Part shown: in pieces, positions 1-64,000 of the stretch
How the letters are laid out: each line of letters opens with the position of its first letter
Numbering within the stretch: the stretch's first letter is position 1
DNA from: an uncultured Pelagibacteraceae bacterium
Lineage (GTDB): Bacteria > Pseudomonadota > Alphaproteobacteria > Pelagibacterales > Pelagibacteraceae
Reading direction: 5' to 3'
Length of the DNA: 64,000 nt
Assembly: GCA_902564245.1 (NCBI GenBank)
Contig: CACFAF010000004.1
Location: forward strand, 1 to 64,000
Notes under the pieces: generated by a model
Database searches by the model: none
Seen by the model: only the letters and a program-made list of their open reading frames with translations
Told to the model about the DNA's origin: nothing
Made by a program: the position numbers and the translations under genes

Positions 1-1242
1 AGATGCATCTAAATCTGATCCAAATTGAGCAAATGCAGCCATTTCTCTATACTGGGCTAGTTCTAATTTCATTGATCCTGAAACTTTTTTCATTGCCTTT
101 GTTTGTGCTGATGATCCTACCCTTGACACAGATAAACCTACATTTATTGCTGGCCTTATTCCTTGGTTAAATAATTCTGTTTCTAAAAAAATTTGTCCAT
201 CTGTAATTGATATTACATTTGTTGGAATGTAAGCTGATACATCACCTCCCTGTGTTTCTATAATGGGTAAGGCTGTTAATGATCCACCACCATGATCATC
301 ACTTAATTTTGCTGCTCTTTCAAGTAGTCTACTATGAAGATAAAATACATCGCCAGGATAAGCTTCTCTACCTGGTGGTCTCCTTAATATTAAAGACATT
401 TGCCTGTAAGCTACTGCCTGCTTGGACAAATCGTCATAAATGATTAACGCATGCATTCCGTTATCTCTAAAATACTCACCCATAGCACAACCAGTATAAG
501 GTGCTAAAAATTGAAGTGGCGCAGCATCAGATGCAGTAGCTGCTACAATTGTTGTATACTCCATAGCTCCGGCTTCTTCTAAAGTTTTTTGTATTTGTCT
601 AACTGTAGATCTTTTTTGACCAATTGCTACATATACACAATAAAGTTTTTGTTTTTCATCACCAGATTCATTTATTTTCTTTTGGTTAATAATAGCATCT
701 ATAGCAACTGCTGTTTTTCCAGTTTGTCTATCACCAATAATTAATTCACGTTGGCCTCTTCCAATTGGAACTAAACTATCTATCGATTTTAATCCTGTTT
801 GCATTGGCTGACTTACAGATTGTCTTGGAATTATACCTGGAGCTTTTACTTCAACTCTGCTTTTTTTAATTCCTTTATCTAGAGTACCCTTACCATCAAT
901 AGGATTTCCTAATCCATCTACAACTCTTCCTAATAATTCTTTTCCAACTGGTGTATCGACAATTGATCCAGTTCTTTTTACAACATCTCCTTCTTTAATA
1001 TTTTTATCATCACCAAAAATAACAACTCCAACATTTTCACTTTCTAAATTTAATGCCATTCCTTTTGAACCATCTGCAAATTCCACCATTTCTCCTGCTT
1101 GAACATTATCTAGTCCATATATTCTAGCTATACCATCTCCTACAGATAGAACTTGACCAACCTCCGTTACCTCTGCTTTATCACCAAATTTTTTTATTTG
1201 TTCTTTTAATATTTTAGTTACTTCTGAAGGATTTATTTCCAT
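1..1242 (-). CDS. atpA: ATP synthase F1 subunit alpha (3' end truncated by window edge)
   Basis: Open frame from ATG at 1242 to the window edge, absent from the ORF track because the stop lies outside. Translation [20 protein letters not shown]...[19 protein letters not shown]...[48 protein letters not shown] is classic AtpA. Confidence 0.97.
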
Positions 1243-1800
1243 TTAAGCCTCGATCATTTTATTTTGAATTTGCTGTAATTTATTTTTTATAGATGTATCA
1301 ATCATTGTACTTCCTATTTTAACAATTAATCCACCAATTAAACTTGGATCATTCTTATAGTTTAATTTTATTTTGGAGTTAAAATTTTTGGATAATTCCT
1401 CTTTAATATTATCTATTTCAACATTTGTTAAGCTTTTAGAAACAATCAATTCTGCTTTTATTTCACCTCTTTTTTTTGAACATGTTTCTAAAAAATTATT
1501 AAGTATTTTTTCAATATAAAAAAATCTTCTTTTTATAATTAAAAAATTTAAAAATTTTTTTAATAAATCATTTAGATTAAATTTATCAAAAATTTTTGTA
1601 ATAACTTTTATTTGGTCTAATTTTTTATTAGTAGGATCTTTAATAAATGAATTAAAATCTTTATTCTCAGATATTAATTTTAATATTGATAGACAATGCT
1701 TTTCAATCTCTTCTATAAGATTGTCTTCTTTAGCTAATTCATAGAGTGCTAAGGAATATCTATTAGCTGATGTATCAGAAAAACCTCTATTTTTACTCAA
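1243..1800 (-). CDS. atpH: ATP synthase F1 subunit delta
   Basis: 185 aa, OSCP/delta-like, immediately upstream of atpA. Confidence 0.9.
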   Translation of the reverse strand: MSKNRGFSDTSANRYSLALYELAKEDNLIEEIEKHCLSILKLISENKDFNSFIKDPTNKKLDQIKVITKIFDKFNLNDLLKKFLNFLIIKRRFFYIEKILNNFLETCSKKRGEIKAELIVSKSLTNVEIDNIKEELSKNFNSKIKLNYKNDPSLIGGLIVKIGSTMIDTSIKNKLQQIQNKMIEA

Positions 1801-1908
1801 TTTATATCCCTTATTATTTTTGATGGTTTCTTAAAATTTGATTTTAATTAACATATGACTGTATTCTCTTCAAGTCACACATTATCACAAGAAGTCTTAT
1901 TTTATTGA

Positions 1909-3864
1909 TTAATTAAAGCTTATAGGGTCAACATCAACAGTTAGTTTCAATCCAATGGGGAATTTAAATTTTTTGATAACACTTCTTAGTGAATTTTGAA
2001 GCTTAGATGTTTTTTTACCTCTTACCAATAATCTCATTCTAAATTTTTTTTTTAATCTATAAATTGGAGCTTCTACTGGTCCAAGAATTTCTCCTTTAAT
2101 AGATTTTTTGATAAAATTCTTAAACTTAATAGACTCTCTCTCTAGTATTTTTTGGTTATTGCCAGTAATAATTAAAGCAATAAATCTCTCATATGGAGGT
2201 AAACTATTTTCTTTTCTTAAAATTAACTCTTTATTTAAAAAAATATCTGGATTCTTATCTGTAATATCTGCAATCATTTTAGTATTTAAATTATATGTTT
2301 GAAAATAAACTATAGCTGGTTTACCAGCTCTTCCAGCTCTACCAGAAAGTTGGTGATATAATTGTAAATTTTTTTCTGCACCTCTTAAATCGTATCCTTT
2401 AGTTGATAAATCAATATCTACTACGACAATACAATTTAGATTTGGAAAATGAAATCCTTTAGAAATTAATTGAGTACCTATTAAAATTTGTATTTCATTA
2501 CTTATAATTTTTTCCAATATTTGTAATGAATTTTTTTTATTCATTGTATCACTAGAAAAAATAATAGACTTTTTATTTGGAAAATTTCTTTTAACCTCTT
2601 CTGAAATTCTTTCTACACCTGGGCCACAAAAAATAAAATCACAACTACCTTCTTCAATACAATTTCTTTTTAATAAAGTTTTATATCCACAATAATGGCA
2701 TAATAAGTTATTCTTATTTTTGTGATAAACTAAATTTATAGAACAGTTTGGACAAGAAAAACTTTTAAAACATTTTTTACATAATACGTTTGGAGAAAAA
2801 CCTCTTCTATTTAAAAAAAATAAAACTTGATCTTTTTTTTCTAAATGAAAATTAACTTTATTAACTATCTCCTTTGATAACCATGATTGAGTTTCTAATT
2901 TTACATTATTCAAATTAATTATCTCAAATTTTGGCAAAGATGCGTCTTGATATCTTTTATCTAATTTGGATAAACCATATTTGCCTTTTTTTATATTATG
3001 AAAAGTTTCAACTGAGGGAACGGCTGTTATTAAATTTATAGGAATATTTTCAAAAAATGCACGTGATATTGCCATATCTCTTGCATTATAAGTAACACCT
3101 TCATCTTGTTTATAAGATTGGTCATGTTCTTCATCAACAATTATTAATCCAAGGTTTTTAAATGGTAAAAATAACGAAGAACGTGCTCCAATCACTACTT
3201 TTATTGTTTCATCCGATATTCCACTCCAAATTATTTCTTTATTTTTTTTTGTTACTCTTGAGTGCCAAATAGCAGGTTTAAAGTTAAAAAATTCTTCAAA
3301 TTTTTTTTCAAATTGACCTGTTAAACCAATTTCTGGCAAAAGAATTAACCCTTGAAAACCTTTGAAAATTAATTGTTTTAGAGCCTCAAAATAAATAATT
3401 GTTTTACCAGAGCCAGTAGTTCCTTGTAAAACATGAACCCTAAATTTTTCATTTAACTTGTTCATTTTTTTTAGACAATCTTTTTGATCATTTGAAAGTT
3501 TAAATTTATTTACTTCAAAATTTATTTTAAATTTTTCATAGTTCTTTTTTGGAAGTTTTTCTATTGCATTATTACTTAATAATAGCAGCTTAAGAGCTAA
3601 ACCTTTAGGAACCATATTATAATCTGAAAACCAATTTAAAAATTTTATTGTACTAACTTTTAAAGATGTAACATTAAGTTTTTTAATAACTTTTTTAGTT
3701 TCAAATTTTTTATCATTTTTTTTTTCAAATTCATTCCAGACTATCCCAGTTACTTTTGATTTTCCAAAGGGAACTACAACATAATCTCCTACTTTAAGAT
3801 TTATATTAGTGTCATATGTAAAAGGATAATCAAATATATTTGGTAAAAGAATCGGTACTTTCAT
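1909..3864 (-). CDS. priA: Primosomal protein N' (replication restart helicase)
   Basis: Walker A GTTGSGKT, DEEHDQSYKQ, Zn-binding CKKC..CPNC..CHYCG motifs, GTQLISKGFHFPNL. Confidence 0.95.
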   Translation of the reverse strand: MKVPILLPNIFDYPFTYDTNINLKVGDYVVVPFGKSKVTGIVWNEFEKKNDKKFETKKVIKKLNVTSLKVSTIKFLNWFSDYNMVPKGLALKLLLLSNNAIEKLPKKNYEKFKINFEVNKFKLSNDQKDCLKKMNKLNEKFRVHVLQGTTGSGKTIIYFEALKQLIFKGFQGLILLPEIGLTGQFEKKFEEFFNFKPAIWHSRVTKKNKEIIWSGISDETIKVVIGARSSLFLPFKNLGLIIVDEEHDQSYKQDEGVTYNARDMAISRAFFENIPINLITAVPSVETFHNIKKGKYGLSKLDKRYQDASLPKFEIINLNNVKLETQSWLSKEIVNKVNFHLEKKDQVLFFLNRRGFSPNVLCKKCFKSFSCPNCSINLVYHKNKNNLLCHYCGYKTLLKRNCIEEGSCDFIFCGPGVERISEEVKRNFPNKKSIIFSSDTMNKKNSLQILEKIISNEIQILIGTQLISKGFHFPNLNCIVVVDIDLSTKGYDLRGAEKNLQLYHQLSGRAGRAGKPAIVYFQTYNLNTKMIADITDKNPDIFLNKELILRKENSLPPYERFIALIITGNNQKILERESIKFKNFIKKSIKGEILGPVEAPIYRLKKKFRMRLLVRGKKTSKLQNSLRSVIKKFKFPIGLKLTVDVDPISFN

Positions 3865-3886
3865 ATTTTAATAGTATGAAAATAAT

Positions 3887-5284
3887 TTATGAGTGTATCG
3901 CTCGTTTGTCTACAGATAATGCTGCTTCTTTGACAGCTTCTGAAAAGGTTGGATGTGCGTGACAAGTTCTAGCTATATCTTCAGAACTAGCTCCAAATTC
4001 CATAGCAATTCCTATTTCGGCAATTAACTCTCCAGCATGTGGGCCTATTATGTGAGCTCCTAAAACCTTATCAGTTTTTTCATCTGCTAAAATTTTCACA
4101 AATCCCTCGGGTTCATCGATTGCTTTAGCTCTTGAATTCGCCATAAAAGTAAATTTACCAACTTTATATTTTTTCTTTAATTCATTTAAATTCTCTTCTG
4201 TTTTTCCTACATAAGCAACTTCTGGAAAAGTATAAATAACTCCTGGTATAAGGTCATAATTAACATGTCCAGATTGGCCAGCTATAATTTCTGCCACTGC
4301 AATTCCTTCTTCTTCAGCTTTATGAGCTAGCATTGGTCCTTTTATTACATCTCCAATTGCATAAATATTTTTTATATTAGTTTGAAAACTTTTATCAGTC
4401 AGTATTCTTTTATTATCATCTAATTTAATTCCGATAGAATTTAAATTTAAGTTTTTCGTATTTGGTTTTCTTCCAACAGATATTAAGACTACGTCAGCAT
4501 CAAAATTAACCTTTTTTTCTTTATTAGAAGTTATAACTGTTACTCCATCTTTTTTTTTAGTTATACTTTCAACTTTAGTTTGCATATGGAAATTAATTCC
4601 TTGCTTTTTTAAAATTTTCATAAATTCAGTAGATATTTCTCTGTCCATTCCTGGAGTAATATGGTCTAAAAATTCAACAACATGTACCTCTGATCCTAAT
4701 CTTGACCATACAGATCCCATTTCTAAACCTATATATCCCCCGCCTACAATAACCATCTTTTTTGGGACAGCCTTTAGAGATAAAGCTTCAGTAGAAGATA
4801 TAATTGTTTTATCATCAAAATTTATACCTGGTAGTGAAACTGGTTCAGAACCTGTACATATTACAGTTTTTTCTGCTTCTATAATAATTTCTTTTTTTTG
4901 GTCATCAATTATAGAAATTTGGTTTTTTGACTTGAAAGATCCTAATCCTTTAAAGTAGGTTACTTTATTTTTCTTAAACAAAAATTCCACTCCCTTAGTT
5001 AAAATATTTACTGCTTTATCTTTATTTTTCATCATTTTTTCTAAATTAAGTTTAACTTCTCCAATTTCAATTCCAATTTTTGGAAAATTTTTAGCTTTAT
5101 GAAAATTTTCTGAAAAATTTAATAAATTTTTTGAAGGTATACATCCAATATTCAAACATGTGCCACCTAAGGAACCTCTAGATTCTATACATGCTGTTTT
5201 GAAACCTAGTTGAGCTAGTCTAATTGCACAAACATAACCACCGGGTCCTCCACCAATAACTACTACTTGAAATTTTTCTTGCAT
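3887..5284 (-). CDS. lpdA: Dihydrolipoyl dehydrogenase (E3)
   Basis: GGGPGGYVCAIRLAQLG, redox GGTCLNIGCIPSK, C-terminal HAHPTFSEAVKEAAL; next to sucB/sucA. Confidence 0.96.
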   Translation of the reverse strand: MQEKFQVVVIGGGPGGYVCAIRLAQLGFKTACIESRGSLGGTCLNIGCIPSKNLLNFSENFHKAKNFPKIGIEIGEVKLNLEKMMKNKDKAVNILTKGVEFLFKKNKVTYFKGLGSFKSKNQISIIDDQKKEIIIEAEKTVICTGSEPVSLPGINFDDKTIISSTEALSLKAVPKKMVIVGGGYIGLEMGSVWSRLGSEVHVVEFLDHITPGMDREISTEFMKILKKQGINFHMQTKVESITKKKDGVTVITSNKEKKVNFDADVVLISVGRKPNTKNLNLNSIGIKLDDNKRILTDKSFQTNIKNIYAIGDVIKGPMLAHKAEEEGIAVAEIIAGQSGHVNYDLIPGVIYTFPEVAYVGKTEENLNELKKKYKVGKFTFMANSRAKAIDEPEGFVKILADEKTDKVLGAHIIGPHAGELIAEIGIAMEFGASSEDIARTCHAHPTFSEAVKEAALSVDKRAIHS

Positions 5285-6577
5285 CTAAATATCTAAAAAT
5301 AATCTTCTAGGATCTTCTAAATTTTCCTTAACTGTTTTTAAAAATGAAACTGATTCTTTTCCATCAATAATTCTATGATCATAAGATAATGCTAAATACA
5401 TAATAGGTCTAACTTTTATTTCTCCATCTACTACTACGGGTCTCTCAACTATATTATGCATTCCTAATACACCAGATTGGGGTAAGTTTAATATAGGTGT
5501 TGATAGCATAGATCCATAAACTCCTCCATTACTAATAGTAAACGTTCCTCCTTGAAGATCTTCAATATTTAATTGTCCATTTTTTGCTTTTTCAGACATA
5601 GTTTTAATTTTTTTTTCAATATCTGCAAATGAAAGTTCATCAGCATTCTTAATTACAGGAACTACAAGTCCCTTTTCAGTACCAACTGCAAAACTAATAT
5701 TATAATAATTTTTATAGATTATTTCATCATCATCTATTTCAGCGTTGACTGCTGGAAAAATTTTTAAAGCATTTATACAAGCCTTTACAAAAAAAGACAT
5801 GAAACCAAGTTTAATCCCATAACGATTAAGAAAATCTTTTTGGTTTTCATTTCGCATACCTATAATATTTGTCATATCTACTTCATTAAAAGTTGTTAGT
5901 AGTGCTGCATTTTCTTGTGCTTGCTTTAATCTTTTAGCTATTGTTTGTCTTAAACGTGACATCTTTATTCTTTCTTCTTGTCCATATTTTATTTTTCTCT
6001 CAGAAACTTTTGGGATTTCACCCATTATATTAATTAAGTCACTCTTAAGAATTCTGCCATCTTTTCCTGAACCACTGATTTTTTTTATATCTATATTATT
6101 TTCTGAAACAATTTTTCTAACAGCAGGTGAAAGGCTCTCATTTCTGTCTTTTAAAATTAAAGGTTTTTTTTCATGAATTTCATTTATTAAAACTAACGGT
6201 TTTTCTTTAAGATCATTTTTTTCTTCATCAAAAATTTTCGGTACATCTTTTTTTATCTCATTATTAAAATTTACAATATTATTTTCTGATACTGATTTTG
6301 ATACCTCATTTTTTTCTACTTTAACTTTTTTGCTCGACACATTGCTGCTTATAGACCCGAGTAAAGCTCCAACTTCAACTATTTCTCCATTTTTGGCGTT
6401 AATTTCTTCTATGACTCCAGTTAGAGGTGATGGAACTTCTAAATTCACTTTGTCGGTTTCTAACTCTACAACTGGTTCGTCAGCTTTAACCTTATCACCT
6501 TTATTTTTTAACCATTTAGCTACTGTCGCTTCAGTTATGCTTTCTCCTAAAGTTGGTACTATAATTTTTTCATTCAT
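5285..6577 (-). CDS. sucB: 2-oxoglutarate dehydrogenase E2 (dihydrolipoyllysine succinyltransferase)
   Basis: Lipoyl domain [15 protein letters not shown]2 catalytic [16 protein letters not shown]. Confidence 0.96.
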
Positions 6578-6582
6578 ATCTT

Positions 6583-9477
6583 TTATTCGAATACTTGATC
6601 TATTATATTTTTTTGTTGTGTAATATGCCTTTTAGCGTATCCAGTCGCTGGAGATGCTGCAGGATTTCTACCAATATACATGATTTCATTATGTTTAGCT
6701 CCAATATGATTTAATGTCCATTGAATATAATCTCGCACTAAAAGCCATGCACCCATGTTTTTAGGCTCTTCTTGACACCAGTAAAATTTTGCATTTTCAG
6801 CGTATCTAGCAATTTCTTTAACTAATGGTTTCACCGGAAAAGGATATAGCTGCTCTATTCTAAATATTACAATATTATCTTTTTTATTTTTTTCTCTTGC
6901 CTCTAATAGATCAAAGTAGACTTTGCCAGAGCACAGAATAACTTTTTTAATTTTTTTACTTTTTTTCAACTTTATAAAATCAGTCTCATTAGGATCGATT
7001 GCATGATCCCATAAGACTCTATGGAATGAATTTTTTTTTCCAAAGTCATCTAGTTTTGAAGTACACAATTTATTTCTCAATAAAGATTTTGGAGTCATAA
7101 TAACTAATGGTTTTCTAAAATCTCTATGAATTTGACGTCTTAAGGCATGAAAATAATTTGCAGGAGTTGTGCAGTTCATAACCTGCAAGTTATCTTGTGC
7201 ACATAGTTGAAGAAATCTTTCTAGTCTTCCGGATGAATGTTCTGGGCCTTGACCTTCATATCCATGAGGTAAAAGCATTACAAGGCCACTTGCTCTAGAC
7301 CATTTTCTTTCTCCTGATGCAATAAATTGATCAATAATTATTTGAGCGCCATTTGCAAAATCACCGAATTGCGCCTCCCAAATAGTTAAAGTGCTTGGTT
7401 CAACTAAACTGTAACCATATTCAAATCCTAAAACAGCTAATTCTGACAAAAAGCTATCAACTACTTCAAAATTTTTTTGGTTTTTTGAAATATTGTTTAA
7501 AGGAATATAGCGTGAATTATCAACTTGATTCCTCAAAACTGAGTGTCTTTGGCTAAATGTTCCTCTTCCTGAGTCTTGTCCAACAAGTCGCACTGGAAAA
7601 CCTTCTTCAAGTAAAGTTCCAAAAGCTAATGCTTCAGCAGTCGACCAATCAATTCCTTTTTTATCTATAACTGATTGTTTTCTTTGTTCTAGAACTCTTG
7701 AAATAGTTTTATGGACATTAATAGTTGAAGGAATACTATTAATTTTTTCAGAAATTTTTTCAATTTTTGATAAATCTACTCCACTTTTTCCTCTTTTATC
7801 TTTACCTTTTTCTGGTTTATACCTAGACCATGTTCCTTCGTACCATTCAATTTTAGGTTTATAATCTTTTGCTGTTTTATATTGTTCCTCAAGAAGATTT
7901 TTAAATTCATTTTTCATTTTGTTAAATTCTTCTTCATTGATAGTTCCTTCATCAATTAATCTATTTCCATAAACATTTAACGTAGTTGGATGTTGTCTAA
8001 TTTTTTTATACATTAAAGGTTGAGTAAATGAAGGCTCATCACCCTCGTTATGACCAAATCTTCTATAACAAATCATATCTATAACCACGTCTTTGTTAAA
8101 TTTTTGTCTGAACTCAATTGCAATTTTCGCACAATGAGTAACAGCTTCAGGATCGTCACCGTTACAATGTAAAATAGGAGCATCTACGACTTTTCCTAAA
8201 TCTGAAGGATAAGGGCTAGACCTTGCAAATCTTGGACTTGTAGTAAATCCTATCTGATTGTTTACGATAATATGTATTGTGCCTCCTGTATTATGACCTG
8301 GCAAACCAGACATTGCAAAACATTCAGCTACCACACCTTGTCCTGCAAAAGCAGCGTCACCATGAATTAATATGGGTATTACTTTTTTTCTATTTAAATC
8401 TTTATGAAAGAATTGTTTTGCTCTTGTTTGTCCAAGTACAACAGGGTCAACAGCCTCCAAGTGTGAAGGATTATCTGTTAAACTTACATGTACTGGATTA
8501 CCATCAAATTCTCTATTTGATGAAGCTCCTAGATGATATTTTACATCACCAGCTGAGTCTTCAAAAGTACTAGAAAATTCTCCAGCAAATTCATTAAAAA
8601 TTCTTTTATAAGATTTTTGTAATACATTGGCTAAAACATTTAATCGGCCCCTGTGTGGCATTCCAATTTTAATTTCTTTAACACCTAGTTGACCACCTTT
8701 TTTGATAATTTGCTCCATTGCAGGAATTAGAGATTCTGCTCCATCTAATCCAAATCTTTTTGTTCCAACATATTTTTTTGCTAAAAATTTTTCAAAACCT
8801 TCAGCTTGAATAATCTTGTTAAGAATTGATTTTTTTCCAGTATTAGTAAATTTAATTTGATTTTCTTCTTTTTCCATTCTGTTTCTGAACCAAACTTTTT
8901 CTATTGGATCAGATATATGCATGTATTCAACACCAACAGTTGAACAATAAATTCTCTTTAAATTAGAAATTATTTCATTAACTGTTGAATAATTTTTATC
9001 CATATAAGAATGCAGAAAAATTTTCTTATCATAATCTTCCTTGTTAAATCCATGATCTGATGGATGTAATTCGTGAAGATATTTTCTTTCCATCATGCCA
9101 AGTGGATCTAAGTTAGCAATCAAATGACCTCTAATTCTGTAGGCTCTTATTAAAGCTATAGCTCTTATCGTATCTGCTTTATCTTTTTCAATTTCTTTAT
9201 TATCTTTCTTAATTTCATCGTTATAATAAAAATTTTTATCTTCACTTAACTTTTTATCAATATTAATTTTTCTTCTTTTTCCTTTCCAACTAGGTCCTTC
9301 AATTTCTTTTACAATTAAATTTAGATCCTCATCCAAATTTTCAAAATATCTTTTCCAACTTTCAGGAAGCTTCGGGTCATTTTCAATGAATTTTAAATAC
9401 ATATCTTCGATAAAAGCACTATTTGATTTACTTAAAAATGAAGTTTGTTCAAACTCTATATTTTTTGAAGAAGACAT
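6583..9477 (-). CDS. sucA: 2-oxoglutarate dehydrogenase E1
   Basis: 964 aa; [51 protein letters not shown]. Confidence 0.97.
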
Positions 9478-9515
9478 TAATTTAATTTGTTATTATATTA
9501 TCTGAAATTAGATTT

Positions 9516-10391
9516 TCAATTAGACAATTTATTAAATAAAGTTTTTCCAATTTCTGCAGGTGATTTTGCAATGGTTATGCCACAATCTTCCATTTTTTTT
9601 ATTTTATCTTTTGCTCCACCTTTGCCTCCAGAAATTATTGCTCCAGCATGACCCATTCTTCTTCCAGGAGGCGCAGTTATTCCTGCTATAAAACCAACTA
9701 TAGGTTTTTTAATTTTGTGATTTTTTACAAAATCTGCAGCTTCTTCCTCAGCAGTTCCGCCAATTTCCCCTATCATTAATATAGATTTTGTCTCATTATC
9801 ATTTAAAAACAAATCCAGACAATCTATAAAATTAGTTCCGTGGATTGGGTCACCTCCAATACCAATGCATGTCGATTGACCTAGTCCATTTTCAGTAGTT
9901 TGTGCTACAGCTTCATAAGTTAAAGTACCAGACCTAGATACTATCCCTACTGATCCTTTTTTATGAATATTTCCAGGCATTATTCCTATCTTACATTCAT
10001 CTGGAGTTATAATTCCTGGGCAGTTTGGACCAATCAATCTTGAATTAGAATTAACTAATCTTTTTTTTACCTTTAACATATCTAAGACTGGGATTCCTTC
10101 AGTTATACAAACTATTAATTCAATATCAGCATCAAGTGCTTCAATAATTGCAGAAGAAGCATATTTTGCAGGTACATAAATCATTGTAGCATTTGCATCA
10201 GTTTTTTCTTTAGCTTCTTTTACAGAATTAAAAACTGGTCTTTCCAAATGTGTTTGCCCACCTTTATTGGGGGTCACACCTCCAACTAAATTAGTTCCAT
10301 ATTTAATTGCTTGTTCTGAATGAAATGTCCCATGGTTACCTGTAAAACCTTGGCATATAACTCTTGTATTTTTATTTACTAAAACTGACAT
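9516..10391 (-). CDS. sucD: Succinate-CoA ligase subunit alpha
   Basis: [46 protein letters not shown]. Confidence 0.97.
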
Positions 10392-10392
10392 T

Positions 10393-11553
10393 CTATTTTA
10401 TTGCCTCTACAACTTTTTTTGCTGCATCGGATAAGTCTGTAGCAGATATAATTTCTAATCCAGAATTATCTAGAATTTTTTTTCCTTCTTCAAATTTAGT
10501 TCCTGCTAATCTTACTACAAGTGGAACATTTATCTTAATTTCTTTTGCAGCATCAATAACTCCTTGTGCAAGAACATCACATCTCATTATACCTCCAAAA
10601 ATATTTATTAAAATTCCCTTAACATTTTTGTCTGATAATATTATTTTAAATGCAGCTGAAACTTTTTCTTTTGACGCTCCACCCCCAACATCTAAAAAAT
10701 TTGCTGGCTCTTGTCCGTATAACTTAATTATATCCATTGTTGCCATGGCTAGCCCAGCACCATTAACCATGCATCCAATTTTACCATCTAATTTAATATA
10801 AGCTAAATCATGTTTACTTGCTTCTATCTCCGTACTTTCTTCTTCATTCAAATCTCTTAACTCTATAATTTCTGGATGTCTAAATAATGCACTATCATCA
10901 AAACTTATTTTTGCATCTAAGCAAATAATTTTATTTTCTTTTGTTAAAATTAATGGATTAATTTCAACAAGATTTGCATCGGTATTAACAAACATTTTAT
11001 AAATAGATTTAATCAAGTTGATAGCTTGTTTTTTTGCATCTAAATTAAGATTAAATATCTCAACAATTTTCTCACAATTTTCACTTGATATTTCATTTGA
11101 TAAATCAACTTTTGTAGTCAATATTTTTTTTGGATTTTTTTTTGCAACTTCCTCAATATCTACTCCACCTTGATCACTTGAAATAAATGCTATTTTTGAA
11201 CTTTCTCTATCGACTAAACATGAAAGATAAAATTCTTTTTCAATATTTGATGTAGACTCAACATAAAGTCTTTTAACTACCCTTCCTTCAGGTCCAGTTT
11301 GATGTGTTACTAGTTTTTTTCCTAGCATTTCTTTAGCTGCACTACTAAGTTCGTCAATAGAATTTAAAATTTTAACTCCTCCTGCTTTACCTCTTCCGCC
11401 AGCATGAATCTGAGCTTTTAATACAAGTTTTTTAGATTTTAAAGTCTTTGCTTTTTCAACCAATTCCTCAACGGAATGTGCAAAAACACCCTCTGGAACA
11501 ATCGCACCATATTTTTTTAAAATTTTTTTAGCTTGATGCTCGTGAATATTCAT
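10393..11553 (-). CDS. sucC: Succinate-CoA ligase subunit beta
   Basis: [17 protein letters not shown]..., ATP-grasp, [14 protein letters not shown]. Confidence 0.97.
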
Positions 11554-11555
11554 TA

Positions 11556-14022
<2,467 letters not shown>

Positions 14023-14046
14023 GACAAAAATTATTTAATTAAGTAA

Positions 14047-14820
14047 TTAACTTGTTGCAAGCATTTTCTTTATAGAGGCAATCGCTTTTGCAGGATTTAA
14101 CCCTTTTGGACATGCATTTGTACAATTCATAATAGTATGACACCTATATAATTTAAGCTCATCAGCTACTTTCTTAAGTCTTTCTTTTCTATCTTCATCC
14201 CTACTATCAATTATCCATCTATATGCTTGCAATAAAACTGCTGGACCTAAATATTTATCACCATTCCACCAATAACTCGGGCAAGCAGTTGAACAGCATG
14301 CACACATTATACATTCATAAAGACCATCTAATTTTGATCGGTCTTTAACGGATTGTAAATTTTCTTTCTCTTCATTTTTTTTTGAAACTTTTAACCATGG
14401 TTCAACTGATGCATATTGTTTATATAAAGTGCTTAAGTCTCCAATTAAATCTTTTTGAACTTTTAAATGAGGCAAAGGATAAATATTTATATCACCTTTA
14501 ATTTCTTTATGTGGTTTCGTGCACGCTAAACCATTTTTTCCATCCATATTCATTGCACAAGAACCACATACACCATGAGCACAAGATCTTCTGTAAGCAA
14601 TTGATGGATCTATCTCGTTTTTAATCTTATTTAAAAGGTCTAATACTTTTGATGGACAATTATCCATATCAACTTCATAAGTATCTATACGTGGATTTTC
14701 ACCACTTGATGGATCCCATCTATAAATATTAACTTTTCTAATATTTTTGGAACCTGTTGTATCTTTATAATATTTACCTTTTTGAACTTTAGAATTTTGA
14801 GGTAAATTTATTTGTACCAT
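14047..14820 (-). CDS. sdhB: Succinate dehydrogenase iron-sulfur subunit
   Basis: [55 protein letters not shown]. Confidence 0.97.
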
Positions 14821-16595
14821 TAATAAACTCTTTCTTGTGGTGGAAAGTATTGTACATCATTTGTTAATGTTGATCTATGCACATCTCTATAAGAGATTTT
14901 TGTTTCACTACCTTTACACCAAGATAATGTATGTTTCATAAAATTATTATCATCTCTTTTAGGATGATCTTCTCTGGCATGAGCTCCTCTACTTTCTTTT
15001 CTTTCGTAGGCAGAATCTAGTGTTACAATAGCTTGTCTTATTAAATTATCAAATTCTAAAGTTTCAACTAAATCAGTATTAAAAATTAACGATTTATCTT
15101 TTACTGATATTGAGTCCATTCCTTCAAAGGGTTTTCTTATTTCTTGTACACCTTCCTTTAAAGTTTTTTCAGTTCTAAAGACTGCACATTTTGATTGCAT
15201 AGTTTTTTGCATTGATAGTCTTAAATCAGCAGTTCTGTTAGTTCCATTCCCATTTCTTAGCTTATCAAATCTATCTAAACATTTTTCCGTTTCTGAATTT
15301 GAGATTTTCTCATGTGGAGTTCCTGGTTTAACTATTTCTGCAGCTCTTTTTGCAGCTGCTCTTCCAAAAACTACTAAATCAATTAATGAATTTGATCCTA
15401 GTCTGTTGGCCCCATGAACAGATACACATGCTGCTTCACCTATAGCCATAAGCCCAGGTACAATTTTTTCAGATCCATTTACTGTTAAAACTTCAGCCTT
15501 ATAATTCGTAGGGATGCCACCCATATTATAATGTACAGTGGGAACAACTGGTATAGGTTCCTTTGTTACATCAACATCAGCAAATAATCTTGAAGACTCT
15601 GAAATTCCTGGAAGTCTTTTCTCAATTACTTCTGGATCCAAATGATCTAAATGAAGGTGAACATGATCCTTTTCTTCTCCAACTCCTCGTCCTTCGTTAA
15701 TTTCAATTGCTATTGATCTACTTACCACATCTCTTGATGCAAGATCTTTAGCTTTTGGAGCGTATCGTTCCATAAATCTCTCACCTTTAGAATTTAGTAG
15801 ATAACCACCTTCACCTCGAACACCTTCAGATATTAAAGTTCCATGTCCATAAATTCCTGTAGGATGAAATTGTACAAATTCCATATCTTGTAAAGGTAAA
15901 CCAGCTCTTAAAACCATGGCATTCCCATCACCAGTACAAGTATGAGCTGATGTTGATGAATAATATGTTTTTCCATATCCGCCAGTTGCTATAATTGTTA
16001 TATGAGATCTAAATCTATGAATTGTTCCATCATTTAAATTCCAAGCTATTAAACCTTTGCACTCTCCATCTTTCATTAATAAATCTAAAGCAAAATATTC
16101 AATAAAAAATTCTGTATTGTGTTTTAATGCTTGTCCATACATAGTATGTAATATTGCATGACCAGTTCTATCTGCAGCTGCACAAGTTCTTTGAACAGTT
16201 TCATTACCATAATTCTTAGTCATTCCACCAAAGGGTCTTTGGTATATCTTTCCATCCTCAGTTCGGCTAAATGGAACCCCATATCTCTCTAATTCTAAAA
16301 CTGCTCTTGGAGCTTCTTTACACAAATATTCTATACTATCTTGATCACCTAACCAATCAGATCCTTTGACAGTATCATACATATGCCATCTCCAATCATC
16401 TTCTCCCATATTGCCTAGAGCAGCCGAAATACCACCTTGTGCTGCAGAAGTATGACTTCTGGTTGGAAAAACTTTTGATACACATGCAGTTTTTAATCCT
16501 GCCTCACTAAGACCTACAGCTGCTCTTAAGCCTGCGCCACCAGCTCCAAGAACAACTACATCATATTCATGCTCTATAATTTTAAATGAACTCAT
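14820..16595 (-). CDS. sdhA: Succinate dehydrogenase flavoprotein subunit
   Basis: [57 protein letters not shown]. Confidence 0.98.
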
Positions 16596-16921
16596 AAACT
16601 CAATCTAAATAATAAAAATAATGTCGATATTGGAATTAGTATAGCAGACAAATATAGAAATTTATTTGCGACATTTTTTAATTTTTCATTCTTAATATAA
16701 TCTTCAAAAACCTCACTAATACTTAATGCTGAATAGAAATAGGCAAAAATGATGAATAATGAAAAAATAAATTTAGTTGGCTGATTAGTAAAAAATATTA
16801 ATACTTGTTCATAAGATTTATCGTAGAAAGACACCAAATTAAATATAAACCATAACATTAAGGGAACCAATATGATTGAGCTTAATTTTAAGAAAATCCA
16901 TTTTTTAGTAGCACCAATCAT
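16592..16921 (-). CDS. sdhD: Succinate dehydrogenase membrane anchor subunit
   Basis: 109 aa, three predicted TM segments, between sdhA and sdhC. Confidence 0.82.
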
Positions 16922-17298
16922 AAAATTATATTTTTACCAAAAATTAAAATTGTTAAAAATATCGAACCAAATATAACTAATATACCAGTTATATTTGAAG
17001 TTCTTATTTCAAAACCATATCCAAAATCCCAAAATAAATGTCTAATTTCACATAAAATTTGAAAAGAAAAAGACCAAACTGTACTAACAATTAAAAATTT
17101 ACCAAAATAAGTTCCAAAAAAATTTTGGATCAAATCATAATTTGTACTACCTAAAAATAATAGCGCCACCCAAACACAAATTAAAGTTATTATGATCACA
17201 TTTATGATACCAGTTATTCTGTGTGAAATTGAAACAAGAGATGATATGTGCCAGTTATAAATTTGAATATGTGGTGATAAAGGATTATCGTTTTTCAT
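16918..17298 (-). CDS. sdhC: Succinate dehydrogenase cytochrome b556 subunit
   Basis: PLSPHIQIYNW...SLVSISHRITGI signature, HLFWDFG. Confidence 0.92.
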   Translation of the reverse strand: MKNDNPLSPHIQIYNWHISSLVSISHRITGIINVIIITLICVWVALLFLGSTNYDLIQNFFGTYFGKFLIVSTVWSFSFQILCEIRHLFWDFGYGFEIRTSNITGILVIFGSIFLTILIFGKNIIL

Positions 17299-18293
17299 TA
17301 ATTATTTTTAATATATGCCTCCGCTATTTCAACTGCATTTAATGCTGCACCCCTTAATAAATTATCAGATACACACCAAAGGTTGACTGCTTTATCATTA
17401 CTATTATCTTTTCTTATTCTAGAAATGAAAGTTTCATTTTTTCCTTCTGCTTCTAATGGAGTTATATACCCTCCATCTTTTCTTTCATCGATGACTTTGC
17501 ATCCTTCTGCATTATTCAAAGCTTTACGAATTTTTTCTACAGTAAATTCATTTTCAAACTCTATATTAACTGACTCTGCATGAGAAACTAATACAGGAAT
17601 TCTTACACATGTCGCAGTTATTTCTATACTTTTATTTAAAATTTTTTTTGTTTCATTAACTATTTTTAGTTCTTCTTTTGTATAACCTTCTTCTACAAAT
17701 GTATCAATATGAGGAATTGCATTAAACGCAATCTGCTTAGTAAAATTTTTTGAATCAATTTTTTTATTTTCTAATGAAAGCTTAGTTTGTTCCAATAATT
17801 CATCCATAGGTGCTTTACCTGCACCAGATGTAGACTGATATGTAGAAATTACCAATCTTTTAATTTTAAATAAATCATGCAATGGTTTCAAAATTATAAC
17901 TAGCTGAGCGGTTGAACAATTTGGATTAGCAATTATATTTTTTTTCATATCTTTTATATGATTCGAATTAACTTGAGGAACAATCAAAGGAACATCAGGA
18001 TCCATTCTAAAAAAACTTGAATTGTCTATAACAACTGATTGCTGTGCAGCAATAGGAGCATATTTTTCAGAAATTTTTCCTCCTGCTGAAAAAAAAGTAA
18101 TATTAGCTTTTGAAAAATCGAAAGTTTCTAAATTTTTAACTTCAATTTCTTTACCATTAAATCTTAATTTTGATCCTGCACTTTTGGAAGATGCAACAAA
18201 GTATAAATTATCTATTGGAAAATTCTTCTTTTCTAAAACTTCCAATATCTTCCTTCCAACATTTCCAGTTGCGCCTACAATTGCTATATTCAT
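17298..18293 (-). CDS. asd: Aspartate-semialdehyde dehydrogenase
   Basis: NIAIVGATGNVGRKILEVL, IIANPNCSTAQLVIILKPLHD. Confidence 0.95.
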   Translation of the reverse strand: MNIAIVGATGNVGRKILEVLEKKNFPIDNLYFVASSKSAGSKLRFNGKEIEVKNLETFDFSKANITFFSAGGKISEKYAPIAAQQSVVIDNSSFFRMDPDVPLIVPQVNSNHIKDMKKNIIANPNCSTAQLVIILKPLHDLFKIKRLVISTYQSTSGAGKAPMDELLEQTKLSLENKKIDSKNFTKQIAFNAIPHIDTFVEEGYTKEELKIVNETKKILNKSIEITATCVRIPVLVSHAESVNIEFENEFTVEKIRKALNNAEGCKVIDERKDGGYITPLEAEGKNETFISRIRKDNSNDKAVNLWCVSDNLLRGAALNAVEIAEAYIKNN

Positions 18294-18308
18294 GGTGATT
18301 TAGTTATA

Positions 18309-19418
18309 CTAAATGAAAGGTAAATCGCAAACTTTTCCCTCAAAAGTACTATCATTTATTGATATTTTAAATGCCTGAGAAACTACACAGTAGGGCTTAT
18401 CTAGCATAGCAATTCCTATTACTTTTTTAAAATGTGGGGAGTATACGCCAGATCTCAGTTCTCCTATTTTTGAACTTTTATTGTCAATAAGATCTATAGA
18501 TTTTGATACATTTATTTCTTTTGCATCAATTATTACTCCCATCAACTTTCTACTAATACCCTTTTTTTTAACATCTTTTAATTTTTCTTTTCCAAGAAAA
18601 TTAACTTCAGTGTCTAAATTTACATATTTATCTAAGCCACACTCAAGTGGGTTATCAGTATTATCCATATCATTTCCATACGATAGTAAAGCACTTTCAA
18701 TTCTCTCAATTAAATTTGGACATCCTGCTTTAACATTAAATTCTTTTCCAGCTTCAAATAATTTATCATATAAAGCAAGGCCAGATTTTGTATTTTCAAC
18801 ATAAATCTCATAACCACCTTGTTTTGACCAGCCTGATCTAGCAATCAAATGTTTTGCTCCTAAAAATTCAAAATAATCAAAACCAAAAAATTTCATCTCA
18901 GTAATTTTTTTTCCAAATATTTTTTCCATAAGTTTATAAGATTTTGGTCCTTGTACTGCTAATATATCTACGTTTGGTTCAAATATTTTAACATCAAATT
19001 TATTTCCGATTGCTAATCCTTTTGCAAATAAAATTACATCAGAGTCTGCAATTGAAATCCACCATCTTTCTTCACCAAGTTTTAAGATTACTGGATCGTT
19101 TATCAAACCTGCTTTATCATCAATTATAGGACAATAATAACATCTTCCTACTTTAGATTTTGAAAGATCTCTACAAGTCATTAACTGAACTAATTTTTCA
19201 GAATCCTTTCCAGAAATTTCAACTTGTCTTTCTCCTGCAACATCCCAAACTTGTACATTTTCTTTTAGATGATGGTATGAGTCTTCCAAAGAGCCAAATG
19301 CTGCTGGCAAAAGCATATGATTATAAGATGTGTATGCAGTCACGCCTTGCTTTTCAATCCTTGAGGTATAAGGTGTACTTCTGAGTCTTCTAGATCTTGC
19401 TATAGAATAATTTTTCAT
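18309..19418 (-). CDS. dmdA: Dimethylsulfoniopropionate demethylase
   Basis: GcvT-fold protein; [43 protein letters not shown]...[17 protein letters not shown]...CDLPFI strongly resembles the SAR11 DmdA I recognise from memory. Confidence 0.93.
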
Positions 19419-19420
19419 AG

Positions 19421-20170
19421 TTATTTACTTAAAAATTCCTTTACTAACTTTCTCATTTCAAATGCTTTTTCAAAAATTATCATATGTCCACAATCTGAAA
19501 TAATTTTAGTTTCTGAATTTTTAATTTGCTCTGACATTTTTAATCCTACCTTAACTGGTACCATTTTATCTAAATCGCCAAAAATACATAAAGTTGGGCA
19601 GTTAATATTTTTAATAGCTTCTTCGCCATTCTTATAATTATTACATGCCTTTAAGTCCACTGCTAAAACTTCTCTAATATCCCTTGCAGAATTGACAATT
19701 TTTTTAACAGGGTTTCCTCCGATAAAAGCCTTTGATCCTTCATAACCCCATTTCATCATTAGTAATACTGCCTTTTCATCGCCTGCTTCTGCTAAATCAA
19801 TTAGATCTTGATTTACAGGCATTTTGTTAGAACCTGCAACCAGGATAATTTTTTCTGTTAGTTCTGGATACCTAGATGAAAAATCTATAGCCACTAAAGA
19901 TCCTTGAGAATGACCAATAATAATAATTTTAGATATATCTATTTTTTTCATTAATGATTTTATCCAATCAGAAATTGCTTCAATAGAGTCTAATGAGGGT
20001 CCTTCTGAATTACCATGTCCAGGTAAATCTACTGACAAAACATTAAAGCCCTGAGATACATAAAATTGTTCGTGTAAAGACCATACGATATGAGTGAGCC
20101 CACTACCATGAATCAACAAAATTGTTGATTTATTTTTATCAATGTCCTTGCCACTGGTTGACATGAACAC
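19421..20170 (-). CDS. Alpha/beta hydrolase fold protein in DMSP cluster
   Basis: [13 protein letters not shown], nucleophile elbow [25 protein letters not shown]; 2-bp gap to dmdA. Confidence 0.85.
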
Positions 20171-20193
20171 GTCTTTATTATCGACGCTTAAAT

Positions 20194-21822
20194 TCAGTTT
20201 AACTCCTTAGCCTTTTTTCTTAATTCAAATTTTTGGATTTTTCCTGTTGATGTTTTTGGAAGTTCACAAAATTCAATTTTTTTTGGAACTTTAAAACTTG
20301 CAAGAGTTTCTTTGCAAAAGGCAATTAGCTCTTTTTCTGAGATTGGCTTATCTTTTACCATTTCAATAAATGCACAAGGTACTTCACCCCATTTTTCATC
20401 GGGTTTTGCTACTACTGCTGCAATAGATACTGAAGGATGTTTTGCCAAAGTATTCTCTATCTCAATTGAAGATATATTTTCACCTCCTGAAATAATTATG
20501 TCTTTAGACCTATCTTGTATTTTTACATAACCATCTGGATGCATTACTGCTAAATCTCCAGTATGAAACCAACCACCTTTCATTGCACTTTCAGTGGCTT
20601 CTTTATTTTTAAAATATCCTTTCATTACCACATTTCCTCTAATCATTATTTCACCAATTGTTTTACCATCTTTTGGAACCTCTTCCATAGTTTCAGGATT
20701 CATAATAGTCACACCTTCAGTATTAGGATATCTTACTCCTTGCCTAGCTTTTATCTCATTCTGTTTTTCTTCTTCTAATTCATTCCATGATTCATTCCAG
20801 GCACATTGAGTTACATGTCCATAAGTTTCCGTTAAACCATAAACATGCATAACTTCAAATCCAAGACTTTTCATTTTTTTAAAAATAATACTTGGAGGGG
20901 GCGCTCCTGCAGTTAATACATAAACTTTTTGTTTTAATTGTTTTCTATCATTTTCAGGTGCTCCTGTGATCATATTTAATACAATAGGCGCTCCTCCAAA
21001 ATGTGTTACATTATATTTTTCAATTAGTTCAAAAATTTTTTTAATGTCAATATTTCGTAAACAAATTGTTCTTCCATTTAACATGGGAACTGTCCAAGGA
21101 TAACACCAACCATTACAATGAAACATTGGCACGATAGTTAAAAAATTTAATCTGTTAGGCATATTCCAAGCTGTCGCACTACCTGTTGACATTAGATATG
21201 ATCCTCTATGATGATAGACAACTCCTTTTGGATTTCCTGTAGTTCCAGAAGTATAACTTAACGAAATAGCTTGCCACTCATCTTCAGGCATCTTCCAAAT
21301 ATAATTGTCATCTCCTGTATTTAAGAATTTCTCATATTCAAGATCTCCAATTTTTTCTAATTTTGATTGGTCAGCATTTTTATCATTAATATCAATGATA
21401 ATAATTTTTTTTTTTAAATTACTTAATGCTTTTTTAACTTCTAAATGAAGCTGTCTGTCCACAACTAATACTTTTGCATCACTATGATCTAAAATATATG
21501 TAATTGTCTTAGCATCTAATCTTATATTAATTGTATTTAATACAGCACCTGTCATAGGAACTGAATAATGTGCTTCAAAAATCTCTGGAGTATTAAAGGC
21601 AAGAAAAGAAACTGTATCTCCTTTTTTAATTCCTATTTTTTCTAGAGCACTGGCAAACTTTATACATCTTTTATAAACTTCATTCCAAGTGTATTTTCGA
21701 TCTTCATAAATTAATGCCTCATAATTAGGATAAATATCTTTTGCTCTTTGTAAGAAAGATAAAGGAGTTAAAGGAACAAAATTAGCATTATTTTTGTTTA
21801 AATTTGTATCGTAGTGATTCAT
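20194..21822 (-). CDS. dmdB: Acyl-CoA synthetase (AMP-forming), likely methylmercaptopropionate-CoA ligase
   Basis: LSYTSGTTGNPKGVVYHHRGSYL, GWFHTGDLAVMHPDGYVKIQDRSKDIIISGGENIS; dmdB assigned from context. Confidence 0.8.
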   Translation of the reverse strand: MNHYDTNLNKNNANFVPLTPLSFLQRAKDIYPNYEALIYEDRKYTWNEVYKRCIKFASALEKIGIKKGDTVSFLAFNTPEIFEAHYSVPMTGAVLNTINIRLDAKTITYILDHSDAKVLVVDRQLHLEVKKALSNLKKKIIIIDINDKNADQSKLEKIGDLEYEKFLNTGDDNYIWKMPEDEWQAISLSYTSGTTGNPKGVVYHHRGSYLMSTGSATAWNMPNRLNFLTIVPMFHCNGWCYPWTVPMLNGRTICLRNIDIKKIFELIEKYNVTHFGGAPIVLNMITGAPENDRKQLKQKVYVLTAGAPPPSIIFKKMKSLGFEVMHVYGLTETYGHVTQCAWNESWNELEEEKQNEIKARQGVRYPNTEGVTIMNPETMEEVPKDGKTIGEIMIRGNVVMKGYFKNKEATESAMKGGWFHTGDLAVMHPDGYVKIQDRSKDIIISGGENISSIEIENTLAKHPSVSIAAVVAKPDEKWGEVPCAFIEMVKDKPISEKELIAFCKETLASFKVPKKIEFCELPKTSTGKIQKFELRKKAKELN

Positions 21823-21824
21823 AA

Positions 21825-23591
21825 TTAATTGAATTTATAATCCATAATATACTTACTTCCAGTTATTGCGGACAAATAATGGCTTTCTACTCTAGGTAAT
21901 ACTCTGTTAAAATAAAAATTTGCAGTTTGTATTTTATCTTCATAAAATTCTTTATTATTTGAGTATTCCCTAAAACTAACTTCTAAAACTTTAAGCCAAG
22001 AGTAACCAATTGCCACATAACCAAGCACTCTTAAATAATCATTAGAAGCTGCATTTGCATCGTCTTTAGAATTTTGTATTTTTTCTTTCATCCAATTTGA
22101 AAATAAATCTAACTTTTCAATATAAATTTTTAATTTTTCTATAAAAGGTACAAGATCTTTATTATCTTTGTCTAAATCGTTCTTTATCATAGTGATGTAT
22201 TTATTGATTATATCTCCGTTCTTATTAATTAACTTTCTAAATACTAAATCTATTGCTTGTACAGAATTAGTTCCTTCATAAATTGGGGTTATTCTATTAT
22301 CTCTATATAATTGTTCTATACCTTGATCTTTTGTGTAACCATACCCACCATAAATTTGCATAGCATCACTAGTAATTTCCATTCCTAAATCAGAAAATAA
22401 GGATTTAACTACTGGTGTCATTAATGAAACCATATCAGATGCATCTTGTTTGATCACATTATCACTATGGTACAAGCTCACTTCAGTTTGTTGTGATAAC
22501 CAAAAGCATAAAGCTCTCTCGCCTTCAATTATTGATTTCATATTTAATAAAGATTTTCTTATATCTGCATGTTCTATAATAAAGTCTGCATTTCCATTTT
22601 GAGATTTGTTATTATTACTTTTTCCTTGTTTTCTCTCTTTTGCATAGCTTAATGAATTTTGATATGCAATTTCAGAAATACCTAATCCCTGAATACCAAC
22701 AACAATTCTCTCTAAATTCATCATAGTAAACATTTGACTAAGTCCTTTATTTTTAGGGCCAATCATAAATCCTTTTGCTTCATCAAAATTTAATACACAA
22801 GTAGCAGAACCTTTTATTCCCATTTTTGTCTCTATGGATCCAGTAGAAATTCCATTTCTTGGTCCTATCTTTCCATCTTCTTTGACAATAAATTTTGGGA
22901 CTAAAAATAAACTTATACCTTTCGTACCTTTTGGAGAGTCAGTAGCTCTAGCAATAACTAAATGAATAATATTTTCTGTCAAATCGTGATCACCAGATGT
23001 AATAAATATTTTTTGTCCTGTAATTTTATAAGTTCCATCAGATTGCTCTTCTGCCTTAGTTTTAAGTAATCCAAGATCAGTTCCACATACTGGTTCTGTT
23101 AAACACATTGTCCCACTCCACTTTCCTTCAACCATTTTTGGAAGATACTTATCTTTAATTTCATCAGTGGCATGATGATGTATACAATTATAAGCTCCAA
23201 GAGTTAATTCGCTATAAAGTTTAAATGCTAAACTAGATGAAGATAGCATTTCATCAAAAAAAGCACTAACGGTTCTAGGCATACCTTGCCCTCCATATTT
23301 TGGATCACAAGATAATGAAGTCCAGCCATCCTCAATAAATTTTTTATATGCCTCTTTATAACCAGGAGGAGTTCTTACAACTCCATTTTCTAATACAGTT
23401 GGATTTTCATCTCCAGTTTTTGCTAAAGGTAAAATAATGTTTTGATTAATCTTTGCTGCTTCAACTAAAATATCTTTAACTAGTTCAGAGTTTACATCTT
23501 TATATTTTTGAATCTCATTATAGTTTTTATTGTTTCTTAACTTGTCGAAAAGAAACATCATGTCTTCCAAAGGTGCAGTATAATTTGGCAT
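21825..23591 (-). CDS. dmdC: Acyl-CoA dehydrogenase, likely methylmercaptopropionyl-CoA dehydrogenase
   Basis: 588 aa; GTMCLTEPVCGTDLGLLKTKAE, YGGYGYTKDQGIEQLYRDNRITPIYEGTNSVQAID; dmdC assigned from size, family and context. Confidence 0.8.
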   Translation of the reverse strand: MPNYTAPLEDMMFLFDKLRNNKNYNEIQKYKDVNSELVKDILVEAAKINQNIILPLAKTGDENPTVLENGVVRTPPGYKEAYKKFIEDGWTSLSCDPKYGGQGMPRTVSAFFDEMLSSSSLAFKLYSELTLGAYNCIHHHATDEIKDKYLPKMVEGKWSGTMCLTEPVCGTDLGLLKTKAEEQSDGTYKITGQKIFITSGDHDLTENIIHLVIARATDSPKGTKGISLFLVPKFIVKEDGKIGPRNGISTGSIETKMGIKGSATCVLNFDEAKGFMIGPKNKGLSQMFTMMNLERIVVGIQGLGISEIAYQNSLSYAKERKQGKSNNNKSQNGNADFIIEHADIRKSLLNMKSIIEGERALCFWLSQQTEVSLYHSDNVIKQDASDMVSLMTPVVKSLFSDLGMEITSDAMQIYGGYGYTKDQGIEQLYRDNRITPIYEGTNSVQAIDLVFRKLINKNGDIINKYITMIKNDLDKDNKDLVPFIEKLKIYIEKLDLFSNWMKEKIQNSKDDANAASNDYLRVLGYVAIGYSWLKVLEVSFREYSNNKEFYEDKIQTANFYFNRVLPRVESHYLSAITGSKYIMDYKFN

Positions 23592-23617
23592 TTTGTCAGT
23601 TTAGAATAAATGATTAA

Positions 23618-24724
23618 TTATTGCAATTTTGAAATTATAGCAGAGCCCATTTCAGATGTTGAAACCTCTTTTTTTCCCTTAGACAAAATATCTTTAGTTC
23701 TTAAACCATCATTTAATACATCTTGAACTGCTTTTTCTAATGCATCTGCTTCATTATCAAGATCTAAAGAATATTTTAAAGCCATAGCAAAACTTAAAAT
23801 AGTAGCTATGGGATTTGCAAGTCCTTTTCCAGCAATATCTGGTGCTGATCCATGAATTGGTTCGTACATTGCTCTCATTTCTCCATCTTTATTTTTTGCG
23901 CCTAGTGATGCTGAAGGAAGAAGACCTAAAGAGCCAGTCAACATAGAAGCTTGGTCTGACAACATATCACCAAATAAATTATCTGTTACAATTACATCAA
24001 ACTGTTTAGGATTTCTTAAAAGTTGCATTGCACAATTATCAGCTAGCATATGATTTAATTCAACTTCCTTATACTCTGTATCATGTAATGTTTGAACCTC
24101 TTCCTTCCAAAGCTGGCCAGCTTCCATCACATTAGATTTTTCACAGGATGTAACTTTATTAGACCGTTTTTTAGCTAAATCAAAGGCAACTTTTGCAACT
24201 CTTATTATTTCACTACTAGTATAAGTGTGTGTATTAATTCCTTTTCTCTCTCCATTATCAATTGGCTTAATTCCTCTTGGTTCACCAAAATAAATTCCTC
24301 CTGTAAGTTCTCTTACTATCATAAGATCTAAACCAGAAACAATTTCAGGTTTAAGTGTTGAAGCATCTACTAGTTGTTCAAAACATATTGCTGGTCTCAA
24401 ATTAGCAAATAATTTTAATTCTTTTCGAAGCTTTAATAAGGCTCGTTCAGGTTTTTTAGAAAATTCAAGATTGTCCCACTTTGGACCACCAACTGCTCCC
24501 AAAATAACGACTTCACTCTCTAAGGCTTTATAAAAAACTTCGTCAGTAATTGGTGTTCCGTGCTTATCATAAGAACAACCTCCAGCAAGATCTTCATCGA
24601 TTTCAAAATCTAAAGATTTTTTATCATTAAACCAACTAATTATTTTTTTTACTTCATCAATAACTTCTGGTCCAATTCCATCACCTGGAAGTAATAATAT
24701 TTTTCTTTTTTTTACTTTAATCAT
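23618..24724 (-). CDS. leuB: 3-isopropylmalate dehydrogenase
   Basis: [43 protein letters not shown]. Confidence 0.97.
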
Positions 24725-25322
24725 TAAAAATCCATGGCATTTTATTCTTTAAATTTTTTTCGTAACTTTTTATTTTATCTGTTTTTTTCAAAGATAATGC
24801 TATGTCGTCTAATCCTTCTAATAAGCACTTTTTCTTAAATTGATCTATTTTAAATTTTAACTCATTATTCCCATAAATAATTTTTTCTTCATTAAGATCA
24901 ACTGAAATTTCTTCTTTTCTTTTTGCATACTCAGATAGTTCTTTAATCTTTTCTTCATCTATTATTATAGGCAAAATTCCATTTTTAAAACAATTGTTGT
25001 AAAAGATATCTGCAAAACTTGAACTAATAACACAAGTAATACCAAAATCTAATAATGCCCACGGAGCATGTTCTCTTGATGAACCACATCCAAAATTTTT
25101 TCCTGTAATCAAAATTTTTGAGTTATTAAATGGACTTTGATTTAAAATAAAATCATTAATTTCTTTTCCCTTATCATCATATCTCATCTCAAAAAATAAA
25201 TTTCTACCAAGTCCTGTTCTTTTGATAGTTTTTAAAAATTGTTTTGGTATAATCATATCAGTATCAATATTAACTATTGGTAAATATGCTGGTATACTTT
25301 TTAATGAATTAAATTTTTGCAT
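24717..25322 (-). CDS. leuD: 3-isopropylmalate dehydratase small subunit
   Basis: [38 protein letters not shown]. Confidence 0.97.
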
Positions 25323-26726
25323 TTAATTTTGATACTTTCTAACATCGTCCAGATTTCCAGAAATAGCTGCTGCTGCTGCCATACCTGGACTAACCAAATG
25401 AGTTCTGCCACCTCTTCCTTGTCTTCCCTCAAAATTTCTATTTGATGTAGAAGCACATCTTTCTTCTGGTTTTAATTTATCTGCATTCATAGCTAAACAC
25501 ATAGAACAGCCAGGCTCTCTCCATTCAAAACCAGAATTAACAAAAATTTTATCTAAACCTTCTTGTTCTGCTTGTTCTTTAACTAATCCTGAACCTGGAA
25601 CTACCATTGCATGAACGTGAGAAGCTATTTTTTTATCTTTAAGAATTTTTGCAGCTTCTCTTAAATCTTCTATTCTGCCATTTGTACAACTCCCAATGAA
25701 AACTTTATCTATCTTAATATCCTTTGCAGCCATATTTGGTTTTAAACCCATATAATTTAAAGCTCTTTCTAAGGAATTTTTTTTATCTTCATCTTTTTCA
25801 TTTTGAGGGTTTGGAACCTTTTCATCTATAGTAATTACATCTTGAGGAGAAGTTCCCCAAGTTACCATAGGTAAAATTTCTTCAGCCTTAAGATTTATTT
25901 CTTTATCAAATTTAACACCATCATCTGTTTTTAGACTTTTCCAATATTCTAAGGCTTTATCCCAATTTTCTCCAACTGGTGACATTGGTTTGCCCTCTAA
26001 ATATTTAAATATTTTTTCATCAGGTGCTATTAACCCTGCTCTAGCTCCACCTTCAATAGTCATATTACAAATTGTCATTCTTTGCTCAACACTTAAAGAT
26101 TTAATTAAATTACCAGCGTACTCTATTACACAGCCAGTTCCCCCAGCTGTTCCTATTTTTCCAATTATTTGTAAAATCACGTCTTTTGAAGTGACACCTA
26201 AAGGAAGTTTTCCGTCTACATTTATTCTAAAATTTTTTGCTTTTTTTTGAACCAAGGTTTGTGTCGCTAAAACATGTTCTACTTCTGAAGTACCAATTCC
26301 AAATGCTAATGCGCCAAAAGCACCGTGTGTTGCTGTATGACTATCACCACAAACAATAACCGTTCCAGGTTGTGTAAAACCTTGTTCTGGTCCAATAATA
26401 TGAACAATACCTTGTCTTTTATCATTCATTCCAAAAAGCTGTACACCAAACTCTTTACAATTAGACTCTAGAGTATCAACTTGAATTTTTGACTCTTGGT
26501 CTGAAATTCCTTTTGTTCGGTCAGTTGTCGGTACATTGTGATCAGCAACTGCTAATGTTAATTTTGGATGTCTAACTTTACGATTAGAATTTCTAAGTCC
26601 TTCAAAAGCTTGTGGACTAGTTACTTCATGAACTAAATGTCTATCAACAAACAATAAAGCTGTACCATCGTCCTGTTGATCGACTAAGTGATTATTCCAA
26701 ATTTTATCGTAAAGAGTATTAGGCAT
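25323..26726 (-). CDS. leuC: 3-isopropylmalate dehydratase large subunit
   Basis: [57 protein letters not shown]. Confidence 0.98.
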
Positions 26727-26737
26727 TGAAAAAAAAA

Positions 26738-27307
26738 TTATTTTTTTTCTGGAATACTTTCTGGTTTTTTTTCTATTTTAGCTGCAGTCTTAGCTTTAAT
26801 ATCTTTATCTTTTTTAACTTCAGCTGATGATGCTGTTTCTACTTTAGCTTCAACTTCTGGCTTTTTTATAATAGGAGCTACATTTTCTTCAATAACTGGC
26901 TCTTGTTGAACTCCAATATCTATTCCAATTTTCTTTTTAATTTTTTCTGCAATTCTTGCTGATTTTCCAGTTCTATCTCTTAAATAGTATAATTTAGCCC
27001 TTCTTACTTTCCCTGATCTTGTGACTTTAATTGAGTCGACTATTGGACTATAAAGAGCAAAGGTTCTTTCTACACCTTCGCCAAAAGATATTTTCCTAAC
27101 TGTAAAAGATGAATTAATATTTCTACTTTTTTTTGCAATACAAACTCCTTCAAAATATTGAATACGTTCTCTTTTACCTTCGGTAATCCTAACACCTACC
27201 TTTATTATATCCCCAGGAAAAAATTCTGGTATTTTTTTTTCAGACAGTATTTTTTTTATATTTGCTTGATTTATTTCTTCAATTGTTTTCATGTTAATAT
27301 TTATCAA
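26738..27307 (-). CDS. rplS: 50S ribosomal protein L19 with C-terminal extension
   Basis: [26 protein letters not shown]...[34 protein letters not shown], then a ~65-residue K/E/A-rich tail. Confidence 0.95.
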
Positions 27308-27308
27308 T

Positions 27309-27995
27309 TTAATTCTTTTTATATTTTTGCCATAAATCTGGTCTTCGGACGCGAGTTATAGCCTCAGATTGAGACAAACGCCAGTCTTTAATTTTGGCAT
27401 GATCTCCGGATAATAGCACTTCGGGTACACCTTTTTTCTCCCAAATTTGAGGTTTTGTATACTGAGGATATTCTAACAATCCATTTTCAAAACTCTCGTC
27501 TATTTTAGAATTATTATTACCAATTACTCCAGGAAGTAATCTTAAAATACTATCTATGACAACAAATGCAGCAGTTTCACCTCCAGATAAAATAAAATCT
27601 CCAATACTTATTTCTTCTATATTTCTCGTTGTTAGAACTCTTTCATCGACTCCCTCAAAATGTCCACAAATTAAGTTTATTGATTTTTCTACTGAAAGTT
27701 CTTTAGCAAGTTTTTGATCAAATTTTTTTCCCTTTGGTGAAAGATAAAAAATTCTTTCTCCATTTTTATAATTTTGATCAATCGATTTTGCTAAAATGTC
27801 TGGTTTCAATAGCATTCCTGATCCACCACCAAATGGGGTATCATCTACTGTTTTATGTTTATCTTTTGCAAAATCTCTAATATTTATAATTTCTAAAGAC
27901 CATATTTTTTTTAACAAAGCTCTTCCGTACAGCCCATTTGCTAAAGGCCCGGGGAAAGTCTCAGGAAAAAGTGTAAATATTTTAGCGTTCCACAT
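27309..27995 (-). CDS. trmD: tRNA (guanine-N1)-methyltransferase
   Basis: [46 protein letters not shown]. Confidence 0.97.
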
Positions 27996-28000
27996 AAATC

Positions 28001-28393
28001 TTATTTTTTAGCTTCTGCTTTAGGTGCTTCCTCTTTTTTAGCTTCTGCTTTAGGTGCTTCTTTAGCTTCTGCTTTAGGTGCTTCCTCTTTTTTTCTATCT
28101 TTTTTAGGGATAGATTTTTGAGGATTATTTCCTTTAGCTGGCATAGGCATTAATTCTTTTTCACCAAGTATTCTTGCTACTCGCATGGTTGGCTGAGCTC
28201 CTTGTTCTAACCAATATTTAATTCTTTCTTTTTCTAATCCAATTCTTTCAGCCTTTTCTTTTGGCAATAAAGGATTAAAGAAACCTAGTTTTTCAATAAA
28301 TCTACCATCTCTTGCAAAACGGCTATCTGCAACTACTATTTTATAAACAGGTCTTTTTTTTGTTCCACCCATTGATAATCTTAATTTTAACAT
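28001..28393 (-). CDS. rpsP: 30S ribosomal protein S16 with repetitive C-terminal tail
   Basis: [42 protein letters not shown], then (K)[10 protein letters not shown]-type repeats. Confidence 0.96.
28004..28092 (-). repeat. In-frame tandem repeat in rpsP 3' end (~30-bp unit, 3 copies, one shortened)
   Basis: agcttctgctttaggtgcttc occurs three times in tandem, separated by ctctttttt or ttt. Confidence 0.9.
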
Positions 28394-28414
28394 TTTTTCT
28401 CCTATTATTATTTT

Positions 28415-29773
28415 TTATTTAAGTTGATTAAAAAGCTCTGGAGGTATTCCTTTGTCAGTCATACCTTTCAAGTTTCCTTTTGACATCTTTTTCATCATTT
28501 CAGACATCATTTTAAATTGCTTGAGCAATTTATTGATAGTGGCCGCATCTGTCCCAGAACCATTAGCAATTCTTTTTTTTCTAGATCCATCTATTATTTT
28601 TGGATTATTTCTTTCTTTTTTTGTCATTGATAAAATTATTGCTTCATTTTGTGTTATAATTTTTTCATCTATACCAGCAGCATCCATTTGAGATTTCATT
28701 TTTGAAACTCCAGGCATAAAAGACATAATTCCTTCAATGCCTCCCATTTTTTTCATTTGTCTTAATTGAGTTAAGTAGTCTTGCATTGAAAATTGTCCTT
28801 TTTTTAAATTTTCTTCAACCTTTTTTATATTTTCTTCTCCAAGATCTTCAGCAGCTTTTTCGACTAAAGAAACGATATCTCCCATTCCCAAAATTCTATT
28901 TGCTATTCTATCAGGATGAAAAACTTCTAAATTTTCAATTTTTTCTCCAACTCCTAGAAATTTGATAGGAACATTAGATACATATTTCATACTTACTGCG
29001 GCACCACCTCTAGCATCACCATCTGATCTTGTTAAAACTATACCTGTAAGATTTACAGTATTTTTAAATTCTTTTGCAACTTGCGCAGCTACTTGTCCAG
29101 TTAAAGAATCTGCAACAAGAAATATTTCTGTTGGTTTAACAATATTTTCTATTTGTTTAATTTCACTCATCATTTGAAGATCTATTTGTGTCCTTCCTGC
29201 AGTATCAAATAAAATTATCTCTGCTCCATTTAGATTTGCTGCACTAATTGCTCTTCTACAAATATCTGCGGGCATTTGTCCTTCAATTATTGGTAAAGTT
29301 AAAATATTATTTTGTTCACCAAGAGATTTAAGCTGTTCTTGAGCGGCTGGTCTGTAAACATCGAGACTAACCATCATGATTTTCTTTTTTTTATTTTTTT
29401 CTAAAAATTTTGCTAATTTTGCAGTTGTAGTTGTTTTTCCTGACCCCTGAAGTCCTACTAACATCATTGGAACAGGTGGAACTGCATTTAAATTTATATC
29501 TTCATTTTTTTCACCAAGTAATTTTACTAATTCATCATAAACTATTTTAACCACCATTTGTCCTGGTGAAGTCGATCTAATTATTTCTTGACCTAAAGCT
29601 TTTGGTTTAACATTTTCAATAAATTGCTTTGCAACATCTAAAGTTACATCCGCTTCTAGTAAAGCTTGTCTGATACCCCTAAGCCCTTCATCAACTTGTT
29701 TTTCATCAAGTGAGGGAGCCTTTTTTAGAGAAGAAAAAACTTCTTCAAATTTATTTGTCAAATTTTCAAACAT
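28415..29773 (-). CDS. ffh: Signal recognition particle protein Ffh
   Basis: GLQGSGKTTTTAKLAKFL, SLDVYRPAAQEQL, DTAGRTQIDLQMM, Met-rich M domain. Confidence 0.97.
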   Translation of the reverse strand: MFENLTNKFEEVFSSLKKAPSLDEKQVDEGLRGIRQALLEADVTLDVAKQFIENVKPKALGQEIIRSTSPGQMVVKIVYDELVKLLGEKNEDINLNAVPPVPMMLVGLQGSGKTTTTAKLAKFLEKNKKKKIMMVSLDVYRPAAQEQLKSLGEQNNILTLPIIEGQMPADICRRAISAANLNGAEIILFDTAGRTQIDLQMMSEIKQIENIVKPTEIFLVADSLTGQVAAQVAKEFKNTVNLTGIVLTRSDGDARGGAAVSMKYVSNVPIKFLGVGEKIENLEVFHPDRIANRILGMGDIVSLVEKAAEDLGEENIKKVEENLKKGQFSMQDYLTQLRQMKKMGGIEGIMSFMPGVSKMKSQMDAAGIDEKIITQNEAIILSMTKKERNNPKIIDGSRKKRIANGSGTDAATINKLLKQFKMMSEMMKKMSKGNLKGMTDKGIPPELFNQLK

Positions 29774-29789
29774 AATTTTACCCAGCAGC

Positions 29790-29881
29790 TATCGCACCAG
29801 TGGGCGAACCCTCGCAGACTGGTGTCGATCTCTTTGTTGCCAAAGACACCGCAAATTGCTTATTTTGCGGAAACTGCGATA
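29790..29881 (-). ncRNA. Candidate structured leader RNA of ffh (cis-regulatory element or sRNA)
   Basis: Minus strand TATCGCA-GTTT-CCGCAAA..TTTGCGG-TGTCTTTG-GCAA-CAAAGAGATCGACACCAGT..GGG-TTCG-CCC-ACTGGTGCGATA. 7-bp closing helix (29875-29881 with 29790-29796) around three hairpins; locally GC-rich in an AT-rich genome. Confidence 0.7.
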
Positions 29882-29882
29882 A

Positions 29883-29908
29883 ACTATAATAGAGGTTCAA
29901 AAAGTCAA
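29883..29908 (-). promoter_or_regulatory. Possible promoter for ffh leader
   Basis: Minus strand TTGACT (29903-29908) and TATAGT (29883-29888). The 14-nt spacer is shorter than ideal, so this is tentative. Confidence 0.3.
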
Positions 29909-29930
29909 TAAATAAGTTAAATATTATTAT

Positions 29931-30749
29931 ATGGAAATCAAAGCTTTTAAAATGGATGGTTTAGGAAATGATTTTGTAATCATTGAGACAAAAAAAAGAA
30001 ACCCTATTTCAATCAGTAAAGAAAAAATTATTGAATTAGGAAAAAGAGATAGCATCGGTTTTGATCAAATGATATTTGTTGAAGAAGATGGTGTAATATC
30101 AAATCATGCTTCAATTAAAATATTCAACTCTGATGGAGATGAAGTTGATGCGTGCGGTAATGGAAGCAGATGCGTTGCAAAAATTATATGTGATAAAAAA
30201 AAAACAGAAGCTGCCGTTATTGAAACTTCAAATAGAATTTTAAAGGCTCAGAAAATTTCTGATAATAGTATAAGACTAGCAATGGGTGAACCAATCTTTG
30301 ATTGGAAAAAAATTCCTTTATCAGAAAATATAGATCATAAAAAAATAAACCTAAACATTGATGGGATAGAATTAAAAGAGGGTTTTGCCCTAAATGTTGG
30401 TAATCCTCATATAGTTTTCTTTGTCGAGAATTGTTTTAAATATGATTTAAAAAAAATAGGACCATTAATAGAAAACTACAAACTATTTCCAGAAAAAATA
30501 AATGTTACATTTGCTGAAAGAAAGAGTGCTAATAATATTTTTGTAAATGTATGGGAGAGAGGTGCTGGATTAACTAAAGCATGTGGTACGGCTGCTTGTG
30601 CTACAGGGGTAGTAGCTTTTGAAAAAAGTTTAGCAGGAAATAGTACAAATATTCATTTTAAAGAAGGCTTTTTAAATATTGAATATGATACAAATATTTC
30701 AATGACAGGACCGGTTTCAGATATTAAGGAAATTAAAATAAAATTATAA
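29931..30749 (+). CDS. dapF: Diaminopimelate epimerase
   Basis: MDGLGNDFVIIE, DACGNGSRCVAK, WERGAGLTKACGTAACA. Confidence 0.97.
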   Translation: MEIKAFKMDGLGNDFVIIETKKRNPISISKEKIIELGKRDSIGFDQMIFVEEDGVISNHASIKIFNSDGDEVDACGNGSRCVAKIICDKKKTEAAVIETSNRILKAQKISDNSIRLAMGEPIFDWKKIPLSENIDHKKINLNIDGIELKEGFALNVGNPHIVFFVENCFKYDLKKIGPLIENYKLFPEKINVTFAERKSANNIFVNVWERGAGLTKACGTAACATGVVAFEKSLAGNSTNIHFKEGFLNIEYDTNISMTGPVSDIKEIKIKL

Positions 30750-31666
30750 TGAGTATTTTTGAAAAATTTAAATTAGGTTTTAAGAAAAGTGCCACTACCT
30801 TTACTTCAGGGCTTAAAGAAATAATCATAAAAAAAGAAATAGATGATAAGACTCTAAATGAAATTGAAGATTTTTTAATTCAATCTGATGTAGGTGTTGC
30901 AGCATCTGAGGAAATTAGAAATATAATTGCTGAAAAAAAAATTGATCCAAATAAAAATAAAGTTGATGAAATTAACTCAATTCTTAAAAGTTATATAATT
31001 AATTTAATGTCTCCATTAGAAAATGAAGATTTTTTTAAAAGTAAAAATAATTTAAATGCTATTCTCGTTTCAGGAGTTAACGGAGTTGGAAAAACAACTA
31101 CAATTGGAAAAATAGGAAAAATATTAAAATATAATAATAACAAAGTTATTTTTTCAGCATCGGATACTTTTAGAGCTGCAGCAATAGAGCAATTGGAAAA
31201 TTGGGCTAAAAAAATAGATGTAGAAATGATTAAATCTTCACAAGGTTCCGATCCTGCATCTGTTGCATATAAAGCTGTTGATGAAGCATTAAAAAATCAA
31301 TTTACTCATGTCTTAATAGACACTGCGGGAAGACTACAAAATAAAAAAAATTTAATGGAAGAATATAAAAAGATTGCGAACGTAACAAAAAAAATTGATC
31401 CTAAAGCTCCTCATGAAGTATTATTAGTTCTTGATGCAACTTCAGGTCAAAACGTATTAAATCAAGTTGAAGAGTTTAATAAGATAATTCCAATTACTGG
31501 ATTAATCATGACCAAGCTAGATGGAACTGCAAAAGGTGGAATTTTAATTGCGATTGCAAAAAAATATAAATTACCAATTATCGCTTTAGGTTTGGGTGAA
31601 AAAGAAGATGATTTACAAATTTTTAAAGCAGAACAGTTTGCAGAAGCCTTTATTTTAACTAATTAA
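30749..31666 (+). CDS. ftsY: Signal recognition particle receptor FtsY
   Basis: GVNGVGKTTTIGKIGKIL, SASDTFRAAAIEQLENWA, DTAGRLQNKKNLMEE, TKLDGTAKGG. Confidence 0.97.
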   Translation: MSIFEKFKLGFKKSATTFTSGLKEIIIKKEIDDKTLNEIEDFLIQSDVGVAASEEIRNIIAEKKIDPNKNKVDEINSILKSYIINLMSPLENEDFFKSKNNLNAILVSGVNGVGKTTTIGKIGKILKYNNNKVIFSASDTFRAAAIEQLENWAKKIDVEMIKSSQGSDPASVAYKAVDEALKNQFTHVLIDTAGRLQNKKNLMEEYKKIANVTKKIDPKAPHEVLLVLDATSGQNVLNQVEEFNKIIPITGLIMTKLDGTAKGGILIAIAKKYKLPIIALGLGEKEDDLQIFKAEQFAEAFILTN

Positions 31667-32219
31667 CTAAATTATTAGAAATTAAAGGTTTATAGTAGTT
31701 ACAATTATATTTTTCTTCTAAACTTAAATAACCACATTGCTTTGCAACTGATGAAATTATAAATTCTAATTTATTTTTTTTATTATATTTTTTTAAATTT
31801 TTTTTTGAGATATCAAAAACTAAGTTTGCGTTAACATTCTTTATAGCACTAACCATTATAAGAGTATTGTTATCTCTTAATAAATAATACGCAAAGTCTT
31901 CTGGAAATACTGGAAAATCATAATTCTCTATTATTTGTTTTGCTTTTGATGGAAACCAATCATAAGAAATTAATGACTCGTCAGATTTAGTATGATTATT
32001 ATAAATATATAAGTCTTGAGGATAATCAGTTATATAATTAAATTCCTCACCTCTAGCTAGTACAGCTTTACTTCTAGATTTAAAGTAAAGTGTAAAATCA
32101 TTATTATAAGATTGCATTTTTCCTATATAAAAAAAATCTTCTTTTTCTAAATTATTAGGTTCTGCAAAAGAATTTTTGCAAATTAAAAAAATCAATACAA
32201 TTAATACTTTAAATTTCAT
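31659..32219 (-). CDS. Hypothetical secreted protein
   Basis: N-terminal signal-peptide-like MKFKVLIVLIFLICKNSFA; family not recognised. Confidence 0.65.
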   Translation of the reverse strand: MKFKVLIVLIFLICKNSFAEPNNLEKEDFFYIGKMQSYNNDFTLYFKSRSKAVLARGEEFNYITDYPQDLYIYNNHTKSDESLISYDWFPSKAKQIIENYDFPVFPEDFAYYLLRDNNTLIMVSAIKNVNANLVFDISKKNLKKYNKKNKLEFIISSVAKQCGYLSLEEKYNCNYYKPLISNNLVN

Positions 32220-32293
32220 ATAAAATAATTGGTAAAGTAAAATTTTGTATATGGTTTGTTTAAATTATGAATAAAATGTGATTATAAAATTTA

Positions 32294-33520
32294 ATGAAAA
32301 AAATTCTTAATTTTGCACTGTATGACTTCGCTAATTCTGCATTTACAACAATTATAATTACTTTTATTTTTTCAACATATTTTGCAAAACAAATTGCACC
32401 TAATCCTGTTTTAGGACAATCCTACTGGGGTTGGGCCATAGGGACTACAGGAATATTGGTTGCAATAATTGGACCAATATTAGGAAGTTACGCAGATAAA
32501 AAAAATTTTACAGAATTCTTTATTAAGTTATTTACAATAATATGTATTTCATTAACAACTTTATTGTGGTTTTCAAAACCTTCAGAAAAATATTTATTAT
32601 TTACTTTAATTATAGTTGCCTTAGCTAATTTTTTTTATGAATTAAGCCTAATTTTTTATAATTCTATTCTTAAAAGAATTTCAAAAACAAGTGATTTAGG
32701 AAAATCTTCAGGTTTTAGTTTTGCTTTGGGTTATATTGGTGGAATATTAATATTGATAATTTGTATAAAAATTTTTATTGATAATGATGTTTTGCCTTTT
32801 GGTCTTTCAAAAGAAAATTCAGAAAATATTAGAGCTACATCAATTGTAGTTGCAGCCTGGTATTTAATTTTTTCAATACCCTTTTTATTTAGTTTAAAAA
32901 AAAAAATAAATAATAAAATTGAACTATCTTCAGATAATATAAAAAAAATTAAGGATTTAATTTGGAATAATGGTTTAAATAATTTAGGAAAATTTTTAAT
33001 TGCAAGAATGCTTTATGCTGACGGCTTAAATGCCATTATAGTAATGGGCGGAATTTTTGCAGTAGGTGTATTTAATTTAGAAATCAAAGATTTACTAATT
33101 TTATCAATACTTATGAATGTTACAGCCTTTATTGGTGCAATAGTAGGAGGTTATGCAAATGACAAATTCTCATCAAAATCTGTAATTATTTTCTCTCTAT
33201 TGGGTTTAATAATTTCTTCATCAATAATTCTTTTTGTTAAATCACAGTTATTTTTTTTAATTTTTGCAGCGATAAATGGTTTTTTTATTGGTCCAATCCA
33301 ATCAGCAAGCAGAGTTTTCATTACTAAATCTATAGATGAAAATAATCAGGCTTCAGGCTTTGGTCTATTTGCCTTATCTGGAAAGTTGACTTCATTTATC
33401 GGGCCACTATTGGTAAGCACAATTACTTATATCTCTAATAGTCAAAGAATAGGTTTTTCTTCAGCAATAATTCTTCTTTTGATTGGTTTGCTTATTTTAC
33501 TAAAAGTAAAAAAAAACTAA
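32294..33520 (+). CDS. MFS transporter, UMF1/Atg22-like family
   Basis: NFALYDFANSAFTTIIITFIFSTYFAKQIA N-terminus; multiple TM segments. Confidence 0.85.
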   Translation: MKKILNFALYDFANSAFTTIIITFIFSTYFAKQIAPNPVLGQSYWGWAIGTTGILVAIIGPILGSYADKKNFTEFFIKLFTIICISLTTLLWFSKPSEKYLLFTLIIVALANFFYELSLIFYNSILKRISKTSDLGKSSGFSFALGYIGGILILIICIKIFIDNDVLPFGLSKENSENIRATSIVVAAWYLIFSIPFLFSLKKKINNKIELSSDNIKKIKDLIWNNGLNNLGKFLIARMLYADGLNAIIVMGGIFAVGVFNLEIKDLLILSILMNVTAFIGAIVGGYANDKFSSKSVIIFSLLGLIISSSIILFVKSQLFFLIFAAINGFFIGPIQSASRVFITKSIDENNQASGFGLFALSGKLTSFIGPLLVSTITYISNSQRIGFSSAIILLLIGLLILLKVKKN

Positions 33521-34332
33521 TTTAAATTTTTTATAAATAGATCAATTTCATTGACTAATTTTTCATCAAAATTCATCATATGATCATCTAAATCTGTAAA
33601 GTATTTAAATTTAGGACTATTTGCCATTTCGAAAATTTTTTCTCCCATATAAAATGGTACAATTTTATCTTTTCTTCCGTGTAAAACTAGAATGGGTGAT
33701 TTTATATTTTTAATTTTATTTTTACTTTCATATTTATCTTTAAGAAGAAACTTTACAGGAAAAATTGGATATATTTTTTGACCCATATCTACCATAGAAG
33801 TAAAAGGTGCTTCTAAAATTATACCTGCAAAATTTTTATTTTGAGCTATTTCAGTAGCGATACCTGTGCCGAGAGACTCTCCATAAATAATGATATTTTG
33901 ATCCTTAACACCTTTTTTATTTAACCATTTTATAGCTGCTTTTGCATCTTTATAAAGACCTTGCTCATTTGGTTGACCTTTATTTCCACTAAAGCCTCTC
34001 CATGCAAGCAATAAAAAATTAATATTTATATTTTCAAAATTATTAATTTTATGAATTCTGTTTTCTAGAGACCCTGCATTACCATGTAAATAAAGAATTG
34101 TTTTTGAATTAATAATATCTTTTTCATGATACCATGCCAAAAGCTCTAAATTGTCTTCAGTTGTAATCTTAACTTTTTCAATTGTTACTGTTAATTGATC
34201 ATCAGAATAATTATTTTCAGATGGATGATATAATAAATTTCTTTGTGAAAAATATAAAATAGTAGTTATAGATAAATAAATTAATATTATAATGCTAAAA
34301 AAGATAGTTATCATTTTTATTTTTTTAGACAC
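33517..34332 (-). CDS. Alpha/beta hydrolase (BEM46-like), membrane anchored
   Basis: N-terminal TM; LYLHGNAGSLENR, GESLGTGIATEIA, LHGRKDKIVPF. Confidence 0.85.
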   Translation of the reverse strand: MSKKIKMITIFFSIIILIYLSITTILYFSQRNLLYHPSENNYSDDQLTVTIEKVKITTEDNLELLAWYHEKDIINSKTILYLHGNAGSLENRIHKINNFENININFLLLAWRGFSGNKGQPNEQGLYKDAKAAIKWLNKKGVKDQNIIIYGESLGTGIATEIAQNKNFAGIILEAPFTSMVDMGQKIYPIFPVKFLLKDKYESKNKIKNIKSPILVLHGRKDKIVPFYMGEKIFEMANSPKFKYFTDLDDHMMNFDEKLVNEIDLFIKNLN

Positions 34333-34384
34333 TATTTATTTTTTTAAATAAAAATATCAAAGAAACTCTAATAAATTATTAAAA

Positions 34385-34561
34385 TTATTTTTTATCGAAG
34401 AAAGCTTCGTAAATCATCATGATTATAGCAATACCCATCAATATATAAACAGGAAGGACATCAAAAAATCCTATCATCATTGATCTGGTAAGAGTAGTGG
34501 CGAGACCTACCAAAAAAAATATTGCAAAAGATAATCCTATTATTGTTACTATTCTATTCAT
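34385..34561 (-). CDS. Small membrane protein, 58 aa (not in the ORF track)
   Basis: MNRIVTIIGLSFAIFFLVGLATTLTRSMMIGFFDVLPVYILMGIAIIMMIYEAFFDKK*. Two hydrophobic segments; start codon overlaps the amidase 3' end. Confidence 0.65.
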   Translation of the reverse strand: MNRIVTIIGLSFAIFFLVGLATTLTRSMMIGFFDVLPVYILMGIAIIMMIYEAFFDKK

Positions 34562-35891
34562 TATAATCTTTACTTTTTTGTTCTAACCATCTAGCTATTC
34601 CTAAAAATCTTTGATCATCATACTTATCTCCGATTAATTGGACACCTAAAGGTAAATTATTTTCACCTTGAAGTAAAGGAAGAGAAATACAAGGTGTGCC
34701 CATGAATGACCAAAATTTATTGAACTCGGCAGTACCTGTGCTTTTTAAACCCTTTGGTGCAACGCCTGGACTAGAAGGTGATAAAACTCCATGATAATCT
34801 TCAAAAACTTCCTTATAAGACTCATAACTTCTCTTCATAAAATCTATTGCTTCAGCGTAATCCTTTGCAGAATATTTGTTTCCATTTGCTATAGCTTTTT
34901 GCATATAATTTGAAAGTTTTTTTTTATTTTTTTTATAATATTCACTAAAATTATTAGCTAAGTCAGTTTCATGAATAATTTGGTGATACTTATTAATATC
35001 TTTAAAATAAGAAGGAGTATCAAATACTTCTATATTTTTTTTAAATGATTTAATAAAATATTCAAAAGACTCTCTTGATTTTTTATCAACTAATTTCCAT
35101 GCATCTGTTTTATAAAAAATAAACTTAGGTTCAAATAGAGGCTCTTTTCTACAAATGTCTAGCATATCCTCAGCTGAATAATAAACTGTAGCTGAGTCAT
35201 AAGGGTCTTTTTTAATAAGAACTTTTGCAAGTAAAGCAACATCTTCGACTGTTTTACCAAATAATCCTATATGGTCTAAAGAATTTGAAGTTCTTAAAAC
35301 TCCATTTCTAGATATTAACCCATAAGAAGGTTTATAACCAACAACACCACAATAAGAAGCTGGTCTTATTACTGATCCTCCAGTTTGTGAACCAATTGAT
35401 AGTGGGGCCATATGAGAAGCAATAACTGCTGCTGATCCACTTGAGGATCCACCTGGTGTTCTGGTATAATCATGTGGATTTCGTGTAGCCGGTGGACCTA
35501 AATAAGCAAGTTCTGAAGTTGCAGTTTTGCCCATTACAATTGCACCTGCTGCTTTTAGTAAATCAACTATTTCTGCATTTTGAGATTGTGTTTTACCTTT
35601 CCTTAAGACAGTTCCACATTCTGTAGGCATATCATAAGTACCAATTATATCTTTTAACGCTACAGGAATTCCGTGTAAGGGCCCAGTGGGTTTTCCAGAT
35701 CTTCTATAATTATCAGCTTCTTCAGCCCTTTCTAATAAAAGTTTTTTATCAAAGTGAGCCCAAGCTTTAATATCTTTTTCAAATTTATTTATTCTTTCAA
35801 TATAGGTTTGACAAATTTCAACTGAAGTTATTTTTGCATCTTTTATATGTTTTACAATCTCGTGAACTGGCAATGAATTAAATTCACTCAT
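34554..35891 (-). CDS. Amidase (amidase-signature family)
   Basis: PVALKDIIGTYDMPTECGT, TRTPGGSSSGSAAVIASHMAPLSIGSQTGGSVIRPASYCG. Confidence 0.9.
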   Translation of the reverse strand: MSEFNSLPVHEIVKHIKDAKITSVEICQTYIERINKFEKDIKAWAHFDKKLLLERAEEADNYRRSGKPTGPLHGIPVALKDIIGTYDMPTECGTVLRKGKTQSQNAEIVDLLKAAGAIVMGKTATSELAYLGPPATRNPHDYTRTPGGSSSGSAAVIASHMAPLSIGSQTGGSVIRPASYCGVVGYKPSYGLISRNGVLRTSNSLDHIGLFGKTVEDVALLAKVLIKKDPYDSATVYYSAEDMLDICRKEPLFEPKFIFYKTDAWKLVDKKSRESFEYFIKSFKKNIEVFDTPSYFKDINKYHQIIHETDLANNFSEYYKKNKKKLSNYMQKAIANGNKYSAKDYAEAIDFMKRSYESYKEVFEDYHGVLSPSSPGVAPKGLKSTGTAEFNKFWSFMGTPCISLPLLQGENNLPLGVQLIGDKYDDQRFLGIARWLEQKSKDYNE

Positions 35892-35898
35892 TATTTAT

Positions 35899-37260
35899 TT
35901 AATCTGCAAATAAAGTTTCTGGAAGCCATAGTGCAATCCCTGGAAACATATACATTAAAAACATGGCTAATATTACTATAGCTAAAAAAGGCATTATACC
36001 TCTGAATATATCTAGAAGTTCAACATTTTTACTTTGAACTCCTTTAAGATAATAGGCAGACATAGCCATGGGGGGTGTCAAAAATGAAGTCTGTAAATTT
36101 AGAGCTATTAACATTGCAAAAAAATAAGGGTTCACTCCAAAAAATTCAACCAAAGGCAAAAATATAGGAACAAAAATAATTAAAATTTCTGTCCATTCAA
36201 GTGGCCAACCTAATAAAAAAATAATCAATTGTGTAATCACTAAAAACTGCCAAGGTTGAAGATTCATTGACTTAAAAAAATGTTCAAAAACTTCATGGCC
36301 TCCTAAATAAGAAAACACTGAAGCAAAAGTCCAAGAACCAACAAACAACCACATGATCATAGCAGTTGTTTTAGCAGTCAAAAAAACAGATTCTTTAAAA
36401 TTTTTCCATTTTAATGATTTATAAAAATATGAAAGTACTAATGAGCCAAAAGCTCCAACAGCAGCAGCTTCAGCAGGTGTAGCAAGTCCAGCAAGAATTG
36501 TTCCTAATACTAAAATTATCAATGAAAATAATGGTAGAAATGAAACTAACACTTCTCTTAATATAACAGATCTAGGTGGAATTTCTTCTGCAGGAGGCTT
36601 TGGAGCAATTGAAGGATTCAAGTATGCTCTAATAATTACATAAAGTATATAAAGTCCTGCTAACATCAAACCTGGAAAAATTGCTGCAGCAAATAATCTT
36701 AAAGGAGAAAGTTGAGCTATAACTGCATAAACAATCAACATAATACTTGGTGGAATTAAAATACCTAAACAACCACCAGAACAAATTACTCCTGATGCGA
36801 ATTTTTTATCGTACCCAGCTCTAATCATTGCAGGCCATGCTAATAGACCCATTAGAGTAACAACAGCTCCAATTATTCCAGTTGCCGTAGAAAATAAAGC
36901 ACAAGTTACTAAAGCTGCAACAGCCATTGATGCTGGCAATCTATGTGATGCAAGTCTTATTGCAAAAAATAATCTTGATACAATTCCTGCACGCTCAACC
37001 AAATACCCCATAAATAAAAATAAGGGGACTGCGGTTAATACATTATTATCCATAATGGTGTATGTATTAGAAACAAGTAATGAAAATATCCGGTTATCTA
37101 GTAAGTGATCCATTCTTGTAGGATCAAAATAAGCAAAATATCCAAAGCCAACTCCCATAGCAAGCAAAGTAAATGCAATTGGAAAACCTAATAGGACTGC
37201 AAATAAGAAAAGTCCCATCATTAAAATTGCTATCTCTGGATTAGTTAGCTCAAATAACAT
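35899..37260 (-). CDS. dctM: TRAP transporter large permease subunit
   Basis: ~453 aa DctM-type; GFPIAFTLLAMGVGFG, ATPAEAAAVGAFGSL. Confidence 0.93.
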   Translation of the reverse strand: MLFELTNPEIAILMMGLFLFAVLLGFPIAFTLLAMGVGFGYFAYFDPTRMDHLLDNRIFSLLVSNTYTIMDNNVLTAVPLFLFMGYLVERAGIVSRLFFAIRLASHRLPASMAVAALVTCALFSTATGIIGAVVTLMGLLAWPAMIRAGYDKKFASGVICSGGCLGILIPPSIMLIVYAVIAQLSPLRLFAAAIFPGLMLAGLYILYVIIRAYLNPSIAPKPPAEEIPPRSVILREVLVSFLPLFSLIILVLGTILAGLATPAEAAAVGAFGSLVLSYFYKSLKWKNFKESVFLTAKTTAMIMWLFVGSWTFASVFSYLGGHEVFEHFFKSMNLQPWQFLVITQLIIFLLGWPLEWTEILIIFVPIFLPLVEFFGVNPYFFAMLIALNLQTSFLTPPMAMSAYYLKGVQSKNVELLDIFRGIMPFLAIVILAMFLMYMFPGIALWLPETLFAD

Positions 37261-37840
37261 CTGTATCTTCTCCTTTATGAGATTTTCTCATTAAAATTTT
37301 TTCTGTTTCTTCTGCACTTGCCATTCTTGCTGGCCATTCTCCAGTTTTAATACAAATAATAGCTCTAAAAACTTCACTGATACCCTGAATAGTTAAAAGG
37401 GTTCCTGATAAAGGTATCATTGATTTTGCCATATAAATTTGGATTTGAGCCGGGCTATTCCAACTAGTCTCTTTAATTTTCCATGCCAATGCTGCATATT
37501 CATAGCCATAAAAAGCTAAAGCTAATATTCCTGGGAAAAAAAATATAAAATATAAAACTAAATCAATCCACGCCTGAACTCTCGTTGGAAATAATCTGTA
37601 AATAACATCTCCTCTAACATGTGCTTCTGTCGAAAGAGTATATGCGCCTGCCATCATAAATATTGCACCATACATTTGCAAACTGAAATCAAAATTCCAC
37701 AAAGTTGGGCTATTAAATGCATATGCCATAATTACTTCATAGCAAGTTCCACCCATTAAAATAACTATACACCAAGAAAAAGCTTTTCCCATTGAGGCGC
37801 TTAAAGTGTCAGCAAATTTTATGTATGAATGCATAATCAT
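37250..37840 (-). CDS. dctQ: TRAP transporter small permease subunit
   Basis: 4-TM DctQ-like, RGDVIYRLFPTRVQAWIDL; adjacent to dctM. Confidence 0.9.
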   Translation of the reverse strand: MIMHSYIKFADTLSASMGKAFSWCIVILMGGTCYEVIMAYAFNSPTLWNFDFSLQMYGAIFMMAGAYTLSTEAHVRGDVIYRLFPTRVQAWIDLVLYFIFFFPGILALAFYGYEYAALAWKIKETSWNSPAQIQIYMAKSMIPLSGTLLTIQGISEVFRAIICIKTGEWPARMASAEETEKILMRKSHKGEDTDVI

Positions 37841-37872
37841 AGTTTATGTTAAATTTACTCCATAAATCAAAC

Positions 37873-37905
37873 AAAAAAAAAGGGGACCAATGGTCCCCTT
37901 TTTTT
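37873..37905 (-). terminator. Rho-independent terminator hairpin between dctP and dctQ
   Basis: aaaaaaaaGGGGACCaatGGTCCCCttttttt: perfect 7-bp GC-rich stem flanked by A and T tracts (symmetric, could act bidirectionally). Confidence 0.9.
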
Positions 37906-37921
37906 AAAATTTTAACACTAT

Positions 37922-39067
37922 TTAGATTTTAACTTTTCCAATAGGTCCAAACTCGTTTTCATATGCAAGTTTGTAATTAGGCTGATTCATCAGCAAGTAC
38001 TTCATTACTCTCTTAGCGTATGCTTTTTGTGAGTCTACGATTTTCTTAAAGAAAGGATCTTTGCCCACAAAGTCTCCGATAACTTTATCCCAACCTTTTA
38101 ATTGTTGAGCTAAAATTTCATCTGAAGTTTGGTAAACATTTACTTTATGCTCATTCATCAACTTAGCTAAATCAGCTGAGTATCTTACTAAAGCTTTAAA
38201 GTAGTTATCACTATTAGCAGCATAAGCAGCATTTTTTAAAATTGCTTGATTAGCAGGTGATAAGTTATTTAATGTTTTGTTGTTTATTGGTATTTCAAAC
38301 ATCTCTTGTGATTGGTGGAAGCTTCCTAAGTGATAATGCTTAGAAACGTCTTGCATACCAAATTGAGAGTCTGAAGTTGGGTTGTTAAACTCAGCAGCTT
38401 CAATCAATCCAGTCTTCATAGCTGGCTGAATTTCACCACCTGGTAATTGTCTAACTACCATTCCCATTGCAGTAAGAACGTTAGTAGCAAGACCAACTGT
38501 TCTATACTTCATACCTTTAACATCAGATACTTTAGTTACATTTTTCTTAAACCAACCGAACGGTTGTGCTGGCATAGGCATATGAAAGTAACCTGTATAA
38601 TCAAAACCAACTTTTTTTATTGTTTCTTCATATAAAGCTCTTCCTCCACCGTATTCCATCCATCCCATTACTTCTTGAGATGACATACCGTATGATGGTC
38701 CAGTTCCAAATAAAGAAGCAGCTGGATTTTTACCATACCAATAAGCTGTAACCCAGTGACCCATATCAACTGCACCAGAACTGACTGCTTGACCAATTTC
38801 ACTAGTCTTAACAATTGCTCCAACAGGTTGAAGATCAATTTTTAGTGATCCTCCTGACATATCGCTAACCATTTTTGCATAGTCTCCTGCCATTTCAAAA
38901 AATATATTAGCGCCACTTGGCCATGCAGCTTGCATTTTTAAAGTTTGTGCTGCTCCCAAGTTTACGTAAGGCATAGCTACAGCTGCTGCTCCGGCCGCTG
39001 CTGCTGTTTTAAAGAACTTACGTCTTGAAGGAATTTTTCCCTTCAATGATTTTTTTTCTTTAATCAT
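37922..39067 (-). CDS. dctP: TRAP transporter substrate-binding protein with Tat-type signal
   Basis: SRRKFFKTAAAAGAAAVAMPYVNLG twin-arginine leader; DctP fold; resembles 2-keto acid (TakP-type) binding proteins. Confidence 0.9.
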   Translation of the reverse strand: MIKEKKSLKGKIPSRRKFFKTAAAAGAAAVAMPYVNLGAAQTLKMQAAWPSGANIFFEMAGDYAKMVSDMSGGSLKIDLQPVGAIVKTSEIGQAVSSGAVDMGHWVTAYWYGKNPAASLFGTGPSYGMSSQEVMGWMEYGGGRALYEETIKKVGFDYTGYFHMPMPAQPFGWFKKNVTKVSDVKGMKYRTVGLATNVLTAMGMVVRQLPGGEIQPAMKTGLIEAAEFNNPTSDSQFGMQDVSKHYHLGSFHQSQEMFEIPINNKTLNNLSPANQAILKNAAYAANSDNYFKALVRYSADLAKLMNEHKVNVYQTSDEILAQQLKGWDKVIGDFVGKDPFFKKIVDSQKAYAKRVMKYLLMNQPNYKLAYENEFGPIGKVKI

Positions 39068-39186
39068 TTATTACTCCTCTTAGTTAATTAACTTGATTTA
39101 TTAAAACATAATAGAAGCATAGAGTCTTTCTAAAATATGTATCAATATGTCTCAGTTTGAACAGTTTTTACAATCTACAATTGAAA

Positions 39187-40140
39187 TTAATTAACTTTGT
39201 TTTTGCATTTTCCAGTTTTAAAAAACTCATCTAAATTATCAATAGCTAGATTTGCCATTGCAGTTCTTGTTTCTTTAGTAGCACTTCCCAGATGTGGAAG
39301 AATAAAAGCACTTTTATGTTTTAGATAACCGGGATTTAAGTTTGGTTCACCTTTATAAACATCCAATCCTACTGCATAAACTTTTCTTCTATTAAGAGCA
39401 TCTATTAATGCTTCATCATCAATAATATCACCTCTTGCAACATTAGTGACAACTGCTCCTTTAGGCAAATGTTCAATAGTGTCTTTGTTAATTAAATCAA
39501 TTGTTTCTTTTGATGCTGGACAACAAATTGATAAAACATCTGATACTGAAAGTAAATTTTTCAAACTATCATGATAGGTTGCTCCTTGTTCTTTTTCTGA
39601 GCTTAACTTTGAACGATTATGATAATGAATTATCATACCAAGTGATTTAGCAATTTTTGCAATTTTTTGACCTATTCTACCCATTCCTAAAATTCCAAGT
39701 CTTGTTCCAGTTAATTGCTTACCAATTAAATAGTCCGCTGACCATTTCCAGTTAGACTCCCTAGCACTTTGTATTCCTTCCGAAGCTCTTCTACATGCAC
39801 CTAAAATTAATAAAATTCCTATTTCGGCTGTTGCATCTGTTAAAACATCAGGCGTATTTGTTACAGCAATATTCTTTTTTTTAGCAGCTTCCAAATCAAT
39901 ATTTCCAAATCCTACTGCAAAATTTGATAATATTTTTACACTATCAGGTAATTTATTAATAGTTTCAGCATCCATTTTATCTGTCAAAGATGTTAGAATT
40001 CCATCACATCCTTTACTCATTTCAATTACTTTTGATTGAGAATACAATTCATCATTATCATTAAAATTTGTTTCAAAAACTTTTGAAGCTTTTTCCTCAC
40101 AAGATTTAAGTAATCGTCTAGTAATTAAGATTTTTTTCAT
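39187..40140 (-). CDS. D-2-hydroxyacid dehydrogenase (glyoxylate/hydroxypyruvate reductase-like)
   Basis: VGFGNIDLEAAKKKNIAVTNTPDVLTDATAE, LGILGMGRIGQKIAKIAK, LPHLGSATKETR. Confidence 0.92.
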   Translation of the reverse strand: MKKILITRRLLKSCEEKASKVFETNFNDNDELYSQSKVIEMSKGCDGILTSLTDKMDAETINKLPDSVKILSNFAVGFGNIDLEAAKKKNIAVTNTPDVLTDATAEIGILLILGACRRASEGIQSARESNWKWSADYLIGKQLTGTRLGILGMGRIGQKIAKIAKSLGMIIHYHNRSKLSSEKEQGATYHDSLKNLLSVSDVLSICCPASKETIDLINKDTIEHLPKGAVVTNVARGDIIDDEALIDALNRRKVYAVGLDVYKGEPNLNPGYLKHKSAFILPHLGSATKETRTAMANLAIDNLDEFFKTGKCKNKVN

Positions 40141-40148
40141 CCTTATGA

Positions 40149-41522
40149 TTAGTTTAAATCAAAGATTTTGCCAGGATTCATTATATTATTTGGATCCATC
40201 GTTCTTTTTATTGATTTCATAACAGGAATATTATCAGGATGTTCCTCAAGGAGATATTCTTTTTTATGAAGTCCCACACCATGTTCACCAGTAATTGTTC
40301 CATTTAATTCTAATGCTTTTTTAATTAATGAATCATTAAATGCTCTAATTTGTTTATACATTTCTTTTTTTGCCGGATCAAAAGGTAAAACTACATGAAA
40401 ATTTCCATCACCTAAATGACCAACCATTGGAGCTCTAACTCCAAATTTTTTAGCTTGTTCCTCTGCAAAATTTACACACTCAGTTATTTTTGAGATAGGA
40501 ACACATACATCTGTCGAATAAACTCTGCCATTATTAATTAAAGCTTTTACAGAATAATATACATCCCATCTTGCTCTCCAAAGTTTATTTCTTTCTTCTA
40601 AATCTTTAGCCCATTTAAAAGAACTGCCCTTATTATCTTTTGATATCTCCTCTACAATTTTAATATTCTCATTATTTGAAGACTCTGATCCATGGAATTC
40701 GAAAAATAAAGTAGGTACTGCTTCAATATCTGTCAATTTAGAGTAATTAATACTAATCCCCATCTGATCTTTATTAAGCATCTCAATTCTTGCAATCGGT
40801 ATGCCATATTGAATAACCTGTTGAGCTGTTTGAACTGCATCTTCTAGAGTGGGGAAATGACATACGGCACTCATTATACTTTCTGGTATAGGAGATAATC
40901 TTAAATGAACTTCAGTTATAATCCCTAACGTACCTTCTGATCCAATAAATAAGTTAGTTAAATTATAACCTGCTGAAGTTTTTTTAGTTCTTCCACCTGT
41001 ATTTATTATATCGCCGTTGGGTAAAACCACTGTTAGACCAGAAATAACAGTTTTCATAGTCCCATATTTTACAGCCATTGTTCCTGATGCTGAAGTTGAA
41101 GCCATTCCACCAATTGCAGCATTCGCACCTGGATCAATTGGGAAAAAAACTCCATCTTCTCTTAAATACTCATTTAATTGTTCTTTTGTGACACAAGCCT
41201 GAACTCTGCAGTCGAAATCTTCGGCGTTTACACTTAATACTTTATTCATTTTCTCAAGTGAAATTGTTATTCCATTCTCATTTCCAACGACATTCCCTTC
41301 TAAAGATGTGCCTGTACCAAATGGCACTACTGGAATTTTATGCTCATTACATAATTTTAAAATTTTTGAAACCTCTTCGTTAGTTTCTGGAAAAACTACT
41401 GCTTTAGATAAGACTGGATCATAAGTATCTTCTCCCCTTGCATAATTTGCCCGGGTTGATTCTGACTTGGAGAATCTACCATTCAGAATTTTTTTTAACT
41501 CACTTTGAAGCACTTCATTCAT
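40149..41522 (-). CDS. FAD-linked oxidase, D-lactate/glycolate dehydrogenase (GlcD/LldD2) family
   Basis: VVPFGTGTSLEGNVVG, DPGANAAIGGMASTSASG, GHLGDGNFHVVLPFD, GEHGVGLHKKEYL. Confidence 0.92.
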   Translation of the reverse strand: MNEVLQSELKKILNGRFSKSESTRANYARGEDTYDPVLSKAVVFPETNEEVSKILKLCNEHKIPVVPFGTGTSLEGNVVGNENGITISLEKMNKVLSVNAEDFDCRVQACVTKEQLNEYLREDGVFFPIDPGANAAIGGMASTSASGTMAVKYGTMKTVISGLTVVLPNGDIINTGGRTKKTSAGYNLTNLFIGSEGTLGIITEVHLRLSPIPESIMSAVCHFPTLEDAVQTAQQVIQYGIPIARIEMLNKDQMGISINYSKLTDIEAVPTLFFEFHGSESSNNENIKIVEEISKDNKGSSFKWAKDLEERNKLWRARWDVYYSVKALINNGRVYSTDVCVPISKITECVNFAEEQAKKFGVRAPMVGHLGDGNFHVVLPFDPAKKEMYKQIRAFNDSLIKKALELNGTITGEHGVGLHKKEYLLEEHPDNIPVMKSIKRTMDPNNIMNPGKIFDLN

Positions 41523-41565
41523 ATTTAAATATTATAGAATTATATAAGGAAAAATAAACTTAAAA

Positions 41566-42729
41566 CTAACCAAGCATTTTCTTTATATTTTCTAGGGCTT
41601 GGGAGATATTATCTCTAGAAGCAGCAAAACTAAATCTAACATAATCTTTGCAAGTTTGACCGAAAGCTGTACCTGGAACTATTGCAACTCCAGCTTCATG
41701 CATTGCTTTCTTACAAAATTCTGCACCACTCATTCCAGTGCCACTAACTTTTGGAAAAGCATAAAAAGCTCCTCCAGGTAAGCTACATTCTACACCAGGA
41801 AGTGCATTTAATCCCTTGTGAATTAAATTTCTTCTTTGCGTAAATTTTTCCATCATTTCATGAATTGAATCATCAGGACCATCTAATGCAGCAATTCCTG
41901 CAAATTGTGCTGCAGCATTTACACATGAAACACTATTAATTAATAATTTATTTACATGTTCAACTAAATGTTTTGGCCAAAAACTCCATCCAAGTCTCCA
42001 TCCAGTCATTGAATAAGCCTTACTCCATCCTTCCAATACTATTAATCTTTCTCTTAATTCTGGATAATTAAAAAAAGTTGGCATTTCTTTACCATCAAAA
42101 ATTTGTCTACTATAAATTTCATCACTTAATATAGTTACATGAGGATATTTTTTTAGACCTTCTGCCAAAACATCAATATCAGATTTATCTACAAAACTTC
42201 CAGTAGGATTATTTGGGTTAATTAATATCAATAAACGAGTTTTGTCAGTTATCAAAGATAGTATTTTTTCAGGATTAAATTTTAAATCTTTATCTTCGGT
42301 TAAATCATAAGGAACTGGTGTTGAACCAGTATAATTAATCATAGATTCATAAATTGGAAAAGCTGGTGTTGGATGAATTATTTCTGCTCCAGGTTCACCA
42401 TAACATTGTATGGCATAGTGCATTGTAGGTTTTCCTCCTGGCATTATTAGAATTCTTTCAAAATCAACTTCGACATCGTAACGTTTTTTTATCCATCTAG
42501 TTACAGCTTGACGACATTCAGGAATACCATTTGACATAACATATCCGTGATGTCCATCATCTAGTGCTTTTTTAGCTGCCTCTACAACATGTTTTGGTGT
42601 TTTAAAATCTGGCTGTCCTAAACCAAGATGAATCATTGGTTTACCTTGGGCTTCCAATTTTTTAGCTTCTGCTAGTACAGTAAATGCTGATTCAGTTCCT
42701 AATCGATTTAAACTCTTTGCTAATTTCAT
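41566..42729 (-). CDS. Pyridoxal phosphate-dependent aminotransferase (class I/II)
   Basis: HLGLGQPDFKTPKHVVEAA, NPNNPTGSFVDKSD, LEGWSKAYSMTGWRLGW. Confidence 0.93.
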   Translation of the reverse strand: MKLAKSLNRLGTESAFTVLAEAKKLEAQGKPMIHLGLGQPDFKTPKHVVEAAKKALDDGHHGYVMSNGIPECRQAVTRWIKKRYDVEVDFERILIMPGGKPTMHYAIQCYGEPGAEIIHPTPAFPIYESMINYTGSTPVPYDLTEDKDLKFNPEKILSLITDKTRLLILINPNNPTGSFVDKSDIDVLAEGLKKYPHVTILSDEIYSRQIFDGKEMPTFFNYPELRERLIVLEGWSKAYSMTGWRLGWSFWPKHLVEHVNKLLINSVSCVNAAAQFAGIAALDGPDDSIHEMMEKFTQRRNLIHKGLNALPGVECSLPGGAFYAFPKVSGTGMSGAEFCKKAMHEAGVAIVPGTAFGQTCKDYVRFSFAASRDNISQALENIKKMLG

Positions 42730-42743
42730 TTATTTGCACCTTT

Positions 42744-43895
42744 CTATTTTCTGTAAATTAATTTTGAACTATTTAGTTCTTTTAAATTTTTACAGCCCAT
42801 TAAAACCATATTTCTATTAATTTCATCATGCATATTTTGCAGTAAATGTTCAACACCTTGTTGGCCCCCTGCGGCCAAAGAGAACAGAAACATTTTTCCA
42901 AAACTACATGCCTTAGCTCCAGCAGCTATAGCTTTTAAAACATGAGTTCCTCTTCTGACTCCTCCATCTAATATAATTTCTAATTTATCTCCTACAGCAT
43001 CTGAAATAGCTTTTACTTGATCGAAAGGAGATCTAGATCCATCTAATTGACGTCCTCCATGATTTGATATCATTATTGCAGTACATCCAATATCTATAGC
43101 TCTTCTCGCGTCATCAACAGACATAACACCCTTAAGAGCAAATGGACCATCCCATTTTTTTGCACAATATTCTGCATCCTTCCAGTCCATAGCAGGATCA
43201 TACTGTTCATTAATATATTCAATTACTGACTTGGATATATTTGTTCCCTTATCTGTTTTTTTTTTAACATTTGAAAGCTCAAATCTTTTACCGGTTAGAT
43301 AATTAAACAACCAACCTGGTCGCATTGCAAAGCTCATTAAGCTTTGAAGAGTAAGTTTCGGTGGAGTAGTAAATCCAGTTCTATGATCTTTTTCTCTATT
43401 ACCTGCAACTAAAGTATCTACGGTTAAACACATTGCATCAAAACCGGATCTTCTGGATCTGTCTATTAAATCATCGGAAATTGATCTATCTTTATGAACA
43501 TAAAGCTGAAATAATTTTGGACCACTTGAAATATTTGCCACCTCCTCAATAGTATTATTTCCCATAGATGACATACTATAAAAAGTATTGAATTTTTCAG
43601 CCGCTCTTGCAGATGCTTTGTCTCCATCTGGATGGTATAATCTCTGCATCGCTGCAGGAGAAAGAAAGATTGGCATATCAATCTTCCTGCCAAACAAAGT
43701 AGTTGATAAATCAGGCTTGCCAACGTTAGCCAAAATATTTGGAACTAAATCACAATCATTGAAAGAATCTGTATTTCTTCTTAAAGTTGACTCATCATCT
43801 GCTCCACCATCAATGTAATGAAATATTGGTGAGGGTAATTTTTTTTTTGCTAATTTTCTGAAGTCTTCAAAGTTATGGCAATTTTTTAAATTCAC
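42744..43895 (-). CDS. FMN-dependent alpha-hydroxy-acid dehydrogenase (L-lactate dehydrogenase-like), copy 2
   Basis: PSPIFHYIDGGADDE, ISNHGGRQLDGSRSPFDQVKAI, DGGVRRGTHVLKAIAAGAKA; 383 aa. Confidence 0.93.
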   Translation of the reverse strand: MNLKNCHNFEDFRKLAKKKLPSPIFHYIDGGADDESTLRRNTDSFNDCDLVPNILANVGKPDLSTTLFGRKIDMPIFLSPAAMQRLYHPDGDKASARAAEKFNTFYSMSSMGNNTIEEVANISSGPKLFQLYVHKDRSISDDLIDRSRRSGFDAMCLTVDTLVAGNREKDHRTGFTTPPKLTLQSLMSFAMRPGWLFNYLTGKRFELSNVKKKTDKGTNISKSVIEYINEQYDPAMDWKDAEYCAKKWDGPFALKGVMSVDDARRAIDIGCTAIMISNHGGRQLDGSRSPFDQVKAISDAVGDKLEIILDGGVRRGTHVLKAIAAGAKACSFGKMFLFSLAAGGQQGVEHLLQNMHDEINRNMVLMGCKNLKELNSSKLIYRK

Positions 43896-45046
43896 TATCT
43901 TCTAAATCTTAAGTTATTTCTATTTAGATCTGATATTTTTGTACAACCCATTAATTTCATATCTCTTTCTAATTCAGCCTTATACTTTCCCAGTGCTCTT
44001 TCTACACCTGCTTGTCCTGCAGCTGCTAAAGCATATAGATATAGTCTACCGCCGGAACAAGCTTTAGCTCCCATTGATAATGCTTTAAGCATATGAGTTC
44101 CTCTATGAATTCCTCCTTCACATATAACATCAAGTTTATCACCAACAGCATCAATAATTTCAGCAAGTTGATCGAAGGGAGATCTAGATCCATCAAGTTG
44201 TCTTCCTCCATGATTTGAAACCATTATACCTGTACATCCAATATCAACTGCTCTTTTGGCATCTTCAACACTCATTACACCTTTAAGTGCAAAATGACCT
44301 CCCCATTGAGAACAAAGCTTTTCAGCATCTTTCCAATTCATAGACTGATCCAACATAGTAGAAAAATAATTTCCAATTGAAGAGTTAGTACTCGTACCTT
44401 CTTTCACAAAATCTTGAAGATGAGGTAATTCAAACTTACCTTTTGTTAAATAGTTTATTCCCCACATAGGTTTGGTAGCAAAACTAAACAAACTAGATAA
44501 AGTTAATTTTGGAGGAGATGTGAAACCAGTTCTTAGATCTCTTTCTCGATTTCCACCAGTAATAGTGTCTACTGTTAAGGCCATTACATCGAATTTTGCT
44601 GCTTTAGCTCTTTCTAAACATGAATCGTTTAATCCTCTATCTTTATGAAAGTAAAACTGAAACATTTTTGGAGTATCTATCATTGAAGATATCTCCTCTA
44701 CACTCACAGTTGCCAAAGCTGAAACACCAAACATAGTATTAAATTTTTGTGCAGCCTTTCCTACTGCTCTTTCTCCATCATAATGAAAAAGTCTTTGTAA
44801 TGCTGTAGGTGCCAGGTAAAATGGTAAGTCTAGTTTTTTTCCAAATATCGTAGTTGATAAATCAATATTTTCAACTCCTCTTAATACGTTAGGAACTAAG
44901 TCAACATCATCAAAAGCACTGGTGTTTCTTGCATATGTTATCTCATCATCTGCTGCACCATCAATATAATGGAAAATAGGAGATGGTAATTTTTTTTTTG
45001 CTAATTTTCTAAAATCACTAAAATTGTGACAATCACTTAACTTCAT
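43895..45046 (-). CDS. FMN-dependent alpha-hydroxy-acid dehydrogenase (L-lactate dehydrogenase-like), copy 1
   Basis: PSPIFHYIDGAADDE, VSNHGGRQLDGSRSPFDQLAEI, EGGIHRGTHMLKALSMGAKA; 383 aa, tandem paralog. Confidence 0.93.
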   Translation of the reverse strand: MKLSDCHNFSDFRKLAKKKLPSPIFHYIDGAADDEITYARNTSAFDDVDLVPNVLRGVENIDLSTTIFGKKLDLPFYLAPTALQRLFHYDGERAVGKAAQKFNTMFGVSALATVSVEEISSMIDTPKMFQFYFHKDRGLNDSCLERAKAAKFDVMALTVDTITGGNRERDLRTGFTSPPKLTLSSLFSFATKPMWGINYLTKGKFELPHLQDFVKEGTSTNSSIGNYFSTMLDQSMNWKDAEKLCSQWGGHFALKGVMSVEDAKRAVDIGCTGIMVSNHGGRQLDGSRSPFDQLAEIIDAVGDKLDVICEGGIHRGTHMLKALSMGAKACSGGRLYLYALAAAGQAGVERALGKYKAELERDMKLMGCTKISDLNRNNLRFRR

Positions 45047-45056
45047 ATTTTTTATT

Positions 45057-45569
45057 TTAAAATTTTTTCAAAAAATTAAATGCGTAACTATTTGCTCCTG
45101 GATTTTTATCTCCAAAGCTAGCATTTGATACATGATTATAAGACATTCCCAAGCTTGTATTTTCTGAAATGTTATAAGTTGCTTGTAGTTCAGATTTAAA
45201 TTCTAGTATATGTCCTAAATCTTTTCCGTCACCTTCTCCATAAAGTCCTGGAGTAAAACTTGGAGTAAAGTCTATTTTACCATAATCATAATGTGCTTGT
45301 ATCCCCGTATAAAAATAAGTTGCACTATCAGCTGTTATAAAAGCACCTGTTACTGGAGAAAGTCTTCCTATTTTTGTTTCTCTAAAAAGACTTTCATTTT
45401 GATGTTCAAATCCATAAAGCTGAGCTCTTTTGCCATCGTCACTAAAATCAAACACTCCGGTATAAAAATTTACCTCATGTTCATTTGTTGATATTTTTTT
45501 ATCTTCACTTACTACTGGTAAAAATAATAAGAATGAAAAAATAAATGAGTAAAGTTTTGTCATATTCAT
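45057..45569 (-). CDS. PagL-like lipid A 3-O-deacylase family outer-membrane protein
   Basis: Signal peptide; beta-rich; C-terminal SYNHVSNASFGDKNPGANSYAFNF resembles the PagL H-x-S-N active-site region. Confidence 0.75.
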   Translation of the reverse strand: MNMTKLYSFIFSFLLFLPVVSEDKKISTNEHEVNFYTGVFDFSDDGKRAQLYGFEHQNESLFRETKIGRLSPVTGAFITADSATYFYTGIQAHYDYGKIDFTPSFTPGLYGEGDGKDLGHILEFKSELQATYNISENTSLGMSYNHVSNASFGDKNPGANSYAFNFLKKF

Positions 45570-45602
45570 ATTAAAAATTTAAAAACATTATATACATTAT
45601 AG

Positions 45603-45974
45603 TTATAGCTTTTGAACTATTAATTTTCTAACTATTATTGCACCACCTACAAAAAATAACAATATTGGCAATAACCATAAAATAAAGGTATTTTTATTGA
45701 AATCAGGATTGTAAGTGATCCATTGTCCATATCTTTTTTTTAAAAATTCATAAACCTGATCTTCATTTAAACCTTCATTTAATTTTTTTTCTATTAAAAT
45801 TTTCATACTTTCTGCAAAATCTGATTGAGAATCATAAATTGACTGACCTTGACAGATCAAACATCTTATATTTTTTGAAATTTTTTTTTTTAAAATTTCA
45901 TTATCTTTTGAATAACTTAAATTATAGAAATTCAAAAAAATAAGAAATATAAAAAAAAATCTAACTATTTTCAT
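45603..45974 (-). CDS. ccmH: Cytochrome c-type biogenesis protein CcmH
   Basis: ISKNIRCLICQGQSIYDSQSDFAESMK; RYGQWITYNP. Confidence 0.94.
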   Translation of the reverse strand: MKIVRFFFIFLIFLNFYNLSYSKDNEILKKKISKNIRCLICQGQSIYDSQSDFAESMKILIEKKLNEGLNEDQVYEFLKKRYGQWITYNPDFNKNTFILWLLPILLFFVGGAIIVRKLIVQKL

Positions 45975-46492
45975 TTTAAAATAATATTTATTTCATTTAG
46001 AGAATTTTGATCAAGAGGACCTATATATTTTTTTATAATCTTTTTATTTTTATTAATTATAAATGTTTCGGGAATACCATAAGCTCCTAATTCGATTGAA
46101 ATTGTTCCATCAGTGTCTATCATGTTATCTGAATATGGATTTCCAAATTTATCAATAAACTTTTTTGCATTAGTAAATTTATCTTTATAATTTAATCCAA
46201 TCAATTTTATTTTTGGATTTCTACTTAATTCCATTAATATTGAATGTTCTTTTCGACAAGGTAAACACCAAGAAGCCCAAATATTAAGTAAATAGAATTC
46301 ACTATCTACGAACAATTCATCTGAGCTAATTTCTTTTTTTAAATCTAAATCTTGAGATTTAAATTTTGGTAAACTTTTTTTTAAAACTTTATCTGGAACA
46401 TAAATATTCGATTTTTTTAAAGCTTCAAATAAAATTAAGAAACAAAAAAATAATAAGAGGCTAATAAATATTAATTTAATTCTATTTTGCAT
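45971..46492 (-). CDS. ccmG: Thiol:disulfide interchange protein CcmG/DsbE
   Basis: LLNIWASWCLPCRKEHSILMEL; YGIPETFIINKN. Confidence 0.94.
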   Translation of the reverse strand: MQNRIKLIFISLLLFFCFLILFEALKKSNIYVPDKVLKKSLPKFKSQDLDLKKEISSDELFVDSEFYLLNIWASWCLPCRKEHSILMELSRNPKIKLIGLNYKDKFTNAKKFIDKFGNPYSDNMIDTDGTISIELGAYGIPETFIINKNKKIIKKYIGPLDQNSLNEINIILK

Positions 46493-48365
46493 ATTCTTTT
46501 TTAAAAAAACTTATGAACCCACCTAGTGCTATAAAAATTGTCGAAATCCAAATCCAAATCATATAAGGTTTAAGCTGGTATCTAACATTAAAATATTCTT
46601 TTCCTTTTACAAAATTCATTACTAAAAATTTATCAGTATATAGAGTAGTTTTAATATCCGCTTCACTAGTTATTGTAGTTGGTTCATTATAAATTCTAAT
46701 TTCTGGTTTTAAATAAATAATTTCCTGATTTTTATCTTGAATCTTAAAATAACCAATAACAGAATCATAATTTTTACTTTTATTATTTTCTATTTTCTCA
46801 AAAGTAATAATATTTTCTTTTAAATTAAATTTCTCTCCTACTTTTAAATTAGTTATCATTTCTTTTGAAAAAATACTGTTCAATAAAATACTTAAAATTA
46901 AAAGACTAAAACCAAAATGGGAAACGATTTGTGAAATATTTTTAAATCTCTTATTAAAAAACTCTCTTATCGTTATAAAAAATAGATACAGTGATGCACA
47001 TAACAAAATTGTTAAAATTAAAGTTTCTGAACTTGTACGATCTAGAACAATATAAGATAAAAATATTGATAAAATTAAAAATATGATATTTGTAATTCTA
47101 ATTCTTAAATATGATTTTATCCAATTTAAACTTGGAACAATAGCCATAAAAATTAAGAAAAAAATTAAAAAAGGTATTATTAATTTATTAAAAAAAGGTG
47201 GACCTATAGAAATTTTTTCATCTGTAATAACCTCCAGAAAAATTGGATATACTGTACCAATCAAAATTACAGCCAAAAAGTACATAAGAAACCAATTATT
47301 TACCAAGATTGATGCCTCTTTACTTATCCAGTTTATTTTTATTTTTTTTAAGTTGTTATCTTTAAAAAATGTAAAAAAGATAAATAAAGCAATAAATATT
47401 AAAATAAAAAGAAATATTAATATAAACATTCCTCTCTCTGGGTCATTTGCAAAGGTATGTACAGAATTAAGTATACCTGAACGAACTAAAAATGTTCCAC
47501 TCATACTTAATGTAAACGAAGCTATAGATAATATAACTACCCATGAGGCTAAAGATAAATTTTTTTCTAGAACTATTATACAATGAAGTAAAGCAGTTAA
47601 ACATAACCATGGCATTAAAGAAACATTTTCAACTGGATCCCAAAACCAAAATCCTCCCCAACCAAGTTCATAATAAGCCCATATTGATCCTAGCATAATT
47701 CCAATTGTTAAAAATACCCACGAAATTAATATCCATTTTTTTATATGGCGTGCCCAATTTTTAGAAATATAATTTTCAACAACTGCAGCTAAAGAAGAAG
47801 CAAAAATTATGGAAGAACCAACATAACCTATGTATAAAATTGGGGGATGTATGGCTAATGCTGGATCCTGTAATATTGGGTTTAAACCCAAACCTTCTTG
47901 AGGAATTGGAAATAAATTACTAAACGGATTTGAAGTAATTAATACAAATAAAAAAAAACCAATTATTATTATTTGTTGAAAAACTAAAGTTAAAATTCTG
48001 TATCTTTTTGGCTGATTACTTGATGTTACTAAAAATAGAAAAATAAATAAGGTCAGCACTAGTAGCCAAAGTAATAAACTGCCCTCATGATTTCCCCACG
48101 TGCCTGAAATCTTATAAAATAATGGTTTGGTAGTATGTGAATTATTGTAAACTGTTTCATTACTAAAATCAGAATTTATGAAAGAAAGGATTAACCCTAT
48201 GAAGCTAATAGAGACAAAAAAAAATTGAAGAAAACTTATAGGTAAAATTTTAGGATTAATAAATATTTCTCTATTGTTATAATTTTTAATTGATAATAAA
48301 ATAATCAGTAGTCCTGCAATTAATCCAAAAATCAAAGAATAATATCCAATTTGAGTAGCTAACAA
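46482..48365 (-). CDS. ccmF: Heme lyase CcmF
   Basis: TWGNHEGSLLLWLL, AIHPPILYIGYVG, WGGFWFWDPVENVSLMPWL. Confidence 0.97.
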   Translation of the reverse strand: MLATQIGYYSLIFGLIAGLLIILLSIKNYNNREIFINPKILPISFLQFFFVSISFIGLILSFINSDFSNETVYNNSHTTKPLFYKISGTWGNHEGSLLLWLLVLTLFIFLFLVTSSNQPKRYRILTLVFQQIIIIGFFLFVLITSNPFSNLFPIPQEGLGLNPILQDPALAIHPPILYIGYVGSSIIFASSLAAVVENYISKNWARHIKKWILISWVFLTIGIMLGSIWAYYELGWGGFWFWDPVENVSLMPWLCLTALLHCIIVLEKNLSLASWVVILSIASFTLSMSGTFLVRSGILNSVHTFANDPERGMFILIFLFILIFIALFIFFTFFKDNNLKKIKINWISKEASILVNNWFLMYFLAVILIGTVYPIFLEVITDEKISIGPPFFNKLIIPFLIFFLIFMAIVPSLNWIKSYLRIRITNIIFLILSIFLSYIVLDRTSSETLILTILLCASLYLFFITIREFFNKRFKNISQIVSHFGFSLLILSILLNSIFSKEMITNLKVGEKFNLKENIITFEKIENNKSKNYDSVIGYFKIQDKNQEIIYLKPEIRIYNEPTTITSEADIKTTLYTDKFLVMNFVKGKEYFNVRYQLKPYMIWIWISTIFIALGGFISFFKKEYAK

Positions 48366-48366
48366 T

Positions 48367-48786
48367 TTATTTATCTCCTAAAGCTTCTTTAACTTCGGGT
48401 GGCATATAATTTTCATCATGTTTTGCCAATATTTTTGTTGCAACTAAATAATTTCTATCTTTTAAAAAACCTTCAGCAACAACTCCCTTTCCCTCAGTAA
48501 ATAGATTGGGAACCGATCCAGAATATGTAACATTAATTTCACTTTTTAAATCAGTAATTACAAAATTTATTTCATTAGATTTAATAACAACTGATTTTTT
48601 CTTAACCATTCCACCAACTCTTATTTTCTTAGATTGTATTTCATTTAAGGTTTTTATTTCAGTAGGAGATTTAAAATAAACTACATTTTCTTCTAAAGAT
48701 TTTAAAATTAAAAAAACTGTTAAAGAGATAATAAGCAATAATAAAGATATAAACAAAATCCTAAGCTTAACTTTTTTACCATACAT
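48367..48786 (-). CDS. ccmE: Cytochrome c-type biogenesis protein CcmE
   Basis: Heme-binding [24 protein letters not shown]. Confidence 0.95.
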
Positions 48787-48797
48787 AGGTTACGAAG

Positions 48798-49025
48798 TTA
48801 AATTTTAGAAGTGCCTGATAATATTTCTTTATTAATATTTTGTAATTTTGCAACTCTTGTTTTTTGGGAGTTTAGCAAACCAAATTTAGCAATAAATTTT
48901 TTTTGTTCTTTTACTAATTGTAATTTAGTTATTAAAAATAAAGATACAAAACTTAACAATGTAAATAAAAATGCAGACCAAACATATTGGCCATAACCAT
49001 TCATAAAAAGTATTTCATTAATCAT
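48798..49025 (-). CDS. ccmD: Heme exporter protein CcmD-like
   Basis: NGYGQYVWSAFLFTLLSF; between ccmC and ccmE. Confidence 0.8.
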   Translation of the reverse strand: MINEILFMNGYGQYVWSAFLFTLLSFVSLFLITKLQLVKEQKKFIAKFGLLNSQKTRVAKLQNINKEILSGTSKI

Positions 49026-49729
49026 AATCTATCTAATCCTTTATTTTTAATTTTTATCAGTTCCGTATTATATTTCATTAAAAAAATTAACAACGAAAAT
49101 AGTGCAAATGCCGCAGTCATAATTGCTAATGGTATTAACATTGATGAATGTATTGATGTTTTTGATAAAATATTGATTGATGATGGTTGGTGTAGAGTTG
49201 TCCACCAATCTACAGAAAATTTAATAATAGGTACATTAATTACTCCAAAAATTGCAATAATTGATGTAATCTTTATTGCCTTGTCGTTATTATCAAATAT
49301 TCTCCACGATAATAAATATATTAAGTAAAATAAAAGTAAAATTACCATTGAAGTAATTCTTGCATCCCATGCCCACCATGTCCCCCAAGTAGGTATACCC
49401 CAAATTGCTCCTGTTACTAATGCAACTATATTAAATATAAAACCTGAAGGAGCTAAGCTCTTAGATATTAAAGAAAGATTTTTATTTTTAAATATAAAAA
49501 CACCCATTGATAAAAAAGCAATTGATGAAAATATCCCAATAGAAATCCAAGCAGCAGGAACATGGACATACATAATTCTTACTGAATGACTTTGTTTATA
49601 ATCTTCAGGAGATAATACTAAGGCTTCTAATAGACCTATTGATAAAACAATAATAAATAAAAAAAGAACATACTTCGTTACTTTTGAATTAATTAAAAAT
49701 ATTTTATTAGGTTCAAAAAACTTAAACAT
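49022..49729 (-). CDS. ccmC: Heme exporter protein CcmC
   Basis: RIMYVHVPAAWISIG, GIPTWGTWWAWDARITSMVILLLFYL, SVDWWTTLHQPSSI. Confidence 0.97.
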   Translation of the reverse strand: MFKFFEPNKIFLINSKVTKYVLFLFIIVLSIGLLEALVLSPEDYKQSHSVRIMYVHVPAAWISIGIFSSIAFLSMGVFIFKNKNLSLISKSLAPSGFIFNIVALVTGAIWGIPTWGTWWAWDARITSMVILLLFYLIYLLSWRIFDNNDKAIKITSIIAIFGVINVPIIKFSVDWWTTLHQPSSINILSKTSIHSSMLIPLAIMTAAFALFSLLIFLMKYNTELIKIKNKGLDRL

Positions 49730-49790
49730 TTATAAACGTTATATATATATTTAAACGATGAAAAGCTTAATTATTTTTTGAAATTTTTTC

Positions 49791-49843
49791 GACCAAGAAT
49801 GCTGAGGGAGATAATTTAAGGGAAGAACTATGCATCCTTGGTC
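49791..49843. other. Imperfect stem-loop in hspQ-ccmC intergenic region (candidate RNA or regulatory element)
   Basis: GACCAAGaATGC...GCATcCTTGGTC (11 of 12 positions complementary), loop tgagggagataatttaagggaagaactat. Strand undetermined. Confidence 0.5.
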
Positions 49844-49911
49844 AATGTAAATAAATTACTACTTAGATATGTCTAAGATTTGAGCTAATTATGTTTAAAA
49901 AGTGACTTATT

Positions 49912-50232
49912 TTAATTTGAGGGCTTAAAATAGCTTGAACCTTTTCTGCCTGAAAAAATTTCATTAATTAGAGGATGTTTTACAGGTTCTTCTGAATCGT
50001 CTGTTAAAAGATTTTGTTCTGAAACGTAAGCTTCATATGTTATTTCATCATTCTCCGCTAATAAATGATAAAAGGGCTGATTTTTTCTTGGTCTTACATT
50101 TTTTGGGATTGATTGATACCATTCTTCAGAATTATTAAACTCAAAATCAACATCATAAATAACTCCTCTAAATTCAAAATGTTTATGTTTTACAACATCA
50201 CCTATGGAAAATTTTGCTTTTTGCACTGACAT
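49912..50232 (-). CDS. hspQ: Heat shock protein HspQ
   Basis: KFSIGDVVKHKHFEFRGVIYDVDFEF...QPFYHLLAENDEITYEAYVSEQNL. Confidence 0.9.
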   Translation of the reverse strand: MSVQKAKFSIGDVVKHKHFEFRGVIYDVDFEFNNSEEWYQSIPKNVRPRKNQPFYHLLAENDEITYEAYVSEQNLLTDDSEEPVKHPLINEIFSGRKGSSYFKPSN

Positions 50233-50310
50233 TCACTTAAATATGGGTATTTAAAAAAAAAAATCAATAAAAAAATATAAAAGTTTTATTAATCTGTTAA
50301 TATCTTTAAT

Positions 50311-50862
50311 GTGAATAGATCTTTTGTTAAATTTGTCACAGACTTCGGTCCTTTAGTAGTTTTTTTCTTTTTTTATTATAACAATGATAAAAGCTTAAAA
50401 ATTGCTATCCCTCCCTTTATAATTGCTACATTAATAGCGCTAGCAGTTATATGGTTTTTAGAAAAAAAAATTCCAATGATACCTTTAATTGGTGGAATTT
50501 TAATACTACTATTTGGTGGTTTAACTATTTACTTTGATAATCCTGTTTTTATTTATATTAAACCGACGATAATTAACATTTTATTTGGACTTTCTTTATT
50601 TTTTGGAAAATTTTTTACTGATGAACCTGTATTAAAAAAAATTTTAGGAAATTCATTATTATTATCAAATGAAGGCTGGAATATATTAGGTAGAAGGTGG
50701 ATGTTATTTTTTTTTTCTTTAGCAATTATTAATGAACTTATCTGGAGAACACAATCTGAAGAATTTTGGGTTAATTTTAAAGTTTGGGGAATATTACCTA
50801 TAACTTTTATTTTTACTGCCTTTCAAATACCAACAATAAATAAGCATAAACTAGATGAATAA
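50311..50862 (+). CDS. yciB: Inner membrane-spanning protein YciB (septation protein A family), GTG start
   Basis: FVTDFGPLVVFFFFYYNN, NEGWNILGRRWMLFFFSLAIINELIWR. Confidence 0.9.
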   Translation: MNRSFVKFVTDFGPLVVFFFFYYNNDKSLKIAIPPFIIATLIALAVIWFLEKKIPMIPLIGGILILLFGGLTIYFDNPVFIYIKPTIINILFGLSLFFGKFFTDEPVLKKILGNSLLLSNEGWNILGRRWMLFFFSLAIINELIWRTQSEEFWVNFKVWGILPITFIFTAFQIPTINKHKLDE

Positions 50863-51193
50863 AAATTTAAAATTAGTAATTAATAATAACTATAAAAAAA
50901 TTGAAGATAAATTTTTTTTTGAGAAAGATGAATTAAAAGTTATTCTTGATTTGTATGCAGAAATGGTCTCAGCTGGATCGTGGAAAGATTATGGACTTAA
51001 CATATCAAGTAGGCAAGTTGGTTTTAGTGTTTTTAAAAATTCTACTGAAAATGCTTTATATAAAATTTGTAAAAATTTTAAACCAAGCAATAAAAACCTT
51101 AAGTACTTAATTACTGATGCAAAAGGAAAGATATTAAAAAATTCTTTTGAACTAGAAAATTTAATTAAAAATACGAATTGGAAAAAACTTTAA
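50855..51193 (+). CDS. DUF2794 domain protein
   Basis: FEKDELKVILDLYAEMVSAGSWKDYGLNISSRQVGFSVFKNS. Confidence 0.85.
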   Translation: MNKNLKLVINNNYKKIEDKFFFEKDELKVILDLYAEMVSAGSWKDYGLNISSRQVGFSVFKNSTENALYKICKNFKPSNKNLKYLITDAKGKILKNSFELENLIKNTNWKKL

Positions 51194-51204
51194 ACGAATT
51201 AATA

Positions 51205-51966
51205 TTATCTTCTTTGACCAAACAATCTTAAAAGCATTATAAAAAGGTTTATGAAATCTAAATAAAGTGTTAAAGCTCCCATAACAGCCTTTTTACCCAT
51301 TAGTTCTCCAGTATCACTAGATTGATACATATTTTTTATTTTTTGAGTATCGTAAGCAGTTAATCCAACAAAAATTAAAACTCCTAAAATTGATATAACA
51401 AAATACATCATAGATGATTTTAAAAAAATATTTACTATAGATGCAATTATAATACCAATTAGTCCCATCATTAAAAAAGAGCCAAGCTTAGTTAAATCTC
51501 TTTTGGTCGTATAACCGTAAATACTCATTGCTCCAAAAGTTGCCGAACATATAAAAAATACTCTTGTTACACTCAATCCAGTATAAACTAACAATATAGA
51601 AGATAACGACAAACCCATTAAAGATGCAAATACCCAAAAAGTTGTCTGAGCCTTTGAAGCACTCATTTTGTTAATTCCAAAACTCATGTAAAAAACTACA
51701 CCCAGTGGTGCTAGCATAACTATCCATTTAAGTCCTGAAAGATAGATTGCATTTCCTATTTGTGTTAATCCAACAATAGTTCCTGAGTCATCTGTAACTA
51801 CTGACGTTTTAAAAGTTAACAAAGCTATTATGCCTGTTAAAAGTATTCCTGTAGCCATATAATTATAAACTTTGAGCATATATGCTCTTAGACCTTCATC
51901 TGTTGCTACAGTCGCTTTTTGTGCTTCTTTAACTTTATTTAAAATACTTTCTTTATTAAATTCCAT
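51205..51966 (-). CDS. Bax inhibitor-1/YccA family membrane protein
   Basis: 7-TM; ESILNKVKEAQKATVATDEGLRAYMLKVYNYMATGILLTG; TAYDTQKIKNMYQ. Confidence 0.93.
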   Translation of the reverse strand: MEFNKESILNKVKEAQKATVATDEGLRAYMLKVYNYMATGILLTGIIALLTFKTSVVTDDSGTIVGLTQIGNAIYLSGLKWIVMLAPLGVVFYMSFGINKMSASKAQTTFWVFASLMGLSLSSILLVYTGLSVTRVFFICSATFGAMSIYGYTTKRDLTKLGSFLMMGLIGIIIASIVNIFLKSSMMYFVISILGVLIFVGLTAYDTQKIKNMYQSSDTGELMGKKAVMGALTLYLDFINLFIMLLRLFGQRR

Positions 51967-52046
51967 ATAACTAGAATATATAATCTTTTACTAATTATTC
52001 AAGATACCTTAAAAGATTAATAAAAAATTTATACTACAAATACATA

Positions 52047-53084
52047 ATGAATTTTAAAAAATTAGGAAATACTGACCTTGAAGTGAGTACAATTTGTCTC
52101 GGAACAATGACATGGGGCGAACAAAATACTGAAAAAGAAGGTTTTGATCAAATGGATTACGCCTTAGACCAAGGAGTAAACTTTTGGGACACAGCAGAAT
52201 TATATGCAATCCCTCCAAAAGAAAATACATATGGAAAAACGGAGGAAGTAATTGGAAATTGGTTTGAAAGAACAAAAAAGAGAAATGAGGTAATCCTTGC
52301 TACCAAAGTTGCTGGTCCTGGACTAAGTTGGATTAGAGGTGGAGGTAATCAATATGATGAGAAAAATTTAAATGAAGCAGTTGATCAGAGTCTTAAAAGA
52401 TTAAAAACGGATTATATTGATCTATATCAATTACACTGGCCAGAAAGAAAAAGTAATTTTTTTGGTAGACTTGGTTATGAACACAAAGATGAAAAGGACT
52501 GGAATAAATTTGAATATATTTTAAATTCGTTAGATAAAATAATTAAGACTGGTAAAATTAGATACATTGGTCTATCAAATGAAACTGCTTGGGGTCTTTC
52601 AAAATTTTTAGAAATTTCAAAATTAAAAAATCTTCCAAGAATGATGTCGGTTCAAAATCCTTATAGTCTTTTAAATAGAACTTATGAAGTTGGACTGGCT
52701 GAAATTTCTATAAGAGAACAAAGTGGTTTATTAGCATATTCTCCATTGGCATTTGGATATTTGAGTGGAAAATACAGAAATGGAAAATTGCCTGAAAAAT
52801 CAAGAATGAAGTTATTTGGAGATCAATTTGGAAGATATAAGTCAAAAAATGGCCAATCAGCAATTGAAAAATATTTTGAAATAGCAAACAAACATGGCTT
52901 AGATTTTGCTCAAATGAGTTTAAAATTCTGTGAAGTCCAAACTTTCATAACTAGCGTAATAATTGGTGCTACAACCATGGAGCAGTTGAAAACTGATATA
53001 GAAAGTGTAAATTTGGAATTAAACGAAGAAATAATTAAAGAAATAAATGAAGTTCAAAAAATATATCCAAATCCATGTCCATGA
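52047..53084 (+). CDS. Aldo/keto reductase (Tas-like)
   Basis: KKLGNTDLEVSTICLGTMTWGEQN, DYIDLYQLHWPER, GLSNETAWGL. Confidence 0.93.
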   Translation: MNFKKLGNTDLEVSTICLGTMTWGEQNTEKEGFDQMDYALDQGVNFWDTAELYAIPPKENTYGKTEEVIGNWFERTKKRNEVILATKVAGPGLSWIRGGGNQYDEKNLNEAVDQSLKRLKTDYIDLYQLHWPERKSNFFGRLGYEHKDEKDWNKFEYILNSLDKIIKTGKIRYIGLSNETAWGLSKFLEISKLKNLPRMMSVQNPYSLLNRTYEVGLAEISIREQSGLLAYSPLAFGYLSGKYRNGKLPEKSRMKLFGDQFGRYKSKNGQSAIEKYFEIANKHGLDFAQMSLKFCEVQTFITSVIIGATTMEQLKTDIESVNLELNEEIIKEINEVQKIYPNPCP

Positions 53085-53581
53085 TTAAAAAAAGTTTTAT
53101 TACTATTCTATTCTTAATATTTTTTAATTCTGTAAATGCAGAAGAAATAAAAAAAGTTGGAAAATATAAAGATTGGGAAACTATGATTATAATTTCAGGT
53201 GAAGGAAATACTTGTTTTGCTCAATCTTCACCAGTTTTACAAGCTCCAAAAAAAAATTCTAGAGATGCAAGATTATTTGTTTCTTTTAGGCCAAATGAAA
53301 ATATTGTTGATGAGATAAGTATAACTGCAGGATATATATTTAATACTAAAAATTCAATTACTGCAAAATCTGGAAAAAATAAATATAAATTTGATATTTC
53401 CCAAGAAGGATTTGCTTGGATAGCAGATAATAAAAAAGAAAAAAAATTGATTAAAACTATGAAAAAAGGATCAAGATTGATGATTACAGGCTATAATCAA
53501 CAAGGATCACAAACAATAGATCATTACTCACTTTTAGGATTCACAAAAGCCTATGGAATGGCTAAAAAGAAATGTAGTTAA
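53075..53581 (+). CDS. Invasion-associated locus B (IalB)-like secreted protein
   Basis: Signal peptide, GKYKDWETMII..., C-terminal HYSLLGFTKAYGMAKKKC. Confidence 0.75.
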   Translation: MSMIKKSFITILFLIFFNSVNAEEIKKVGKYKDWETMIIISGEGNTCFAQSSPVLQAPKKNSRDARLFVSFRPNENIVDEISITAGYIFNTKNSITAKSGKNKYKFDISQEGFAWIADNKKEKKLIKTMKKGSRLMITGYNQQGSQTIDHYSLLGFTKAYGMAKKKCS

Positions 53582-53587
53582 AATTTA

Positions 53588-54262
53588 ATGTCTAATAAAA
53601 ATGAAAATAAGATTCATACTATGTGGCCAATTTATATTGGTGAATTTTTTAATCCTGAGCATGAAGAAATTAAGGATGATTTAATTGAATTTTTCAAAGA
53701 ATACGAAAAAAAGAATCCAAAAAGCAGAATAAATAAAACTGGAGATCCAGTAGAAAATTATAATTTGTATGAAAGTCAATATAATTTACATCAAGAAAAG
53801 AATCCAGCCTTTGAAAAATTGTTAAATTTTATTTCTATGGGTTTTATAACTATGTCAAATAATGCAAATAAAGCTTCACTAACAAATCTAGATAATAAAG
53901 ATCCTAAATTTAATGTTAAACTAACTGAAACTTGGTTCATCAGATATGAAAAAGGTGGGGTTGTCTTTCCTCATAATCACCAAAATTGTAGTTGGTGTTG
54001 CGTTTATTATGTTCAAATTGGAAAAGATTCAAAAGAAAAAAATGGATCTACCTATTTTTTAAAACCATATACTTCTGCAAACTCTACAGACTTCGGGGGC
54101 GCTAATTATACTTATTATGGTACATCAGTGATAAAAGGTGATGAAGGAAAATTAGTAATTTGGCCAAATTTCTTATATCATGGTTCTCATCCATATTCTG
54201 GTGATAAAAATAGGATAATTGTATCTGCTAATGCAAGTATAAACCTTAATAAAGTCAAATAA
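53588..54262 (+). CDS. Putative 2OG-Fe(II) oxygenase-like protein
   Basis: FPHNHQNCSWCCVYYVQIG ... LVIWPNFLYHGSHPYSGDKNRIIVSANA fits the H...H...R pattern of this fold. Confidence 0.75.
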   Translation: MSNKNENKIHTMWPIYIGEFFNPEHEEIKDDLIEFFKEYEKKNPKSRINKTGDPVENYNLYESQYNLHQEKNPAFEKLLNFISMGFITMSNNANKASLTNLDNKDPKFNVKLTETWFIRYEKGGVVFPHNHQNCSWCCVYYVQIGKDSKEKNGSTYFLKPYTSANSTDFGGANYTYYGTSVIKGDEGKLVIWPNFLYHGSHPYSGDKNRIIVSANASINLNKVK

Positions 54263-54280
54263 ATAATTAATTCCTTAACC

Positions 54281-55459
54281 ATGAAACAAAAAATAGTTTT
54301 AGCGTATTCTGGGGGATTAGATACTTCTATTATTCTTAAATGGTTACAAGAAAATTATAATTCAGAAATTATTGCTTACACAGCTGATGTCGGACAAGTA
54401 ATAGATAAAAAGAAAATTATTAAAAATGCTAAAAATTTAGGAGTGAAAAATATCATTATTGAAGATTTAAAAGATATTTTTGTAAAAGATTATATTTATC
54501 CAATGATAAGAGGCCATGCTATATATGAAGGTGTTTATTTATTAGGGACTTCTATAGCAAGACCTTTAATAGCTAAAAGACAAATTGCTATAGCAAAAAA
54601 ATTTAAAGCTTATGCTGTTTCTCATGGTTCAACCGGAAAAGGAAACGATCAAATTAGATTCGAACTAGGATACCATTATTTTGGACCTAAAATAAAAGTT
54701 ATCGCTCCTTGGAGAATTTGGAAATTAAATTCAAGAACAGATTTGATTAAGTATGCAAAGAAAAACAAAATACAAATTCCAAAAGATAAAAAGGGATTAT
54801 CTCCCTTTTCGGTTGACGATAATTTATATCACACATCAACAGAAGGTAAAATTTTAGAAAATCCAAAAAATGCAGCTCCAGAATCTATTTTTCAAAGAAC
54901 TGTGTCTCCCGAAAAAGCTCCAAACAAAGCAACATTTGTTAATATCAAATTTAAAAATGGTGATCCAAAAACCATAAATGGTAAAAAATTATCACCTGCA
55001 AATCTTTTACAAAAACTAAATACCTTAGCGGGAAAAAATGGAATTGGTAGAATTGATTTAGTTGAAAATAGATTTATTGGAATAAAATCAAGAGGAGTTT
55101 ATGAAACACCTGGGGGAACAATATTAATTACTGCTCATAGAGCAATTGAGTCAGTAACTCTAGACAAAGAAACAATGCACCTTAAAGATGAGATTATGCC
55201 TAAATATGCAAAACTCATTTATAATGGTTATTGGTATTCAAGAAAAAGATTAAAACTTCAAAAAATAATTGATACGAAAAGAAAAAAAGTAAATGGAACA
55301 GTAAAACTAAAATTATATAAAGGAAATATTACTATAATTTCCAGAAAAACTAATAGTAAAGCCTATTCAATAAAAAAAGTTTCATTCGAAGAAAACAAAA
55401 CATTTAAAAAATCAAGAATTGAAAGATTCATCAATTACCATAAAAAAAAACTAAAATAA
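54281..55459 (+). CDS. argG: Argininosuccinate synthase
   Basis: LAYSGGLDTSIILKWLQENY, SHGSTGKGNDQIRFELGY. Confidence 0.97.
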   Translation: MKQKIVLAYSGGLDTSIILKWLQENYNSEIIAYTADVGQVIDKKKIIKNAKNLGVKNIIIEDLKDIFVKDYIYPMIRGHAIYEGVYLLGTSIARPLIAKRQIAIAKKFKAYAVSHGSTGKGNDQIRFELGYHYFGPKIKVIAPWRIWKLNSRTDLIKYAKKNKIQIPKDKKGLSPFSVDDNLYHTSTEGKILENPKNAAPESIFQRTVSPEKAPNKATFVNIKFKNGDPKTINGKKLSPANLLQKLNTLAGKNGIGRIDLVENRFIGIKSRGVYETPGGTILITAHRAIESVTLDKETMHLKDEIMPKYAKLIYNGYWYSRKRLKLQKIIDTKRKKVNGTVKLKLYKGNITIISRKTNSKAYSIKKVSFEENKTFKKSRIERFINYHKKKLK

Positions 55460-55463
55460 TAAT

Positions 55464-55589
55464 CTAATTTTTTGAACAATTTTTAGAACAATATTTTACT
55501 TTATCCCAGTTTAATCTCCATTTTTTTCTCCAAACAAAAGTTCTTTTACAAATCTTACAAGTTTTATAGGGCAGATTTTCTTTTTTCAT
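55464..55589 (-). CDS. DUF2256-like Cys-rich mini-protein, 41 aa (not in the ORF track)
   Basis: MKKENLPYKTCKICKRTFVWRKKWRLNWDKVKYCSKNCSKN*. CxxC...CxxxC; start overlaps the stop of the upstream photolyase gene (TAATG). Confidence 0.88.
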   Translation of the reverse strand: MKKENLPYKTCKICKRTFVWRKKWRLNWDKVKYCSKNCSKN

Positions 55590-57079
55590 TAAACAGAATT
55601 TTTTTTAATAAATTTATTTGCTTCTGATAAAATCAGTTTTTTTCTGTCTGAATTCATTTTATCAAAAATTCTAACCATCATTGAAAGTCTTGGATTTTTA
55701 AGAAAAAAATTTCTATTTTTATTTATAAATCTCCAATATAAACCATCCATAATATTACACCATTCACCTTTTTTAAAATCCATCATTTTTAAAATATAGC
55801 TTGAACCACATATGTAGGGTTTTGTTGAAAAAATCCCTCCATCACTAAATAGACCCATTCCATAAACATTTGGAACCATTACCCAGTCGGAAGAATCTAC
55901 ATACATTTCCATAAACCATTTGTAAACATAAATTGGTTTAATCTCACACAAATTCATTACATTGGATAATATCATTAATCGTTCGATGTGATGTGACCAA
56001 CCATATTTTAATGTATTTTTAATTGCATGGTCTAAAGGAGGTAAACCAGTATTACCCTGATACCATGAAGATTTTAATTTTCTTTTATGATTAAAAAAAT
56101 TTTTAGTTTGCATTTCATTACTATAAATTTGATATATGCCCCTCATAAATTCTCTCCACCCAATAACTTGCCGAATGAAACCCTCTAAAGAATTAATCTT
56201 AATTTTATTTTTTTTTGTAAAAAGTAAAATTTTATCTAAAACTATTTCAGGTGTAATTAATCCTAAATTTAAGTATGGGCTTAAAGCACTATGAAATAAT
56301 ATATTATCTCTTTGATCCACAGCATCTTCGTAATCCCCAAATAAATTTAATTTTTCTTTAATAAAAAAATTTAACAGTTTAATGATATCCTCATACTCAG
56401 TAGCAAACCAAAAATTTTCTACTTCTCCATAATGCTTATAAAAAATCTTATTAATAATTGGCTTCAGGTCTTTTGTGTGCTTAGTTTCGTTTATCTTTGG
56501 AAATTTAGGTATTAAAATATTTTTAGGTAATTTATTTCTATTTTCAGAATCAAAACTCCATTTTTTACCAATAGGATTCCCATCTTCTGACATTAAAATT
56601 CCTGAATTTTTTCTAACCTCTTTATAAAATGTCGACATAAAGGGTTTTTTTACTTTGGCTAAATAATTTTTAAATTCTTCTCTAGAATTCATAAACATTG
56701 GACTTTTAATTATTTTCCAATTTATTTTTGATTTTAAGAAAAATGTTCTTAGTTTTTTTTCAAAAAATTTATCTTCTATTTCAAAACTTGAAATTTCTTT
56801 TATTTTTTCTTTCTCTATTATTTTTTTTAATTTGTCTGTATAACTAATCTTAAAAACTTTATCTTCTATTTTAGAATACTTAATTTTATATTTTTTTTGA
56901 TCAAGTTTCTCTGCATAAGACCTCATTGAAGATAAAAAAAGTAGTATCTTTTTTTTATGATGTTTTTCATAAACACATAATTCATGATCCTCTGCCATAA
57001 AGAATACATGATCATCTTTAAATTTTTCTAAATACTTGAATGGAAACAACTGATTGCCTAGTATAAAAAACAACTTCAT
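55589..57079 (-). CDS. Cryptochrome/photolyase family (PhrB/FeS-BCP-related) protein
   Basis: 496 aa; LFFILGNQLFP, VIGWREFMRGIYQIY, YGWSHHIERLMILSNVMNLCEIKP, KPYICGSSYILKM. Confidence 0.92.
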   Translation of the reverse strand: MKLFFILGNQLFPFKYLEKFKDDHVFFMAEDHELCVYEKHHKKKILLFLSSMRSYAEKLDQKKYKIKYSKIEDKVFKISYTDKLKKIIEKEKIKEISSFEIEDKFFEKKLRTFFLKSKINWKIIKSPMFMNSREEFKNYLAKVKKPFMSTFYKEVRKNSGILMSEDGNPIGKKWSFDSENRNKLPKNILIPKFPKINETKHTKDLKPIINKIFYKHYGEVENFWFATEYEDIIKLLNFFIKEKLNLFGDYEDAVDQRDNILFHSALSPYLNLGLITPEIVLDKILLFTKKNKIKINSLEGFIRQVIGWREFMRGIYQIYSNEMQTKNFFNHKRKLKSSWYQGNTGLPPLDHAIKNTLKYGWSHHIERLMILSNVMNLCEIKPIYVYKWFMEMYVDSSDWVMVPNVYGMGLFSDGGIFSTKPYICGSSYILKMMDFKKGEWCNIMDGLYWRFINKNRNFFLKNPRLSMMVRIFDKMNSDRKKLILSEANKFIKKNSV

Positions 57080-57107
57080 AAGTAGATCTTAATTTAAAAT
57101 CAAAAAA

Positions 57108-57362
57108 TTAATTTTTCCTAGGATCTTTTACAGCTTTAACTTTATCTAATATTCCAGTTAATTTTATACTTATGTAGATAACATAAACCAAGGTAAATCC
57201 TAAAGCCATTGTAGATAAAATTGTAAATATCGCTGTTAAAATTTTAGCTTGAAACCAATTTTCAATGTCTGAACTTGAATAGTAAATAACATTCCAAAAC
57301 ATAAAAAAAAATATTTCATAAACTATTATAATTTTAAATATAGGCCGCATAATTGCTACCAT
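57108..57362 (-). CDS. Small hypothetical membrane protein (84 aa)
   Basis: Two hydrophobic segments; ORF between photolyase and SDR genes. Confidence 0.55.
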   Translation of the reverse strand: MVAIMRPIFKIIIVYEIFFFMFWNVIYYSSSDIENWFQAKILTAIFTILSTMALGFTLVYVIYISIKLTGILDKVKAVKDPRKN

Positions 57363-57447
57363 TTACATAGTTAAGTTTATTTTTGACATGCTACAAATTG
57401 ACTTAAAAAGATTTAATTTTTTACTGTTAAATATTGGTAAAAATATA

Positions 57448-58158
57448 ATGACTAAAAAATATCTTATTTTTGGAGCTACTGGATCCGTCGGATCTAATTT
57501 GGCTGAACAATTAAAAAAATCAAATCATGATGTACATCTTGTTGGAAGAAATGAAATAGAAATCAAAAAAATATCTGAAAAACTAGATTGCACTTTTACT
57601 GTTGTAGACGTTTTAGAAGAAAAATTTGTTGAAAAAGTTAAAAATGATATCAATGAAGTTAAAGGTATCGCTTATTGTGTAGGCTCTATAGACTTAAAAC
57701 CAATTAGAATGATTAATGAACAAGATTTAAACAAATGTATGAAACTTAATTTATACTCTGCTATTGAAGCTATTAAGGGTTATCAAGAGAGTTTAAAAAA
57801 AAACAAAGGTTCAATAGTTTTATTTTCAACTGTTGCTGCTCAAAGAGGTTTTACAAATCATACTATCATTGCATCAGCAAAAGCTGCTGTTGAAGGATTA
57901 ACAGTATCACTAGCTGCGGAATTTGCTCCAAACATTAGAGTTAATTGCATAGCTCCAAGTTTATCAAAATCAAAAATAGCTGAACCGATGTTAAAAAATG
58001 TTGCAGTGGCAGAGGGTATCGCCAAAGCTCATCCATTAAAAAGATTAGGTGAAGGTAAAGATTCCGCCGCATTAGCAAAATTTTTAATTACTGAAGAAAG
58101 TTCTTGGGTTACAGGTCAAATAATTGCTGTAGATGGTGGTAGATCTAGATTATCTTAA
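57448..58158 (+). CDS. Short-chain dehydrogenase/reductase
   Basis: MTKKYLIFGATGSVGSNLAEQL; SAKAAVEGL, VTGQIIAVDGG. ORF opens at 57388, but ATG 57448 directly precedes the Rossmann motif. Confidence 0.88.
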   Translation: MTKKYLIFGATGSVGSNLAEQLKKSNHDVHLVGRNEIEIKKISEKLDCTFTVVDVLEEKFVEKVKNDINEVKGIAYCVGSIDLKPIRMINEQDLNKCMKLNLYSAIEAIKGYQESLKKNKGSIVLFSTVAAQRGFTNHTIIASAKAAVEGLTVSLAAEFAPNIRVNCIAPSLSKSKIAEPMLKNVAVAEGIAKAHPLKRLGEGKDSAALAKFLITEESSWVTGQIIAVDGGRSRLS

Positions 58159-59004
58159 TTAATTCATTTTTCTTTTAAAACACTCAATAGTATTTTTAAG
58201 CAGACAAGCAATAGTCATAGGTCCTACTCCTCCTGGAACTGGAGTCAAAGCTTTGGCAACCTTTGAAACCTCATCAAATGCAACATCTCCTACAATTCCT
58301 TTATCAGTCTTATTAATTCCTACATCAATTACAATTGCATCTTTTTTTACCCAATCCCCTTTAACAAGTTGTTTAATTCCAACTGCAGCAACTATTACAT
58401 CTGCCGCTAAGCATTCAGATTTTAAATCTTTTGTTTTTGAATGAGTTATAGTTACAGTACAATCTTCTTGCAAAAGCAGTTGTGCCATAGCTTTACCATT
58501 TAAATTTGACCTACCAATCATAACTGCTTTTTTTCCAGTTAAATTTGGTTCAATTTTTTTAATTAACAAATAACATCCAAGAGGTGTGCAAGGTATCGAA
58601 CCTTGATAACCTGAAGAAAGATTTCCAACATTCATAGGGTGAAGCCCATCAACATCTTTTTCATGTGATATGGATTCAATAACCTTTTGTTTATTGATAT
58701 GTTTAGGTAATGGTAATTGAACTAATATACCAGAAACACTATCATCATTATTTAGCTCATTAATTTTTTGTAAAACTGTTTTCTCATCTACAGTTTCTGG
58801 ATATCTAATTACTTCAGAATTTAAACCAATCTCATTTGCTGATTTTTCTTTATTACGAACATAAATTTGACTTGGTGTCATATCACCAATTAAAATGACC
58901 GTTAATCCAGGAACTTTATTATATTTTTCTTTTAGAGCTAATACTTCTTTTTTTAGCTTTCCTCGTAACTCAGCAGCTTCTTTTTTACCATCAATTAAAA
59001 TCAT
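58159..59004 (-). CDS. folD: Methylenetetrahydrofolate dehydrogenase/cyclohydrolase
   Basis: VGNLSSGYQGSIPCTPLGCYLL, VMIGRSNLNGKAMAQLLL, VPGGVGPMTIACLLKNT. ORF opens at 59061; MILIDGKKEAAELR at 59004 avoids the yggT overlap. Confidence 0.95.
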   Translation of the reverse strand: MILIDGKKEAAELRGKLKKEVLALKEKYNKVPGLTVILIGDMTPSQIYVRNKEKSANEIGLNSEVIRYPETVDEKTVLQKINELNNDDSVSGILVQLPLPKHINKQKVIESISHEKDVDGLHPMNVGNLSSGYQGSIPCTPLGCYLLIKKIEPNLTGKKAVMIGRSNLNGKAMAQLLLQEDCTVTITHSKTKDLKSECLAADVIVAAVGIKQLVKGDWVKKDAIVIDVGINKTDKGIVGDVAFDEVSKVAKALTPVPGGVGPMTIACLLKNTIECFKRKMN

Positions 59005-59009
59005 ATTAT

Positions 59010-59300
59010 TTAAAAAATCATTGGTGCAATGTACAGCTTCATACACATTTCTATGAACCAAATCAACAATAGCAATATAACTGGTGAGATATCTAATGAT
59101 CCTAAATTAGGAAGAAAACCCCGTATTTTATTTAATATTGGATCAGTTAATCGATAAGTCATTTCTAATATAGAATAAACCAATCTATTTTGAGTGTTTA
59201 AAATGTTAAAAGCAACAAGCCAACTAACTACTACATTTGCTATAACTATGTAGGAGTATAGCTTCAGTATTTGAAGAGCTAAATAAAAAATAGCTATCAT
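59010..59300 (-). CDS. YggT family membrane protein
   Basis: 96 aa; YSILEMTYRLTDPILNKIRGFLPNLGSLDISPVILLLLI. Confidence 0.9.
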   Translation of the reverse strand: MIAIFYLALQILKLYSYIVIANVVVSWLVAFNILNTQNRLVYSILEMTYRLTDPILNKIRGFLPNLGSLDISPVILLLLIWFIEMCMKLYIAPMIF

Positions 59301-60382
59301 TTCTTTTCGATATAAATCGATTGGCTTGGAAAAGCAAAGGATGCTTTATTTTTTTCTACAATCTGTTTTATTGAAATTGCAAGTCTTTCTTTTACTGCTA
59401 ACCATTCATCCCAATCATTTGTCTTTGTAAAACAACGAATATACATATCTATAGAACTATCAGCAAATTTGTCTACTCTAACCGCATATCCAAGTTCTGT
59501 TTTATAATCTTCATTTTTTTTAATATAATCTTCGATCTCATCTCTAATTTTTTTAAGTTGTTCAATAGTGGAGTCATATTGTAAATTAATTACCCAACTA
59601 ATAATCCAATTAGTTGTTTGGCTTATATTAATTACGGCATTTTCAGCAAACTGAAAATTAGGAATTATAGCAATTGATTTATCAAATTTTCTTATGACGG
59701 TTGATCTGAATCCTATTTTTTCAACAATTCCTTCAATTATACCATCTACTAAAATCCAGTCACCAATTTTAAATCTTTTTTCAACTAAAACTAAAATTCC
59801 AGAAATTAAATTTTTAAATAAATCTTGAGCTCCTAAAGCAACTGCAACACCAAATAAACCTAGTCCGGCAATAATTGGACCAATTTTAATCCCCCACAAT
59901 TCTAGAACTGCTGCTAAACCTAAAATAAAAATTAAAATTTTTAATGATTTAATAATCCAACCAATTAATTCTCGAGTTAAAACTTTATCTAACCCACTTA
60001 AAATATAAGAGATAGGTTCTATAATTTGATGAATTACCCAAAATATAAAAATAGTGATTAATGTTCTATTGATTGTATCTATAACCTCTCTGCTATCTTC
60101 TGAAAAAGACATATAGTAACTTGCAATAAAAAATCCAAGAACTATTGGTAAAAATCTTGCAGGCCCTTCCATTGCCTGGACAAAAGTATCGTCGAGTTTA
60201 TTAGTTGTTCTTTTTGCAATACTTTGTAATCTTTTTATAATTATTTTACTTATGATTCCTCTAAATATTAAAAAAATTAAAAATATTCCAACTCCAATTA
60301 ATATTTGAAATATATCAACCCCAAGAATTCCTTTGTTCCAAACAGATAAAAATAATTCAGTAAAATTATTAAATAATTCCAT
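59297..60382 (-). CDS. MscS-family mechanosensitive channel
   Basis: GLGLFGVAVALGAQDLFKNLISGILVLVEKRFKIGDWILVDGIIEGIVEKIGFRST. Confidence 0.93.
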   Translation of the reverse strand: MELFNNFTELFLSVWNKGILGVDIFQILIGVGIFLIFLIFRGIISKIIIKRLQSIAKRTTNKLDDTFVQAMEGPARFLPIVLGFFIASYYMSFSEDSREVIDTINRTLITIFIFWVIHQIIEPISYILSGLDKVLTRELIGWIIKSLKILIFILGLAAVLELWGIKIGPIIAGLGLFGVAVALGAQDLFKNLISGILVLVEKRFKIGDWILVDGIIEGIVEKIGFRSTVIRKFDKSIAIIPNFQFAENAVINISQTTNWIISWVINLQYDSTIEQLKKIRDEIEDYIKKNEDYKTELGYAVRVDKFADSSIDMYIRCFTKTNDWDEWLAVKERLAISIKQIVEKNKASFAFPSQSIYIEKK

Positions 60383-60384
60383 AA

Positions 60385-61083
60385 CTAAATTTTATACAGT
60401 AAAAATTCTTCTTCTCCAGGGTTAAAAAGAAAAATTTTCTTCCATTTAATTTCATTCAGAATTGAAGAGGTTTTTTCACTTATACACATCAAATTAGTAT
60501 TCATAAATAAAGACTCTAGGTAATAATTCTTAATAATATTTAATAAGCTGATCGCACTATTCTGAGAATAAACATAAATAATATTGGGCATATCTTCTTT
60601 GAGTTTTTCTATAAAATTATTATCAAATTTCTCATTAGGATTTACTTTGTAGTTAATAATTCTTTTTATAGTATATCCCTCAGAAATTAATGATTGATCT
60701 AAATTTTTGGATATAACTTCTCCAGTTACATAAAGTAATTTTCCATATGAAGAATCAAAATTTGATAAAATTATTTCTTTTAAATTATTCACATTTCCAT
60801 CGGCAACAAAAATATTTTGAAAGCCTACACTTTTAGCTTTTTTTTCTGTTGCACTTCCAACACAAAAGCAATTTATGTTTTTATCAATATCTTTAAGATC
60901 TAAAAATTTAATTGCATTTGCACTTGTAAAAATTATTCCTTTAAAATTAGAATATTTTATGGATTCATGTTTCATGCTTTTAATACTTATTAAAGGTAGA
61001 TGTGATACTTTGTGTCCTAGTGATTGAAATTTTAAAATCATTTCATTACAATCTTCTATAGGTCTAGTTAATAATATATGCAT
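60385..61083 (-). CDS. hemD: Uroporphyrinogen-III synthase
   Basis: MHILLTRPIEDCNEM, GIIFTSANAIKFL; next to hemC. Confidence 0.88.
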   Translation of the reverse strand: MHILLTRPIEDCNEMILKFQSLGHKVSHLPLISIKSMKHESIKYSNFKGIIFTSANAIKFLDLKDIDKNINCFCVGSATEKKAKSVGFQNIFVADGNVNNLKEIILSNFDSSYGKLLYVTGEVISKNLDQSLISEGYTIKRIINYKVNPNEKFDNNFIEKLKEDMPNIIYVYSQNSAISLLNIIKNYYLESLFMNTNLMCISEKTSSILNEIKWKKIFLFNPGEEEFLLYKI

Positions 61084-61085
61084 AA

Positions 61086-61997
61086 TTATTTTTTATAAGA
61101 ATTATTCGATTTTTTTTTTAATATTTTGCCAACTTCAATACCAAGTTTTTTTGCAAATTTTATATCTTTTGATAACTCAATATAAAACCTTTTTTTTCCA
61201 TCTAAAGAAAAAAGTTCAGCCTTTAAAATAATATTATTGCCATTAATCTCTGCGAATGCACCAACCGCGGTCTCACAATCTCCCTCTAAAATTCTTAAAA
61301 CATTTCTTTCTGCTTGAATGCAACGATGTGTTGGTTTGTGATTAATATTATCTAATATTTTAATTAAATCTATATCATCTTTTCTACATTGTAATACGAT
61401 TGTTCCCTGTCCTGCACTAGGAATTATTTCTGAAATAGAAAAAATTTGTGAAATTTTTTTTTCAAGGCCAAGTGATTTGATTCCTGCATAAGATAAAATT
61501 ATTGCATCATATAAATTTTCATTTAATTTTTTTATTCTGGTATCAACATTTCCTCTTATAAGTTTATATTTAAGATCTTTTCTTATTTGTTTTAATTGAA
61601 ACTCTCTTCTATATGATGAAGTTCCAATAATAGAATTTGCTGTAAGATCATTGATGCTTTTATTGTTTTTACTAATTAAAATATCTCTTGGATTATTTCT
61701 TTCCAAAAAACAATTTGATAATAATTCCTTTGGTTCATCGCTAGGTAAATCTTTTAAAGCATGTACAGCTATATCAATTTTTTTATCTATCAATTCTTTT
61801 TCAATTGTCTTACAAAATAATCCTTTACCACCATATTCTGAAACTCTTAAATCTTTGATTTTATCACCAGCTGTTGAAATACTTTTTATTTCAATATTAT
61901 TAATAAGCTTATTTTTTAATAATTCATTTTTAGCTTTTTCTGCATAAATCAAAGCTAGCTTGCTTCCCCTTGTGCCAATAATAATTTTGTTTTTCAT
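61086..61997 (-). CDS. hemC: Porphobilinogen deaminase
   Basis: IGTRGSKLALIYAEK, AVHALKDLPSDEP, LIRGNVDTRI, EGDCETAVGAFAE. Confidence 0.97.
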   Translation of the reverse strand: MKNKIIIGTRGSKLALIYAEKAKNELLKNKLINNIEIKSISTAGDKIKDLRVSEYGGKGLFCKTIEKELIDKKIDIAVHALKDLPSDEPKELLSNCFLERNNPRDILISKNNKSINDLTANSIIGTSSYRREFQLKQIRKDLKYKLIRGNVDTRIKKLNENLYDAIILSYAGIKSLGLEKKISQIFSISEIIPSAGQGTIVLQCRKDDIDLIKILDNINHKPTHRCIQAERNVLRILEGDCETAVGAFAEINGNNIILKAELFSLDGKKRFYIELSKDIKFAKKLGIEVGKILKKKSNNSYKK

Positions 61998-62056
61998 TTG
62001 TTTGTTTTATACTTCATAAATTATAATGAGAATTTAATATTTATAAAAATTATTTT

Positions 62057-63127
62057 ATGAGCAAAAAACCTATAATTTTAGGAATTGAATCAAGCTGTGA
62101 TGAAACTGCAGCATCTATAATAACCGAAAATGATCAGGGATATCCTAAAATTTTATCCAATATTATATCCAGTCAAATTGATATTCATAAAGAATATGGA
62201 GGTGTTGTTCCAGAACTTGCAGCAAGATCCCATGTAGAAAAAATTGATTTGATAACAAAAAAGGCTATTAATGAAAGTGGAAAAAAATTACAAGATATTG
62301 ATGCAGTAGCTGCAACCGCTGGACCAGGTTTAATTGTTTGTTTATCAGTAGGTTTAAGTTTTGGAAAAACTTTAGCATCATCATTAGAGAAACCATTTAT
62401 TGCTGTCAATCATTTGGAAGGTCATGCTTTAAGTCCTAAACTTGATACACAATTGGATTATCCTTATTTGTTACTACTAATTTCGGGTGGACATACTCAG
62501 TTCCTAAGTGTGGAAGGATTAGAAAAATATAAAAGATTAGGTACAACTATTGATGATGCTTTGGGAGAGGCATTTGACAAAACAGCTAAAATGATTGGTA
62601 TTGAATTTCCTGGAGGTCCAAAAATTGAAGAATATGCTGATAAGGGAAATCCAAATAAATTTAAGTTACCGAAACCAATAATTAACAAAGGCGGATGTAA
62701 TTTATCCTTTGCTGGACTAAAAACAGCAGTTTTAAAGATTGCAAAAAATATTAAATCTAAACAAGAAAAGTATGACTTAGCTGCATCTTTTCAAAAAACA
62801 ATTGAGGAAATATTGTATATAAAAAGTAAAATAGCATTTAAAAGTTTTAAAAATATTAATCCTAAATCTAATACTTTCGTTGTAGCTGGGGGAGTTGCTG
62901 CAAACAAAAAAATCAGAAGAATCATATTGAAACTCTGTGAAGAAGAAAATTTTAATGCTATTTTTCCTGCTCAGGAGCTATGCGGTGATAATGCAGCGAT
63001 GATAGCAATGGTTGGCTTAGAAAAATTTAAAAAAAAACAATTTAATAAATTAGATTACCCAGCTAAACCAAGATGGCCTTTAGATGAAAATGCAATTTTT
63101 TTAAAAGGTGCTGGTATAAAATTTTAA
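62057..63127 (+). CDS. tsaD: tRNA threonylcarbamoyladenosine biosynthesis protein TsaD
   Basis: ILGIESSCDETAASII, GGVVPELAARSHVEKID, NHLEGHALSP, ISGGHTQFL. Confidence 0.98.
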   Translation: MSKKPIILGIESSCDETAASIITENDQGYPKILSNIISSQIDIHKEYGGVVPELAARSHVEKIDLITKKAINESGKKLQDIDAVAATAGPGLIVCLSVGLSFGKTLASSLEKPFIAVNHLEGHALSPKLDTQLDYPYLLLLISGGHTQFLSVEGLEKYKRLGTTIDDALGEAFDKTAKMIGIEFPGGPKIEEYADKGNPNKFKLPKPIINKGGCNLSFAGLKTAVLKIAKNIKSKQEKYDLAASFQKTIEEILYIKSKIAFKSFKNINPKSNTFVVAGGVAANKKIRRIILKLCEEENFNAIFPAQELCGDNAAMIAMVGLEKFKKKQFNKLDYPAKPRWPLDENAIFLKGAGIKF

Positions 63128-63128
63128 A

Positions 63129-63998
63129 TTAAATTGAATTATAAAGTTTTCTTACTAATCTATTTCCAAATATCTTGGGTTTCCATTTCCATTTTTTTAA
63201 TAAATTATTTGTTTTTGAAATTGAAATTGAAATATCTTTTTCTTCTTTTTTTCTATAAAGAGATTTATCTATTTTTATAAAATTTTTAAAGTCAATTTTT
63301 TTAATTTGTAAAATACTTTTAATCATATCTTTTACCAAATATTTTTTTCCAGTTCCAAAAACAATATCTTGTGGTTTTAAATTTGCTGCATAAAAAACAC
63401 CTTGCATAATTTCAGGTGCCCAACAAAAATCTCTTTTTGAATAAATATTTCCTAATTTTAAGAATCTAATTTTCTTATATTTAACAAAATCACAAACTTT
63501 ATTTAATAAAAAACTTTTTGCTTTAAGGGGAGACTCAATATTCATAAAAATTAAACTATAACAATTAACTCCTTTTTTTCTAAAATTTTTTACTGCCTTA
63601 AATGCATCGATTTGTGATTTGATATATGGGCTAGTTGGATTTTGAAATTTTAGTTTTGGTCTTAAACCACCTTTAAAAAGTTTAAATATATATGCACTAT
63701 TAGCTTTAAAAAATTTTATCTCTGATTTAGTTTCTTTTAAAACCTCTAAAAAATATTTAGCACCAATAAAATTAGAATTTTTTGTTTCTTTTACTTTTTT
63801 ATAACTTTTAGCCAGAGAACTTTGACCAGCAAAATAATAAATGATTTGAGGATTAATTAATTTTATTTTTTTCTTTATATCTTTTTTACTCAAAATATCT
63901 AATTTTAAAAAACTAATCTTTTTTTTAATTTTAAGATATTCATAATTTTTATAATTCTTTTTTTTGAATCTACTTGTTACGAAAACTTTATGACCAAA
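63129..63998 (-). CDS. GDP-mannose 4,6-dehydratase-like/extended SDR protein (5' end beyond window)
   Basis: The ORF track starts at a TTG, but the frame stays open to the window edge: FGHKVFVTSRFKKKNYKNYEYLKIKKKISFLKLDILSKKDIKKKIKLINPQIIYYFAGQSSLAKSY... Confidence 0.75.
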   Translation of the reverse strand, partial: FGHKVFVTSRFKKKNYKNYEYLKIKKKISFLKLDILSKKDIKKKIKLINPQIIYYFAGQSSLAKSYKKVKETKNSNFIGAKYFLEVLKETKSEIKFFKANSAYIFKLFKGGLRPKLKFQNPTSPYIKSQIDAFKAVKNFRKKGVNCYSLIFMNIESPLKAKSFLLNKVCDFVKYKKIRFLKLGNIYSKRDFCWAPEIMQGVFYAANLKPQDIVFGTGKKYLVKDMIKSILQIKKIDFKNFIKIDKSLYRKKEEKDISISISKTNNLLKKWKWKPKIFGNRLVRKLYNSI

Positions 63999-64000
63999 TT

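Follow-up and report, generated by a model that had tools for sequence, protein, structure and literature searches.

A structured RNA upstream of ffh in a SAR11 bacterium and its candidate role in a ribosomal-protein operon

Immediately upstream of ffh, in a stretch of 64,000 nucleotides from an uncultured Pelagibacteraceae bacterium (the whole of which we call the window), a block at positions 29790-29881 raises a simple question: does the RNA that it encodes serve the SRP, whose gene it precedes, or the ribosomal-protein genes that follow in the same operon? The sequence and coordinates of the block were verified by direct reading of the window. The original prediction took it for a genuine structured RNA, and rightly so: the strand in the ffh sense folds at -40.5 kcal/mol and the opposite strand at -40.3 kcal/mol, both far better than shuffled sequences (z of -4.7 and -5.9, respectively).

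Identity of the RNA and its gene context

The element is not new: its ffh-proximal half is the catalogued RNA RF01793. When the whole window is scanned with cmscan, the sole match above threshold is to this family, labeled "ffh" in Rfam, with 50 bits for a gathering score of 35 and an E-value of 1.7e-6. The earlier suggestion that the block might correspond to an existing Rfam entry thus proves correct, and the family is known rather than novel. The match and the genes that follow it, identified as open reading frames and by tblastn, are:

29787..29839, minus strand: match to RF01793 (ffh sRNA) by cmscan, covering the 3' part of hairpin P3 and hairpin P4
28415..29773, minus strand: ffh (SRP GTPase), here the first gene of the operon
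28001..28393, minus strand: rpsP (ribosomal protein S16)
27309..27995, minus strand: trmD, with no rimM between rpsP and trmD
26738..27307, minus strand: rplS (ribosomal protein L19)

Meyer et al. (2009) described the ffh motif from Ca. Pelagibacter as one hairpin with a bulge, placed upstream of ffh, with a distribution that includes Rhodobacterales, Sphingomonadales and Rhizobiales; almost all published cases lie upstream of ffh, and from this position the authors considered a role linked to the SRP possible (PMC2704228). The copy in the window is the same motif: it gives the 50-bit match, it stands before ffh in the same genus, and it has the two conserved bulge cytosines (PMC2704228). In genome G011, which we take as HTCC1062, the motif at 260205-260256 falls inside the published ffh intergenic region, 260190-260348 (PMC2704228). 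RF01793 is carried by 177 of the 198 genomes sampled from the SAR11 order, and by 80 of the 290 sampled from the class Alphaproteobacteria.

The sequence of the window, taken by itself, can be drawn like a cloverleaf, and one could read it as an unrelated RNA: an SRP RNA, a tRNA-like cloverleaf or a piece of tmRNA. This reading is almost certainly wrong. ARAGORN finds neither tRNA nor tmRNA in the window; at this spot, cmscan gives no match to the bacterial SRP RNA (RF00169), even at a relaxed threshold, and RF01793 is still the only credible family there; and helix P1, which would close the cloverleaf, is not conserved, as we detail below. The remark that this is no obvious SRP RNA or tRNA therefore stands. 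An alpha_tmRNA of 227 bits lies at G000:C9:13058-13356, so that the tmRNA is elsewhere than the block; this contig has a second, weak match (26 bits) at a distance of 1.7 kb, at G000:C9:15043-15134.

What ties the RNA to SRP RNA (4.5S, RF00169) is a name and the gene neighbourhood of Ffh; the two differ in that SRP RNA has a separate gene in HTCC1062, at G011:C1:493568-493660 (locus L221, 269-361). This SAR11 SRP RNA scores 37.5 bits for an Rfam cut-off of 40, and standard annotation may miss SAR11 copies. A search of the window's own genome with RF00169 found no SRP RNA, but such a search can miss SAR11 copies.

The order of the operon in the window is ffh-rpsP-trmD-rplS-leuC. In each of the 39 other operons from SRP-containing genomes, within the length of the stretch that was read, ffh comes after the RNA, and next come rpsP, in most cases rimM, and then trmD and rplS. 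A few Rhodobacter-like genomes have genes inserted between ffh and rpsP, and there the RNA stays with ffh, which counts against reading it as a leader of the ribosomal-protein genes. The absence of rimM from the operon (window 27995-28001) holds for SAR11 family f1 (loci L283 and L285 too); family f2 keeps rimM (L284).

Promoter, hairpins and tail

The features that we assign to the leader, in the order of transcription, are:

29903..29908, minus strand: -35 element TTGACT of the ffh-operon promoter, with conserved TTGAC
29881..29886, minus strand: likely -10 element TAGTTT, with a spacer of 16
29849..29870, minus strand: hairpin P2, CCGCAAA (29870-29864) with UUUGCGG (29855-29849)
29826..29851, minus strand: hairpin P3 with its base extension, from alignment, RNAalifold and shuffle tests
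29851-29848 with 29829-29826, minus strand: base of P3, CGGU with AUCG, from the RNAalifold extension
29846-29841 with 29836-29831, minus strand: upper arms of P3, UCUUUG with CAAAGA, around a GNRA loop (29840-29837)
29795..29824, minus strand: hairpin P4, with outer helix CACCAGU/ACUGGUG, mismatches, and inner helix GCGA/UCGC
29774..29794, minus strand: single-stranded tail with conserved [UC]UGG, running to the ffh start codon (29773)

The promoter is conserved across Alphaproteobacteria. Of the 98 representative sequences, 97 have a TTGAC some 70 nt before the motif, where about 7 would be expected, at a distance of 61-75 nt in SAR11 and in the family f40 introduced below, and of 54-99 nt in the class, with group medians of 63-71 nt; in 88 of these 97, a TA follows at 16-18 nt. 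The transcript would accordingly be predicted to start at about 29873-29876.

In order to evaluate the helices, we aligned 30 diverse copies from the SAR11 order, and scored each helix by the percentage of cells that are paired: 93.3% for P2, 87% for P3, 95% for P4, and 54% for P1. The three hairpins of the original prediction, CCGCAAA/UUUGCGG, CUUUG-GCAA-CAAAG and the long hairpin ACCAGU/ACUGGU, are all present and conserved, and the cloverleaf holds across the SAR11 order as far as P2, P3 and P4 are concerned. Its closing helix does not. In the proposed register, TATCGCA/TGCGATA, 48.1% of the cells are paired, and the mean of the shuffles is also 48.1%. The alternative register, preferred by the minimum free energy fold, reaches the mere 54% given above, and when the fit of each 5' strand to its own 3' strand is compared with permuted pairings, p is 0.02 for f1, which is marginal, 0.97 for f2 and 0.37 for the class. 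Since P1 pairs no better than shuffles and fails the duplex test outside f1, it is not supported. Transcription is predicted to start within or downstream of its 5' strand, 29881-29875, which would be largely untranscribed if that prediction is right.

P3 covaries across Alphaproteobacteria. Six of the seven pairs of its upper part are changed on both sides in the 30-copy alignment, and RNAalifold extends it downwards by CGGU/AUCG, in which C-G becomes U-A in five sequences. Compared to shuffled upstream sequence, the extended P3 has combined p values of 4.6e-21 in f1, 3.3e-13 in f2, 1.6e-5 in f40 and 5.3e-13 in the class, all of them optimistic because the species are related. The base takes the forms CGGU/AUCG, CAGU/AUUG and CAAU/AUUG in f40. 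The loop is a GNRA in 116 of the 117 SAR11 copies with CUUUG/CAAAG arms, and its N position is variable; a GNRA loop kept on this strand supports transcription of the minus strand, in the direction of ffh, as had been argued from the window.

The nucleotides of P3 are left unpaired in the structure line of Rfam. The published model of RF01793 consists of P4 alone, as a bulged hairpin, and the 15 nt that precede it, unpaired there, are here the 3' arm of P3; P2, the promoter and the tail are likewise added. The RNA is thus larger than its Rfam model shows, with P3, the overlap between P2 and P3, and the promoter going beyond the catalogue.

The case of P2 is more restricted. Its pair G24-C45 is swapped for A-U in five sequences of the SAR11-order alignment, while the z-scores of hairpins in the 5' region carry no signal supporting P2 in the class; consequently, we claim P2 for SAR11 only. 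Within SAR11, the CGG of GCGGU is common to the 3' arm of P2 and to the base of P3, and the two helices, using the same nucleotides, compete: the leader can take two forms. The C of CGGU pairs with column 24 in P2, or with column 70 in P3. Over 100 distinct SAR11 sequences, column 24, this C and column 70 read G-C-G in 87 cases and A-U-A in 8; among the remaining five, three retain both pairs, whether wobble or standard, and one of the pairs is broken in the other two. Both pairings thus appear to be kept, as two mutually exclusive states would require, but all the A-U-A cases may go back to one evolutionary event, which makes the support for two states suggestive only.

The outer helix of P4 covaries strongly, and its inner helix GCGA/UCGC is invariant in SAR11 and covarying in the class; the cap GGG-UUCG-CCC that had been drawn at its tip is not conserved, the family keeping the GCGA/UCGC pairing instead. 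Between the two helices, the window has the mismatches C29817.C29802 and U29816.C29803. The C.C mismatch, formed by the two bulge cytosines of RF01793, is present in 96 of 98 representatives, and at the position beside it most relatives have A.C or a standard pair. In the tail, UUGG or UUUG is found in 52 of 59 class sequences, compared to about 25 expected from shuffles. The end of P4 is about 21 nt from the start codon of ffh in this genome; across the class, it ranges between about 20 and 80 nt, and a mechanism of simple ribosome-site occlusion cannot therefore be general.

The possibility of a stable small RNA acting in trans, processed or terminated from the leader, with the operon as its mere source, should be weighed here. 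RF01793 is classed as an sRNA in Rfam, a small transcript was found in marine metatranscriptomes (PMC2704228), and the RNA is seen in Bartonella RNA-seq; moreover, a UUUU follows P4 in 23 of 59 class sequences, for 4 in the control stretch. However, only 1 of 31 SAR11 representatives has this UUUU, and the RNA always has the same direction and stands just ahead of whichever gene opens this operon, even where ffh is missing. We thus hold a trans-acting RNA to be rather unlikely. The contrast between 23/59 and 1/31 also led us to reject P4 as a general intrinsic terminator.

Genomes without SRP proteins

We now turn to an alphaproteobacterial family with genomes of about 1.4 Mb, labeled f40 (genomes G235, G341, G421 and G484-G498; loci L223-L225 and L237-L249). 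No ffh was found in any of its 18 genomes, which are drafts, six of them at least 93% complete, and searches for ftsY return only weak P-loop matches of at most 26 bits; secY is found in 15 of the 18. Apparently, then, these are bacteria without the SRP protein pathway. Nevertheless RF01793 is retained in 14 of the 18 genomes, and its presence does not depend on a detectable ffh gene. At the loci that were read (13 loci and L225), it stands 26-33 nt before rpsP, between a divergent dapF and the genes rpsP-rimM-trmD-rplS-leuC-leuD. The description "just upstream of ffh", true for the window and its SRP-containing relatives, is false in f40.

Here a natural experiment has dissociated the RNA from the SRP proteins: the latter are lost, and the former is kept before rpsP. 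It makes regulation specific to the SRP unlikely, and does not sit with the SRP-centred role of the original prediction, nor with the SRP-linked role proposed for RF01793 (PMC2704228). A regulator of that kind would have Ffh, or its complex with 4.5S RNA, bind the leader and adjust the translation of ffh. It would explain why the RNA immediately precedes ffh in all the SRP-containing genomes read and in almost every published case (PMC2704228), and P4, a hairpin with an internal mismatch, is in this respect like helix 8 of the SRP. But to the 14 genomes with the RNA upstream of rpsP must be added that Meyer et al. found no similarity with the site that Ffh recognises on 4.5S RNA (PMC2704228), and that HTCC1062 has its separate SRP RNA: we consider an SRP-specific regulator improbable.

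With an operon that lacks rimM in f1 and one that lacks ffh in f40, rpsP, trmD and rplS are the genes found in every context. This favours a cis-acting leader of the ribosomal-protein genes, with S16 as the first candidate ligand and L19 as the second.

A candidate autogenous leader

It is then natural to conjecture that the RNA is a 5' leader of the ffh-rpsP-trmD-rplS operon, some 100 nt long, acting in cis and autogenously, with S16 or else L19 as candidate ligand, a proposition to which we would give even chances. The idea of a cis-regulator, put forward on the window alone, would probably survive, though for a ribosomal-protein operon rather than for the SRP. A broader conjecture, on which we would stake slightly less than even, is that RF01793 is misnamed, and would be an autogenous two-state leader of rpsP-(rimM)-trmD-rplS across Alphaproteobacteria, with ffh carried along at its head in most lineages, and lost in one. 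Two observations agree with what is expected of such leaders: a structured RNA lies in the 5' UTR of a ribosomal-protein operon, both in the window and in f40, and its secondary structure is conserved and covarying.

Under these conjectures, the leader would start at the conserved promoter, fold into P2, P3 and P4, and exist in two forms, depending on whether the 3' arm of P2 or the base of P3 holds the CGG. A ribosomal protein of the operon, most likely S16, else L19, may bind P4 at the conserved C.C/A.C mismatches; the bound ligand would shift the balance between P2 and P3, and the shift would lower initiation on the first gene, whose start codon is about 21 nt away. As for a resemblance to the rRNA site of the ligand, frequent but not obligatory in such leaders, the readable 5' part of the 16S contains one match, which is not meaningful, the other rRNA being masked.

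There is always the possibility that the 5' structure is constitutive and free of any ligand, and that it stabilises the mRNA or sets a level of translation. Stable hairpins at the predicted extreme 5' end of the transcript would suit this role, and the RNA has no known ligand; yet a hairpin that only needs to be stable would not require a near-invariant C.C/A.C, a [UC]UGG tail, or a GCGGU strand constrained in two ways. A ligand-free structure keeps, in our opinion, a minor share of the probability.

The autogenous leader that we prefer can be compared to two others. The L19 leader of Firmicutes (Rfam RF00556) precedes an operon that encodes L19. The likeness is that of a leader of an operon with L19, in another phylum; cmscan gives no match to RF00556 at this spot, relaxed threshold included. 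In Flavobacteria, rpsP-rimM is preceded by a candidate S16 leader (PMC7247131). It is directly before rpsP and rimM, as the RNA is in f40, but it belongs to a different phylum, and the likeness is one of gene position; moreover, ffh lies between leader and rpsP in most Alphaproteobacteria.

According to a 2024 review, there is no information on how the rpsP-rimM-trmD-rplS operon is regulated (PMC10931766). If the conjecture is true, this RNA, catalogued and linked to the SRP by position since 2009, would be the first control element identified for that operon in Proteobacteria, and it would couple the production of the SRP with that of ribosomes in SAR11, which are among the most abundant cells of the ocean. 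The revised structure, with P3, its overlap with P2, and the promoter, names the exact bases on which tests can be made.

Finally, the -35 element of the ffh promoter is only 22 nt from the start codon of the divergent dapF (window 29903-29931), so the promoter of dapF necessarily overlaps with the leader region, or with the RNA gene itself.
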